Positions 1-64,000 of a stretch of 64,000 nucleotides of DNA are shown here, in pieces. Both the position numbers and the translations under genes were made by a program. The notes below the pieces were generated by a model. That model worked only from the letters and a program-made list of their open reading frames with translations, ran no database searches and had not been told where the DNA came from. Source of the DNA: Desmodesmus armatus (taxonomy: Eukaryota; Chlorophyta; Chlorophyceae; Sphaeropleales; Scenedesmaceae); contig VIIQ02000167.1 of assembly GCA_007449985.2 (NCBI GenBank), forward strand, positions 123,046 to 187,045. The letters are read 5' to 3'. Numbering within the stretch: position 1 is the stretch's first letter; each line of letters starts with the position of its first letter.

Positions 1-820
1 AGCATCGCATACCAGGAAGGTTGGCCTGTACACAAGCCCTTCAGTCCTTACATTTGAGAGTGTGTGTGGGGGGGGGGGGGGGAGTGTGTGTGTGTGGGGG
101 GGTAGCGAGCAGGGGATGGATCTTGACACAGCACTGCATACCAGGAAGGTTGGCCTGTACACAAGCCCTTCAGTCCTTACATTTGAGAGTGTGTGTGTGG
201 GGGGGGGGGGGGGGTGTGTGTGTGGGGGGGGGGGGTAGCGAGCAGGGGATGGATCTTGACACAGCACTGCATACCAGGAAGGTTGGCCTGTACACAAGCC
301 CTTCAGTCCTTACATTTGAGAGTGTGTGTGTGTGTGGGGGGGGGGAGTGTGTGTGTGTGTGTGGGGGGGGGGGGGTAGCGAGCAGGGGATGGATCTTGAC
401 ACAGCACTGCATACCAGGAAGGTTGGCCTGTATACAAGGCCTTCAGTCCTTACGTTTTTGAGTGATTGTGTGTATGTGTGTGTGGGGGGGGGGGGGAGTT
501 GGGTGAGGGGGTAGCGAGCAGGGGATGCATCTTGACACAGCATCGCATACCAGGAAGGTTGGCCTGTACACAAGCCCTTCAGTCCTTACGTTATTGAGTG
601 ATTGTGTGTATGTGTGTGTGGGGGGGGGGGAGGGGGTAGCGAGCAGGGGATGGATCTTGACACAGCACTGCATACCAGGAAGGTTGGCCTGTACACAAGC
701 CCTTCAGTCCTTACATTTGAGAGTGTGTGTGTGGGGGGGGGGTGTTTGGGGGGGGGGGGGGGGGGGGTAGCAAGCAGGGGATGGATCTTGACACAGCATA
801 GTAAAGCCAGGAAGGTCGGC
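1..820. repeat. G-run-bounded minisatellite, about six units
   Basis: Units of roughly 130-145 bp repeat in tandem. Each holds a conserved core (AGCGAGCAGGGGATGGATCT, then a segment with AGGAAGGTTGGCCTGTACAC and a CCTTCAGTCCTTAC tail) and ends in a (GT)n stretch followed by a run of 9-16 G. Unit lengths differ mainly in the GT and G tracts. Short open frames across it exist only because the repeat lacks stops. It probably lies in an intron of the exoribonuclease gene whose exons follow. Confidence 0.9.
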
Positions 821-859
821 CTGTGAAATGGCTTTCTGTCATTACATGTGCGTTTGTGT

Positions 860-1512
860 GGGGTGTGTGTAGTTTTGTGTGCTCCTCACCTCCTTCCCCT
901 CACCTCAATCGCCTTGACTCCACACCTCCTTACCCTCCACCCCTGTCCCCTCCTCCCCGGCCCTCTTTCCCCTGCCCCCACACCTCCTGCCCCTCATCCC
1001 CTGCCCTGTCATCCCTAGCCACCTCCCCTCCCCTCCTTTCACTCCTTACCCCTTGCCCCTTCCGCTCCACCCCTTGCCCACACCCCCTGCCTCCTCACCT
1101 TCTCCTCACCCCCACAACCCTGCCCCTCACCCCCTGGCCCCTCATTGCCTGCGCCCACACCCTGTAAGCCTCACCTCCTTCTCCCCACCACCCTACCCCC
1201 ACACCCTCTCCTCGCACGCCCTCACGTCCTCTCCTTGCTAACCATCCCCCTGACCTCCCCTTTGCAAACCTCTTGGTTACCTCGTCACCCTCGTCGCCCC
1301 CATCATCCCCTGCTCCAGCTCCCCCGTCCTCTTACCTCTTACCCCTGTCACCCTGACTCCTGCTCTCACCATGCCTGGGTTGCCCCTTTTACATACCCTC
1401 TTGATTGCTTACTGTCACCGTACTTCTCCGTCCGGCTCTCAGCTACAACCGCGCCTGCCGCTTTGATTGTGGACCCCCCCCCATCCCCCCATCCCCCCCC
1501 CCCCCCATGCAG
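860..1512 (+). other. C/T-rich intron stretch ending in a splice acceptor
   Basis: About 600 bases of CCCCT-rich, pyrimidine-biased sequence, closing with a long C-run and ATGCAG just before the first recognisable exoribonuclease exon. No gene is supported inside it; proline/serine-rich open frames here reflect base composition only. Confidence 0.7.
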
Positions 1513-2914
1513 GCCAAGTACTACACCGAGAAGCTTGAGCTGCCTGACGCGTCAACACGCTGGACCAGCGAGGTGGGGGGCAGCTCCCAGCATGCGTGCC
1601 GTATTGTGCGATCAGTTGGCGAGTGCAAAGCAAAGCACACTACTTACCTTGGGTGTTGCATGCATGTGACTTTCAGTTGCCACTCAACAGCCAAGTGTTC
1701 ATGCGTCTGCAACTGTAGCACTGGTTAGTCAAAAGCCAGCTCACCATCTTGAATGATTCGATTGCATGCACGGTCAGCTCATGGTCATGTCTTATGCATG
1801 TGTGTGCAGGTTGTTGCGCACTACATTCGTGGGCTGCACTGGGTGCTGCAGTACTACTACAGGGGTGTCGCCTCCTGGGACTGGTTCTACCCTACCACTA
1901 CGCACCAATGGCACAGGACATGAGGACACTGGGGGACATTGACGGTGAGTGTGTGTGTGTGGGGGGGGGGGGGGGGGGAGGGGGCGTGCATGTGTGTGAT
2001 GACACGCACTTTGCACCGGACAGCCATTATGTCATCATCATTAGTCATCACTACCAGCACCGTGCTGTGTGGGTGTCACTTGTGTGATTCTAGCTTTGCC
2101 TGTCGATGTTCTCTATGGCACTGTTGTACAGCACACACGCACACAACTTCATTTCTGGAGTGTCACCAAACCACAGAGTTGTGCATGCCACCTGACACCC
2201 CCCCCCCCCTGCAGTGACCTTCACGCGTGGGCGTCCCTTCAGGCCGTATGAGCAGCTGCTGGCTGTGATGCCACCCGCCAGTGCAACACTGCTGCCACCA
2301 GCCTTCAGGTGAGCTGGCGAGGGCGATGTGGTGTGTGTATGTGTCTATGCGAACAGGAATCTGCTGGGAGACTGTCTACACATGTGACAGAGCCGCACCA
2401 GAGTGCATGCTTGTCTTAGCGTGTATGCAGTATGACACAACCACATCCGAGTGTATGGACTGTTTACACACTTGAGAGAGCTTGGGAGCTTGCTGATCAT
2501 TCATTCACAGAATGTGTGCAACACTAAGAGTGTATGTGTACAATGTCTGCATCTGTGTGTGTAGGTGGTTGATGTTGGAGCCCCGCAGCCCCATCCTGGA
2601 CTTCTACCCTGCCAAGTTTGATGTGGACATGGAGGGCAAGCGTGCCGAGTGGGAGGGGGTGGTCAAGGTGCCCTTTGTGAGTGAGAGGAGGCTGCTGGAC
2701 GCGGTGGCAAGCATACCCCTCGACAGGTATGAAAGAGGTTTTGGATTGTGTGTATGTGTGTACGCGGGGGGGGGGGGGGGGAGGTTAGGCTTGGTGTGTG
2801 TTGAGCCAGAGCGGTGTTGCACAGCAAGGGACAGCACAAGGGCTGTACGCCCCTTAGCCCCTTCTTCTATTGCTGTGGAATTCCAAATTTACGACTTCTC
2901 CATACCAACTGCCC

Positions 2915-2999
<85 letters not shown>

Positions 3000-5900
3000 C
3001 ACAGGTTGAGTGGTGAGGAGCGTCGTCGCAACGAGCCTGGTGACATGCTGGTGCTGGAGCACACGGCAGGCTGGCACGAGCAGGAGCACTGCGACAGCAC
3101 ACTGCCACAACACTTTGCAAGCATCAACCAAGCACACAGGTGTGTTGTGTGGGACACTGCTGTCATTGTGCACTGCATCTTGTGGCCATTGGCAGTGCTG
3201 GTCAGGGCAGCTCATCTAGCAGTGCCTGTGAAGTTTCTTGACAACAATATCTGCAAACAGCTTCTGCCCCGCACCCCTGCTTGCGCCAAACAAAGTGCTT
3301 CCATTCGATAACAGGTGCCAACGCTTTTGGCGCGTGTAATTGAATGGAAACACTTTGTTTGGCGCAAGCAGGGGTGCGGGGCTGCTTCCTTGGGGTGCTG
3401 TGGGTGTGGAACCACATAGCAGTCACACATGCCCCTTCCTTTTTGTGCCTGTCCGTCCAATTGCAAATGCAAGCACGTGTGCCGTTTGTGCTCAACTCAC
3501 ATTGGGTGGTGTCCTGTGTCTGCTGCTGCAGTGTGTGCCGCCACGTGCCCCCTCCTGACCCACTGCCTGGTGCTGAGCGTGGCTTTGTGCCTGTGTGGCC
3601 AAGGGCACCATGACTGGCAAGCGCAGCCCACCAGGATATCCTACACTCAAGACCATGTCGGTGAGTCACCCTCCCCTTTCCCTCCAAGAGCAGTTGTGCT
3701 GACTGTGGTTCCCAACCCGTCAACCAAATTGTGAGGGTTTCACGGCCCACATTGTCATAAGAGGCTTGACCTTGGGCTGTTTGGAAAGGAGCTTGCTGCT
3801 TGTTCTCAGAACCCACAGCATGCTGCGGACGTTCTGCCTTGTTCATGTCCTTAGCTTTGCTCATGTGTGTTATGATACACTGATGTCTGATTTTGCTGCC
3901 TGCGTGCGTCGTTCTACCCTGGCCCTGTACCCCACTGCCCTTGCCAAATTCTGACTGTTGAGCTGAAAGTTGCTGGCGTTAATGTGTTTGGCAACCCCAG
4001 CAAGGACTCACTCATCCTCACACTTTTGTCGTGCACCGCTCATCCTCAGAACCCCAGTTGCAAGCTGAAGCTTGCTTGTTGGGTCCTGCTGCTCACCTTT
4101 TACCCCCCCCCCCCTCGCATCTCCCCCGCAGAACCTGAGTGTTGAGCTGCAGCTTACATGGTGTTCTCCTGCTTCACCTTCCACCGCCTTGCATCCCCCC
4201 CCTCTACACAGAACCTGAGTGTTGAGTTGAAGCTTGCTGGCGTGAATGTGTTTGGCAACCCCAGCAAGAAGGACTCACTCATACTGGTGCTGCCAGACGT
4301 GCGCAGCAGCATAGCAGCAGACGCGGCGGCACCCCTGCTGCGGGGCATGCTGTGCGGGCGCGTGTATGTCAAGTGGCCATACCTACAGGAGGCAGAGGTG
4401 TGTTTGGGGAGTTGTGGGCGAAACCCGGGGGGGGGGGATGTTAGGAGGGAATGTTTATGTACATCAGAGTCAACAGGGTGTGGCTGCTGTGAATGCTGGA
4501 GATGCTGTGCGGGCGCGTGTACGTAAAGTGGCCCTACCTGCAGGAGGCAGAGGTGCGTGTGGGATGGTGGGGGGGGTCTAATGTTCTGTCTTGGTAGTTT
4601 CAATCGACGTGTCCACTTGGTGCAGGAAGTTTGGTGTGGGTGTGAATGTCAGGAGTGTGCGTCCTTGTCGTCCATCTCGTTGACAATACGTGATGGAGTA
4701 CAAGGATGCTCATTGCCTAAGCATTCACATCCAAACCCACATCCCTGCACTAAGCAGGACCCAAGATTGACACACACTGGCTAGGTATGATCTCATGTTC
4801 TGTCTTGGTGGTTACAATTGACGTGCCCACTTGGTGATCTCATGTTCTGTCTTGGTGGTTACAATTGACGTGCCCACTTGGTGATCTCATGTTCTGTCTT
4901 GGTGGTTACAATTGACGTGCCCACTTGGTGATCTCATGTTCTGTCTTGGTGGTTACAATTGACGTGCCCACTTGGTGATCTCATGTTCTGTCTTGGTGGT
5001 TACAATTGACGTGCCCACTTGGTATTGTCATCGTGATGGAGTACAAGGACGCTCAACACCTCACCATTCACACCCAAACCCACGCCCCTGCACTAAGCAG
5101 GACCCAAGATTGACACACACTAGCTAGGTATGCTCTAATGTTCTGTCTTGGAAGTTACAATTGACGTGTTCGCTTGGGGTAGGGAGCTGGGTGTGGGTGT
5201 GAATGTCAGGAGTGTGCGTCCTTGTGCTCCATCACGTGCTGACGTCGTGACGGAGTATGCTCGCTTGATTGTTGCACACCCACATCCCCACCCCTGCACT
5301 AAGCAGGACTCGATATACAAGAGACACACTAAGTAGGTATGTTCCAATGTTTTGTCTTTGTAGTATAGTGTCCACTTCAAGGCGGGAAGTTGGGTGTGGG
5401 TGTGAATGTCAGGAGTTGGGTGTGGGTGTGAATGTCAGGAGTGTGCGTCCTTGTGGTCCATCACGATGGCAGCACGTTCCATCACGCGCTGCCATCGTGA
5501 TGAAATGCAAGGATGCTCACTACCTAGCATTCACACCCACACCCCCTGCACTGAAGTGGGACCGTAAACTTTGCAAGAGTGTTTGACACGCATTGAATAG
5601 TTATGGTGTAGTGTCTTTGTCTTGGTGGTTGCAGTTGCGTGACGTGTCCAGTGGGGGCAGTAGGTTGGGTGTGGGTTTTGATGTCAGGAGTGTGCGTCCT
5701 TGCAGCCCGTTCCATGTGACAATGTAAAGGGGTACAAGGACGCTCATTGCCTAAGCATTCACACCCAAACCCACACCCCTGCACTAAGTGGGTCTTAAAA
5801 TTGCATGACATGCAATAACTAGGTATGTTCTAATGTTCTGTCTTATTAGTCACAGTTGACGTGTCCGCTGGGCAGGAAGTTGGGGTGGGTGTGAATGTCG

Positions 5901-8900
5901 GCACTGTGCATCCTCATGGCCCAGATGGGACCGTCAATCTTGGCAAGATTGTTTGACACACTGAAACACTGAATAGTAATGGTGTGATGTTTTGGCTTGT
6001 GACAAAACATCACACCATTACTATTCAGTGTAACGGTGTGATGGGTATTCTATTTGTTGTTGTGACTGCGTGACGTGTCCAGTCGGAGCCGGCAGGAGGT
6101 TGGGTGTGAGTGTGAATATCAAGAGTGTGCACCCTTGCTGGTATGGTGTGACAGCAGATTCCGGCCAAGTGCATGCTGGCCCGTTGCTGGTCCTGGTTTA
6201 CTGTTGTCTTCCTGACTTGCAGGTGTGTGGGTGTGGATGACGGAGAAGACAAATCCTGGGGTTGGTCTCTTCTGTCATCCACACCCACTCTCTTGCATTT
6301 GGAGGGCAGCAGCAGTAACAACAGGAGTAGTGAACTATGAATGCAGGATGCGCCCTGATGGGTTAGCAAAGTACGATGACACAAACGTTTTCACCACTGA
6401 GATTTCTGAGAGTAGAAAGTAGAGAGTAGAGAGTCCCACCAGGTGCATGCTGTCTCGTCGCTGGTCCTGGTTTCTTGGGGTCTTCTAAGACGTTCAGAAG
6501 GACACCAAGAAGCCAGGCGCAGCAACGAGCCAGCATGCACCTGGTGGGGCTCTCTACTCTGTACTGGGTGAAATGCAGGGGTGTGGATGTGAATGACTGA
6601 GAAGACAAATCCTGGGGCTTGTCTCCTCTGTCATCCACACCCACTCTCTTGCACTTGGGAGGGCAGCAGTACATTAGTGAGCCACAGACATCGGATGCAC
6701 TTGGAAGGCGTTGTGAACTGTGGGAAATGCTTCCTGTCACTTGTCACCTGTGTGTGCCCTCCCACTTACACCCACTGTACATGTATATCACCCTTGTTTC
6801 CTCACTGGCGTAGTTATCTGTGCCTTGCTTGTATCCCGTCCTCGCACTCTGAGCATCCGCTTGATTCTATGCGTTGTGTCTGTGCCTTTCTTTGCTGCGC
6901 TGTTTGTTGCTGCCGCCCACCCCACCAGATCATGGCCGTGTCTGATGCGCGTCAGAAGATGACTGTGCAGGGCATCATGCAGCACGCACCAGAGGAGTCA
7001 GGTGGGGCGACAGGGCTAGGGGGGTTTTGGTTGTAAATGCGCCATTCAGCGCGCGCCGGAGGGACAGTAGGGTTACGAGTTGGAGGGGAGATGGGGCTGT
7101 GGGCTTTTTTCGTGTTGCCGATGTGAGGCAAGTGGGTGCAAACATCACTCTTGTTTTGACACTAAAGCAGCATGCGGCAGGGTTGGGCAGAGTGTGGTGT
7201 TACCATGAGGTCGTCACTCCAGGCATAGCCTTGCGTGTGTGAGATCGCCCTCAGGCTGTTGTGAGAAATATGAGAGGGTCTTCAACTGATCCATGCCTGG
7301 CCGTCCCTCACTCTCGCCTGCTGCGCAGCCAAGTGGCAGATGCTCTCTGGTCAGACCAAGAACATGTTCCTCACCAAGACAGGCATTGACATCGGGGCCC
7401 TGCCCGTGATCCTTGACGTGCGGCTGTGCACTGGCTACAAGCGGGAGGTGGACGGCAGCATACGCAAGGAGTACGCCAAGGAGCTGGCACCATACCCCCT
7501 GCAGGTGGGTGTGCAAGCCTTGACACCAATGCTACGGCCAGGCTTGCAATTAGCCTAGTCAGCCCTAAAAGTAAGCCCTGCTATAGAATAGCAGGGCTTA
7601 CTTTTAGGGCTGATGACAAGGGGGGGGGGGGCGAGCTCTGTGAGGATGCTGGTGCAGGTAGTCACCAGCACCTGTATTGTGCAGTATAATGCCAAATAAG
7701 GTGCTGAGATGTACCTTTCTGTGCGTAACACCGCTGTGTGCACTGTTCACGTTGTTGTGCAGGCGGTACTGCAGAGCCGGCCGCGCCCCCCACCAGGGTT
7801 TAGCGACCCAGATGCCGCTAAACCCCTGGTGCTCCAGCCTGGCAGCAAGGCGGTGTGGGTGGGTGCCAACTACTTTGGTGCTGTGGCAACGGTGCTGGCG
7901 GACCCTGCGGCCAAGATCACGGGCAAGACCAACCAGGGGGCGTACTATGTGCGGGTGCAGGTGCGTCGTGGTGGCGGCAGGCAGCTGAGGTTGATTGATT
8001 GCTGACCTCTGCCGCGGGTAGACAACACCCTCACCTCCAGCTCTGCCTGCTGTGGTGCCCACCTCTCTCCCCCACCCCCATGTGTCTGTCCTGTCCTGCA
8101 GCCCCTGCACCCCGAGCTGTTGCAGTCAGAGGCTCGTGCCCGCCAGGTTGTTCAGCAGTACCAGCTGCACTACAGCCTGTCAGGCCAGGTGTGCAGGCAG
8201 CTGGGGGTGCACCCCCGCGTGCTGGGGCGGCTGACCCCTAGGCTATCTACACACACGCCCTCACCCCCTCCCCTGCCACCACATGTACACTGACCACATG
8301 GTACCCCCCCCCTTACCTTACCGCCCTTCCCTTCCCCCTTACTCCCCCCCTGTCCTGTCCTGCAGCCCCTGCACCCTGAGCTGCTGCAGTCAGAGGCTCG
8401 TGCCCGCCAGGTTGTTCAGCAGTACCAGCTGCACTACAGCCTGTCAGGCCAGGTGTGCAGGCAGCTGCCCCCCCCCCCCCCCGCCCCCCGCCGCCGCCTG
8501 CTGGGCGACTGACCCCATGTATCTGCACTCCCCCCCTCACCCCCCCCCCATGTAACACTTACTGGATGGTCCCCCCCCCCTGCGCTTCCCATCCTGTCCT
8601 GCAGCCCCTGCACCCAGAGCTGCTGCAGTCAGAGGCTCGTGCCCGCCAGGTTGTGCAGCAGTATGCGCTGCACTACAGCCTGTCGGGCCAGGTGTGCAGG
8701 CAGCTGGGGGTGCACCCACGCCTGCTGGGGCGGCTGACCGGCAACATATGGGTCAACGACAGCAACGGGGAGCGAGTGGATGTGGGGCTGGCCGTCAAGA
8801 ATGCGAAGCAGGCGCTGTGTGTGCCAGGTGAGCGAGGATGCAAGGGGTTTGGGGTAGGGGGCAGGGGGGGGGGGTGCCGGTGCGCACATGCCCGAGAGTG

Positions 8901-9606
8901 CTGCATTCATGTTGTGCGTCTGTGTGGGGCTCCTGGTTGGATTGTGAAATTGCAGGTGGCAGTTTTGTAGTGTACCTGATTTCAGTAGTTGCGGCACCTT
9001 TGGGTGGGTGTTGGACTTGCTATTAAATTGCAAAGCATGACTTGTGTGTTTGGGCTGTGGTGCAGCGATGGAGTGGCCCGCAACCTGGCGGACAGGCTCT
9101 GTAAAGTAGGCCATCAACAACTTGTGTGCCAGCAACAAAGTGTAGCTGCACGCATGTGTGGAAGGCAGCACCTGGTCTGTCTTGTTTGCTATAATGCAAG
9201 CCTATGGTGCAAATGTCTGACTTTCAGGCACCTTGATTCTGATTCTGACTTGTCTCACCTTGCCCTGCTGTATTTTGTCGTATGCTGCTGCGCTATGCCG
9301 TGCCTTGCCGTGCTGTGCCGTGCTGTGTGCAGCCATGTGCAAGCCCAACAGCGAGGGCACCGGTTGGCTGTACAGTCCAGCGCTGGTGGAGCTAGTGCGG
9401 CAGTACAGGGCAACCTTCCCTAGCCTGTTTGCAGCCCTTGACCCCAGCACAGGGGGGGCGGGGGGCATGATGGGAGGCGGCGGCGGCGGTTTTGGTGGTG
9501 GTGGTGGTGGTGGAGAGGAGGGGGAGAGGCAGAAGCTGCGGGCGTCAGACCTGTTCCCACACGCACCACCAGAGCAGCATGACACCCTGCTGCAGGAGGT
9601 GAGAGG

Positions 9607-9637
<31 letters not shown>

Positions 9638-11561
9638 GGGGTACATGCGGGGGGGGGGGTGCTTTGGTGGACCTTATGCGGCAGTACAGGGCAACCTTCC
9701 CTAGCCTGTTTGCAGCCCTTGACCCCAGCACAGGGGGCGCGGGGGCATGATGGGAGGAGGAGGTGGTGGTGGTGGTGGTGAGGATGGGGAGAGGCAGAAG
9801 CTGCGGGCGTCAGACCTGTTCCCACACGCACCACCTGAACAGCATGACACCCTGCTACAGGAGGTGAGCGTGTGTGTGTGGTGGTGGTGGGGGGGGGGTT
9901 CATGCGGGGGGGGGGGGGGGGGGGCTGCTTTGGTGGACCTTGTGCGGCAGTACAGGGCAACCTTCCCCAGCCTGTTTGCAGCTATTGGCCCCAGCACAGG
10001 GGGGCCGGGGGCCATGATGGGAGGAGGAGGTGGTGGTGGTGGTGGTGGTGGAGAGGATGGGGAGAGGCAGAAGCTGCGGGCGTCCGATCTGTTCCCACAC
10101 GCACCACCTGAACAGCATGACACCCTGCTACAGGAGGTGAGCGTGTGTGGGTGGTGGTGGTGGGGGGGGGGGGGGTTCATGCGGGGGGGGGGGGGGGCTG
10201 CTTTGGTGGAGCTAATGCAGCAGTACAGGGCAACCTTCCCCAGCCTGTTTGCAGCTATGGGCCCCAGCACAGGGGGGCCGGGGGCCATGATGGGAGGAGG
10301 AGGTGGTGGTGGTGGTGGTGAGGAGGGTGAGAGGCAGAAGCTGCGGGCGTCGGACCTGTTCCCACATGCACCACCAGAGCAGCATGACACCCTGCTGCAG
10401 GAGGTGAGAGAGGGTGTGTGTGTGGGGGGGGGGGGGTAACTTGTGTTGGGGGGGGAGGTGCTTTGCTGGACCTTATGCGGCAGTACAGGGCAACCTTCCC
10501 CAGCCTGTTTGCAGCCCTTGACCCCAGCACAGGGGGGGCAGGGGGCATGATGGGAGGAGGTGGTGGTTTTGGTGGTGGTGGTGGTGGTGGTGGTGGTGAG
10601 GAGGGGGAGAGGCAGAAGCTGCGGGCGTCGGACCTGTTCCCACATGCACCACCAGACCAGCATGACACCCTGCTACAGGAGGTGAGCGTGTGTGTGGGGA
10701 AAAGGGGGGGGGTACATGCGGGGGGGGGGGGGGGCTCTGGTGGACCTTGTGCACGGCGCACCCTGCATTTGTGTGCAGGCTTCGTCAAGCCGTGTTGTTT
10801 GTGGTTGCTCAGTCCACCCTCTCCCCTACACAGCTCTGGATGGGCTTTCAAGTTGAGCTGGTGTTGGGACTTGTGTTTGGGGACGCTGCACACTCATTAC
10901 GTTTTGTGTTGGGCACGCCGCACCACTCCCCTTGTGGCTTTCAAAGACAGATTGTCTCAAAATAGGTTGGTGTGTTTCTGTTTGCTGCTGCTGTCTGTGT
11001 GTGCAGGTTGCATCCTGGCTGAAGGGTCATGTGAGCAGCAAGTTCCCGCTGGTTGCTGCCTCCACCCTTCAGGCCTCAGAGGCAGCAGTGGACAGGCTGC
11101 AGGTCATGCTGCCAGGACTGCTGCCACTCGGGACAGCAGCAGTAGGTGAGCCGACAGAGGGTGTCCGTATGGGGGGCGTGTTTTGACAGGGTACTGGTGA
11201 CGTGCATGCTTCGTGGCTGCTGCCACTGCATGTCGCGGTAGCGAGTAACATCGTGGAAGTTGGATGCTCTGCTTCGAGAGATTGGGGGGGGGGGGGGGTG
11301 TCGGGAGTGGACAGGCTGCAGGTCATGCTGTCGGGACTGCCGCCACTCGGCGCAGCAGCAGTAGGTGAGGCCACGGGGGTCCCGGGGTGGGTGTGAATGT
11401 TGCGGCCCAACTGAATGAGTGTGACTCCAGCGGGTCACACACTCTTTCTACCATCCTCACCCCGCACTGCTGTTTTTGTGCTGTGAATATCCCCGTTACA
11501 GCCGCTGTGGAGCTGGAGCAGGTTCACCCTAGCCTGCTGCTGCCGCCCCACGACCCAGCTG

Positions 11562-11592
<31 letters not shown>

Positions 11593-14500
11593 ACCGACAC
11601 ACAGATGCTCTCTACCAATCTCACCCCTCTGTTGTATCTGTGCTGTGGTTCTCCCCATTACAGCTTCTGTGGAGCTGGAACAGGTTCACCCCAGCCTGCT
11701 GCTGCCACCCCCTGACCCAGCTCCCCCCCCCCCCCCACCCACACACACACACACATACTGCCACTACAGCTCTCACCCCGTTGTGCTGTGCTGTGCTTTA
11801 CTGTGCTGTCATGACATTGCAGCCGCTGTGGAGTTGGAGCAGGTCCACCCCAGCCTGCTGCTGCCGCCCCATGACCCAGCCGCCCCCCAGTCAGTGCTGA
11901 CTGGAGGCCACTTGAGCCTGGTGACAGGATTGTGGCAGTCAACGGGACTGGAGCGCCTGCATTCGGGGCGCGTGGGACGGTCATTGGAGTGATGCCGACT
12001 GTCGTGGAACTCCTGATGGACGAGGAGTATGCAGGTGGGGTGGCTCACCACATTTTACGTTGCAGAATTTGCACGGCTGTGGCACAGGTAATGTGCTGAA
12101 CCCTTGGTCAACAGACAGCATGCAAGCCAACAATATGATTTGCGCAGCAGAAACCCAGTCCAGCACCCTTTGGTAAAGACAACACTATGAAGACATGCGA
12201 CCATCCAAGTGCCCAAAGTGTGGAGGCCAAGTCCAAGTCCCCCCCCCCCCCACCCAAGAGCTGCATTCACATTTTTTTAGGTGTCCAGGGGGGGGGGGGA
12301 CACACCCCACCAGCTGGCCACCCACAACTCAACCAAGTAAACTCGACTGCCAAGGGCCGGAGGCAAAGAAAGCCTCACCAATGAGGGACGCCACATACCG
12401 CGTTCAGCTTGGAGCCAGGGGGTTGGCTGCCATCCATGAGCAGCTGGTCACACCAGGTGTTGGGTGTTGGATGATGCCATTGTAATAAAGCGCAAGGACA
12501 TCACCCAACAATCTCAACACCTGGGGTCACCAGTTGTTTGTGCCTGGCAGCCTATGTCCCTTGCCCTGAGCTGACAGGCCCCTATGGACCCACACAGACC
12601 CATAAGGATGGGGTTTAGTGCTATTCCTAAATCCTCAGGGGTTGGTGGGGTGATTTGATTGCCCTCATACCTGACCTGAGAGACTGGGGTACGACAAGTG
12701 ATAGGCCCCGTGGGCATCCTTATGAGCCCTTGGCTCGCTGGCTAGTGCCGAGGGAGGAGGGAGGTTGGGGACCCTTGTCCCCCATGCCTGTTCTGTATTG
12801 TATCAAGGCTAGGCTGATCTGGGCCCCAAGGGCTTTGTCTGGAGGCAGGGGGCGCATCTGCTGCACTCCTGCACAGTTGTGTGTGAGCGCATGAGTTGCA
12901 TCCATAGGCATGTTTGGCGGATGACCAGGCGATGTGATGACAGGTTGCTTGTGTGGAAGGTGCGATACTGCTGCTGGTAGGTGTTGTACTGCCGTACGTA
13001 TTGGTCACGATGCCTGCACACTGTGGGTGTGTCAAGTTGAACAGAAGGACTGCCTTAGACGTGGCAGCAGGTGGGCTGTGTTGCGCAGGTGTCATTGAAC
13101 AGTTGCTGTGCAGAGACATGTGCCTGATGGGGTTTCTGGTACACCATCAGGCACATGTGTCTGTACAGCAGCTGTTGGATAGCAACTGCCAAATTCTCCC
13201 CCGCGCCACTCACTGCCCCAAGCGTGCTCTCGCTCGTGCTCTCGCTTTCTGCCCTTGTCCCTTGTGTCCCTTTTGCTGTTGTGTCTCAAACTTTGAATGT
13301 TGCCCTACCCATGCATCCCCCCCCCCCCGCCCTGCCCCGTCTCCCCCCCCCCCCAGGTGGCACCACCCTCAAGGGTCGGTTGAGGGGCCCCCGTGGGACT
13401 ACCTGCCCCCGAGCAGCTCATCAACGTCAGCAGGCAGCGCCCCGTGCACTACGTGGGTCCCAAGCCCCGCCTAGTGCCCTCCTCATCCAAGCAGCAGCAG
13501 CAGCGGCGGCCGTCAGCAGCAGCAGCGGAAGGCGGTGCGGTGGGAGCCACACCCACGAGCCCTACGCTTCTGCTGCTGTTGCTGCTGGGGCAGTTGTGAG
13601 GCCTTTAGTGGAGGTGGCCCCTTGGCTCAAGGGGAAACAGATGCAGGCAGTCCTGCAAGCCAGACACGCTGCTCGAACAGCAGCCGCAGCAGCGGCGGCG
13701 GGAGATACTACCTCAGCGCCAGCAGTACAGGACGCAGCAGCAGCAGCGGCGGCGGCCGCTCCGGCCAGCAATGCAGCAGCAGCCGCCAGCGGCTGCGGCA
13801 GCAGTGCGGTCTGGAAGCAGGCTGCTGCAAATGCTGAAGCAGCAGGGGAATATGCCGCCGTCACCGCAGCACATGACGGGACCCGGTGTCACCAGCAGCA
13901 GCAGCAGTCAGGTGGTGGCCCCTACCCCACATGACCTTCCACCCCTCCTGGACAAGCCTTGCTACGGCAGCTGCAGAAGGGTGGTGGTGGTGCTTCCGCT
14001 GGTGCCAAGAAGCAGCAGCAGCACCACCCCACACACCCAGCAGCCACCGCCGCAACAGCAGCAGCAGCAGCCGGTCCCGGCGGCAGCAGTGAATGGCAGC
14101 AGTGGTAGTGCCACTGCTGCCGTGGCGGCTGCCACTGCAGGCCTGCAGCAGCTGTCGGTGTCGCGCGAAGCTCGCAGCAGCAGCGGCGGCGGCAGCAATG
14201 CAGGCCGGGGAAGTGAATGGCGCGCCGCAGCAGCAGCAGCGGCGGCTCCGGCGGCTGGAGGTCCGGCCCCTCCCCCCTCCTCTTCTGGTGCCAACTTGTT
14301 GGCCTACTGAAGAAGAGTAGGTCGGGACTGTCTACTGGTGCAGCAGCAGCGGCAGCCAACGAGCAGCAACAACAGCAGCAGCAGGTTGGGGACGCCTACC
14401 AGCAGCAGCAGAAGGAGAAGAAGGGTGAGAGCAGCAGCAGCAGCCTGCAGGCAATGCAGGTACTGCAGTTGTGAAGGTGGTGCCGAGACCCGCACGCAGC

Positions 14501-16561
14501 AAAAAGCCAGAGCAGCAGCAGCAGCAGCAGCAGGCCGTCCCTGGCCCTGCTGCTGCAGCAGCAACAGCTGCCATGCAGCAACAAACACAGCAGCAGCAGC
14601 CTGCTGAGAGAGAAGCAGCGCAGCAGAAGGAGCAGCAGCAGCAGCAGGCCAAGAAGCCACCAAGCAGCAGCAGCAGCAGCAGCCGAAACAGGCAGCAGGG
14701 GGAGGGGCCGGCAGCAGCAACAGCAGCAGCGGTGAGCTTACCACGCCACCCCCGCGCGTGAAGACCTCGGCGATTGCTGCTGCTACTGGTGCTGCTGCTG
14801 GAGGGTTCCGCCCTTTCAGGAGCAGGTCAGCAGACGGGGCTGCTGGTGCGGCTGCAGGAAGCAGGTGAGGGGGGATGTTGCCTGGGTGGAGTCATGTCTG
14901 TGTGGGTGTGTGTCAATACAGAAGGTGCGTGCGAGTCATACCAAGACAAGGAATGTGTGTTTGATGGGAGGGGGGGTATGCATGTTTGGCCCAGCCCTCT
15001 GTTTTTTGGATGGTGTGGTGAGCTGTTAGGGGAACATGTTTGTAAGGCCAGCAGGAAGGAAGCGCTGACGACATCAGAGTGTGCTTCGGTGGGCATGCAA
15101 GGCTGTCGACGACAAGAATATGTGTGACTCACCACACAACTCCCCCTGGGGGCGGCACATGTGTGGTGTGTATGTGGTCAGCCAGCAATCACCCCCCCCC
15201 CCCTCTCTTAGAGCTGCAGCTTGGGATGTCAATATCATTTTTGTCATTGGCTCACTGACCTCTCTGTCTACTGTTTTGTCACATTTGTGCAGTGAGCGGG
15301 TGCTGTCACGCCTCCAGCAGCCAAGGCCATGACACCCCCGCCAAGCTCCAGGCTGGCGGCATCAACGGCAGCAGCAGCGGCGGCGGCAGCACTGGCGCAC
15401 CACAGTACCAGGCACCCCGCACACCCCTGCAGGGACAGGAGCAGGCCTGCTGTCCAGCAAACAGGACCGGGGGGAGAAGGAGAGGATAGCAAAGCTGCCG
15501 GAGCCAGGAGCCAGGGGCTTCACCCTAGGCCGGGGGCAGCACTTGGCAAGCCCAGTGCCTGGCAGCAATGCAGCCGCCGCCCCTGGCAGCAATGCGGCGG
15601 CGGCTGCGGCGGCTGGCAGCAATGCGCCTGGCAGCAATGCAGCAGTGCTGCCGGCCCGGGGGCCGGTTGCTAGGGAGTTGTCACTCGGTCAATCAGACCT
15701 GCAGGTGCTGCCGGCAGCAACAGCTGCCACACCGTTTGCTGCTGTGGGCGGCGACGGCGGTGCAGCAGCAGTGATGCAGTTGCCGCTTCAGCAGCAGCAG
15801 CAGCAGCTGGATGGTCCTGTGTCTGGGTCTGCTCCGCTGCCTCCCTCGGACTCGGGGCAGCTGCTGATGAGGATGCTGCAGAGAGGTGAACAGGGCTGGG
15901 GGAGTGGTGGGAGGGCAGGGGCTGCATTCAGTCAGCACCTACTAGAGCCCTTGCTAAACACAAAACAGCATCACCCCTATCAACCACCCAAAAGAGCATA
16001 TGCCACTTTGCAGTATTCTGGGATGGTGAACAGGGCTGGGAGGGTGGTGCGAGGCCAGGGTTGCGTGTGGCACTGAACACGTACCAGTGCACATGCCTGC
16101 TCTGAAGTCACTTCTGTGATTACCTGCTTGGTCATGACGAGGGTGGGTGGTGTTTGTGTGGGGTGTGTGGGGAGGGGGGGGGGGCAGGGCAGCTGTTGTT
16201 TCGCCAGGCGCTTGTGCTCTTGAATGCAGCGCGTGTTGTATCCTGCGTTGCAGCGGTGCTGAAGGGGTCTCGTAACTTGACCATTGTTGTGCCGTTCCTT
16301 GCGTGGCTGCCTGTTGGCTCTGCAGGTGCTTCACGCGGCATCACCTCACCCATGCAGCCACCAGCAGCAATGCCCCCGCCAGCACAGCAGGAGCAGCAGC
16401 AGCAGCCGCCAGTCAGCATGCCTGGCATGATGGTCTCATCGCCTGCAGCAGCGGAGGTACCACCTGCAGCTGCTGCTGTTGCCGCAGCCAACAGCTCTGC
16501 TGCATGCAACCTGCTGCGCAGGCTGCAGTCGCGGGGCAACCAGGGGGCTCCGCCATCGTAG
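1513..16561 (+). CDS. XRN1: XRN1-type 5'-3' exoribonuclease, 3' part of gene
   Basis: Cytoplasmic 5'-3' RNA decay enzyme; the catalytic N-terminal half lies outside the window. Exons read so far: 1513-1572; 1810-1944 ([15 protein letters not shown], then WFYP and, after a frame slip, YHYAP); 2215-2308 ([18 protein letters not shown]); 2565-2726 ([19 protein letters not shown]); 3005-3139 (EERRRN); 3532-3660; 4212-4397 ([21 protein letters not shown]); 6929-7001; 7329-7504 ([10 protein letters not shown]); 7763-7960 (SH3-like, [14 protein letters not shown]); 8605-8827; about 9061 and 9333-9598; 11008-11144; 11823-12034 ([11 protein letters not shown]); 13357 onward ([19 protein letters not shown]). 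The order matches XRN1 rather than nuclear XRN2, since the SH3-like domains follow the nuclease. A long Gln/Ala-rich tail ends at TAG 16559-16561. Frame breaks occur near 1894, 3605, 11885 and 13388; several joins are therefore unresolved. Confidence 0.85.
2917..2998 (+). repeat. (CTG)n microsatellite, about 27 units
   Basis: Uninterrupted CTG trinucleotides directly before the acceptor TCACAG of the exoribonuclease exon at 3005. On this strand it is intronic and serves as part of the region ahead of the acceptor. Confidence 0.95.
3267..3381. repeat. Perfect 31-bp inverted repeat (hairpin)
   Basis: Arms 3267-3297 and 3351-3381 are exact reverse complements (31 of 31), with a further 8 of 9 pairs inward and a 36-base centre that is itself partly self-complementary. 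It sits in an exoribonuclease intron. Confidence 0.92.
3955..4553 (+). repeat. Partial copies around the 4212-4397 exon
   Basis: Upstream partial copies of the start of the exon occur near 3955 and 4132 (the latter behind a C-run and a GCAG acceptor). The intact exon is 4212-4397. A downstream partial copy (about 4501-4553) repeats only the last part, coding [15 protein letters not shown], and again ends at a GTGCGT donor after a G-run. Confidence 0.85.
4560..6010. repeat. Intronic minisatellite of foldback units
   Basis: About six diverged units of roughly 200-290 bp. Each contains GGGTGTGAATGTCAGGAGTG plus GCGTCCTTG, and further on CAAGGACGCTCATTGCC plus CATTCACACCC, which is close to the reverse complement of the first part. 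Every unit can therefore fold back on itself. Units also share ATGTTCTGTCTTGG and a TTGACGTGTCC segment. Confidence 0.85.
4789..5023 (+). repeat. Five identical 47-bp direct repeats
   Basis: Five head-to-tail copies of a 47-bp unit start at 4789, 4836, 4883, 4930 and 4977 without spacers. The unit is a piece of the larger foldback repeat, so this is a recent local expansion. No spacers means it is not a CRISPR array. Confidence 0.95.
5967..6030. repeat. Perfect 27-bp hairpin
   Basis: Arms 5967-5993 and 6004-6030 are exact reverse complements with a 10-base loop (GGCTTGTGAC). It lies at the end of the foldback minisatellite in the same intron. Confidence 0.95.
6427..6556. repeat. Inverted repeat with 26-bp arms
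   Basis: Arms 6427-6452 and 6531-6556 match as reverse complements in 25 of 26 positions; the 78-base centre contains further short complementary pieces. Intronic, between the exons ending at 4397 and starting at 6929. Confidence 0.88.
7560..7612. repeat. Perfect 25-bp hairpin with 3-base loop
   Basis: Arms 7560-7584 and 7588-7612 are exact reverse complements separated only by AGA. It lies in the intron between the exons ending at 7504 and starting at 7763. A stem this tight suggests template-switch origin or a small structured RNA. Confidence 0.95.
8102..8827 (+). repeat. Two acceptor-half copies before the 8605 exon
   Basis: Three copies start at 8102, 8366 and 8605, each behind TGTCCTGCAG and a C-rich stretch and each coding [20 protein letters not shown]. 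Only the third runs on through VKNAKQAL to a GTGAGC donor at 8828. The first two stop short after about 130 bases in C-rich sequence. Confidence 0.9.
9333..10683 (+). repeat. Exon plus four donor-half copies with G-runs
   Basis: The intact exon (9333-9598) codes [16 protein letters not shown], a Gly-rich stretch and [20 protein letters not shown]. Four further copies (about 9660-9864, 9933-10137, 10198-10403, 10458-10681) begin inside the exon just after a G-run and end at a GTGAGC/GTGAGA donor followed by GT and G tracts. Copies differ by substitutions and (GGT)n length, so they are old, not assembly stutter. One reading frame stays open from 9747 to 10439 across three copies and the sequence between them. 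Confidence 0.92.
11008..11364 (+). repeat. Exon with one downstream donor-half copy
   Basis: Exon 11008-11144 codes the segment ending [19 protein letters not shown] before GTGAGC. A diverged copy of its last 60 bases lies at about 11306-11364 behind a G-run and ends at GTGAGG. Confidence 0.9.
11503..11890 (+). repeat. Three acceptor-half copies of an exon
   Basis: Copies starting near 11503, 11662 and 11823 code [14 protein letters not shown]. The first two run into a C-run followed by (CA)n. Only the third continues into the XRN1 segment coding [13 protein letters not shown]. Confidence 0.9.
12035..13356 (+). other. Long exoribonuclease intron with two foldbacks
   Basis: This 1.3-kb intron joins EEYAG to GTTLKGR in phase. 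It holds an imperfect foldback at about 12441-12536 (CACCAGGTGTTGGGTG against CAACACCTGGGGTCACC), and a better one with arms near 13111-13130 and 13144-13163 (19 of 20). The stretch 12560-12900 has no recognisable gene; its origin is unknown. Confidence 0.6.
13480..16561 (+). other. Gln/Ala/Ser-rich C-terminal tail of the exoribonuclease
   Basis: Dense CAG/GCA/AGC repeats produce long open frames in all phases, so the true frame is uncertain between about 13590 and 15480. Three short leucine motifs stand out against the low complexity: [10 protein letters not shown] (about 13819), [10 protein letters not shown] (about 15860) and [10 protein letters not shown] (about 16509). Other non-repetitive islands are [20 protein letters not shown] (about 15508) and [15 protein letters not shown] (about 15668). 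Tail-borne short linear motifs are typical of decay factors. Confidence 0.55.
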
Positions 16562-17039
16562 GCGGTTGGGCTCATGTGTTTGTGCTGGGGTTCTGTTTAT
16601 GCTTGGGACTGTGCGCCACCAGCAGCGATGCCTCCGCCACCACAGCAGCAGCCGCCAGTCAGCATGCCTGCAGCAGCGGAGGTGCCTCCTGCGGCTGCTG
16701 CTGTTGCCGCAGCCAACAGCTCTGCTGCATGCAACCTGCTGCGTAGGCTGCAGTCGCGGGGCAACCAGGGGGCTCCGCCATCGCAGGCGGTTGGGGTCGA
16801 TTGTGGTTGTGCTGGCGCTCACGCCGTGGGACTGTGTAGTACGACAGTCAATGCCCTGAGATTCTATGGTTTATGGTTGATACTAGAAGGGCCGCCAGAC
16901 ATAGATGCGTCAGGAGGCGTGTGGCGCAGCGGAGGTGCCTCCTGCAGCTGCTGCTGTTGCTGCAGCCAACAGCTCTGCTGCGTGCAACCTGCTGCGCAGA
17001 CTGCAGTCGCGGGGCAACCAGGGGGCTCCGCCCTCGTAG
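16326..17039 (+). repeat. Triplicated terminal exon
   Basis: Three tandem copies (about 16326-16561, 16616-16800, 16924-17039) code an Ala-rich stretch followed by [22 protein letters not shown]. Copies one and three end in TAG at the same place; copy two has CAG there and reads on. Their order suggests alternative 3' ends for the transcript. Confidence 0.85.
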
Positions 17040-17231
17040 ACGGTTGGGATCAAATTTGTCATGCAGCGGGCTGTGCTGCTGGTAGGACAGTCACTGCCCT
17101 GAGATCTTATGGCTTGTACCATGATGGGTTGCTAGGCACAGCTGTGCTGCAAGGTACAGCCTGTACTTGCAGTGGCAGGGCTGTGATGGCTGCAGCATGG
17201 TGTGGCATTGTGGGTTGGACTTTCAAAGACA

Positions 17232-17236
17232 TGTAA
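17232..17236 (+). terminator. TGTAA polyadenylation signal (candidate)
   Basis: TGTAA, the usual green algal poly(A) signal, lies 193 bases after the third terminal-exon copy and 366 bases before the next gene start. Confidence 0.5.
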
Positions 17237-17601
17237 TGTGTATGCAGTGCACTTGTGTGGGCTTTGCAGTTTGAGTCAGGTCAACAATCTGAATAGTTCG
17301 ATGCAAGTGCCCTGGCTGCATGTGCCAGTCAGCCGACTGATGTAGATCGTAATACTCCAACACGCTGGCCTGGGAACTTGAACTGTAGTGGAAGTCGCAA
17401 GCATGTGTCACCGTTGACACTGGCGGGAAAAGGTCAAGGCAGGTCCTTCTGGCTGGCAAGCAAGCCTGCATCAGAACAGTACCGGTATTGAAGTCTCGTG
17501 ATTGTCAAGCCCTTGGCCTTGGCGGGCTGCTTTTGTATCCGATCTTGTGTGTCGTGCTGATCACAGCGCCTCGTAGTACAAAACACCCGTAGCTGAGCCC
17601 C
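17237..17601 (+). promoter_or_regulatory. Spacer and probable 5' region of the SPAG1-type gene
   Basis: About 365 bases without CAG repeats or recognisable coding sequence between the exoribonuclease poly(A) signal and the next start codon. No clear TATA box was found. Confidence 0.45.
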
Positions 17602-19140
17602 ATGGCATCAGAAGTAGATCATCAAGAGTTTGATGCTTGGACGTAAGCATTGACGCTGCGCCCTCGAGACTCCTGCAGCAAACACAGCCCTCTTACCATC
17701 TGATTGCTTTGACTGTGGGCAGGGGGGATCACATCGGCCGAGAGGAAGACGTCAGCAAGCTTCGGCGTGCTTCCGAATACTTCCGGTACGAGTGCACCGG
17801 CTGTCTGTGGCCTTTCACAGCAGTGTGTCCGTGCTACTGCTGCTGCTGCTGCTCTTGGCCCATGCCCCTCGGACTGAACTTGTGCATGCCTCGTTTGCAG
17901 GCAGGAGGGTATCTACGTGACAGCAAAGACTGTCGAGGACCGGCTGGCGCAGCTGATCGGTGGCAGGAGCCCTGACAGCAGTGACATAGCAGAAGTGGCC
18001 TCCAACCTGTCTTCCTTTCAGGCAAGTCAGCAGCAGCTGCACCCACGACAGGGGGTCAGGGGATCGACTCACAATTATCCTGGGTTTTCAGGCTGTTCAT
18101 AGCATTCCCTGACTCCCCCTGAGGGCGCTTATATGATACTGACAGGCCAGTGTGGTCGTGATGTCTGCTTGCAGGCTGAGGTTCGGCAGAAGGAGAGCAT
18201 CAGGCAAAACAAGAGCAGGTGCGGCTAGGGGCTCACTGTAATATCTAGTCAGCAGCAGAAGCTTGGAACTTGCTGTGCTTTGAGTCATCTTTTGTGCGCC
18301 TATGTAGATGGTTGCACTAATCATATGGCACGCCCGTGTGTGGGGCGGGGGGGGGGGGGGGTCCTTCAGGAGAATGATCAGCAATTGCTACTGCTGTTGC
18401 TGTAAGTGATCCCTCATGCGTGGTGCATCACACACGTTATCAAGTCCTTGTGTATGTGCTGCATTGTATCCCTGGCTGCGCAGGGCCGTCGGCGACAGCA
18501 TTGCACAGCTCCAGCCTCCTGTGCGCAGCAGCATCAGGTCACCCATCAAGGCACCAGCAGTGACAGTGGGAAAGGTGAGGACGGGGGGGGGGGTACATGT
18601 TGTAGGTTGATGGTCTAGGCAGTGAATTGTGTCTGGATGCAGTGCAAACAGCTCCCAGCAACCAGTCAGGCATCACCCATCAAGGCACCAGCAGTGACAG
18701 TGGGGAAGGTGAGCAATGCAGGGGATGGGATGGAGGGGGGGGGGCATGCTGTTGCATTCTAATATTCAGAACGGCATTCTAATATTCAGAACGGGCAACA
18801 AGCAGTCACCAAGCTATCATGGATGCAAAGGAGGCTGCCAAGCAGACCAGTCGAACAAAAAAGCAGACCAGTCCAAAAGCAGACCAGTCTGAAAAGAAGG
18901 CTGCGAAGCAGACCAGTCTAACTGCAGCTCCCAGCACCCTGTCTGACTCCAACACACATGCAACCCTGCTATTAGGTTTGCCTGCATCTCACCTCTCAAC
19001 TCAGCCTACCCTCACTTTTTCGGTTCCCTGTTGTGTTGTGCTGTTTCGCTTTCCGCCCTGCACGCAGTCCAAGGCTATCCCCCGCTTCCAGGACCTAACA
19101 GACCAAAGCCCCACCTTCCCCCTTCCCCCCCCCCCCCACA

Positions 19141-19199
<59 letters not shown>

Positions 19200-21000
19200 A
19201 CCACCACCACCACCGAGCACTTTTCGACACACCTCCCCCCTTCCCGCCTTGTATTGTGGTTGTGTGTCGCTCCTGCGTGCAGGCCAAGGCTATCCCCGCT
19301 CCCAGGACCTGACAGACCAAAGCCACTCCCCCCCCCCCCCCCCCCCACCCCACCCCCCCACCCACCCGCCCCCACCCAAACCCCCCACCACCACCGAACG
19401 TTTCCGACACACCCCCCCCATCCTGCCTCACTTTTGGCACGCAGGCCAAGGCTATTCCCCGCTCCCAGGACCTTACAGACCAAAGCCTACAGCAGGAGGA
19501 GGAGCCCCCACTGGGTGGTGCACCCCTCAAAATCAGCAGCAGCAGCAGCAACAGCAACAGCAGCATGCCCGGACGGTCACTCCCCAAGCGGGGTGTTGGC
19601 AATGCTGGTGCAGCAGCAGCAGCAGCAGTTGGGGGTTGGTGCAGGAGGTTGAGTTGCGGGGTGCGAAGAGGACACAGCAGCTGATCCGTCAGAACCAGAA
19701 TCTGCCTCCTGCTGATAAGGTGGCGCTGGCAGAGCAGGAGAGGATCAAAGGGAATGAACACTTCAGGTGGGCCAGGCTGTTTGATTGGCCAGTTCATGGA
19801 GCATTTATCCGGGAAAGGGGGTGCAGGTGGTGGGAAGGTGGACGGGGATTTGGGGGGGGGGGTGCCACATTGGCTGAGCAAGAGAGGATACGAGTGCAAT
19901 GAGCGCTTCATGAGGGCCAGTCGTGTTTGTGCTGTGTCATGCTGTGCAGGTCTGGCAATGCTGCTGAGGCTGTTGAGTGCTACACCCTGAGCATTGCCCT
20001 TGACCCCTCACAGCTTGCCGCCTACACCAACAATGGTTGGTGCCATGCTGTGCTGTGCTGTGTCATGCTGTGCAGGTCTGGCAATGCTGCTGAGGCTGTT
20101 GAGTGCTACACCCTGTCCATTGCCCTTGACCCCTCACAGCTAGCCGCCTACACCAACAGGGCCCAGGCATACCTGAGGCTCAAGCAGTGGGGGGATGCTG
20201 TGGTGGACTGCACCAGTGCACTTGATGCCATTGAAGCACAGGAGGCAGCAGGTGCGTGTGTGTGAGGTCGAGGGGTGTACTTGGTCTGTGTGGGGGTGCG
20301 GGGGGGGGGGGGGTGACGTGGTGGTGGACTGCACCAGTGCACTCAAGGCTATCGCAGCACAGGAGGCAGCAGGTGTGCATGTTTGTGAGAGGGGGGGGGA
20401 CTGCGATTGGGGTGTGTATGTGGGGGGAGGGATGCTGTTGTGGTGGACTGCACCAGCGCACTCAATGCCATCGCAGCACAGGAGGCAGCAGGTACGTGTG
20501 TGAGGTCGGGGGGTGTACTTGGTGTGTGTGGGGGTGGGGGGGGGGTGTACTTGGTCTGTGGGGGGTGCGGGGGGGGGGGGGGGTGCTGTGGTGGACGGCA
20601 CCAGTGCACTCAACGCCATTGCAGCACAGGAGGCAGCAGGTATGTATGCTCTCCCCATGCCCAGGAGTGTGTGTCCGGCCAGCAGCAGCAGCAGCAGCAG
20701 CGCATGAAGGTGCTGATGCTGCACTCAAGGCCTGATCAAGGCCTTAGGCACCAGTGTGTTTCTGCCTCTGCCCATCTCCCTCCCCCCCCCTCTTTCACCG
20801 CTCTCCCTCTGCCCAGGTGTGGGGCCCCCCGACCAGCAGCAGCAGCAGCATCAGCTGGGCATGAAGGGTCAACATGCACTGCACTCAAGGTTGTAGTTAC
20901 CTGTGTGCCTTCTGACCCACCTTCTGCCTTTGTCTGCATCACCCCCCCCCCTCCTCCCCCGCCCCCCCTCTTCATACGCCCAGGTGCATGCTCCCCCGGT

Positions 21001-21031
<31 letters not shown>

Positions 21032-22357
21032 TGCGCATGAAAGCCCACATGCCACACCAATAGACTGAGTCCGCTGTGCACCCTTGCCCCCCCCAACCAT
21101 CCCACCCTCCCTATGCCCAGGTGTGCGTGATGCCGGTCAGCAGCAGCAGCAGCATCAGTTGCGCATGAAGGCGCTGATGCGGCGTGGCAAGGCGCTCAGC
21201 AGTCAGCAGCAGCACGCTGCAGCACTACAGGACTACACAGCACTGCAGGCACTGGCACCTGAAGACAAGGAGGTACGCATGTCACACATCCCTGCTGTTC
21301 TCTTTTATCTATTATAATGTATTTTTCTCTTTTTTTTCATACTTTTGTTTTGCTTGTGAGAAGACTTTATTACCAATTGTGTGATATTACAGACATTGAT
21401 GTTGAATGTTTTGGAGGTTCAGGACACGCTGCAGCCCTCAAGGACTACACAGCACTGCAGGCACTGGCACCTGAAGACAAGGAAGTGCGCTGTTACGCTT
21501 CGTGCCGGTTGATCGTTCTGGAGGGTCAGCAGACACTGCATGATGAGTAGGGTTTAGGGTTAAACCTTAAAACCCAAACCCTAGTCTTTGTACAGGCTAC
21601 TGTACAGGCCACTGACACCAGACGACAAGAAGGTGCCCCCTTCAACCCACACTTGCTGGTACTGATTTCGGCACCAAGTTGGAACCATAAGTGGAGGCCA
21701 CGCTGGCGCATACCATGCCTGCAAAGTGGTGCATAATTTGGCGCCATGTCCTGCATAGGGCGCGTGTGTGTGTGTGTGGGGGGGGGGGGGTGCAAAATTA
21801 CATGCACATGTAGCCAAGGTCAAAGGGGCAAGCAGGGTGGTGTGCACTGTCTCTCAAAGGCAGTTGCCTTGTCATAATTAAATGTACCAGGAGCTCTTTC
21901 AAATACTGACGTTGCTGCCCCTGCAGGGAAGGTCACAGGCAAGCAGGGTGGTGTGCACTGCCTCTCAAAGGCAGCCCTGCTTTGTGGTAGCCGGCTGTCA
22001 GAACGCTTTGTGTTCTTGCAGCCGTCTACCACAAGGGAGCTGCCTTCGAGAGCAAGAGCATACCTCCCCGCTTGACTGTGACGTCTGACGTGGCAACTTG
22101 TGCAGCAACATACCGCTAGATGGCAGTTTGTGCTAAACGATTTTGTGTGCTGCCCTGGCAACTCTGCTCAGCCTACTGTCCATCCCTCCTGCTGAGTTGT
22201 GGCTTGTGTTATCTCTGTACCACCCAAACACATGCAGCACATCATTTTGTCATTGATTTTGGAAAAAACTCAGGCTGCGGCAGCTGCTTGCAATGAATCC
22301 TGCAGGTGCAGCAGCTGGCAGCACAGGCACGCAAGGCTCTGGGACTGGTGGAACCAC

Positions 22358-22389
<32 letters not shown>

Positions 22390-25300
22390 ATTTCCAAGTC
22401 AGCAGCAGCAGCGGTACCTCACTGTGGGGTCAAGCGCATTGCAGTGGTGGAAGTGGAGGATGAGAGTGACGAAGAAAGTGACGACAACAACCAACAGCAG
22501 CAGCAGCGATCAGCGCCACCAGAGCAGCAAGCGCCTGCTGTCAAGCAGCAGCAGCAAGTAGTGTCACCCGCCAAGCAGCAGCAGCAGCAGGTGGTGTCAC
22601 CCGCCAAGAAGAAGCAGCAGCAGCAGCAGGTGGTGTCACCCACCAAGCAGCAGCAGCAGCAGCAGCATGTGGTGTCACCCAACAGGCAGCGGAGGGTCAT
22701 TCCGGTGGTTGTGGAGTCAGACACAGACGATGAGTCATCATCCGGCTTGGGCAGTGGTGATGACACAAATGCAGATCAGCAGCAGCAGCAGGAGTTGGCT
22801 GCTGCACCCACAGCAACCGCAGCAGCAGCAGCAGTGCCGCGGAAGGCCCCCCTGCAGCTTCTGCTGCTGCTGCTGCTGCTCCTGCTGGCCAGGCTGGATC
22901 TCAGGTGTCTTTGCACCAGCCAACAGCAACGACAGCTGCAGCAGCAGCAGCGGCAGCGACGGCGGCGGCAGCAGTGGTGGCAGGAGTGATGACAAGGCGT
23001 CTGATGGCAGCAGTGGCAGCAGTGGCGGCGGCTGTGTGGGGCCCCCCTTTGCTGAGCTGCTGGACTCTTTGGTTGAGGAAGGCAGTGCAGCCCTCAAGCA
23101 GGGTGAGGGGGTTTGGGGGGGGGGGCTTGTTGGCGAGGGGTGCGGGGTGAGGAGGGACTTGAGGGGGGCCGGGAGCGGGAGAGGCCGTGCAGCAGAGAAT
23201 GGTGAAGGGGGGTGGGTGGACGGCGGCAGGCCCGGGGAGGGGGGGGGTTGGCGGGCGGAGGGCACTGCGGGAAAGGTGGAAGGGGCTGGGGTGCATTGGT
23301 TCCCTGCATGTTGGCAGCTCATACAGTGCAGCCCTCGAATGGCACACTTGCTCAGGGTGTGTGCACATCACTCGGTATGTATACTCACTGGCATGTGTGT
23401 GCCCTGCTGTGTCCCCCCCCTTCTCAAAACAGGCTCATACAATGCAGCTTTGGAGTGCTACAGCCGTGCACTGCAGCGCGACCCCGCCTCAGTGCGTGTG
23501 CACACCGACAGGGCCCTCGCCCTCCTGAAGCTCAACAAGGCTGAGAAAGCACATGAGGCGGCCACTACAGCAATCGCCCTGGACCCACGCAGTGCTGAAC
23601 CTTACTATGCACGACACAAAGCAAAGGAAGCTCTCGGGGACTTCAAGGTAGGGGGGGGGGGAGGTGCAGATATGAAGGGGGGGGTGTATGAACAGGGGCG
23701 CGGGGTTCCGCTCTTTAGGCTGATGGCATGGCTGCGGTCTGTATGGAAGATCACGAGGCGGCCACTGCTGCCATCGCGCTGGACCCACGCAACGCTGAAC
23801 CTCATAATGCTCGACACAAGGCAAAGGAAGCTCTTGGGGACTTCAAGGTAAGGTGGTTGTGTATGTGTGTGGGGGGGGGGGGGGGAGCATTTGAGGCCTG
23901 TGCTTCGGGTGCGGCAGCCGCCTCCCACACCCCACAGCAACCACAACCTCCCACCTGCAAACCCTTTCTGATGGTAGTTCTAGTGATTTGAGTGTGGGAC
24001 TTACCTTCCCTCACCCCTCCCCCCCCTTGCCCGCCCCCCCCCCCCTCCCCCTTGTGCATTTGTGCAGGGTGCAGTTGCTGACCTGAGCACTGTGGTAACC
24101 CTGCAGCCATCCAACACTCAACGGCAGAAGGAGCTGTCAGTGCTCAAGAGGCGTGCACAGGCAGTAGCTGCAGCAGCAGCAGCACAGGCCGAGTACCAGC
24201 GACATGCCTCAAGGACGGTTGCTGACAGCTGTACGATTGAGGAGGTGGCAGATGATCCTGAGGAGGAACAGCAGGTGTGTTGTGGGGGGGGGGTGAAGGG
24301 GGGAGGGGAGCCAACGAGGAGTGGGAACATTGGGGGGGGGGGGTAGTGGGGGAGGGAAGCAGCAGCAGCAGCAGCACAGGCCTAGCTGCAGTGCCATGCG
24401 TCAAGGACGGTGGCTGACAGCTGTACGATCGAGGAGGTGGCGGATGATCCTGAGGAGGAACAGCAGGTGGGTTTGTTGGAGGGTGGGTGTGTGTGTGTGT
24501 GTGTGTTTGGGGGGGGGGGGGGAGGGGGGGGGGAGAACAATGAGGGGTGGGAATATCATGCAAGGGGGGCAGGAGGCGAGGGGGTGAGGGGGGGGGGGGG
24601 GGAAGCGGGGCAGCAGTAGCAGCGGTACAGGCCGAGCTCGAGCGCCATGCCTCTAGGACGGTTGCTGACAGCTGTACGATCGAGGAGGTAGCAGATGATC
24701 CCGAGGAGGAACAGCAGGTGGGGGGGGTGGGCATTATGTTTGTGTGTGTTTGGGGGGGGGGGGGGGTGCCACATACACACCGTGTGTGTGTTGGGGGGGG
24801 GGGGTGAAGGAGGGGAAGCAATAAGTGGTGGGAAGATCATGCACGAGGGGGGGGGGGCAGGTGGGGGGAGGCAGGGAGGCGAGGAGGGGCAGCAGCAGCA
24901 GCACAGGCCGAGCTGCAGCGCCATGCCTCAAGGACGGTTGCTGACAGCTGTACGATCGAGGAGGTGGCTGATGATCCCGAGGAGGAACAGCAGGTGGGGG
25001 GGTGGGGGGGGGGGGGGGGGCGCTGATGGCAGGTGGGTGGGGTGGGGTGGGGGAATGTTTATGGGTTGCACCGCAAGGTGGCCTCAGGGCGCAAGAAACT
25101 CCTTTCACTGAGACGACAGCTGCAAGCACCAAATCCTCCCCACACTACCACGCTTAGCCCCCTGTCCCTACATCCAAAGTCTTTCTGCTGTTGCTGGTCG
25201 TTGTCCTTGCAGCGCAAGCACCAAGACCTCAGGGCGAATGAAAATCTATTTACCAAGAGGGCAGCCAAACTGAAAGCACAGGCAGCACAGATCCAACAAG

Positions 25301-25821
25301 ACTACGAGGCAGCGCGCACACTCCTCCTGGCCCAGCAACAGCAGCAACAGCAGCAGCGCAGCCGCCGCCAGCAGCAGCGGCAGCAGTCTTGGGCAGAAAT
25401 GAGGCAGCAGCGGGAGCAGCGGCTGGCTGGCAGCAGTGCTGCTGCTGCTGTTGATGCTGATGCAGTAGACATATCCCCAACGCCCTTAGCAGCAGCAGGA
25501 GCAGCAGCACCAGCAGGGCCCCCCACCCCCCCTGCCTCCCATTGCGAGGCACCCCCTACTGCTGCTGCTGCTGCTGCTGACACACCCAGCCCCACACAGC
25601 GGCGCCAACCCCAGCACAGCCGCCGCCAGCAGCAGCAGCAGCGGTGGGGTTACCAGGGGAGGAGGGTGCCACAGGTCCCAGTACCCCCGGGGGGGTTCCC
25701 TCACTGCCCCACCCCCACAAGCACACCTGCTGCTCCTGGTCTCTTTGTCTTTGGATCATCATCATCATCACCAGCAGCAACAGCAGCAGCAGCAGCAGCA
25801 CCAGCGACATCCAGTGACGCT

Positions 25822-25852
<31 letters not shown>

Positions 25853-28800
25853 GGAGGTACCTGTCTGCTGCTGCTGTTGAGGCGAGCATTGCTGGGCAGG
25901 TGGCGGCATTGGCGGATAAGGGGAGAGCATTGCAGCAATCGGGTGACAGTGAGGGGGCACTGGCGGCTTACAGGGAGGCGCTGGATTTGGATCAAGACAA
26001 TGTCAGGGTGAGTGAGGGTGGTGTGGTGGTGGTGGGTGGTGGGGGGGGGGGGGGAGGGTGAGGTCTTGTTGCTATATGGGGGGGGGGAGAGTAACAGGAA
26101 GAGCAAAGGTGTTGAATGAATACGCACTCATGGTGCGGCTCGTGCTCCGCTCTCTGCCTTGTCTCCACCTGCTTTCTCATGCAATGTCTGACCTCTCCTC
26201 CCACCCTCCTGCCCCCCCCCTTGCCCTGCCCCTGTCCAATGTTTGCAGGTGTTGTCAAACCTTGCTGCGCTGTACTTGCAGCGGAATGACGGCAAGGCTG
26301 CCCTGCGCTGTTGTGATGAAGTCTTGGCCCTACAAGGGACAACACACGGGCCTGATGCCACTTTCATACACAAGGCCATGCTCAGGCAAGCACTGCAAGC
26401 CTCACTTTGTGACTGACTGAGCTGCTCAAGGTTATCTAGGGTTCAGAATGGGGTCATAGGGTTGGTTGGTTGGGGTTGAAGGGTGTGGTGTGATGAGGTG
26501 TTGGCGCTTCAAAGGACACCACACACGGGCCCAGCGCCAGCTTCATACACAAGGCAATGCTCAGGTGGGTTGAACCCTTTGTACAAACTGCAGCCTCTGT
26601 TGTATCGCCCCCAGCCGTTTCTCACACCCCTCTGTTGTACTGCCCACATGCATGCGTGGCCTTGCGCATGACTTGCTAGCCGACTGTGAAGCTGCACTGC
26701 AGCTGTTGGGACAGGTGAAAGGAGAGGCAGGCGCAAGTACACACCACCACCACTCACACCTTTCTTTCTCACACATATGTGCACACACACCATCCACGCG
26801 CCCCACTAAACTTTGTGTGGACTCCCCCCCCCCCCCCCACACACACACACACCCTTGCACAGGCGTGGTCTACCCCTTGAGCTACTAGGCGACTTTGAAG
26901 CCGCACTGCAGCTGTTGGGGCAGGTGAAGGGGAGGCAGGCGCAAGTACACCCCCCCCCCTTTCTTTGTCACAGACGTCCACACAAACCATTCATGCCCCC
27001 CCACCAAACCTTATGTTGCCTGCCCCCCCCCCACACACACACACACACGCACACCCTTGCACATGCGTGGCTTAGCCTTTGAGTTGCTAGGGGACTTGAA
27101 GCCGCACTGCAGGTGTTGGGACAACTGAAGGGAGAGGCCCCCTCCACCACCACCACCACCACCACCCCTTGTCTCTTTGTCTCACATTCCTCCCCCCACA
27201 CCCCTCTGTATTGCCCCCATGCAGGCGTGGCCTAGCCCTCGAGCTCCTAGGCGACTTTGAAGGTGCGCTGCAGCTTTTGGGACAAGTGAAGGGAGAGGCA
27301 GGCGCAACCGCAGACCCCCGCTTGGCGGCTGACTTGCTGCGCCTGTCCAAACTAGTGCAGCAGCAGAAGCGCCAGCAGCAGGCCGCTGCTGCTACTGCTG
27401 CTGCTGCTGCTGCTGCTGGCGAGGCGGCGGCTCCCACTGCTGCTGCTGCTGGTGAGGGGTGTGCAGAGGCAGAGACGGTGGGGGCTCAGGAACACAGCAG
27501 GAGGGGATTCGGTAGCAGCCCTGATGACAGCGAAGCGACTGTCACCGACGACGAATTGCAGCAGCAGCAGCAGCAGCACGAGGAGGACGGGAATGAGGTG
27601 GTGCAGCGTTCAACATCAGCAGCAGCAGCAGGCAGCAGCACAGGGGGTGGTGCTGGTGCCCCCCTCCTGTGGGACCCCTACACAGAGCTCCCTTACACAG
27701 CAGCAGCAGCAGATGAGCAACTGCCACCTCCTGGGTCTTTGGTTAGTGACGATTGGAAGGGGTTCAACCCAACTGACGGCGCTGACAGCAGCAGCGGCAG
27801 CAGCAGCAATGGGGACAGCAGCAGCAGCAGCAGCAGCGGTGGAAGCTCTGACAAGTATGAGAGCCTCGGAAGTGCTGCAGCACCCCCCAGCAACACTCAC
27901 AAGCAGCAGCAGCAGAAGTCCTCGAAACCCCAGCAGCAGCAGCAGCAGTCGAAGCAGCAGGGCAGTAAGCGGGCAGCGACTGAGCCCAATGTGGAGGAGC
28001 AGATCCAGCAGATGATGAAGCTTATAGAGCAACGCCAGGCGCGGGAACAGCAGCAGAAGCTGGTCTCCTCCCCGGACCGAGATAAGGTAAGGCAGTGCGG
28101 CACAGTACGATACAGGACCGTACCGTACCATACAGTACAGTGCGATCACCTTGAAGGTGCATTGCAGTGCAGTACGCTACTACAGTACGAGCTCTGGTAA
28201 CAACCTGTTTGCACTTTGATTGGTGCAAGGCATACATACTTGCAATTTTTAATGCTCTCCCTGGCATGATTCAATAGTCTCCCTAAATGGCTTATCGGCA
28301 TTCCCACCGCACGATTACAGGGCAATGCCGCCTTCAAGGCTGGCAACCTGGCAGGCACCCCCCTCAGATGCACAGGCATGTACAGTTGCAGATGATTATG
28401 CTGCCCCTGGCATACTATGTTGCTCCCTCATTATCATGTTTGCTGCTGTCATCACATTTTCATACTCCACATCTACAGGGCAATGCCGCGTTCAAGGCTG
28501 GCAACTGGCAGGCAGCGCTGCGGCACTACAAGGCAGCGATTGAGGCTGACCCTGTGGACGTGCGCGCATATGCCAACCGTGCACAGGTGTGTTTGGGGGT
28601 GGGTGGGTGGGGGGGGGGGCAGTGTTGAGTTCCAGGGCAGTGGGGATGGGGAGTGTGTGTGTGCGTGGTGAGGGGGGGGGGCAGCACTGCGGCACTACAA
28701 GGCAGCGATCGAGGCAGACCCCGTGGACGTGCGCGCCTATGCCAACCGTGCGCAGGTGTGTGTGTGGGGGGGGGGGCGGTGGGGAGTGCCGGGGTGGTGC

Positions 28801-29382
28801 GTGGGCGGGGGGGGGGGGGGGGGGGGGAGGGGGAGCAACACTGTCCTGGCAATGTCGTCACAATGCAGCTGTCCTTGATTAGTATTCCCTGCTTTGGTAT
28901 GATGCCAATGCACAGTCCTCATCTGTGAGATAAGCGCCATCAGTTTGACAGAACGTGATCTGGTTTTCATTTGTTCACCGGCGTATCTGAAGGTCAAGCG
29001 GCCTGCCAAGGTTGAGGAGGATTGCAGCAGAACCGCTGTCCCGCTGTTTTTTTGAATAGTTACCACAGGAGGATTGCAGCAGAACCGCTGTCCCGCTGTT
29101 TATACAAGCGCAGCGCTTGACATTACTTCGTTTATGTTTGACATTTTTATACACAGGTGTATCTGAAGCTCAAGCATCCGTCCAAGGTTGAGAAGGATTG
29201 CAGCAGCACCGCTGTCCCGCTGTTTTTATGAAGTTACCACAGCTTACAAGCGCCATCACTTTGACATTACTTCGTTTATGTTTGACATCTTTATACACAG
29301 GTGTATCTGAAGCTCAAGCGTCCGCCCAAGGTTGAGGAGGACTGCAACCTGGTGCTGCTGATGTGCCTCACAGGTGTATCAC

Positions 29383-29461
<79 letters not shown>

Positions 29462-31561
29462 GCACAGGTGTATCTGAAGCTGAAGCGGCCGGCTAAAGTT
29501 GAGGAGGATTGCGATTTGGTGGTGCTGCTGCTACAGCAGCATGACAGCGGCACCCTCACAGCGTGCCCCTCACTGGCCGAGCTTGATGCAGCGGGTGTGA
29601 GGCAGCTGAGGGCCAAGGTGTTGTATAGGAGGGCGCTGGCCAGAAAAGACTTGGGCAAAATCAAAGAGGCTCTGACGGTGAGTGCTTGTGTGTGGGGGGG
29701 GGGGGTGCCGAATGGAGGGGTTCTGTGGTGTGTGTTCGGGGCGGGGGGGGGGGGGAGGGGGGGCCTTCCCTACAGTTGGGTGCAACGGGTGTGAGGCAGC
29801 GTGACAGCGGCACCCTCATAGCCTGTCCCTCACTGGCTGAGCTTGATGCAGCTGGTGTGAGGCAGCTGAGGGCCAAGGTGCTTTACAGGAGGGCGCTGGC
29901 CAAAAAGACGGGCAAAATTAAGTAGGCTCTGACGGTGAGTGTATGTGTGTGTGTGGGGGGGGGGGGGGTGACGCCAGGGGGAGGGGTTTTGTGGTGTGTG
30001 TTTGGGACCCGGGGGGGGGGTCCCCTCAGCTGGAGGCAGGTTCGGCACTCTCACTGCCTGTCCCTCACTGGCTGAGCTTGATGCAGTTGGTGTGAGGCAG
30101 CTGCGGGCTAAGGTGTTGTACAGGAGGGCACTGGCTAGAAAGGACTTGGGAAAAGTCAAGGAGGCACTGACGGTGAGTGTATGTGTGTCAGCAGAGGGCT
30201 TGCATGCGTTCTCATGCATGCTCACCAGGATGCGTCTTTTGCGTGTGGTTGGGATAGGGATGGTGCTAACAGACCCCTTGTGACCTGCTGTGCCATGCTG
30301 TGCTGCGCTGTGCAGGACACCAAGCAGCTACTGGCCGACACTCCCAACAGTGACACCGCAGTGCAGCGGCTCCATGAAAATCTCACCAACTCACACCCTG
30401 TGCCGTGCTGTGCCATGCTATGCTGTGCAGGACACCAAGCAGCTACTGGCTGACACTTCCAACAGTGACGCGGCAGTGCAGCGGCTCCATAACGATCTTA
30501 CCAACTGACACATTGTGACCTGCTGTGCCGTGCTGTGCTGTGCTGTGCTGTGCTGTGCTGTGCAGGACACCAAGCAGCTGCTGGCTGACACTGCCAACAG
30601 TGATGCAGCAGTGCAGCGCCTCCATGACGAACTGACTGCAGCCTACAAGCAGCAGCTGCAGCGGCTGGTGGCAGCAAGCAGATCAGAGCAGGCAGCCGGG
30701 GATGAGACGGGCGAGAATGAGACTCCGCCTGATGAAGACACAGCAGCAGCAGCAGCAGAAGACAGTGAGGGTGCGCCTGTTGTGAAGCTGCATAGGATAG
30801 TGATTGAGGAGACAGACGGGTCTGATTCCGATTCCGATTCTGAGGGGGTGGTGGTGGAGGAGGGTGGAGGGCAGCCAGAGAGGCAGGGCGGCAGCAGCAG
30901 CAGCAATGACAGCGAGGAGGATGAGGTAGTGCTGACTGTGCAGCCTGCAGCACGCAGTAAGGGCAATGCGGCATTAATGCGGGGACTTGGAGTGACTTCT
31001 GCTGCTACAGCAGCGGCATCAGGATCCCAAGCAACAGCAGCAGTGCGACAGCAGCAGCAGCAGCCGGCGGCTGTCACATCGGCAGCTGCGCTGGCGTCTG
31101 GTGCGAGCAGCAAGCTGGCGCAGCAGCAGCAGCAGCGCGTGCTGACCGCACCCAAAAGTGCGTCAGAGTTCCAAACCACAGCTAAGTCACTTTTAATGGC
31201 AGCACCTGCAGCAGCCGCCGGCAGCAATGCCAGCAGCAATGGACCCCAGCAGCAGCAGCAGCAGCAGTTGGGATCGTACGTGCGGCTGCTACCCCCCTCG
31301 CAGTATGTATCTGTGTTCAAGGAAGGGCTCACTGTCGAGCATTTGAAGTTGCTGTTGCAGGGTTTGGGTCAGGTTTCAGCGGAGGGGGACCTAGGGTTTG
31401 CGGAGCAGGGTTTAGCGGCTTTGGCGCAGGTGCCGCGGTTTGGGATTGTGTATGCGATGGTGGATAGGGGCAGTAAGGGGGTGGTGGGGGAGGTGGTGGG
31501 GAGGCTTGAGGCTGCGGGGAGTAGGGAGGTGGAGGGACTGAGGAACAAGTACAGGGTGTGA
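17602..31561 (+). CDS. SPAG1: SPAG1/RPAP3-type TPR co-chaperone
   Basis: Likely cytoplasmic co-chaperone of the HSP90/R2TP type; SPAG1 proteins help pre-assemble axonemal dynein arms. Start ATG 17602 begins a 41-base exon (MASEVDHQEFDAW) that joins in phase to 17723-17785 (REEDVSKLRRASEYFR), 17901-18021 (TAKTVEDRLAQLIGG), 18175-18218 and 18484-18574; the intron at 18022 has a GC donor. TPR block 1: 19690-19767, 20076-20251 and 21121-21272. TPR block 2: 23433-23647. Further helical repeats: 25885-26010, 26250-27300. TPR block 3: 28479-28586 and 29468-29677. The last exon 30565-31561 carries an RPAP3_C-like domain (SASEFQTTAKSLL, LPPSQYVSVFKEGLT) and ends at TGA. Three TPR blocks plus RPAP3_C favour SPAG1 over RPAP3. 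Linkers are rich in poly-Gln and acidic patches. The join near 19640 and some Gln-rich joins are unresolved. Confidence 0.82.
18484..18714 (+). repeat. Exon with downstream donor-half copy
   Basis: Exon 18484-18574 ends in code for SPIKAPAVTVGK before GTGAGG. A copy of this last part (about 18666-18708) follows a G-run and ends at GTGAGC. Confidence 0.88.
19069..19490 (+). repeat. Two acceptor-half copies with C and CA tracts
   Basis: Segments coding KAIPRxQDLTDQS start near 19069, 19283 and 19445, each after a GCAG acceptor. The first two run into C-runs, (CA)n (about 25 units at 19139-19198) and (CCA)n. Only the third continues into LQQEEEPPLGGAPLKI. Confidence 0.9.
19950..20639 (+). repeat. 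TPR exon with flanking partial copies
   Basis: The intact exon 20076-20251 (GNAAEAVECYTLSIALDPSQ ... DAIEAQEAA) is preceded by an acceptor-half copy at 19950. It is followed by three donor-half copies (about 20320-20371, 20437-20490, 20585-20639), each coding VVDCTSAL.AI.AQEAA behind a G-run and before a GT donor. Confidence 0.92.
20680..21490 (+). repeat. TPR exon with acceptor-half and donor-half copies
   Basis: Acceptor-side copies coding a poly-Gln stretch plus RMK occur near 20680, 20820 and 20992, each after a C-run. The intact exon is 21121-21272 (MKALMRRGKALSSQQQHAAAL, TALQALAPEDKE). A donor-half copy of its end lies at about 21430-21485. Confidence 0.88.
21548..21584. repeat. Telomere-like TTTAGGG palindrome
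   Basis: TAGGGTTTAGGGTTAAACC is followed by AAAACCCAAACCCTAG, so plant-type telomere motifs occur in both orientations in 37 bases. It lies in an intron of the TPR gene. Confidence 0.6.
23433..23847 (+). repeat. TPR exon with downstream donor-half copy
   Basis: Exon 23433-23647 codes HEAATTAIALDPRSAEPYYA and ends ALGDFK before GTAGGG. About 95 bases of the same end recur at 23752-23847, again closing with a GTAAGG donor, GT repeats and a G-run. Confidence 0.9.
24068..24996 (+). repeat. Exon with three donor-half copies
   Basis: Exon 24068-24273 ends in code for RTVADSCTIEEVADDPEEEQQ. Copies ending at about 24466, 24718 and 24992 repeat the last 90-110 bases, each starting in a G-run or GGCAGCAGC stretch and closing with a GTGGG donor and G-run. 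Confidence 0.92.
26250..27300 (+). repeat. Two exons with partial copies on opposite sides
   Basis: The exon 26250-26385 (ALYLQRNDGKAALRCCDEVL) is followed by a donor-half copy at about 26483-26564. The next exon begins at 27225 (GLALELLGDFEGALQLLGQV) and is preceded by acceptor-half copies near 26655, 26863 and 27067, each behind C-run/(CA)n sequence. Confidence 0.9.
28321..28756 (+). repeat. TPR exon flanked by both kinds of partial copy
   Basis: The intact exon 28479-28586 codes GNAAFKAGNWQAALRHYKAA to ANRAQ. An acceptor-half copy starts at 28321 and a donor-half copy (about 28682-28756) lies behind a G-run. Confidence 0.92.
28985..30500 (+). repeat. Partial copies around the 29468 and 30565 exons
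   Basis: Acceptor-half copies coding VYLKLK near 28985, 29158 and 29302 precede the intact exon 29468-29677. Donor-half copies follow at about 29800-29934 and 30035-30172, both ending in GCTCTGACG or GCACTGACG before GTGAGT. Acceptor-half copies of the last exon (DTKQLLADT) stand at 30316 and 30431, ahead of the intact exon at 30565. Confidence 0.92.
29381..29461 (+). repeat. (CTG)n microsatellite, about 26 units
   Basis: Uninterrupted CTG repeats directly before the acceptor TTGCACAG of the exon at 29468, the same placement as the CTG tract at 2917. Confidence 0.95.
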
Positions 31562-32090
31562 GGTGTGCGGGCGCCGAGCGCCAGGTGTGTCAGAGAGGAT
31601 ACATTCATGCATATGCCGGCCTGTGCATCTGCACAGGTGCATGCAATTGTGGTCAGATAATGTAATGTTCATGTTTGTGGGTGAGTGATGGTGTGCTTGT
31701 AACCATGCGACTATGATTTGTGGATTTGTGGGGGGCATTGAAGGCAGCAAGGATGAATGTGGGAGGTCTGAGGAGCAGCTACAGGCGCCAGGAGTGGTAC
31801 AGGGACCTGTCAGGCACATCCAGGTGCTTCAATTCTGTTCAGAGGCTTTTGTGCTGTTTGATAGAACCATGCTGTGGCAGTTTGCTTTGCATTATCCAGT
31901 AGATCATGATCCATGCCAACATATCCTCGGGACGTCGCTGCTCAGCAAGTTTTGAACCACAAAACCCAGCGAAACAACTCATGTTTTTTGAAGTGTTCTC
32001 ATGCCCTAACGAGGAAAGTGCTCTCTCGGTGCACGTTACTGCGGTACTGCAGATCACCGGTCACTTTTCACGAAACCTGTGCCCGATAGA
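31562..32090 (+). other. Intergenic stretch with a decayed last-exon copy
   Basis: After the poly(A) signal, 31728-31787 resembles the end of the SPAG1-type last exon (AAGxxVxGLRxxYR pattern: AARMNVGGLRSSYR against AAGSREVEGLRNKYR). It is past the stop and poly(A) site, so it is probably a non-functional donor-side duplicate. The rest is spacer. Confidence 0.5.
31661..31665 (+). terminator. TGTAA polyadenylation signal of the SPAG1-type gene
   Basis: TGTAA lies 100 bases after the stop codon at 31561, the usual position in green algae. Confidence 0.7.
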
Positions 32091-32098
32091 TATATAAA
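32091..32098 (+). promoter_or_regulatory. TATA box of the TRM10 gene
   Basis: TATATAAA stands 78 bases before the start codon at 32176, a normal distance when the 5' leader is about 50 bases. Confidence 0.65.
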
Positions 32099-32175
32099 GT
32101 GCCGCATCAGCCGCACAACTTATCACAAACACGCCAAGATTACTTCGAGGGTTGTTGTTCTTTTCGTGGATCAGT

Positions 32176-33805
32176 ATGTCGGAACAGGAGCAGCAGCAGC
32201 AACCAGACTCACAGGTGGATGAGCAGCAGCAGAACGGTGATGCACAACCGATGTCTAAGCGACAGCAGAAGCGCATGCTGAAGATGGAGCGGTAGGTTCC
32301 TTGTTGTGGTGCTGTGCTGCCACTTGCACCTCTATCTGTTTGCCATTGTTGGCCGTCACTGCTGCCAGTAACCCAGATGTGACAGCAAGCACAACAGCAG
32401 GGTGCAGTGTCTCAACAGTCAACGCAATTCAAAACAGCAGGAGTATTTCACACCGTGATAGCACCACGTGAAATTGTACTGCTGTGCTGCTTGCAGCAAC
32501 CAGGAGGCGAAGCGTGCAAAAAAGGAGGCAGCAAAGGGTGAGAAGCAGAAGCACTGGAGGAGAAGCGCAGTGCTATAGACACCATGCTGGCAGCAATGAC
32601 GGATGAGCAGCGGGAAGAGTGGAGGCAGAAGCAAAAGGTGTGTCCGTGTGTGTGTGGGGGGGGGGGGGGGGGGCTTGGGGGGGGGGGGGGCAAGTCAAGG
32701 AGAAGCAAAACGCCTTGCCCTTCTGGTGTCATAGTGCCTATCGCCCAGCACACGCATGCAGCAGGCAGCAGCAGCAGCGAAGGGTGAGAAGCAGAAAAAA
32801 ACTCAAGGAGAAGCGCAGTGCGATAGACACCATGCTGGCAGCATTGACGGAGGAGCAGCGAGAAGAGTGGAGGCACAAACAAAAGGTGTGTGAGGGAGGG
32901 GGGCTGGTGGGCAGAGCAAACAAGCACCTGGCCTACTGAACATCGAGCATGCTCAGTGACTTTGCAGCAGCAGCAGCAGCAATGCAGCCTGAATGCGACC
33001 TGGCAGCTAGCTTGTGTTTGTCCCATAGACGCAATGCTGGCAGCTATAACTCATTAACCAAGGGGGAAGCGGGAGGAATGGAGGCAGAAGCAAAAGGTGG
33101 GGTGGTGTGTGTGTCTGTGGGGGGAGGCGCGGGGGGGGGGGGGGGGGGCGAGGGTTTGCCCCTCGGGAGTGGTATTAAAACGCATTGTTTTGACTGCAGC
33201 TGCTTCATGTGTGGCTTCTGTCAAGACATGGCTCGCACCAGGTACAAGGCAATGCCATGGTGTGTTTACTGTGTGGCTTGTGTGTGCCTCACAGGAGAAG
33301 AAGCAGCAGGGGGCTGAGCAAAGGAAAGCAGCAAAGGCAAAGCAGCAGCAGGTAAGCACCCGACTGCTTGCTGACTGGGCAATGAATCTGGGCTCGAACA
33401 GCACAGTAGGCTGGGGGCCTGTTACATTGTGTACCTTCTTCACTCCTCGAAAGGGCGATCAGACATCGCCTTGACCCACTGAAGTAGTCAGTAGTAGCAC
33501 TAGCAGCAGTGTCTCATAGTCCATATCTCTCTCTGCATGCCCCCCCCCCTTTCCGCTTGGCTTGCAGAGCCAAGGGGCACAGCTGGCTGTGTGGCAGATG
33601 TTGTTGTGGGGCGTTGTTTCTTAGTGAAGAGAGATACTCCCTGCCGAGGTGGCTCTGGCACCATGCAGAACTATTAGCTGTGTGCATCATACAACAAACG
33701 CTGCTGCTGCTGCTGCTGCTGTCCCTGCTGCATGTGTGAATGCCTCTCAGAAGATGGTGAAAGGCCTTGGCATTTGATCACTGTCACTGTACTGTTTTGT
33801 ACTGA

Positions 33806-33850
<45 letters not shown>

Positions 33851-34740
33851 AGGCCCTCACTGCCCCTCAGAAGGTTGTGATCGACCTAGGCTTTGCAGGT
33901 CTGATGACCCCTGGTGAACTGCGCAGCATGTGTCAACAGCTGAGCTACAGCTACAGCATCGCAATCAATGGAGAGAAGCAGGTGGGCCTTGTGTCTTTGT
34001 GCTGTGCGGTGGGGGCGGGGGGGGGGGTGCTGGTGGATGTGACAATGGTGGTGTGTCATAAGGGGGGAGGGGTGATCGAGGGTGCAACAAGCAGTTGGTG
34101 AGCTGCGCAGCATGTGCCAACAGCTCAGCTACAGCTACAGCATTGCAATCAATGGGGAGAAGCAGGTGGGTGCTTGTAGGGGGCGCGCGGGGGGGGGGGG
34201 GCATTGCAGCCAAGGGGGAAACTGGCGGGTCTGTCAGGGAGGGGGTGGTTGGTTGTTTTCAGCGGCGCAGGGGGTGGGGTTGGGGTTGGGGGGGTGGGGG
34301 ATGCATCTGGGCGCTGCGCAGCATGTGTCAGCAGCTGAGCTACAGCTACAGCATCGCAATCGACGGGGAGAAGCAGGTGGGTGCTGGCCCTCGAGCACAA
34401 ATCAGTGAGTTGTGCTTGTGTGACAGCAGAGGGAGTGCATGCGTACTTAGGATGTGTGTATATGTGTGTGGGCGGGGTGGGGGAAGGGGGAGGGGAGGAT
34501 GGCGGCCTGATGGAGGGTGGAGGATGTAGGTGGCTGAACTGCTGAAGGGGTAGCTGGGTGAAAACTACAGCATTGCAACATTGGCATACCCAAGTGCTGA
34601 TGGTGATGTGAAGGCGCAAACTGACTTGCATTGTCAAATTGATTTTCGTCAAACATTGTCGGCCAAAAAGACCTGGGGTCATGACAACAGTGTGGTTGAT
34701 GTGTTGACGTTTGGGGCGTCAGCCCTTTGCCTACCCTTAC

Positions 34741-34777
<37 letters not shown>

Positions 34778-37307
34778 GCTTCTCCCTCGAATGCAGCTGC
34801 ACCTTCACTTGTTGGGTGCTGGTGGTGACCTGGAGGCTGCCCTGCATCAGCAGCTGCCCAGCCACGTCAACTGGAGTGTGACCAAGAGTGAGAAGGACTA
34901 TAAGGACTTCTTCAAGGTGAGTGAGAGCAAGTGAGAGGATGAGGGCTGCGAGTGAGTGAGGTATGGAACGTGACTAAGAGTGAGAAAGACTACAAGGACT
35001 TCTTCAAGGTGAGTGGGAAGCAAGTGAGGGAGTGAGGAAGAGCAAGTGAGGAAATGAGGGCTGTGGTAAGTGCGGGATGGAGGGAGTGAAGGAATGCGGT
35101 GAGTGAGAAGGAAATCAAGGATGTCTTCAAGGTGAGTGAGAGCAAGTGAGAGAATGAGGGCTGTGAGGAATGGCGTGCGAGATCGATGTCAGTGGGTGAG
35201 TGAGTGAGTGAGTGAGTGCGCGGTTCAAGTGAGGCTTCCTGGACACATAACCACGGGGCGAGATTGACAAGGAGCAAGGACAAAGATGCTTTCCTAGCGA
35301 GTGGCCAATTGAGGGGTAGTTTATGAAGGAAAACCATGCTGTGCTTGGCTGGTGGTGATGGTCTGTGCACCCCCCCCCTTTCTCACCCCGCAAATGATGA
35401 TCATTTGCTCCGTCCATCAGCATGTATCCCCAGCCCTCTGATGGTCACCCTTCCACACACCCTCGCCCACCCACCCACCTTACTCTCCTTGCAGGATCGT
35501 CAATCTGACATTGTCTACTCCACAGCTGGCTGACTCTCCTGAGGAGCTTACTGTGATTGACCCCTCCATAATCCACGTCCTGTGCAGTTGGGTTGGCAGG
35601 AACCCCCACCATGCCCTCACTCTCTGCCCTTTGGTGCCATCACAAACCTTAGCCCCTTCCCCCCGTGCGTACACCCCCGCAGGATCGCAAGTCTGATCTG
35701 GTCTACCTCACAGCAGACTCTCCTGATGAGCTTTCAGTCATTGATCCAAGCAAGATCTACATCTTGGGTGGTCTGGTTGACAGGAACAGGCACAAGGGCA
35801 TCTAATAAACAACCCCTACCTACCCACCTCTCTGCTGGTAGCCCCCCCCCCAATCACACTGCACCCCCCCCCACCCACCCACCCACCCACACACACTCCC
35901 TCCCCCCCCCCCCTCATGCAGGACCGTCAGTCTGATCTAGTGTATCTGACCGCTGACTCCCCTGAAGAGTTGAGTGTGATTGATCCAAGCAAGAGTGTTA
36001 TGATCCAAGCAAGATCCTGGGTGGTCAGGTGAATGTACCCCTCCCCTCCACGTACCCCCGCCCTCCAATCACACTCCAACACTCCCCCCCCCCCCACACC
36101 CTCTCTCCCCCCTCTTCTTCGCAGGACCGTCAGTCTGATCTGGTCTACCTCACCGCAGACTTGCCTGATGAGCTAAGTGTCATTGACCCTTCCAAGATCT
36201 ACATCCTTGGCGGCCTGGGAAATATTACCCCCCCCCCCCGCCCCAACAAGTCGCACTCTAACCGACCAGCCCCCCCCCCCTTGCTTCTTCCCCTCCTTTG
36301 CAGGACCGTCAGTCAGACCTAGTGTATTTGACAGCAGACTCTCCTGATGAGTTGAGTGTGATTGACCCCTCCAAGATCTACATCCTGGGCGGTCTGGTTG
36401 ACAGGAACAGGCACAAGGGCATCTGCTACAAGAGGGCCACAGAGGCGGGGGTGGCAACAGCACGGCTGCCCATCACGCAACACATCAAGCTGCACACAAG
36501 CGCGGTGAGTTTTTTTATACTTTGCGGGGCGGGGGGGGGGCTTTTCTTGGTGGGGCGGGACGGGGGGCGGGACGGGGGGCGGGGGGGGGGGGGGGGGTAG
36601 GGAGGGGTGGGTGTGGGAGGGGTGGCCACGGCCCGGCTGCCCATGACACAGCACATGAAGCTGCAGACAAGCGCGGTGAGTAGAGTTTGTTTGTATGAGG
36701 GGGGGTAGGTGAGTGCTTTTCTGGGGGGGGGGGCGCTGGGCAGAGGCGGGGGTGGCCACGGCACGGCTGCCCATCACGCAACACATGAAGCTGCACACAA
36801 GCGCGGTGAGTCATCGTGGCGGGGGAAGGAGAAGGTGTGTGCTGCATGTGTAAGATACCTGGACTGAAAGGGGTGTTTTGTGCATGGGGCGGGGGGGGGG
36901 GGGGGGGGGAGGGGGAGAGGGCCCTCAGGAGGCCTCTCAGCGGGCTGTAAAAACCGCAGCACAAGAATGTCTGTGCTATTGGGTCGGGGTGGCGGTGGTG
37001 AGATGTGTGTGGGGGGGGGGGGCAACAGCAGGAAAGAGCATGTGCGTGGGTGTGTGTTTTGGAGGGAAGGGGGGGGGGGGGGACAGGTAGCATCACCCAG
37101 CACCTGCAGCTGCACCCCAGCATGTTGAGGAGAGGGTCTCAGCAAAATGCCGGTCTGACTGACACTCTTGCTCTCTCTTGCTGTCTGCATTTCTGTGCTT
37201 TTGCAATGTAATGACAGGTGATTACTGTGAATCAGGTGGTAGACATTCTGTCCCGCCTTCAAGTTACACCAGACTGGCCATCTGTGCTAGAGGCAGTGCT
37301 TCCAGGA

Positions 37308-37345
<38 letters not shown>

Positions 37346-37887
37346 TCTCGTACTGTGTTTCGTTGCTTGGTACATTCTGACCCTTCTGTCTCGCTATTAT
37401 GTTGACGTCATGTCATGCCCCCCCCCCCCTCGCCGCGCACTCAGGTGATCACTGTGAACCAGGTGGTGGACATCCTGTCCCGCCTGCAAGTCACACCGAC
37501 TGGCCGCCAGTGCTAGAGGCAGTGCTGCCGGGACGCTGCTGCTGCTGCTGCTGCTGCTGCCATCTCGTACTGTGTTACCCTGATTGCTGCTTTTGACCCT
37601 TTTGTCCCGCTGTTGCCTTGCTGTCCTGCCTTGCTTTGTGCTGTGCTCCCCCCCCCCCTCCCGCAGGTGATCACTGTGAATCAGGTGGTGGACATCCTGT
37701 CGCGCCTACAAGTCACGCCAGACTGGCCCTCAGTGTTGGAGGCGGTGCTGCCGGGACGCAAGCGGGCAGACGGACAGCAGCAGCAGCAGGGCAGCAGCAG
37801 CAAGGAGCAGTCACCGGCACCAGCAGCACAGCAGCAGCAGCAGCAGGCGTCACCAGCGGCAGCAGCAGCAGGGGGTCAGGAGAGTGG

Positions 37888-37919
<32 letters not shown>

Positions 37920-38080
37920 TGAAACAGGAGGGTGACGCAGATGCAGCAGCAGCTGCATCAGCAGATGCGACAGGAGACCACGCAGCAGCAACAACAGCAG
38001 CAGCAGCAGCGAAGCAGGAGAGTGCGGCCGATGCAGGGCTGCAGGCAGCAGGCAGCGCTGAGAAGCAGGAAGAACCCTAG
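32176..38080 (+). CDS. TRM10: tRNA (guanine-9-N1)-methyltransferase, TRM10 type
   Basis: SPOUT-fold enzyme that methylates N1 of purine 9 in tRNA using S-adenosylmethionine. Start ATG 32176 opens a Gln-rich leader with [13 protein letters not shown], typical of the basic helical N-terminus. Exons: 32176-32291; from 32497; 33299-33351; 33853-33981 ([31 protein letters not shown]); 34795-34916; 36304-36506 ([36 protein letters not shown]); 37669-38080 ([25 protein letters not shown]). DRNRHKG and the [10 protein letters not shown] motifs are family hallmarks. A long Gln/Ala-rich tail closes at TAG 38078-38080. The segment coding [20 protein letters not shown] exists in three copies, and each carries a frame break, so the true N-terminal exon is uncertain. 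Confidence 0.88.
32513..33094 (+). repeat. Three copies of the TRM10 helical exon
   Basis: Copies at about 32513-32638, 32775-32885 and 33028-33094 all end in AGCAAAAG or AACAAAAG before GTG and a G-run. The first is one base short and the second one base long around AAGCAG(A)n; the third has an in-frame TAA in its main frame. Confidence 0.85.
33853..34376 (+). repeat. TRM10 exon with two donor-half copies
   Basis: The intact exon 33853-33981 is followed by copies at about 34096-34167 and 34312-34376, each coding [17 protein letters not shown] and closing with GAGAAGCAG before GTGGG. Both follow G-rich sequence. Confidence 0.92.
34795..35132 (+). repeat. TRM10 exon with two donor-half copies
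   Basis: The intact exon 34795-34916 ends [16 protein letters not shown] before GTGAGT. Copies of this end appear at about 34965-35008 and 35100-35131, both closing with TTCAAG before GTGAGT. Confidence 0.9.
35494..36506 (+). repeat. Four acceptor-half copies before the catalytic TRM10 exon
   Basis: Copies starting near 35495, 35683, 35922 and 36126 begin GACCGTCAGTCTGA or similar after a GCAG acceptor and a C-rich stretch, and stop or decay around ATCCTTGGCGG. The intact exon 36304-36506 follows and alone carries [15 protein letters not shown]. Confidence 0.93.
36615..36807 (+). repeat. Two donor-half copies after the catalytic TRM10 exon
   Basis: Segments coding [18 protein letters not shown] (about 36622-36675) and [18 protein letters not shown] (about 36752-36807) repeat the end of exon 36304-36506 and again precede GTGAGT. 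Both lie behind G-runs. Confidence 0.93.
37218..37783 (+). repeat. Two acceptor-half copies of the last TRM10 exon
   Basis: Copies at 37218 and 37445 code [18 protein letters not shown] after an acceptor and end in a CTG microsatellite. The intact last exon starts at 37669. The second copy lacks one base in the CAGACTGGCC segment. Confidence 0.92.
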
Positions 38081-38395
38081 GGCTCAGTAAGCTTGTGTGG
38101 GACCAGCAGAGGGCATCCCGAGAGTACAGACACAGTAACAGTTGCAGGAGTGTAGGTCAGTTGAGTTCTGCTCAGGCATAGGCTTGATCAGGCCAAGGGG
38201 TGTGTGTGAGGGGGGGGGGGGGGGGGCATGCACAGGCATATGTAGGACGCAGGTAGGCATACAGGAATCGGTAGGCTTTAGGTAGGAGCAGTGCAACAGC
38301 GCAGGGGTTTTGTCCGCATTGTTTGGCGTGGGTATCGTGGCTGAAGTGCAGGGTTGATGTGGTTATCTTGTGGGAGTGGCTGCAGGTCTGGGGAA

Positions 38396-38400
38396 TGTAA
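38396..38400 (+). terminator. TGTAA polyadenylation signal of TRM10
   Basis: TGTAA lies 316 bases after the TRM10 stop codon; no closer TGTAA was noticed. Confidence 0.5.
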
Positions 38401-39330
38401 TGTTTTCGAACTGAAGTGGTTGCAGCACGCAGAGATGGATCAATTGGCTTATGATGTACCAGCGCTGCTCTATTTGCAGAGTGGGGGTGTGGCAGCTTTC
38501 TGTTCTCCCCATGTTGCTTGCTGCTGTGCACCTGCTGTGACACGCTTGGGTGGTTTTGGCTGTGGTACGAGGTGACTGCCCTACAACACCAGTGCTGTTG
38601 CTGTTGCAAGTGCCTGTCTCGAGGGTTGGTGGGCAGGTGTAACATGCCAGTTGCTGTATGTACATGCACGGATGCAGATGCAAGGCTGGGGCAGGACAAA
38701 GAATGAAGAGAACTTGTGCTGACTGGGTGTACTACACCCAGTAGCTAGTAGCTGGCTGATGCTGTGCAGCCTAAAAGCATCACTGCGGCACAGTTAATCT
38801 GAGACCTCACACATACCCCTCTGGGCATGAAACTGTTGGTCTGCGAGCTGTGAACATCAGGAATCAGATACGTGTTTCTAGACGGTTGCTGCCCCTAACA
38901 GTCAATCACCGCCAAAAGCCAGTTGCATGCTCTGCCACACACCAGACTGATCAGGAAAGATAGCCAAATTTCTTACTCAGTCTTGTCACTCAAACCCCTT
39001 GAGTGCTCAAAGCACAACTTCAAATCAGTTCAAATCAGTTCAAAGTGACAAACATTACAAAGGCTCATACACCTCCACCATGGCGGGCTTGACAGCATTA
39101 GGGCAGGGACCCCTCCTCAGCTCCTTGCAGATTTGCTGCACATGGCAGCAGCATACACCCTTAGACCTGCTGCCGGCCTGCATTCTAAGCTTATCAGCCT
39201 ATCAGGCAGCAGCCGTCGCTGTGACTGTTACATGGTGCAGGATGTGCCTGAACACACCATAAGCAACCAACATAGCTCATGGGGGTACAAGTACAACAGT
39301 ATATCCTAATACCTCATGGAAAAACAAGTG
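38401..39330. other. Intergenic spacer, no gene seen
   Basis: About 930 bases between TRM10 and the satellite-like region. It has no splice-bounded coding segment or RNA gene that I could recognise. Confidence 0.5.
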
Positions 39331-39337
39331 TTACACC

Positions 39338-40760
39338 GTGATCAAGCAGCTACACTGCAAACGGACGGCAGGAACGAAGGGGTGCAGCGGAGCCCTCATG
39401 ATGAAGCCAGCCAACATCATCAGAACACAGTGCACCACAGTGCATAGTGATGCTAGCACAACATCAATAGCCATGCCTTGTAAGCTGCAGCCGCCTGCAG
39501 GCAACACTCGACGGCATCATGATGCATGCATTAGTGTGCTAGGCCATCTGCCTCAGCAGCATAACTCCAAAGGAACCAGCAGCCTGCTGAGCTCTGCGTG
39601 AATTGCAACGAACGTACCAGCCATAACCTCACAGCACACATCAAACCCCATCATCAGTGCCGCCAGCACAGCCCCTCATGCTGGCACCATGCTACATCAT
39701 CAAACCACAGTGCAGGAGTGATCCTAGCACGATGTTACTAGAGATGACTCGGACCTGGCAACCACAGCTGCCTGCAGGCAACATGTACGGCATAAGGACA
39801 CATGCATGGTGTGTTGAGCCATCTGTCTCAGCGGCAGTAAACAGAAGAAATGGCGCCATCAGCACACTCCCTTATGCTGACACCATGCAACCACAGTGCA
39901 GGAGTGATGCCAGCACAATGTCACTAGTGATGATCCGGCAACCACAGCTGCCTGCAGGCAAGATCTACAGCATAAAGACACAGGCATGGTGTGCTGAGCC
40001 AACACTCTCAGCGGCAAAGACAAGAACAAACCAGCAGCTTTGCAGGAACTGCGGAGATCAAACCAGCAGCCATACCCTCACAACACACATCAAAATCATT
40101 GACGCCACCAGCACGATCCCACGATTGTGCTTGCAAGCTCCCACCATGCAACAACATCAAACCACAGTACAGGAGTGCTCCTAGCACGATGTCACTACAG
40201 ATGATCGGACTGGCAACCTCAGCTGCCTGCAGGCCACATGTACGGCATAAGGACACATGCATGGCGTGCTGAGCCATCTGTCTCAGCAGCAGTAGACAAG
40301 AAGAAATGGCACCATCAGCACACTCCCGTATGCTGTCACCATGCAACCACAGTGAAGGAGTGATGCCAGCACGATGTCACTAGTGATGATCCGGCAACCA
40401 AAGCTGCCTGCAGGCAATTTCTACTGCACAGGACATATGCATGGTGTGCTGAGCCAACAGTCTCAGCAGAACAACACAAGAAGAAACCAGCAACCTGCTG
40501 AGCTTTGCAACAACCGCAGCAGCCAGACCCTCACAGCACACATCACCCCCATCATCAGCGCCACCAGCACAATCCCTCATGCGCCATGCAACATCATCAC
40601 ACCACCATGCAGTATCATCAAACCGCAGTGCGGGTGTGATGCCAGCACAAAGTCACTAAAGATGACATGGCGAACACAGCTGCCTGCAGGAAAGATCTGC
40701 GGCATAAGGACACGAGAATGGTGTGCTGAGCAGCAAAACTGCATCAGCGGCGCCACCAGC
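39338..40760. repeat. Diverged tandem repeat, about six units
   Basis: Units of roughly 200-250 bp share CCACAGCTGCCTGCAGGCAA, a GGCATAAGGACAC segment, GGTGTGCTGAGCCA and a CATGCAACCACAGTGCAGGAG segment, in the same order and orientation. Long open frames in this block run through the repeat and have no protein family signature. It may be a decayed mobile element; no terminal repeats were seen. Confidence 0.75.
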
Positions 40761-41457
40761 ACAATCCCTCGTGCTGACACCAAGGCTTGTGCAACCCACA
40801 ACATCCCGCACAGTTCACGACACTACTGTTCAGTCCTGCGACAGGCTGCAAAACGCATGTGCCGGCGTGTGCTGTCGCACATCACTCAGCCATACAACAG
40901 CTATGCAAACACGCCGTATCACCATGCCCAAAGCACAACATGGTCAATAGCCTGCAGGTTCTACTTCACCATGTGGCAACAGCACCTGCTGCATTGCTAC
41001 ATGCAGCGGCCGCAATTCTGCCTCTGTTTCCTGCAACCAAACCACCCCAGCATCCCAGCGCAGACTGCAGGAAACCTGCACCCGGTTGTTCCTACCAGCC
41101 TTACACTGCTGCATCACCTCCCCATAGTGGTGGTACTGCAGGGAACAGCTGGTTGTAGGCTTCTGCAGCGCAGCGCTCCAGCAGTTGCTGCCACACAGGG
41201 GCATCTCCATCCTGCGACACCGCACAGCAAACAGGACTCAGCACTGCCCACAGAAGATTGTCAACTGCCATGTTAGCACTACCAAGGCGGGACGATATCT
41301 GTGCTGACCTGTGCTGAGACCCAATCAGCACTTGATTGCAGTACCTCACTACTGACATGACTCAAACCAGTCTGTTGTTGGCAAGGGGCAATTGGCGATG
41401 CGTGCTATGCTCTGGTTGTTCTACGGTGGTTGTGCTAGCATGTGCAGACCTCACACA
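40761..41457. other. Spacer and probable 3' region of the F-box gene
   Basis: Non-repetitive sequence with no supported gene. TTACA at 41101-41105 reads TGTAA on the minus strand, 353 bases past the F-box gene stop, and is a candidate poly(A) signal. Confidence 0.4.
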
Positions 41458-43062
41458 TCAGGCTGCCAACATTTGAAAACGGCAGAAATTGGCCCTTACC
41501 CAACTCTCATTCGAAAGGCATACCTGTGCAGTGCTGCAGCACTCGAAGCTCTCCAGATGGTTCTGCTCCACCCGTACAAATGTCAGCGCTGCAAGGCTGG
41601 CGAGTGGAAGCAGTGCAGCAGCGCTGAACCCCGGGCTCTCTATTACCTCGAGCTCCTGAAGTTGTGTCGCAGCTGCCAGGCCCCTCACGGACTCAGCAAA
41701 GCTGTCAGGGTCACTGGAATTGAAACTGACGTGCAAGCTTGTCAACGCTGTGAGCTTGCACAGCTCCGACACATGCAGCCCAGGCTGCAGGGACAGGGTG
41801 TCCACACGTGACAAGCTGGGACAGCAGCTGACCAGCCTAGACAGGCCTGCTGCATCCCATGTTGAGGAATCGACAAAGGATCGCCCCCACAAGGACAGGC
41901 GCGTGAGATGCGATAACCGATGTATTGTGGGCAACACGTGTGGCATGATGCTTAAAGGCATGCCGTCAGTGATGAGTGCAAGCTCCACCAGATTGCTGCT
42001 GGCTGTGAGAGCCGAGTATGCAGGACCAGCATTGGATGGCCAATTAAAATCGTTACTTTCCACTGACAGCGAAGTCAGCTGCTGCAGCTGGGCGATGCGA
42101 GACAAGAACGAGCCAGGCCCCTCAGCGGGACCCTCAACAGGACCACAAACGTCCAGCCTCTGCAACTCTGTGGGCAGCAAAGACAGCAGCCCTGCCTCCA
42201 CTGGCAACCTCAGTACAAGCATCCTGAGGGAGTCAGGCAACACTAGGCCAGGGAAGCTGCTAGGGCCCACTGGCTCCACTGGCTTCCTCAACGAGAGCAT
42301 TTTGAGGGTGTCGTGCAACTCTAAGTCCCAGACACTGCTGGGGCCCACTGCACCATCAACAATAACTGACAAGTGCAGCTCTTGCAGCCTGGTCAGTGCT
42401 CCCAGCTGCAACAGGTTGTCTCCAGTCAAGCTGAAGACGTGGAGGTATGTAAGGTGTGGCATGCGTGGTAGCGTGGCAAGAGACAAGCCAGCGATCTGGC
42501 CCGGAAACATACCAAGGTGCAAGTGCTGCAACTTGACCAGGCCCGACAAGCTGTCCAACACAGCACCTTCAACGGCGTCGATGAAAAAGCAGTTCAGCGG
42601 GAGGTAGGTCAGGCTGGTGTTCGCCTGCAGCACCCCTGGGCGGCCATTAAATGCTCCCAGCTGCACGCTGCCACCCCCTTTCAGCTGTAGCTCAACCAGC
42701 TTCGGGCAGGGACCCCACAAAAGATCCGTGTCATCATACAGGTCTAAACATGTGACGTGTTCCCCGTTTTTGGACATCCAGGAATTTGTAGGCACCCGGA
42801 AGATCTCCTGTGTGGCTGCTGCAGCTGTCGCATGGAGCCTGTTGCTGACCAAGCTGCAGCTGCCCAGCCGGTCTTCATCTGGCAGAAGCTTGAGTATCAT
42901 CACAAGAACAGGATCTGGCAAGGACAACAGGCTCACGGGAGATTCTTCTGGCACGGACGACATGTCAGACAATCGGCTATTGGCTGACACTGATCGGAAA
43001 GCAGTGTGTTGGCGATCAAAAAAGTGGTATTCATGGCCGGCGGAGCGCTTCTTAAGGGGCAT
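41458..43062 (-). CDS. F-box/leucine-rich-repeat protein
   Basis: Uninterrupted 534-residue frame, in contrast with its intron-rich neighbours. Residues about 44-88 form an F-box (LLSLPDPVLVMILKLLPDEDRL ending SLVS), expected to bind SKP1 in an SCF ubiquitin ligase. From about residue 95 to 500 there are leucine-rich repeats of plant/algal type, for example LVKLQHLHLGMF, LTRLQELHLSV and LTALTSLHVSF. The substrate is unknown. Such single-exon F-box/LRR genes form large families in chlorophycean algae, so a gene symbol cannot be given. It is transcribed away from the cyclophilin gene. The long frame on the opposite strand at 41720-42607 is a shadow. Confidence 0.85.
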   Translation of the reverse strand: MPLKKRSAGHEYHFFDRQHTAFRSVSANSRLSDMSSVPEESPVSLLSLPDPVLVMILKLLPDEDRLGSCSLVSNRLHATAAAATQEIFRVPTNSWMSKNGEHVTCLDLYDDTDLLWGPCPKLVELQLKGGGSVQLGAFNGRPGVLQANTSLTYLPLNCFFIDAVEGAVLDSLSGLVKLQHLHLGMFPGQIAGLSLATLPRMPHLTYLHVFSLTGDNLLQLGALTRLQELHLSVIVDGAVGPSSVWDLELHDTLKMLSLRKPVEPVGPSSFPGLVLPDSLRMLVLRLPVEAGLLSLLPTELQRLDVCGPVEGPAEGPGSFLSRIAQLQQLTSLSVESNDFNWPSNAGPAYSALTASSNLVELALITDGMPLSIMPHVLPTIHRLSHLTRLSLWGRSFVDSSTWDAAGLSRLVSCCPSLSRVDTLSLQPGLHVSELCKLTALTSLHVSFNSSDPDSFAESVRGLAAATQLQELEVIESPGFSAAALLPLASLAALTFVRVEQNHLESFECCSTAQVCLSNESWVRANFCRFQMLAA

Positions 43063-44040
43063 GTGCAGTCATGTCTTAGCTGGAACCTGATCAAGCAACC
43101 ATGATTACGAGAGCTGCCTGGCGGGAAGGGACGACTGTATGTCTGACATTGCTGAAAGGCGTGATCCTCGTTGGTACCTTACATATGACACAGGATGACA
43201 GCCCGTGGCTGCCAGCCACCATCCATGTGCAACCCCTGGGGCTGCAGTGCACACCTGAACAGCGAACAAGCGTCTGCAGCCTGCACAACGCACAGCAGGG
43301 AAACAAACCAGAGTCACGGCACCACCCTTCTCATAACACCCGGGTACTGTACAAGCAGGAGTGTGTAGTAAAACCCTTCCTGAGCTAAGCTTAGAGTGGA
43401 GTTTTTTGGTACCTGCCACATTGGTAACAACCACAGGGACTTCTTTTACACAGAGGCAGACAGTGGTAGAATCCATGCTAGAATTCATGCTGGGATCCAG
43501 CTTAAGTAAGCTCAGTAAGGTCAGGGATTTGTTGAAAGTGACACACCCCCTTTTTTCACCAGGCTCCCCGACAGGCCCTACCCCCTGGGGCACTGCCTGG
43601 AGGCCCTACTTCCCTGCTGCTCATACCCATATCAGACCAGGTGCTGTTAGTATCTGGGCCGCTCCGGCACGCCCAACACTGCTGGCAGGCAGGCAGACCA
43701 TGTCGGCACATTCCCTGAGGGGTTGGGTGGGGTGGCCACCCCACCCCATGGGGTGGGAGGCAGACAGGTGCCGTCCGTTTGGCTATTCTGTCAGCGTTGC
43801 AAGCTTACTATGCAGCAAACAGAACAAAGATTTTGCAAGCACGTCGTCTTCTGTACGTGCTGGCCGATACAGTCAACCTTGGGGTTCAAGAAAGCGCGGT
43901 TCAAGGCACAAAACTGCGGGGGAAAAGCATGAAACTGCCTGAGACTCTTCCTTCGCCCTCGCACACATCTCTCGTCGCTATCTACGTATCTGCTGTCAGA
44001 TCACCCCGGAGGCTTCTCCTCTACTCACCAACACAGCAAG
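43063..44040. promoter_or_regulatory. Shared divergent upstream region
   Basis: The F-box gene and the cyclophilin gene diverge from this 978-base region, which should carry both promoters. An 18-base perfect palindrome (GTGGGGTGGCCACCCCAC) lies at about 43727-43744. The last 100 bases are C/T-rich and end CAAG before the cyclophilin ATG. No clear TATA box was found. Confidence 0.5.
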
Positions 44041-47000
44041 ATGGTGAGTGCATTTCATGATGTGTAGACGTATACGTTAGCGTTGAAGCATTTCAACACC
44101 CCGGCTGCAGCTTCGACACCCGGGTGGTGGGCGCGTGAAGCTTCCTTTGATCGTGGTGTTGCATCCAGCCCGCCTTCTTTTTGCCTACACTACGAAGGGG
44201 CTGGACATTATGTTGAAGTTGTCTTGAGTAGACTGTGTCAGCGCTGCAGTAGGATGCTTCACGAGGTGACTCGTATCTGCCCTGGACTGATCGCCTTGCT
44301 CGCAGGCCAAGCCCGTGGTTTTCTTCGACATTACTGCTGACGGTGCCCCTCTGGGCCGCATCGAGATGGAGCTGCGTGCCGACGTCGTGCCCAGGACAGC
44401 AGAGAACTTCCGCGCCCTCTGCACTGGTGAGACAGCAGATCTGTGCTACACTCAGAGGAACAGCAAGCGAACAAGCAGCAGCACCTAATACTAGCAGGCT
44501 AGAACCGTGTTTATAACCATCAGCAGTTTGATGAGCAGGTTTGGGCTGCATCAGGCCAGTAACTGAGCCGTCTGAGGGCACCTGCCTCCCTCTGGTCAAC
44601 CCTGCACCGTCCGCAGCTGCATCTTGCCAGTGGTAGCAGGACACCTGGCTCAGCTTATCCATGCACCGTCATATACATGCCTCCCCTCCCCAGCAGCAGC
44701 TGCATCTGCTGTATTCCTGCATGCGAGAAGGGTGGAGGCAGGTCCGCCCAGCCCCTGCACTCACTTTCGCATGTGCTGCCACACCAGTAATGACCCCCCC
44801 CTCTCACCCATGCGCTGTGCGTGTCGAACGCACTTAACGAGACTAGCCTGTCAGCACGACTGGTCATCACGACATGTACCTGCGGGATGCAACTACTGTG
44901 TCGAACACACACCCCTGCCCCCCCCCCCCTGCAGGCGAGAAGGGTGTTGGCAGGTCAGGCAAGCCCCTTCACTTCAAGGGCTCCACCTTCCACCGTGTCA
45001 TCACCGACTTCATGTGCCAGGGAGGTGACTTCACAGCAGGAAACGGAACAGGCGGCGAGTCAATCTACGGGAGAAGTTCGCTGATGAGAACTTCCGACTG
45101 AAGCACACAGGACCTGGTGAGTCAGCAGGAGCACAAATCAAAACCGCTGTGATAGCGCATGCCCATTCATCCCCCCCCCCCACACACACACACACACATA
45201 TGCCCTGGTCAGAAGAAGCAGCACAGATTCTTGGCTTGCTGACTCCACTTCTGCCCTGCCGTACACATGCACAGTGCTCCACCCCTCCCTCCTCCCCTCC
45301 CCCCCCCCCCCCCACCACCCTCCGGCCACAGGACATCAGCAGTGTTTGGTTTGCGAGTGGGCCTGCATGGGCATGTAGTGGGGTGGCGTGAGTACAAAAT
45401 GGGGGGGGGGTGAGTCAGCACCATCAGGCTGTCAGCAGTAGGTTATGAGCTGTACAGGGCTCTCATTACAATCTCATGCTTGCTGGGCTATCCAGCCCAG
45501 CGAAAGAAAGGGAAGGACTCGCAGGGTATGGAGGTTGTCCGCAGATAGAGGGGGAGGAGTTGCGCAGGGAGGAGGGAGGGAAAGGGGGGGAGGTGTCCTT
45601 GGAGGCGGGAGGGGGGAGGGGGGTTTCAAGGCAGCTGATGGGGTTCCAGCTGTCTCCGCATCTCCTAGGGCCAGCAGACTCACAGTAATACATGGCTAAT
45701 GTCTGCTTGTCTTGGCCATGTACTGCTCTGTGCGTTCTGGCCCTGCGATGATTTGGGAGACAGCTGCTAATGGCTCAGCTGCACTGGCTCACCAATGCAG
45801 CTGCTTGCAGCGTTGGCATTCAGGCAGGAGTAGGCCACAGTAGCCAACAGTGTTTGCAGCTACCAGGGGGTAATGTACAAGATCCATCTGCGCTGAATGC
45901 TTGCAGCCCCCCCCCCCCCTCTCACACAGACACAACCACTTCGGGCTTGGCATCACATGATCGCTGGTTGGCCGCACTGGTCAGCTCCTGTACACCACTG
46001 GCTGCAGTGTGATGTTGGCAGTGGCGTCAGGAGTTGGCTGGAGCAGCCAACAGAGCATGGGGGTACACAAGACACCTCTGCATCGAGAGCAGCCCCTTGC
46101 ACACCTTCCTCCTGGAGCTAGTAATGGTGTGGCAGTTCATGGCTGCACGGTCGGCTGCTCTGGTCAGCTCCTGACACCACTGCTCAGGGTAACGTCGGCA
46201 GTGTCGCCAGGAGTTGGCTGGAGCAGCCAACAGTGCATGTTGTTTAGCAGGGGTGGGGGGACACGAGGCACCTCTGCTGGGATTGCAACTTGCAGGAAGG
46301 CTCCCTGCCGGCCTTGCACACCTCCCTGCTAGAGCTTGTATTGGTTCGGCAGTACATGGCTGCATGGTTGGCTGTCCAGGTCTGCTCCTGCGTGCCAGCA
46401 GTCGTTGCAGCGGTTGCAGGGTATGCAGGAGTTGGCCGCAGCAGCCAATGGTGCATGTTGTCATTGGGGGACACAAGACACCTGTGCATCGACTGCAGCC
46501 CCTTGCACACCTCCCTGCTAGAGTAGTATTGATTTGGCAGTACATGGCTGCATGGTTGGCTGCCCCCGGTCTGCTCCTGCAACCCAGCAATCATAGCACT
46601 GGTTGCAGGGTATGCAGGAGGTGGCCGCAGCAGCTAACTGCGCATGTTGGTTCAGGGCGAATGCAAGACCCCTCTGCATTGAATGCTCCCCCCCCACACA
46701 CACACACACGCACCCCTCCTAGGGCCAGCAGTGGCTTGGCAGTCAATTGCTGCACGGTTGGCTGCTTTCGCCAGCTCCTGCTTGAATATTGCATCGATTC
46801 CTTTAGGAAGAGATGCCAATACAGCGCACGGGTCTCACACCCACACACATGACTGCCAAAAGTGGTCTGGAGTAAGGTCCAAGAGGTGGCCCAGCAAGGC
46901 TTGGCTAGTCGGTGTTGAACAGTATGGTAATAAGGAGTAAAAATCCTGTTTGTCAGCTGGTTATGGATGCAGCAGCAGCAAACGCAAATATTGCTCCTGC

Positions 47001-47400
47001 TGCTGTCGGCAGGGATGCAAAAGGCCACATTGCCAAAATAGTCGTGTGTATTTGTAGGTGGCGGTGGAGTCACGACTGTCTCCTATAAACGCCTGGTTGC
47101 AAAGACACCCTCATGAACATGGACGATATCCTTGCACGTGCAAAACTCACCGCAAGCCTCACAGCAGCACAAACGTGCTCGACACAACAATATTAAGCGT
47201 TTGATGTGGTGTTCGGGCCCAGGTTGCGGGGCAAGCGCGAGTTGACTAATTGGTGACTAACAGACTAATTGGTGACTAACAGACCGTCAGCTGTGGATGT
47301 GCCGAAGAGATACGGACATCAGCGGATCAAGCCCATCAGCAACGCTTGCGTGGACAAAAGGAGCAGGACAGGGGTATATGGGTGCAGCATACACGTTCAC

Positions 47401-47435
<35 letters not shown>

Positions 47436-50031
47436 AGCTTGCCATTGAGCAATGAGTGCCATGCCATATGGTACCCGATCATGTCGTATCTGAGTTTAAA
47501 ATCAATCCTAGGGTCAGCAATGGCTTGGTGGCACATACTGCACTTTTCGCTGCTCTGGGCAGCTCCAGCAAACAATGCACACATGTCACTGTGTGCAGTT
47601 CGGGCCGGAGTTTTGGCTGCAGCATCCAACAGTGTTGTCCAGGGTAAATGCAATACCCATCTGCATTGAATGCTTTGCAGCGCCCCCCCCCCCCCCCACA
47701 CACACACACTACCCTCCTAGCGCCAGCAATAGCTTAGCAGCCAATCAATGGTTGCACGGTGGGCTGCTCTGGTCAGCTCCTGCATGAAGTACGCAGCATG
47801 CCACTGTGTGCAGTTCATGCAGGAGTTGGCCGCAGCAGCCAACTGTGCATGTTGGTCCACAGTGAATGCAAGACCCATCTGCGCTGAATGCTTTGCAGCC
47901 CCCCCCCCCCCTCTCACACCCCGCACACCCCATTACCTGCATGTGACACCGCGTTGGACATGAGGCCAGCCCTTGCCTCTGAGCTGATGAGGTGTTTTGG
48001 GGCCAGGCAGTTCTGGAACGGCCCTACAAAAGTGGAGCCAGGAGCTCTGCCAGATCATGCGGACGTAAGCATAGGTTCGTGCGATCCATGGTTGCCTGGT
48101 TTTGACAAATCAAGCCACCATGCATCGCACGAACCTATGCTTACGCCCGCATGATCTGGCAGAGCTCCTGGCTTCAATGAATGCATACTCTTCCCCACCC
48201 CCACAGAGCTACCCAGGGCCTGAGCAGTGCATGTCTACGCAGTTGGCTGCTCTGGCTAGCTCGTGCCTAAGCTATTGAGGGTTGTCACAATCAGTTGATT
48301 CTGGATTGCCTAAACAACAGTGGACCCAACGGCTTTGCCAGACCAGGCTGACGCATGCAAGGTTGTGGGGATACAAAGATTGCTTGGTCTTGGTTGCATA
48401 CTCTTCCCCACTGCCCTCACAGAGTTACCCAGAGCCTCGGCTGTGGAGGGCTGCCGTGTTGACTGCTCTGGCTAGATCTTGTCTCTCGGTTGTGAGGTGG
48501 CTCAGAACCAGGTGGTCCTGGAATGCCTCAACAACAGTGGAACCAACAGCTCTGCCAGATCAGCCGGACGCAGGCATGGATATGGGGGATGCGAAGGGTG
48601 CATGGTCTTAGTTGCATGCCTTTTTCCCACCGCCTTTACATAGCTCCCAGTGCCTTGGCAGTGCATGGCTGTGGTGTTGGCTGCTCTGGCTGGCTCTTAT
48701 CTCTCGGTTGTGGAGGTCTTGTCAAGCACGTGGTTTGGGAAAGCCTCAACAACAGTGCAGCCAGGAGCCTACCAGAGCAGGCGACGCAGACATGGTTCTG
48801 GGGTTTGCATGGTTGCCTGGTCTTAGTTGCATGCTCTTCCCCCACTCCCCACACAGAGCTACCCAGCAGGTGGGCAGTGCATGGCTACGCGGTTTGGCTA
48901 GCTCTTGCCTAAGCTGTAGAGGATTGCAAAAACTTCGTGTTTCTGGAACGTCCCCAACAGTGGAGCCAAGAGCTCTGCCAGATCAAGCGTGTGCAGTCAT
49001 GGTTTTGGGCAATGCATGGTCTGCATGGCTGACCAGTATTAGTTGCGTGCCTTCCCCCCCCCCCCCACTAGAAGTCCCTTGCAGAGCTCCCAGTGCCTTG
49101 GCAGTGCACGGGTGTGGTGTTGGCTGCTCTGGCTAGCTCGTGCCTTCAGGTTGTGGGGGCTTGCCTGAATCGGGTGGTTCTGGAATGCCTCAACAATAAT
49201 GGAGCCACAAGCACTGCCAGATCATGCTGACGCATGCATAGTTTTGGGGTTGGCATGGTTGCCAGGTTGACAAGGTGTTGATTGCATGCCTTTTCCCACC
49301 CCCCTGGCACAGCTATCAGTGACTGAAGCCCCTCGCACACCTCCCTCCTAGAGCTTTCAGCGCCTCTGCAGGTAGTCAACAGCTGTGGCTTGGCTGTGTT
49401 GGTCAGAGCAGCCACAACATGCACATGGTTTTGATGGTTGCATGATAGTGCCTGTCTCTACTGAAGCCCCCTCACACACCTCCCTCCTGGAGCTACTATT
49501 GCCTGTGCAGTTGGTAAACAGCTGTGGGTTCGATGCACTGGCCACCTCCTGCCTGAACAGATGCTGTCTTATCACCATGGTGCAGTCACCTGTTTATGCA
49601 GGGGTTTGCTGAAGCAGCCAAAGGCCGTGCACCGGCTAGGGGCACGCTGCGGGACGCTGGCTGCTGCGTCCTCTGCTGCTATGACTGTGGCCAGGTCGCC
49701 CTCAGGGGCCTCATCTTCGTCCGCTTGCTGCGTCCCAGGCGCAGGAAGTGGCCCAGCTGGACTCTCTCAGGTCAGCCTCCACACCTCTTTCCCCACCCCC
49801 CTACACCCCTGCGCCACATCCCCACCCCTCTTCCCCCACCCCCCTACACCCATGCCCCATCCCCCCCCCCTCCAATCCAATGCAGGGCTTTGGGTCCAAG
49901 CCTGGCCTGCTGATATGTGTAGCAGTCCGCCGACTTGTATTCCCAGTATTCCAAAAGGCACACCACCCTGGGTTACTCCTGGCTGCTGCTGTTGCTGTCT
50001 GTGCCCTGGCTGTCTAGCGCAGCACTGCACT

Positions 50032-50062
<31 letters not shown>

Positions 50063-53000
50063 ATGGTTGAGCAGTGCGAGCAAGAGCAGCAGCAGCATCA
50101 GCAGCAAGCTGGCCCAGGTCGCACTCAGGGCGCTCACTCTTTTCAAAGGATGCGAGGCCAATGGGAGGAATCCTATGGCGTCACAAAGGGGTATCAAAGT
50201 CATTCTTTCTAGTCTTTGTTTCTTTTTTCTTTTATTTTTTCTTTCTTTCTTTCTGTTTTTCATTCTTTCTTTCGCGTGGCACAGCTGCTGCCATTGCTGT
50301 CGCTGCCGTTGCGGCTGCCAGCATGGTGTCCCTGCAGGATATCACGCAGGCTGCCATCGTCAACCATATCCTGGAATTCAGGATATGGTGGATGATGAGA
50401 GTTTGTCCTGATACCCATACATGAACAGCAGCGCAGCACACGCAGCAGCAGGACAAGGGTGCAAGGGGTGATTTGGTATTCAGAGCAAGACCAGGCTCAT
50501 GCATGCCAACACGAGTCCCCCCCCCCCAGGGTCATACAGAGGCCTTGGTACTGGGTGATTGTGTGGTTGAAAGCTCTGATCCAATCCTGCCTGCATAATC
50601 CCTGTCAACCCCGGCCAGTGGTGACAGCAGTGCAGGCAGGAGGTGGCCAGAGCCGGGTAACCTGGGTGAATCTTAGGGGATGCAAGCAGCAATCACCCCC
50701 CCCCACACACACACACACAAGAGTGTCACCCCCCCCTGCTATGTCAGCAGTGCCTTGGTAATTGATCACAGTGCGGGGTTGGCTGCCCTGGTCAGATCAT
50801 GCATGCACCCTGTGTTCTGAGCACAGCAGCGACAGGAGTGCCGGCGGGAGTTGCTAGAGCAGCCAAGCCTGTGTGAGGGTCCGAGGGCTGCTCCCCCCCC
50901 CCCCCCCCCTCCCCCTCCCCCTCCCCCCCCCCCCCCTTGGGCCCCTCCAAGAGCTGGCAGTGCCTTGGTTCTTGAACACTGCGGGGTTGGCTGCCCTGGT
51001 CTGCTCATGCCTGCATGTTGGGTACTGCCGAGCGGCAGTGTTGGCAGTGCAGGCAGGAGTGGCCAAAGCAGCCAATTGAGCGAGACTGTAGCCAAGGAAC
51101 AAGCAAGCAAACACCCTCCGCCGTACGTACTTTGTCAGCAGTGCAGGTCCTGGAGCTGCAAGTGCCTTGGCGCTTGGTTGCTGCAGTGTTGGCTGTCCTG
51201 GTCTGCTCATGCCTCCTCACATCCCGTTGTCAGCACGGTAGTGACAGGCAGGAGTGACCAGAGCAGTCAACTGTGCACGTTGTCCAGGGTGACTTGTAGT
51301 GGTTGCAGTGGGACCGTCCTGGGGGTACAACCCAACTGGGTACCTGCAGATAGTGAACATCTGGGCAGATAGTTGTAGCAGCGCAGTATGTTACCATCGT
51401 ATAACCCCAACTGCACAGTATCACGTTACATGTCGCAGTGACAGACCAAGCTGCAGCGACCGGGTATCACTTTGAACCACAAGGGCGGCCCGCCATCAAC
51501 ATCATATGGCAACACCAAGGGTTACAGCCCAGGGGTGTATCTGCAGACAGTGTCACTGCAACCACTACATAGTGATTATCTGCAGGTACGCACTTCGGTT
51601 GGTACCCCTCGGTCTTGCAGTGCAGGTCCGCCCATAGCATGACTAGCAGTAGCATTCCTAAAAGCAGCATCACTAGTAGTAGTACTGTGCTGCTACAGAC
51701 CGCAAGGCCCACCTGCCCTGGTGAATGCAAGGCTGTTGCACATGTCCCTCCAGTAGCTAGATCAGTGGCTGGGCAGTTGATGCATGTGGTTTGGCTGCTC
51801 TGCCCCCCCCCCCCCCCCGACGACCCCCCAAGTGTTGATACTGTTGGTTGTTGCCCCCTTTTGACGTGGCCCATTTAACCGTATCGGTGCTTCAGTTTTT
51901 TTCTTGGTGTACCTGAGTGGGGACCCTCACTGCAGGCAATGGAGCATGCTTGAGCAGCTTTCTATGTGTATGCCGGCCCCCTGGAGTGCGACTCTCCTTC
52001 AGAGCACACCCCTCCCAACAGGGTGCACCCCTGCTACAGCTTCCAGCGCCTTGGCAGTCAATGGCAGCGGGGCTGTGGCAGCGGGTTGTGGCTGCTCTGG
52101 TCACATCCTGCTTGTGCGCTGCACACCTGTCAGTACTCAGGTCTCACAGCTGCACAGGCAGTTGTAGCCATTGCCAGTGGTGCTTATGTGAGGCAGTGCA
52201 AGACTCCGTGTGCCTTGATTGCAGCCCCCCTCCCCCAAACCACCACCACCCCCCCTCCTCCCTCCTTCCCTCTTTAGCAGACTTTGTAGTGCCTTGTCAG
52301 TCGCTGTTTGAGTGTTGGATGCTCTGGCGCGGGTTGGTAGGCATGGCAGAGGGGAGTGAAAGACCTTCTGCCATTATGTGGCAGGCCTCTTGCACACACC
52401 TTGAGAGCATCCAGTGCTGTAGCAGCTGTGGGTTGGCTCCTTTCGCTAGTTCTTGCCTGTGATGCTGTCAAACTCCATCCAGTTCTGACAGCATTGCAGG
52501 CAGGGGCAGGCAAGATGAAGCAGAGGCAGATGTGGCTCAGGGAGATGCAAGCCCGCAACTATACCCACCTTGAGTTCTTTCTGCAGTGCAGGCAGTCCAT
52601 CCCCCCCCCCCCGGGGCACACACACACTTGCCCAGGAGTACCAGTGTTGCATGGGCAATAAAAGGCAGCGAGGTGGCAACTGCTCTGGCCAGCCCTACCC
52701 TGTGCTCAAGGACTGGGTGCTTTGCCCCATTCTTGGGGAGGCTGGGGCCAAGCACCCATACCCTGAGCAAAAGCAGCAGGGGGCCAGAGCAGCCACGGAT
52801 GCGCTCCTGGGTTGAGAGGGAAGAGGAGGTGCACTAATGCCTAGTCCATCCCCCCCTTTCAGGCGTGCAGTCCGTGGCTTACTGCCGTGCTCAACACACC
52901 CACACAGCTTCACCATTGCATGCCCTTCCACACACTCACACACATGTGCCCTTGTTTTCCTCCGCCCCCCCCCCCCCCCCCCTCCTTGCCCCCTTTCAGG

Positions 53001-53437
53001 CATCCTGTCCATGGCCAACGCTGGCCCCAACACCAATGGCAGCCAGTTCTTCCTGTGCACCGTGCCCACCTCCTGGCTGGACAACAAGCACGTCGTCTTC
53101 GGCCAGGTGGTCAAGGGCATGGACGTGGTGAGTGCCTCTTCCGAATATGCATTCTCTGGCGTTTTGGGAGCTGTGCCACCAGCTGCGGGGGGGGGGGGGC
53201 TACTTTTGATAGGGCAGGTTGACACCAAGCTTTGCAATCATGCCACGCACACACATGCGTGCTACTGTGCCGGAGCGTCTGATCCAGAACGATGAAGTGT
53301 TCAAGGGCTGCATGTGTACAGATCCTCACCACCGCTGCTGCATGCACCGGCAGGTGAAGAAGATTGAGGGCTACGGCAGCGGCAGCGGCAAGACATCCAA
53401 GAAGATCGTCATTGCCGACTGCGGCCAGATCTCCTAA
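44041..53437 (+). CDS. Cyclophilin-type peptidyl-prolyl isomerase
   Basis: Single-domain cytosolic cyclophilin of about 172 residues; isomerises peptidyl-proline bonds. Exons: 44041-44043 (only the ATG, followed by GTGAGT), 44306-44426 ([20 protein letters not shown]), 44935-45116 ([20 protein letters not shown]), 53000-53127 ([32 protein letters not shown]) and 53354-53437 (stop TAA). All phases agree. The active-site Arg (FHRVI), Gln (GSQFF) and Trp (SWLDNKH) are present. One base is missing in exon 3 near 45070 (GGGAGAAG where GGGGAGAAG is expected), shifting the frame before [15 protein letters not shown]; this is either a consensus error or a damaged allele. The intron 45117-52999 is unusually long for such a gene. 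Confidence 0.9.
47075..47400 (+). other. Non-repeat island in the cyclophilin intron
   Basis: This piece does not match the surrounding foldback units. It has TATAAA at about 47084 and, 35 bases on, an ATG opening a frame starting [19 protein letters not shown], which stops after about 25 codons. A second open stretch follows ([18 protein letters not shown]). I do not recognise a family; it may be an inserted gene fragment or chance. Confidence 0.25.
48036..48174. repeat. Near-perfect 57-bp hairpin
   Basis: Arms 48036-48092 and 48118-48174 are reverse complements in 55 of 57 positions with a 25-base loop. It lies inside the cyclophilin intron, in sense orientation within the transcript, and is much better matched than the surrounding foldback units, so it is recent. 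Confidence 0.93.
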
Positions 53438-53912
53438 ACAATCTCCCAAATATCTCGCTGCAGCGGCGGCAGCAGCAGCAGCGCGCTGTACCCCCCACAG
53501 CTGTGTGGAGGCAGCTGCGCTGCTACTGCTCTCAACCAGGGCTGCAAGCTGTTGTGACGGTATTTGCTGTGTCAGCAGACAGTCGCAGTAGCAGTGCACT
53601 GGGGACACAGTGACCCTCGTTTGGGAGGGGTGGGAATGCGGCAGCAAACAATGACCGGGAACGCTGACGGACATGCGTGGCAGGCAGGCAGGATGACAGT
53701 GTGGCTGATGCAGCTTTGGTTGGTGCAGGACGGAGCTTCTTGGACCCCCCAGTTGGGTTGCAGTTGTTATGCGGTTGGCTGGGTGTTGGGCGCTCTGTTG
53801 CAGCTGCTGCTGCTGCTGCTCGGAGCTGATTTTGAGTTGCGCAGCTGTCGCACTTGTGCTGTACCTGCCTGTGTGAGTATCACAGCTCTGCTGTGGAACT
53901 ACCATCATGGCA

Positions 53913-53917
53913 TGTAA
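53913..53917 (+). terminator. TGTAA polyadenylation signal of the cyclophilin gene
   Basis: TGTAA lies 476 bases after the stop codon at 53437. A long 3' UTR is common in green algae. Confidence 0.6.
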
Positions 53918-55533
53918 CATGCAAACATGATTAGCTTGATAGCTGCTATGGGTTAGCTACGGGATCCTGTACTGATGACAGTAGGGGATATTAAAGGCTG
54001 GCCTTGATCATCGAGATATTTTCATGCTGTTGGCCAGGATGAATGCACTCTGTCACTTGTAAGCGCACCCCAGAGGTCACCAGCAGCAGCAGATAGACAG
54101 CAGCAGTTGATGCACCTGGCAGAGGCTGAACTTAGCTGCAGCTGCGCCCAAGGCTTTGCATGAGTGTTGCTCTTGTGTAGACGCAGGGAGTGCATCCAGC
54201 CAATGCAACCATCCAAGGATGTGACATTCCTAAGTTGGGTATAAGCGCATGGGGGCGCCCAGTAAAAAACATATTCAGCCACGAATAATAAAAGGAACAT
54301 TTTCACTTGATCAGCATGCCTCCAGTCTCGTGTGATGATGGTGATCCATCAACTATGATATTGGATGAATGGATGGCATGAGTGCACATGTACAGGCGAC
54401 AGTTGCAATACACGCAACCAGGCTGGTAGCAGAGTGTTTGGCAGCCGGCGGGGACTTCCTTGTGCTGTAGTCAAAACTGCAGCAGGGACCCAAACACGCA
54501 GCATGTGGTTGCACATCTCTAAGTGTGCAGCTCCCCACCAGCACCAGGCATAGCAAAGTCACTTTCTCTCAAAGGTGCTGCCATCCCAAAACTTGTTTGG
54601 ATGTGAATTCGTTGTGGCTGGTGGCGCCTCCCTAGCGCTGAGCACTGCTTGCATTTGCACCTGCATATGCATCACTAATCACTTCTTTTCGTTGACAGAC
54701 ACGACAGCTTCAGCCTCTGCGATCTTACTACAACATAGCGCTGAGCACTGCTGAGAGTGAGGCATTGCCACAGCACAGCAACATCCACGCAAAATCAGGT
54801 GTTGTTGGTGTTCTGCGCTGGATGTTTCGTGCAGCCTGACCGCTGTACAGCATGGTGGTTAGCCACGCAGGACAGCCAGGCTGCCTCGCTGCAGTACTGC
54901 TGAAGTGTTTGACTAAAGTGCTGAAAGTGCGCACTTAAAGCCATGGACCTACTACCTGGCACAGGTGTGCACGATCAAGCAGACCAAGGGATGAGCAGGC
55001 TGATGGTCATGATTACTCATGACTCATTGTGGTGACTCACGTCCAAAAGGCAGCCGCGCACGCCAAGTTGCTCCAGACAGCTGAAAGGTGAGTTTGTTGA
55101 TTGAATATGCATAGAACTTACTGCATACGGATACAGTCTCAATGTGTGTACTGCCTGACTCAGCGGACCCGCTAGTGACCCATTGACCCAGCTGTCCCAT
55201 GCGTAGAATACTGCTTTTTGTTGAAGGGTACGTTTTCCGCTGTTAGAAGGTGGCTCAGACCGCTACAGCTGCCACGTCACTGTTACATTACGCTGCAACC
55301 AATCCTCCAATATAACAATAGTTGGGTTGGTGCGCCGATCAAAGCCAGCCTGCTGAATGTTCTCTAGCACTCGCTGTCGGCTTGCTGGTTCATCATACAC
55401 ACATATCGCGGCAGCTGCGCACGTGTGTGCACGGTACACCCCACCCGGAACTCCCGGAACCTAGCCAGCCAGTTGCCAGCCAGTCTGGTCGTGCAGCCTC
55501 TACCCTCAGCTAGAGCCTTGATCAAACGTAAAA
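53918..55533. other. Intergenic region, no gene seen
   Basis: About 1.6 kb without CAG tracts, C/G-runs or recognisable coding exons; base composition is more even than elsewhere. The last 200 bases are presumably the promoter and leader of the transporter gene. Confidence 0.5.
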
Positions 55534-55757
55534 ATGGCTCCACAGGCTGATAAGGTTGCGGACCGGCAGACTACACGGAAGCTGATCAGTGCCCTGCTGG
55601 CGATTTCTTTCGGGACAATCCTGGAATGGGTAAGCTTTCATAAACGCTCAACCGCATTCTCACTGCATACGTCGTTTCCAGTTCGATCTCACGATGGACT
55701 GTCTTCCTGTCGCTCCTGGATCTCGGCTGCCTTACTGCACTACAGTATGATTTCACG
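55534..55757 (+). CDS. MFS transporter, 5' exons only
   Basis: ATG 55534 opens a 96-base exon ending KLISALLAISFGTILEW before GTAAGC at 55630. The phase-0 junction then fits a 12-base exon at 55746-55757 (ACAG acceptor, codes YDFT, GTAAGT donor), giving the EWYDFT motif found at the start of the first membrane helix loop of metabolite:H+ symporter-type major facilitator proteins. The remaining exons, which should code the other membrane helices, are not visible before the retroelement coding region begins. An alternative acceptor at 55680 would give FDLT followed by an unrelated frame; I think it less likely. Substrate unknown. Confidence 0.55.
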
Positions 55758-56628
55758 GTAAGTTTGGGTTCGGGAACGATACCACACAGGCATGCATCAT
55801 CGGTTAGGTCACCGCATGCAGTAAAAGAAGAGCTGCAGTGTCGACAGCAGTTGCAGGCAGCTGACAGTTGGCTTCAGTTCAAACCCATCACTGCTGACAC
55901 GAGCAGCAGCTACACTGACCGATTCCTGCTGAGTGAGCAGTAATCCTCACAGGAAGGTTATGCTGTGTACAAGGCTATACAACACATGCCTTAGCAGAAT
56001 CAGTGTGATAGTTGACTAATCATGTTGAGTCAACAAGGACTCTGGGTGATATCAGATCATGCCAGATACTGCTGCGTGGCAGTGCTATTATTGGTGGTTA
56101 AGTGCTTGGGAGTTGTATGCGATGAGTTTGGTGCTGCGATGCACAGGATCACTGGCGGGTTCAGGGTTTACCGCCTGCAGTGCCGATTCCTTTGTGCCGC
56201 TGTGGTGCTCTGTGCGTCGCACTCGGCTTTGACAGTGCTTGGTGTAAACTTCTGGCAGTGTTTCCCGAGTACTCGCTCATTTGAATCCCCAATTCAGAGC
56301 GCACAGGTGCAGCAACCAGCCCCAGCAGCGACCTGTGGTCGAACCGGGTGCCTGAACATCACTCATACATTCATACAGCGCATCAACACTTTGCAAAGGA
56401 CTACAAGTGAGTATCTGCTACCCTCAGAGCAGCCAGCTGGCTGCGAAGCATCATTGCTGCAAGCTTTAGGCAGCAAACCACAAGCCGAGTGCCACATTTG
56501 CATTTATACACTTGTAGTAGCTCGCTAGTGCTCAACTGCGGGCGCTAGTGAAAGGGCCACTAGTGGGTGGTGGGCGCTGCCACGTGCCTGGCTACTGGGG
56601 GCATCGCGGCGCGTCTAGTAAGCATTAA
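55758..56628 (+). other. Transporter intron and/or 5' end of the retroelement
   Basis: Between the micro-exon and the gag frame I see no transporter exon. A 5' LTR or leader of the retroelement should lie here, but its ends cannot be found because the right-hand copy is outside the window. No convincing tRNA primer-binding site was recognised. Confidence 0.4.
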
Positions 56629-56655
56629 GGTGTTTTAAATACTATTATAGTTTAC

Positions 56656-59600
56656 TTGCGTGGGTTTTTGGGAAGATCCACTGGTGCATTTCAGAGCTGG
56701 CCCATTTCCAGGCTGGCTTCTTCAGCGGGCAGGCGTGGACAGCAGCCATTTCCAACGTCTGGATCGCTTTCGGAGCAGTTCCAATCGGTGGTTCGGCAAG
56801 CTGTTGGTCAAGTGCGTGCGTCGGAGGAAGCAGGTGGCGCTGACAACCAGGAGAATTTGGGCTCTGGACTGATCAGCTACTCTGGTGACCAGGATCAGCA
56901 CATTGGCGAGCAGCAGGAGGACAGCACTCTTGTTTTCACCAATCCACTCTTCGAGCAGGCCACCAGCAGCATGGCTGGCCTTGGCAGTCTGTCTTTTGGG
57001 GGCAAGCTGGACTCTGGAAGCAGCAGCAGCAACTCCATGATACCAAAGCTATGGTCTGGACAGCCTGGAGTGGATTCCTTCGGAGAATGGCAGCGTGCTG
57101 TCAGGTGGAACCAGGGCCAAAAGCGCAATGCAGCCATGGACAAGAAGCTGGACAAGCACTCTGGTGAAGAGATTGCCGAGATTGCCCAGTTGACTGTCAT
57201 ACGCTCCGATGGTGCCAAAGCAGTGGAGCAGGCTGGGCAGGTCTTGGAGAAACATGTCAGGGCTGCTGACCAGGGCTGGTATCCTCCACAGGAGCTGGAA
57301 GCAGCTGCTCTGGAGTTTGTGCGCAAGCGTCACCCCAACAGTGACTTGGCAGAGCAGACGCTGGCAGCATTGATCAAGGAGAGGTATGAGAAAGTACACA
57401 TTGCTGCGGTTGCCAAGGGCTGGGCACTTGAGGACAGTGTTGGGCTGGAGCAGGCGCTGACAGCAAACTCTTCGCCACTTGTGCAGCAGCAGGACTCAAC
57501 TGGCAACAGCAGCGGCGGTGGCGGCGGCGGCCTGCCTCCTGCAACAACAGATCCTATGCAAACTGCTATGCTGGGCTTCTTCAAAACGCTCAGTGACAGG
57601 CTGGTCAAGAGCACGCAGGACAATAAATACTTCATGACTGTGGGGATGAGGAAGTGGAGCCCTCACAGCTGTGTCATGGAGCTTTTCTGGTGTATGATGG
57701 ACGCAGCATACGGAGTGGCCAGCAGCAAGGAGCAGGCTGAGTTCTACCAGCTGCAGAGTGAGGGTTCCCAGGGCAGCAGGCAGGTGCAGGAGTTTGCGCA
57801 GCGCGTGGCAGTGCTGTATGAGAGTGTCAAGACACTGGGCATTGTGCCAGCAGGTGCAGACATTACCACCTTCTGCAAGGGTCTCAGCAATGCCAGCAGC
57901 AGGCAGTTTGCACGGCAGCGCAAGGAGGAGTACTATGCGTCCAACAGAACTCACATTGCGCTGGAATCACTAGCTGACCAAGTTCAGCAATTCGAGAAGA
58001 ACCTCCACCAGGATGGCGTGCTGGCGCAGCAGGCATTGATTATGGTGGGCAACAGCAGTGTGGGAGCTGGAAGCAGCAAGAACGCCCGGCGCGCAGGTGA
58101 GGAGAGTACACTGGTGCAGACGCTGCTGCGTTCTCGCCGGGAGAATGAGGCTACACAGCAGTACCTCAGCAAGATGGGTGCGCGTGAGAAGCTGCTCATC
58201 ACCAAGGGCTTTGACATGGCGGAGATCGACCCCAAGGACCCCTCTGCTGTCTGCCTGGACTGTCCTGCAACAAAGCGGCCACACCTGAACCAAGACTGCA
58301 AGGGCAGGCGCATGGCGGGGCTGGCTATGGCAGCAGCGCAGGAGGGCAGCACTGCCAACAAAAGCAGCAGCAGCATTGGCAGCAGCGCTGGAACCTTGGA
58401 CGTCAACACGCTGGCAATCATGGTGCAGCAGGCAGTGGCTATGGCAGCAGCAGGAGCAGGCGCAGCACCGGCAGGACTGGGGCAAGGGCTGCCAAGGGCT
58501 TACAACAAGCCAGAAAACAGCAGGGGTAACAGGGGCTATGGTGGCAGCAACGGCAGGCAGCAGCAGTACGCAGGGCCACCTGGCTTGGGTGTTGGGTCAG
58601 CAGTTATGGCGTGTGTCATCTGTGGCTTTGCCAAGGGCCACTCAGATGGTGTCTGCTATATGGACAAGCCAGAGCTGGCTCCAGAGAAGTGGGAGGGCCC
58701 CACGGAGCGTGCACCTGAGCAGGGGATGGTGCACTACATCTCCCGCTGCATGCAGCAGAAGCTGAAGCTCACGGCTGCTGGGCGTTGCAAGAAGCTGAAG
58801 CCACGGCTGGGGCGTTGCAAGGAGCTGCGGCGGATGATGCAGAGCAACAAGCTGCCGCCAGCTATGCAGCAGTTCATTGGACAGCACACACAGCAGCAGC
58901 GGTACATGAACATGGCTTATGGCGCAGCAGCAGAGCCGTATGGGGCTTATGCAGCTTACATGACAGGCATGGGGTCTGCTGGTTCCAGCTACTGGCCCAT
59001 GGGCGGCTCGGCAATGCAGCAGCCAATGGCAGGGCTGCCACCCTCTCACACACCGCTGGCTATCACTGGTGCAGTTGGCGACAGCACCGGTGAACAAGCA
59101 GCAATGATGGTGCTGCCGGATGCAGGCGGGTATGTGAGTGAGGAGCAGCAGCAGGAAACAATGCACTTTGGGCCCTCTTTCTGTTATGTGGGCTTAGCAG
59201 ACTGGCAGCAGGATCTGGCAGGTGGGCTCTTTGACTCAACGGGACATGAGTATGCACTGGTTGGGACACGTGCACAGGCAGGAGCTGGTGCAGTGCAGCA
59301 GGGCAGGGTTGTCAGGCAGCCTGTGCCCAAGGGCTTCCTACCACCCTCAGCTCTTCCTACAGACCTGAATGCCATGCGTTCCATGCCACGCATCACCAAT
59401 GCACTGGTTGCTGGCTTAGGAGAGCTGGACGGCACCAGCAGGGGGCTACTGCACACGCTGCTTGACATTCAGCGGTTTGTGGCGAGCAGGGTATCTGCTT
59501 TTGGAGACCTTCTGGGTGTGCAGGAGGCTGGTGGAGCACATGGTAGCAGCAGTGCACAGCAGGGAGGGCAGCAGGCTCTGCAGGAGGCAACAGCAGCAAA

Positions 59601-61428
59601 GGGTACTGCCAGCATGGTGTCCAGCAGCAGTTCTGGGCGCTGTGGCCCTGTTGCAGCAGCGGCGGCAAGCAGCCGCAGCCTCCTGGAGTCAGTCATGCTG
59701 CAGTATGGCTTCAAGCCAGTGGCAATCGATTACACCCTACGCCAGTCAATGCCTGTGACGCTGGACTTCCTGGTGGGCACGAACAAACAGGAAGGATTGA
59801 CACTAACAACCCCGGATGGGCGTGATGTGCTAGTAGATATGGCGTTCCAGGACTCAGGTGCCACACTGCTGCTGTTCACTGAGGTGGCTTGTGGCGAGTG
59901 GGGTACTTACATCTTCAGAACAAATCAGGTGCCGTCTGTCAAGGGCATTGATGGGCTGCCGTCCAAGAAGATTATCGGCAGGACAGGACCGCTGGTTCTC
60001 ACACTTGCCAAGGGACACCCACTGGCAGCAGTCCTGCCCGTTCCGTGTGCTTGGGTGCTGGAGGGAGACGCGGGTGGCATGTTTAAGGTGTGCTTGGACA
60101 AGAAGACACTGCTGCCGGTGTTTGGGTATGTGGATCCAGCCCTCAACATGCTATGCTTCCGTCCCAAGGCAGCACAGGGCAGGCTTGACATTATACACGG
60201 CATTCCCGTGCGTGGCTATGTCAAGAACGGCAACAGCAGCATCAGCAGTGGCAACATGGCGGCTGCCACCATCTGGGAGGAGGACAGCAGGGACACAGAG
60301 GAGCTTGAGGGCTCAGCAGCAGCAGTGCCGGGCATCAACTACAGGCCGTTTACTGCAGAGGAGAACACTCTAGCCAATGCAGAGCTCGAACGGCTGCTTC
60401 AGGCAGGAGTTATCACAGAACTGGATGCTGGGCCATTTGAAGTGAACGATCGCTGGTACTTGGACCACCTGGGCCTGAATGGTGGTGTGCCACAGCAGGT
60501 GCAAGAGGACTTGGACAGCAGCAGCTCCACTGGGTCAACCGCTATGCCTGAGCTGTGCACAGGCAGTGACAGCGACAGTCTCCCAGAGCTGGTGGATGCT
60601 TACAACCCAGTGACTGCTGACATCGAGTATTTCAGCCCTCATGGCAGTGCAGCAGATGCTTGGCTGCAACAACAAACTGGGGGTGAGCACAACAAGCGCA
60701 GGCGCCGGCGTGGGCGCGGCCGCAAGGGCAGGGGGCGGCAGCAGCAGCAGCAACAGCAGGAGCAGGAGCAGGAGCAGGCAGAAGCACAGCAGCCACTGGA
60801 GGAGCCAGCAGGCAAGCTATGGGGCTTTGACTGGTCCAAGGCTGCTGGTCAGCTGCTGCCGGGCATCAGCTGGATCACGACACACATGGTGCTGCTGCTG
60901 CTAGGCATGTTCCACTTCTTTGTGGACTTGCCGCTGAGGAAGTACCCCTCAAAGATCATGCGTGGATTGGTCAGCATGGCGGGAGCAGCAGTGCGCCCAG
61001 GCAACCCCATGCGCGCAAGGGAGTATAATGTGGCAGAACCTGTGCCCACTAACAACCTTGGCGACACACGGCGCGCACGCAAGCGTCGGCACAACAGAGG
61101 GCCCAGGCCAGGCCCTGGCTTGCAACCGACGGCAGAGCAGGACGCACCGCAAACAAAGGTCTCTGTGGTCGCCACAGTGCGTCACTCTGGCAAGGTCATC
61201 ACTGCGCGCACAGTGCTGATGTGCCTACTCTGTTTCTTCTCAGTGCTGTGCTCCACAGCAGCAATGCAGGTTACCAACAGCATTGGGGCAGCAGCCACTG
61301 GATCAGCACTGCAAGCTGGCTACTTTCCCCTGCCACATGGCGTCCCACCACACCTCAACATGCACTTGCTGCAGCAGGAGCTTGCCAACCTGCATTGCAG
61401 TAGGTTTCGCTGCTACAGCAGAGCATGA
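56656..61428 (+). CDS. Retroelement Gag-protease polyprotein
   Basis: Open frame of about 1590 codons after a stop at 56626-56628. No ATG occurs before 56971, so translation starts there or the upstream part is reached by splicing. The first 500 residues are helical and Gag-like. Two CCHC-like motifs follow: CLDCPATKRPHLNQDC (58252-58299, C-X2-C-X6-H-X4-C) and CVICGFAKGHSDGVC (58612-58656, C-X2-C-X5-H-X4-C), both with a longer spacing than the classical knuckle. A retropepsin-type motif DSGA stands at about 59851 in VDMAFQDSGATLL. After it come a Gln/Arg-rich basic patch (about 60695-60780) and two hydrophobic stretches (about 60877-60930 and 61210-61266). The frame ends 145 bases inside the next one. 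Confidence 0.8.
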   Translation: MRGFLGRSTGAFQSWPISRLASSAGRRGQQPFPTSGSLSEQFQSVVRQAVGQVRASEEAGGADNQENLGSGLISYSGDQDQHIGEQQEDSTLVFTNPLFEQATSSMAGLGSLSFGGKLDSGSSSSNSMIPKLWSGQPGVDSFGEWQRAVRWNQGQKRNAAMDKKLDKHSGEEIAEIAQLTVIRSDGAKAVEQAGQVLEKHVRAADQGWYPPQELEAAALEFVRKRHPNSDLAEQTLAALIKERYEKVHIAAVAKGWALEDSVGLEQALTANSSPLVQQQDSTGNSSGGGGGGLPPATTDPMQTAMLGFFKTLSDRLVKSTQDNKYFMTVGMRKWSPHSCVMELFWCMMDAAYGVASSKEQAEFYQLQSEGSQGSRQVQEFAQRVAVLYESVKTLGIVPAGADITTFCKGLSNASSRQFARQRKEEYYASNRTHIALESLADQVQQFEKNLHQDGVLAQQALIMVGNSSVGAGSSKNARRAGEESTLVQTLLRSRRENEATQQYLSKMGAREKLLITKGFDMAEIDPKDPSAVCLDCPATKRPHLNQDCKGRRMAGLAMAAAQEGSTANKSSSSIGSSAGTLDVNTLAIMVQQAVAMAAAGAGAAPAGLGQGLPRAYNKPENSRGNRGYGGSNGRQQQYAGPPGLGVGSAVMACVICGFAKGHSDGVCYMDKPELAPEKWEGPTERAPEQGMVHYISRCMQQKLKLTAAGRCKKLKPRLGRCKELRRMMQSNKLPPAMQQFIGQHTQQQRYMNMAYGAAAEPYGAYAAYMTGMGSAGSSYWPMGGSAMQQPMAGLPPSHTPLAITGAVGDSTGEQAAMMVLPDAGGYVSEEQQQETMHFGPSFCYVGLADWQQDLAGGLFDSTGHEYALVGTRAQAGAGAVQQGRVVRQPVPKGFLPPSALPTDLNAMRSMPRITNALVAGLGELDGTSRGLLHTLLDIQRFVASRVSAFGDLLGVQEAGGAHGSSSAQQGGQQALQEATAAKGTASMVSSSSSGRCGPVAAAAASSRSLLESVMLQYGFKPVAIDYTLRQSMPVTLDFLVGTNKQEGLTLTTPDGRDVLVDMAFQDSGATLLLFTEVACGEWGTYIFRTNQVPSVKGIDGLPSKKIIGRTGPLVLTLAKGHPLAAVLPVPCAWVLEGDAGGMFKVCLDKKTLLPVFGYVDPALNMLCFRPKAAQGRLDIIHGIPVRGYVKNGNSSISSGNMAAATIWEEDSRDTEELEGSAAAVPGINYRPFTAEENTLANAELERLLQAGVITELDAGPFEVNDRWYLDHLGLNGGVPQQVQEDLDSSSSTGSTAMPELCTGSDSDSLPELVDAYNPVTADIEYFSPHGSAADAWLQQQTGGEHNKRRRRRGRGRKGRGRQQQQQQQEQEQEQAEAQQPLEEPAGKLWGFDWSKAAGQLLPGISWITTHMVLLLLGMFHFFVDLPLRKYPSKIMRGLVSMAGAAVRPGNPMRAREYNVAEPVPTNNLGDTRRARKRRHNRGPRPGPGLQPTAEQDAPQTKVSVVATVRHSGKVITARTVLMCLLCFFSVLCSTAAMQVTNSIGAAATGSALQAGYFPLPHGVPPHLNMHLLQQELANLHCSRFRCYSRA

Positions 61429-63619
61429 TTCTGGCCAAGTGAAGTGGTACCAGGCCGACCCAGCAGCTCTGGACCAACTTGGGCCCGATGGCGCAACAGA
61501 AGATGTGCATGACGCCAGATGGACAGTGCACGATGAGGGCAAATGGATCTTGGGCAACCACCCAGATGCATCGCCTGCACAAATGGACCAGCTGGTGCAG
61601 ATGCTGTTGGAGGAGCGAGGGGCATTTGCTTACAGTCTGCAGGACTTGCCTGGCTACACAGGGGACGTAGCTGACTTCAAACTGATCGATCCCTCCAAAC
61701 GTATGTGGAGCGCACCCAGACGCTACACAGAAGAGGAGGTGAAGTTTGCCAAGGAGAAGGTGCAGGAGATGCTGGATGCGGGCATCGTAAAAGAAATTCC
61801 AACGACCTGTCCGCATGCTTCAGCTATCACGTTGCCTATGAAGCGAGCACCCGACGGTAGCTGGACCGACAAGCGGTTCTGCATCGACCTGCGCAACGTC
61901 AACGGCAACACAGTGGTGGACAGTTACGGCCTGCCACTACCGGAAGAACTGTTTAGGCGAATTAGGGGGCACAAATTCTTGGTCAAGGCGGACTTTAGAG
62001 CGGGCTTTTGGCAGCTCAACCTGAGCGAAGAGGCGCAGCAGCACGTGGCCTTCCACGCACCCGACAGTGGCAAGCGACTGACCTACACGCGGCTGTGTTT
62101 TGGTCACGTGAACGCCACGGCAATTTTCCAGCGGGTTATGGAGAAGGAGCTGGCAGCAGCTGGTTTGTCTCACTGTGCGGCGCCGTTCGTCGATGACGTT
62201 ATCATGTGGTGCGACACCTGGGAGGACATGGTGACCAACTTCAGAACACTTCTACAGCATCTCAAGACAGTGGGCTTGCGCCTGCACCCTGCCAAGACAA
62301 TCGTGGGTGCAGACTGCTTGCCTTACCTGGGTCACCTGGTATCAGCCAAGGAGTGCAAGCCGGAGCCAGCCAAGATTGCAGGCATCAAGGCACTGCAGCC
62401 ACCCACCAGCCTCAAGCGCCTGCAGGCCCACCTTGGCCTGTTAATTACTACAGGTGCTATGTGCCCAACTTTGCCATCATTGCCAGGCCGCTACAAGCTT
62501 ATGGAGAAGGGTGCGCAGTACATCTGGAGTGATGACTGTAACCAGGCGTATGAGGGGCTTCGAACGGCGCTGTGCAAGAAGGGTTTGGGGCTCAGGCAGC
62601 CTGTGGATGGGCGCAGTTTTCATCTGTATGTCGACTGGAGCAACACGGGCATTGCAGCTGTGCTGAATCAGGAGGCGGAGGATGGGACGGAGTACATGGT
62701 GGCCTGTGCCAGCAGGTCCCTCAATGCAGCTGAGCAGAACTATCCCGCCTGGAAAGGCGAGATGATGGCAGCAGTGTGGGGCGTCAAAATGTACAGGCCG
62801 TACTTGCACTCCAGGGAGTTCTATCTCCACAGCGACCACCGGGCGCTGTTATGGCTGCTGACACAGAAGACACCAGTGGGGCAGCAGATGCGTTGGATTC
62901 TGGCACTTCAGGAGTACCGCTTCTCACTGGTGCACAGGGCAGGCAAGTCAAACCCAGCTGATGTGCCTAGCAGGGAAGCCAGTAGCTGTGTGGCAGACAC
63001 CACTGGAGCCAGGTTGGACACGGAGCTGCATGACTGGGTGCCCACTGTGCTTCTGCCAGACTGCAAAACAACGGACCCACTGGTCTACACACATGACAGT
63101 CTGGCACTGGAGCTGGGCATTGGCAGCAAATCAACAGCAGCAGCTGGAGTGGCAGCAATGGCTTATGAGGAAACACCTGGTGACTGCCCAATCCTTCACA
63201 GCCCAGCAGCAGCGCTGGCGGCAGAACCAGCAGACAGCTACAGTCATGAACAGCTGGAGCACGAGGCGTTGTGTTGTCTACTGTGCAGCAACGAGTCTGC
63301 AGTGGACACATTCGCCCCAACCGCCGACTCATTGCTGGGGGGGGAGACAGCAGGACAACTTTTTGCTGACGATGGCTGCTGCGTGGACACACAACACCCA
63401 GCAGTAGCTTGGCGGCAGCATGACCTACAGCAGGCAGCATCGGCGTGGGTCACATTGGCAGGGCTACAACAGCCCCAACCGGACAGCTTCCAGCCAGGAG
63501 TGTACACAGGTGCATTGGACCCCTGGGGCGTAAGGGAGACACAAGGGCTGTGCACGGCTACTGTGGCAGACACGTTCTTCCCGGCAGCGCTGCAGCAGAG
63601 CAGGGCATCGTGCTTATGA
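61283..63619 (+). CDS. Retroelement reverse transcriptase and RNase H
   Basis: Open frame of 778 codons in the frame one step ahead of Gag-protease, overlapping it by 146 bases. Recognisable coding begins about 61405. Reverse transcriptase motifs in order: KRFCIDLRNVN, LVKADFRAGFWQL (catalytic Asp), FGHVNATAIFQRVM, FVDDVIMW (catalytic Asp pair, about 62185) and YLGHLVS. Ty3-type RNase H follows from about 62610: YVDWSNTG, YPAWKGEMMA and SDHRALLWL supply the acidic residues; NPADVPSR closes the domain. The remaining 200 residues up to TGA 63617-63619 have no family signature. Start is unclear; a +1 frameshift from the previous frame is the simplest reading. Confidence 0.88.
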   Translation: MGQQPLDQHCKLATFPCHMASHHTSTCTCCSRSLPTCIAVGFAATAEHDSGQVKWYQADPAALDQLGPDGATEDVHDARWTVHDEGKWILGNHPDASPAQMDQLVQMLLEERGAFAYSLQDLPGYTGDVADFKLIDPSKRMWSAPRRYTEEEVKFAKEKVQEMLDAGIVKEIPTTCPHASAITLPMKRAPDGSWTDKRFCIDLRNVNGNTVVDSYGLPLPEELFRRIRGHKFLVKADFRAGFWQLNLSEEAQQHVAFHAPDSGKRLTYTRLCFGHVNATAIFQRVMEKELAAAGLSHCAAPFVDDVIMWCDTWEDMVTNFRTLLQHLKTVGLRLHPAKTIVGADCLPYLGHLVSAKECKPEPAKIAGIKALQPPTSLKRLQAHLGLLITTGAMCPTLPSLPGRYKLMEKGAQYIWSDDCNQAYEGLRTALCKKGLGLRQPVDGRSFHLYVDWSNTGIAAVLNQEAEDGTEYMVACASRSLNAAEQNYPAWKGEMMAAVWGVKMYRPYLHSREFYLHSDHRALLWLLTQKTPVGQQMRWILALQEYRFSLVHRAGKSNPADVPSREASSCVADTTGARLDTELHDWVPTVLLPDCKTTDPLVYTHDSLALELGIGSKSTAAAGVAAMAYEETPGDCPILHSPAAALAAEPADSYSHEQLEHEALCCLLCSNESAVDTFAPTADSLLGGETAGQLFADDGCCVDTQHPAVAWRQHDLQQAASAWVTLAGLQQPQPDSFQPGVYTGALDPWGVRETQGLCTATVADTFFPAALQQSRASCL

Positions 63620-64000
63620 GCCGTTTGGTGGCATCTGCGCAGGGCTGGAGATGGTGCTCAGGAGTGGCATCACAGTCAAACAGTACCTGTACAGCGACAT
63701 CAACCCCATGGCACAGCGGGCGGCGTTACACAGGATCAGGGTGCTGCAAAGCATGTATCCCAAGCAGCTACCGGAGGATGCTTTGGCTGGCAGTTTCAGC
63801 ATTCTTCCCATGGATGTGAGGCACATCACCACACAGCAGCTCAGCAAGGCTGTCAGCGAGGCACCAGTCAAGCAATGGCTGGTAGTAGGAGGCTGGCCCT
63901 GTCAAGACTTCTCTGCAGCAGGCAAGTCACAGGGGCTTCGGGGTGATCGGGCTCAACTGCTGTTTGACCTGGTCAGGGTAGTGGGAGCGTTTGCAACAGC
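63534..64000 (+). CDS. C5 cytosine DNA methyltransferase domain, cut by window end
   Basis: This frame is open from a TAA at 63531-63533 to the window edge. From 63612 it reads YEPFGGICAGLEMVLRSG (motif I, cofactor binding), then YLYSDINPMAQ (motif II acidic position), DVRHIT (motif III region), and VVGGWPCQDFSAAGKSQGLR (motif IV, catalytic Cys codon 63900-63902) with GDRAQLLFDLVRVV behind it. These are the N-terminal motifs of DNA cytosine-5 methyltransferases; spacing is reminiscent of DNMT3/DRM, while PCQDFSAAGK recalls bacterial/phage enzymes. Motifs VI-X lie to the right. No ATG precedes motif I in frame, so it is probably expressed as a fusion through a +1 shift from the polymerase frame near 63605. 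Confidence 0.8.

What the first reader, a model, noticed from the sequence alone, without database searches (positions are those of the whole stretch)
63534..64000. Retroelement carrying its own cytosine-5 DNA methyltransferase
A frame directly behind RNase H codes motifs I-IV of a C5 DNA methyltransferase, including GGWPC with the catalytic cysteine. From memory, retroelement-borne cytosine methyltransferases were reported in dinoflagellates and charophytes as independent captures; a chlorophyte Ty3-like element would be a further case. It could methylate its own cDNA or host DNA, influencing silencing or restriction-like defence.
Basis: partly seen in the sequence, partly recalled or inferred. 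Interest (0 to 1): 0.93.

Follow-up and report, generated by a model that had tools for sequence, protein, structure and literature searches.

The report
Algal retrotransposon with its own DNMT3
A recently active jumping gene of a green alga carries, built into its replication protein, a complete enzyme of the kind cells use to put methyl marks on DNA, and the arrangement is conserved in many relatives, so it can now be tested whether such an element marks its own new copies.

Summary
Window 63534-63998 encodes motifs I-IV of a C5 DNA methyltransferase (PF00145, E 9.6e-9), catalytic Cys codon 63900-63902. Window and contig both end at 64000, so the rest was read from other copies in the same genome. 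In an intact copy RT, RNase H, methyltransferase, integrase and PHD finger lie in that order in one 1937-aa frame. Of 63 related RT places counted in this genome, 63 have the methyltransferase behind them. Homologous polyproteins occur in metagenomes and Scenedesmus-like algae: in 65 of 65 with all three domains the order is RT, methyltransferase, integrase, and their trees largely agree. The catalytic Cys, Glu and one Arg are kept in 124 of 124 ungapped domains; dN/dS is about 0.11. The predicted fold is DNMT3. The element is Ty3-type but has split repeats (A-coding-B-GC-A-B) and 4-bp target duplications, the repeat layout reported for the DNMT3-bearing Gypsy of the charophyte Klebsormidium. 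My searches found no description of a chlorophyte family with the added PHD finger. I call it a new variant of a known kind, old in its lineage and recently active. That it methylates its own cDNA is inferred, not shown.

The parts
55895..56482 (+). Repeat A1, 588 bp, left end of the element (TGACAC...CCACA)
   Evidence: Identical to A1 and A2 of the C654 copy; 67 exact A starts in the genome, 37 without B upstream
56629..61428 (+). Gag-protease-like frame, 1599 aa stop to stop; Cys-His motifs at 58252 and 58612, DSGA protease-like motif at 59851
   Evidence: Open frame, no Pfam match, similar to the corresponding frame of other families and to N-terminal parts of homologous polyproteins; motif names are by pattern only
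61220..63619 (+). Pol, first part: reverse transcriptase (about 61886-62335) and RNase H (about 62612-62917), then linker
   Evidence: PF00078 E 1.5e-16, PF17917 E 1.2e-30
63534..63998 (+). Pol, DNMT3-type C5 methyltransferase, motifs I-IV, cut by the contig end; in another frame than RT in this copy
   Evidence: PF00145 E 9.6e-9; fused in one 1937-aa frame with RT, integrase and PHD in the C654 copy

Best explanation
This is one copy of an autonomous, recently active Ty3-type retrotransposon family of a green alga. Its Pol polyprotein carries a complete DNMT3-class C5 methyltransferase between RNase H and integrase, and a PHD finger behind the integrase. Shown: anatomy, conservation, predicted fold, copy number, recent activity. 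Inferred: the enzyme is active and, being made in the same polyprotein as the reverse transcriptase, methylates CpG in the element's double-stranded cDNA or freshly inserted copy, while the integrase tail reads histone tails at the target. New copies would enter a genome that is itself CpG-depleted and has a DNMT1-like gene that could keep the marks. Separate odds: anatomy 0.97; enzyme catalytically active 0.8; own cDNA or new copy as the main target 0.45.
For: One frame with RT, RNase H, methyltransferase, H2C2+rve integrase and PHD in the C654 copy, and the same domain set in a second family read in two tiles. 63 of 63 RT places of the clade in this genome are followed by the methyltransferase on the same strand within 4 kb. 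65 of 65 proteins with all three domains have the order RT-methyltransferase-integrase; tree distances correlate 0.79 (RT-MT), 0.79 (RT-IN), 0.80 (MT-IN) against at most 0.165 in 999 permutations. Catalytic Cys, motif VI Glu and second Arg of motif VIII in 124 of 124 ungapped domains of 126. dN/dS 0.107 in the domain at dS 0.70. Best solved relatives are DNMT3A/B; predicted structure of homologue P0121 has pLDDT 91.5 and its 50 listed Foldseek matches are all DNMT3 entries. Recent activity: five copies 99.97-100% identical to the C654 copy over the compared tiles, with different flanks. Host: CpG o/e 0.39-0.51 in 12 of 12 stretches, DNMT1-like exon. A related retroelement DNMT3 (SymbioDIRS) methylates CpG in yeast (PMC5890265, passage).
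Against: No activity, expression or methylome data. In the same yeast test the Klebsormidium Gypsy DNMT3, the closest published case, gave no methylation, which its authors call inconclusive. Low dN/dS is not special to the domain: the linker before it gives 0.100 and the stretch after it 0.175. A chromodomain element without methyltransferase is as CpG-depleted (0.44) as this family (0.47), so CpG content gives no sign of self-marking. In 49 of 124 relatives the Pro before the catalytic Cys is Glu, which may alter activity there. 13 of 76 methyltransferase places have no RT of the clade found upstream.
Confidence: 0.6

Rival explanations
1. The methyltransferase acts on chromatin rather than on the cDNA: brought by integrase and PHD to the target site, it methylates flanking host DNA and other copies, damping rival insertions and limiting harm to the host.
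For: PHD finger behind the integrase in 60 of 65 proteins, closest to PHD fingers of KDM5, CHD4 and BAZ2; DNMT1-like gene present; host CpG depletion.
Against: No methylome; nothing here ties host CpG depletion to the element. In the order RT-RNase H-methyltransferase-integrase the enzyme sits next to the reverse-transcription domains.
Confidence: 0.25
2. The domain is kept for a non-catalytic role, such as nucleic-acid binding or particle assembly.
For: In 49 of 124 relatives Pro of the PCQ motif is Glu; the Klebsormidium domain was inactive in yeast.
Against: Cys, Glu and Arg of motifs IV, VI and VIII invariant in 124 of 124.
Confidence: 0.12
3. The enzyme serves defence against DNA viruses of the alga, benefiting host and element, as proposed in general for retroelement methylases (PMC6338049, part 2 of section 1).
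For: Only the published suggestion.
Against: Nothing in the sequence points to viral targets; no relative was confirmed in viral contigs, which bears on origin and not on target.
Confidence: 0.05
4. A host methyltransferase gene or an assembly chimera happens to lie behind a retroelement.
For: The window copy is broken near the contig end and its frames differ.
Against: 63 of 63 RT places, 65 of 65 complete relatives, one open frame in the C654 copy.
Confidence: 0.01

Closest known systems
KnitGypsy-Dnmt3 of the charophyte Klebsormidium nitens (de Mendoza et al. 2018, PMC5890265; section 9 read, other parts as passages)
SymbioDIRS-Dnmt3 and SymbioLINE-Dnmt of Symbiodinium (same paper, passages)
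   Same: DNMT inside retrotransposon coding frames; SymbioDIRS also has a DNMT3-class domain in Pol and split A-B repeats.
   Different: Those are tyrosine-recombinase DIRS and LINE elements; this one has an H2C2+rve integrase and 4-bp target duplications.
Chromoviruses (chromodomain Ty3 elements)
   Same: Ty3 Pol with a chromatin-reading module behind the integrase; one lies in the same genome (L026:5412-9737).
   Different: PHD in place of chromodomain, added methyltransferase, split repeats; RT only 36-38% identical.
ChloroDNMTs (PMC12344493, passages)
   Same: C5 methyltransferases of green algae.
   Different: Described as a separate lineage, often with PWWP; the present domain ranks with DNMT3 by profile and fold. 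A direct tree with ChloroDNMTs was not possible.

Membership tests
Ty3/Gypsy LTR retrotransposon | RT, RNase H, then integrase (H2C2 + rve) in one Pol | tested here: met
   C654 copy and second family
Ty3/Gypsy LTR retrotransposon | Aspartic protease before Pol | tested here: inconclusive
   DSGA motif in the best-conserved part of the Gag-like frame, no Pfam match
Ty3/Gypsy LTR retrotransposon | Short target duplication made by the integrase | tested here: met
   4 bp in 3 of 3 copies with both A1 and B2 ends read: CCAA, CTGT, TTGT; C647 and C39, which lack B2, show none
Ty3/Gypsy LTR retrotransposon | Plain long terminal repeats at both ends | tested here: not met
   A-coding-B-GC-A-B; B with GC before 30 of 67 A starts, B behind 19 of 23 A2 ends and 0 of 35 A1 ends
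Ty3/Gypsy LTR retrotransposon | tRNA primer site behind the left repeat | tested here: inconclusive
   No TGG directly behind A1 in two families; no tRNA set was available to compare
KnitGypsy-Dnmt3-like elements | Gypsy domains, DNMT3 in Pol, DIRS-like repeats | tested here: met
   compared with the text of PMC5890265 section 9
KnitGypsy-Dnmt3-like elements | Common descent of RT and DNMT with the Klebsormidium element | not tested
   No Klebsormidium protein was recognisable in the listed hits of the three protein searches; candidate lists are limited, so this is no evidence of absence
DIRS/Ngaro elements | Tyrosine recombinase | tested here: not met
   No PF00589 match in Pol or third frame up to E 0.1; rve E 3.9e-9 instead
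Chromovirus | Chromodomain behind integrase | tested here: not met
   PHD (E 9.9e-12) and a sub-threshold Tudor match (E 0.0015) instead
DNMT3 family | DNMT3-type catalytic domain with motifs in unpermuted order | tested here: met
   Profile hits DNMT3A in three collinear stretches, E 9e-15; Foldseek. No tree with all DNMT classes was built
DNMT3 family | PWWP and ADD companion domains of animal DNMT3 | tested here: not met
   None in the Pfam scan of Pol; PMC12344493 says protist and algal DNMT3s lack companions
DNMT3 family | De novo CpG methylation | not testable with these tools
   -

The most novel reading that the evidence does not exclude
DNMT3 was captured once, in an ancient Ty3 lineage with split repeats shared by chlorophyte and charophyte algae, and has been kept as a working part of the replication cycle since; the Klebsormidium case would then be the same lineage and not an independent capture. 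The element puts its own methyl mark on each new copy and integrates from a form opened at the B-GC-A junction, a circle-like intermediate handled by a DDE integrase instead of a tyrosine recombinase.
Probability: 0.3. Interest if true: 0.8.

Novelty: new variant of a known kind. Interest (0 to 1): 0.62.

Why it matters
DNA methylation is a usual means of silencing transposons, so a transposon that carries and keeps its own de novo-type methyltransferase is a paradox, described so far (in what I could search) for one charophyte Gypsy element and dinoflagellate elements. Here it is a large and diverse family with its catalytic residues kept, a chromatin-reading finger behind the integrase, dozens of near-identical places in one 116-Mb genome, and a CpG-depleted host with a DNMT1-like gene. 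This makes the question whether a retroelement marks its own copies, and why, directly testable by long-read methylome sequencing of an alga. Split repeats together with a DDE integrase also bear on how DIRS-like termini arise.

Tried and rejected
Rejected: chance neighbour or chimera. DRM-type permuted enzyme (DRM matches only part of the profile; DNMT3A in three collinear stretches). Viral donor: a scan of viral contigs with the domain alignment gave 7 pattern matches, none confirmed. Close prokaryotic donor: the one scan returned 80 loci (the cap), best-segment identities 23-46%, bacterial or archaeal record titles; not studied further, read as ordinary C5 methyltransferases. CpG depletion as a mark of self-methylation: not specific. 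Plain LTR reading: rejected. DIRS membership: rejected by integrase and target duplications.

Led nowhere: NCBIfam gave only the generic dcm model below cut-off for the domain. The 427-aa third frame has no match in the tiles of two other families tested or in the 196 homologues held. Full-text searches on split repeats with DDE integrase and on PHD in LTR elements listed no such family (listings only). Calls without result through my errors: 9, 19 (script files), 37 (term too long), 46, 47 (coordinates).

Rows dropped: of 97 rows, 21 further fragments of places already counted were left out, leaving 76; of 117 rows, 8 fragments and 46 rows at 36-38% identity were left out, leaving 63; none of the 46 lies within 6 kb of a methyltransferase place on a shared contig. 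Of 180 homologues then held, 119 with a nearly full domain entered the motif count, with the C654 domain and six other families' or copies' domains of this genome (126). Of 197 sequences (196 homologues and the C654 Pol) 65, the C654 Pol among them, had all three domains.

Full report
WHAT IS IN THE WINDOW. The window is G000:C163:123046-187045 and ends at the contig end. From left to right the element shows repeat A1 (55895-56482), a Gag-protease-like frame of 1599 aa (56629-61428; Cys-His motifs at 58252 and 58612, DSGA at 59851), a Pol frame with RT and RNase H (61220-63619) and the methyltransferase frame (63534-63998; PF00145, E 9.6e-9). The Gag and Pol frames, read stop to stop, overlap by 209 bases in different frames. 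The window copy equals the C654 copy except for 2 substitutions and 10 indel events in 8106 bases.

THE COMPLETE ELEMENT. In the C654 copy one 1937-aa frame holds RT, RNase H, PF00145, H2C2, rve and PHD, with a sub-threshold Tudor match (E 0.0015) behind the PHD; a 427-aa frame without Pfam match follows. The copy runs from C654:100418 to 114362, 13,945 bp. Over the compared tiles five other copies are 99.97-100% identical to it (one of them, C39, in two aligned pieces), and where flanks were read they differ. By my count, 35 places match the whole domain query at 99-100% identity, and 16 of these lie in 1937-aa frames; the tool calls such counts lower bounds. One search lists 67 exact A starts. 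The burst is therefore recent.

REPEATS. The layout is A1-coding-B1-GC-A2-B2. In family 1 A is 588 bp and B 49 bp; in a second family (C78), whose methyltransferase is 61% identical to family 1, A is 527 bp and B 191 bp. Genome-wide for family 1, with exact patterns, 30 of 67 A starts have B upstream, with exactly 2 bases between in 30 of 30; 37 have none; 19 of 23 A2 ends are followed by B2 within 18 bases; 0 of 35 A1 ends are. Four A2 ends lack an exact B2 (C77, C590, C591, C634); of these only C77 was looked at, and there other sequence follows. Target duplications of 4 bp are seen in 3 of 3 copies with both A1 and B2 ends read (C654, C13, C78); C647 and C39, which lack B2, show none. A G-rich purine tract stands directly before B1 in both families. 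So the point where plus-strand synthesis would start (before B) is not the integrated end (A). My inference is that a form carrying the B-GC-A junction is opened there by the integrase; this is not shown.

THE METHYLTRANSFERASE. By sequence the best solved relatives are DNMT3A and DNMT3B (single sequence E 3.1e-8; profile of 10 relatives E 9e-15). In the profile search DRM-type chains follow at 3.6e-10 and weaker over part of the domain, HhaI at 8e-5 and DNMT2 at 0.025; no DNMT1 chain is listed up to E 0.1. A predicted model of a homologue (P0121, 59% identical; mean pLDDT 91.5) has 50 of 50 listed Foldseek matches among DNMT3 entries (best: TM-score 0.79 by target length, 0.53 by query length). 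The structure is of the homologue, not of the window protein. Of 126 aligned domains 2 have a gap at the active site; in the other 124 the catalytic Cys, the Glu of motif VI and the second Arg of motif VIII are invariant. Between two families of this genome (C167, C774) dN/dS in the domain is 0.107 at dS 0.70; RNase H gives 0.032, the linker before the domain 0.100 and the stretch behind it 0.175. So the whole of this part of Pol is under constraint, and the ratio alone does not single out the domain. Comparisons with family 1 are at or near saturation.

HISTORY. The three protein searches returned many polyproteins of the same make-up from metagenomes and transcriptomes. Sources with a recognisable name are Scenedesmus sp. 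PABB004 (P0043, whole domain), Scenedesmus sp. NREL 46B-D3 and Tetradesmus obliquus (P0172, P0173, P0175; 20-25% of the query covered) and JGI 'Chrzof1' (P0182, 98% covered; by recall Chromochloris zofingiensis); by recall all are chlorophytes of the Sphaeropleales. One source name is a Minisyncoccia MAG (P0094). 65 of 197 sequences have RT, methyltransferase and integrase, in that order in 65 of 65; tree distances correlate at 0.79 (RT-MT), 0.79 (RT-IN) and 0.80 (MT-IN), against at most 0.165 in 999 permutations each. Of supported splits (34 MT, 37 RT) 22 are shared and 5 MT splits conflict with RT; for IN and RT 24 are shared with 4 conflicts, for IN and MT 24 with 7. The methyltransferase has thus travelled with RT about as faithfully as the integrase has, with some exchange. 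In this genome 63 of 63 RT places of the clade (45% identity or more) carry it; 13 of 76 methyltransferase places have no RT of the clade found upstream. None of 46 RT rows at 36-38% identity lies near a methyltransferase place; the one of these scanned (C379:40130) is a chromodomain element without methyltransferase. A C4HC3 PHD pattern follows the integrase in 60 of 65.

HOST. CpG is depleted in 12 of 12 stretches outside the element, on 8 contigs (o/e 0.39-0.51; GpC 1.16-1.48), as expected from long CpG methylation; gene content of these stretches was not examined. C146 holds an exon closest to DNMT1 (E 5e-21). Apart from element places, one search shows hits on C146, C11 and C769; C11 looks DNMT1-like by eye, C769 was not read. 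So no host DNMT3 was seen; with introns and partial scoring this is a weak negative.

FUNCTION. Most likely the enzyme is active and methylates the element's own DNA around reverse transcription or integration; rivals are marking of target chromatin, a non-catalytic role, and antiviral defence. The PHD finger is closest to those of CHD4, KDM5, KMT2 and BAZ2; several of these read the unmodified H3 tail (recalled), so targeting by H3 tails is a guess. Against specificity, a chromodomain element without methyltransferase is as CpG-depleted (0.44) as family 1 (0.47).

LITERATURE. de Mendoza et al. 2018 (PMC5890265: abstract, section 9 whole, passages) describe DNMT3 in Pol of a Klebsormidium Gypsy element with DIRS-like repeats, and DNMTs in Symbiodinium DIRS and LINE elements. 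The terms chlorophyt, Chlamydomonas, green alga and PHD have no hit in its main text. Two SymbioDIRS domains methylated CpG in yeast; the Klebsormidium and LINE domains did not, which the authors call inconclusive. The paper cites Iyer et al. 2011 (not seen) for earlier RT-linked DNMTs, so a chlorophyte case may be mentioned there. PMC12344493 (passages) gives retroelement DNMT3s for streptophytes and dinoflagellates and names ChloroDNMTs. PMC6338049 (part 2 of section 1 and passages) says in general terms that DAM- and DCM-encoding retrotransposons occur in green algae among others, without describing one. PMC12542154 was seen in passages and has no such element in them. The searches listed no description of a chlorophyte DNMT3-PHD Ty3 family that I recognised from titles and abstract openings; preprints and most subscription journals are not in the library.

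VERDICT. The finding is real and its reading right. It is a new variant of a known kind: the charophyte precedent lowers surprise, while the age of the association, the catalytic conservation, the PHD finger and recent activity raise its value.

Noticed in passing
126 aligned methyltransferase domains (motif IV Pro, motif VI Val): In 49 of 124 relatives the Pro before the catalytic Cys is Glu, and this goes with Thr for Val in ENV (E-T 40, P-V 59). On the tree 8 changes are needed, against at least 31 in 200 shuffles, so the variant marks subclades; its effect on activity is unknown.
   Followed up: partly
window 1-55000 and flanks on 7 other contigs: Strong CpG depletion (o/e 0.39-0.51) with TpG and CpA excess while GpC is not depleted: the host genome looks long methylated at CpG.
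   Followed up: partly
L013:8655-9935 (C654 copy, behind Pol): A 427-aa frame rich in Ala-Glu and Ser-Arg stretches with a CPIC motif, without Pfam match and without a match in two other families' tiles or 196 homologues.
   Followed up: partly
L026:5412-9737: A chromodomain Ty3 element with an intact 1442-aa frame; several places of the same frame length exist, a possible second recently active family.
   Followed up: no
P0094: One homologue is filed under a Minisyncoccia bacterium MAG; by its make-up it is more likely algal DNA binned with a bacterial genome.
   Followed up: no
C77:60722 (A2 end): One copy ends at the end of A2 without B2, the end that a plain LTR product (B-GC-A) would have; its left end is beyond the contig end, so it is unknown whether plain LTR forms also integrate.
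   Followed up: no
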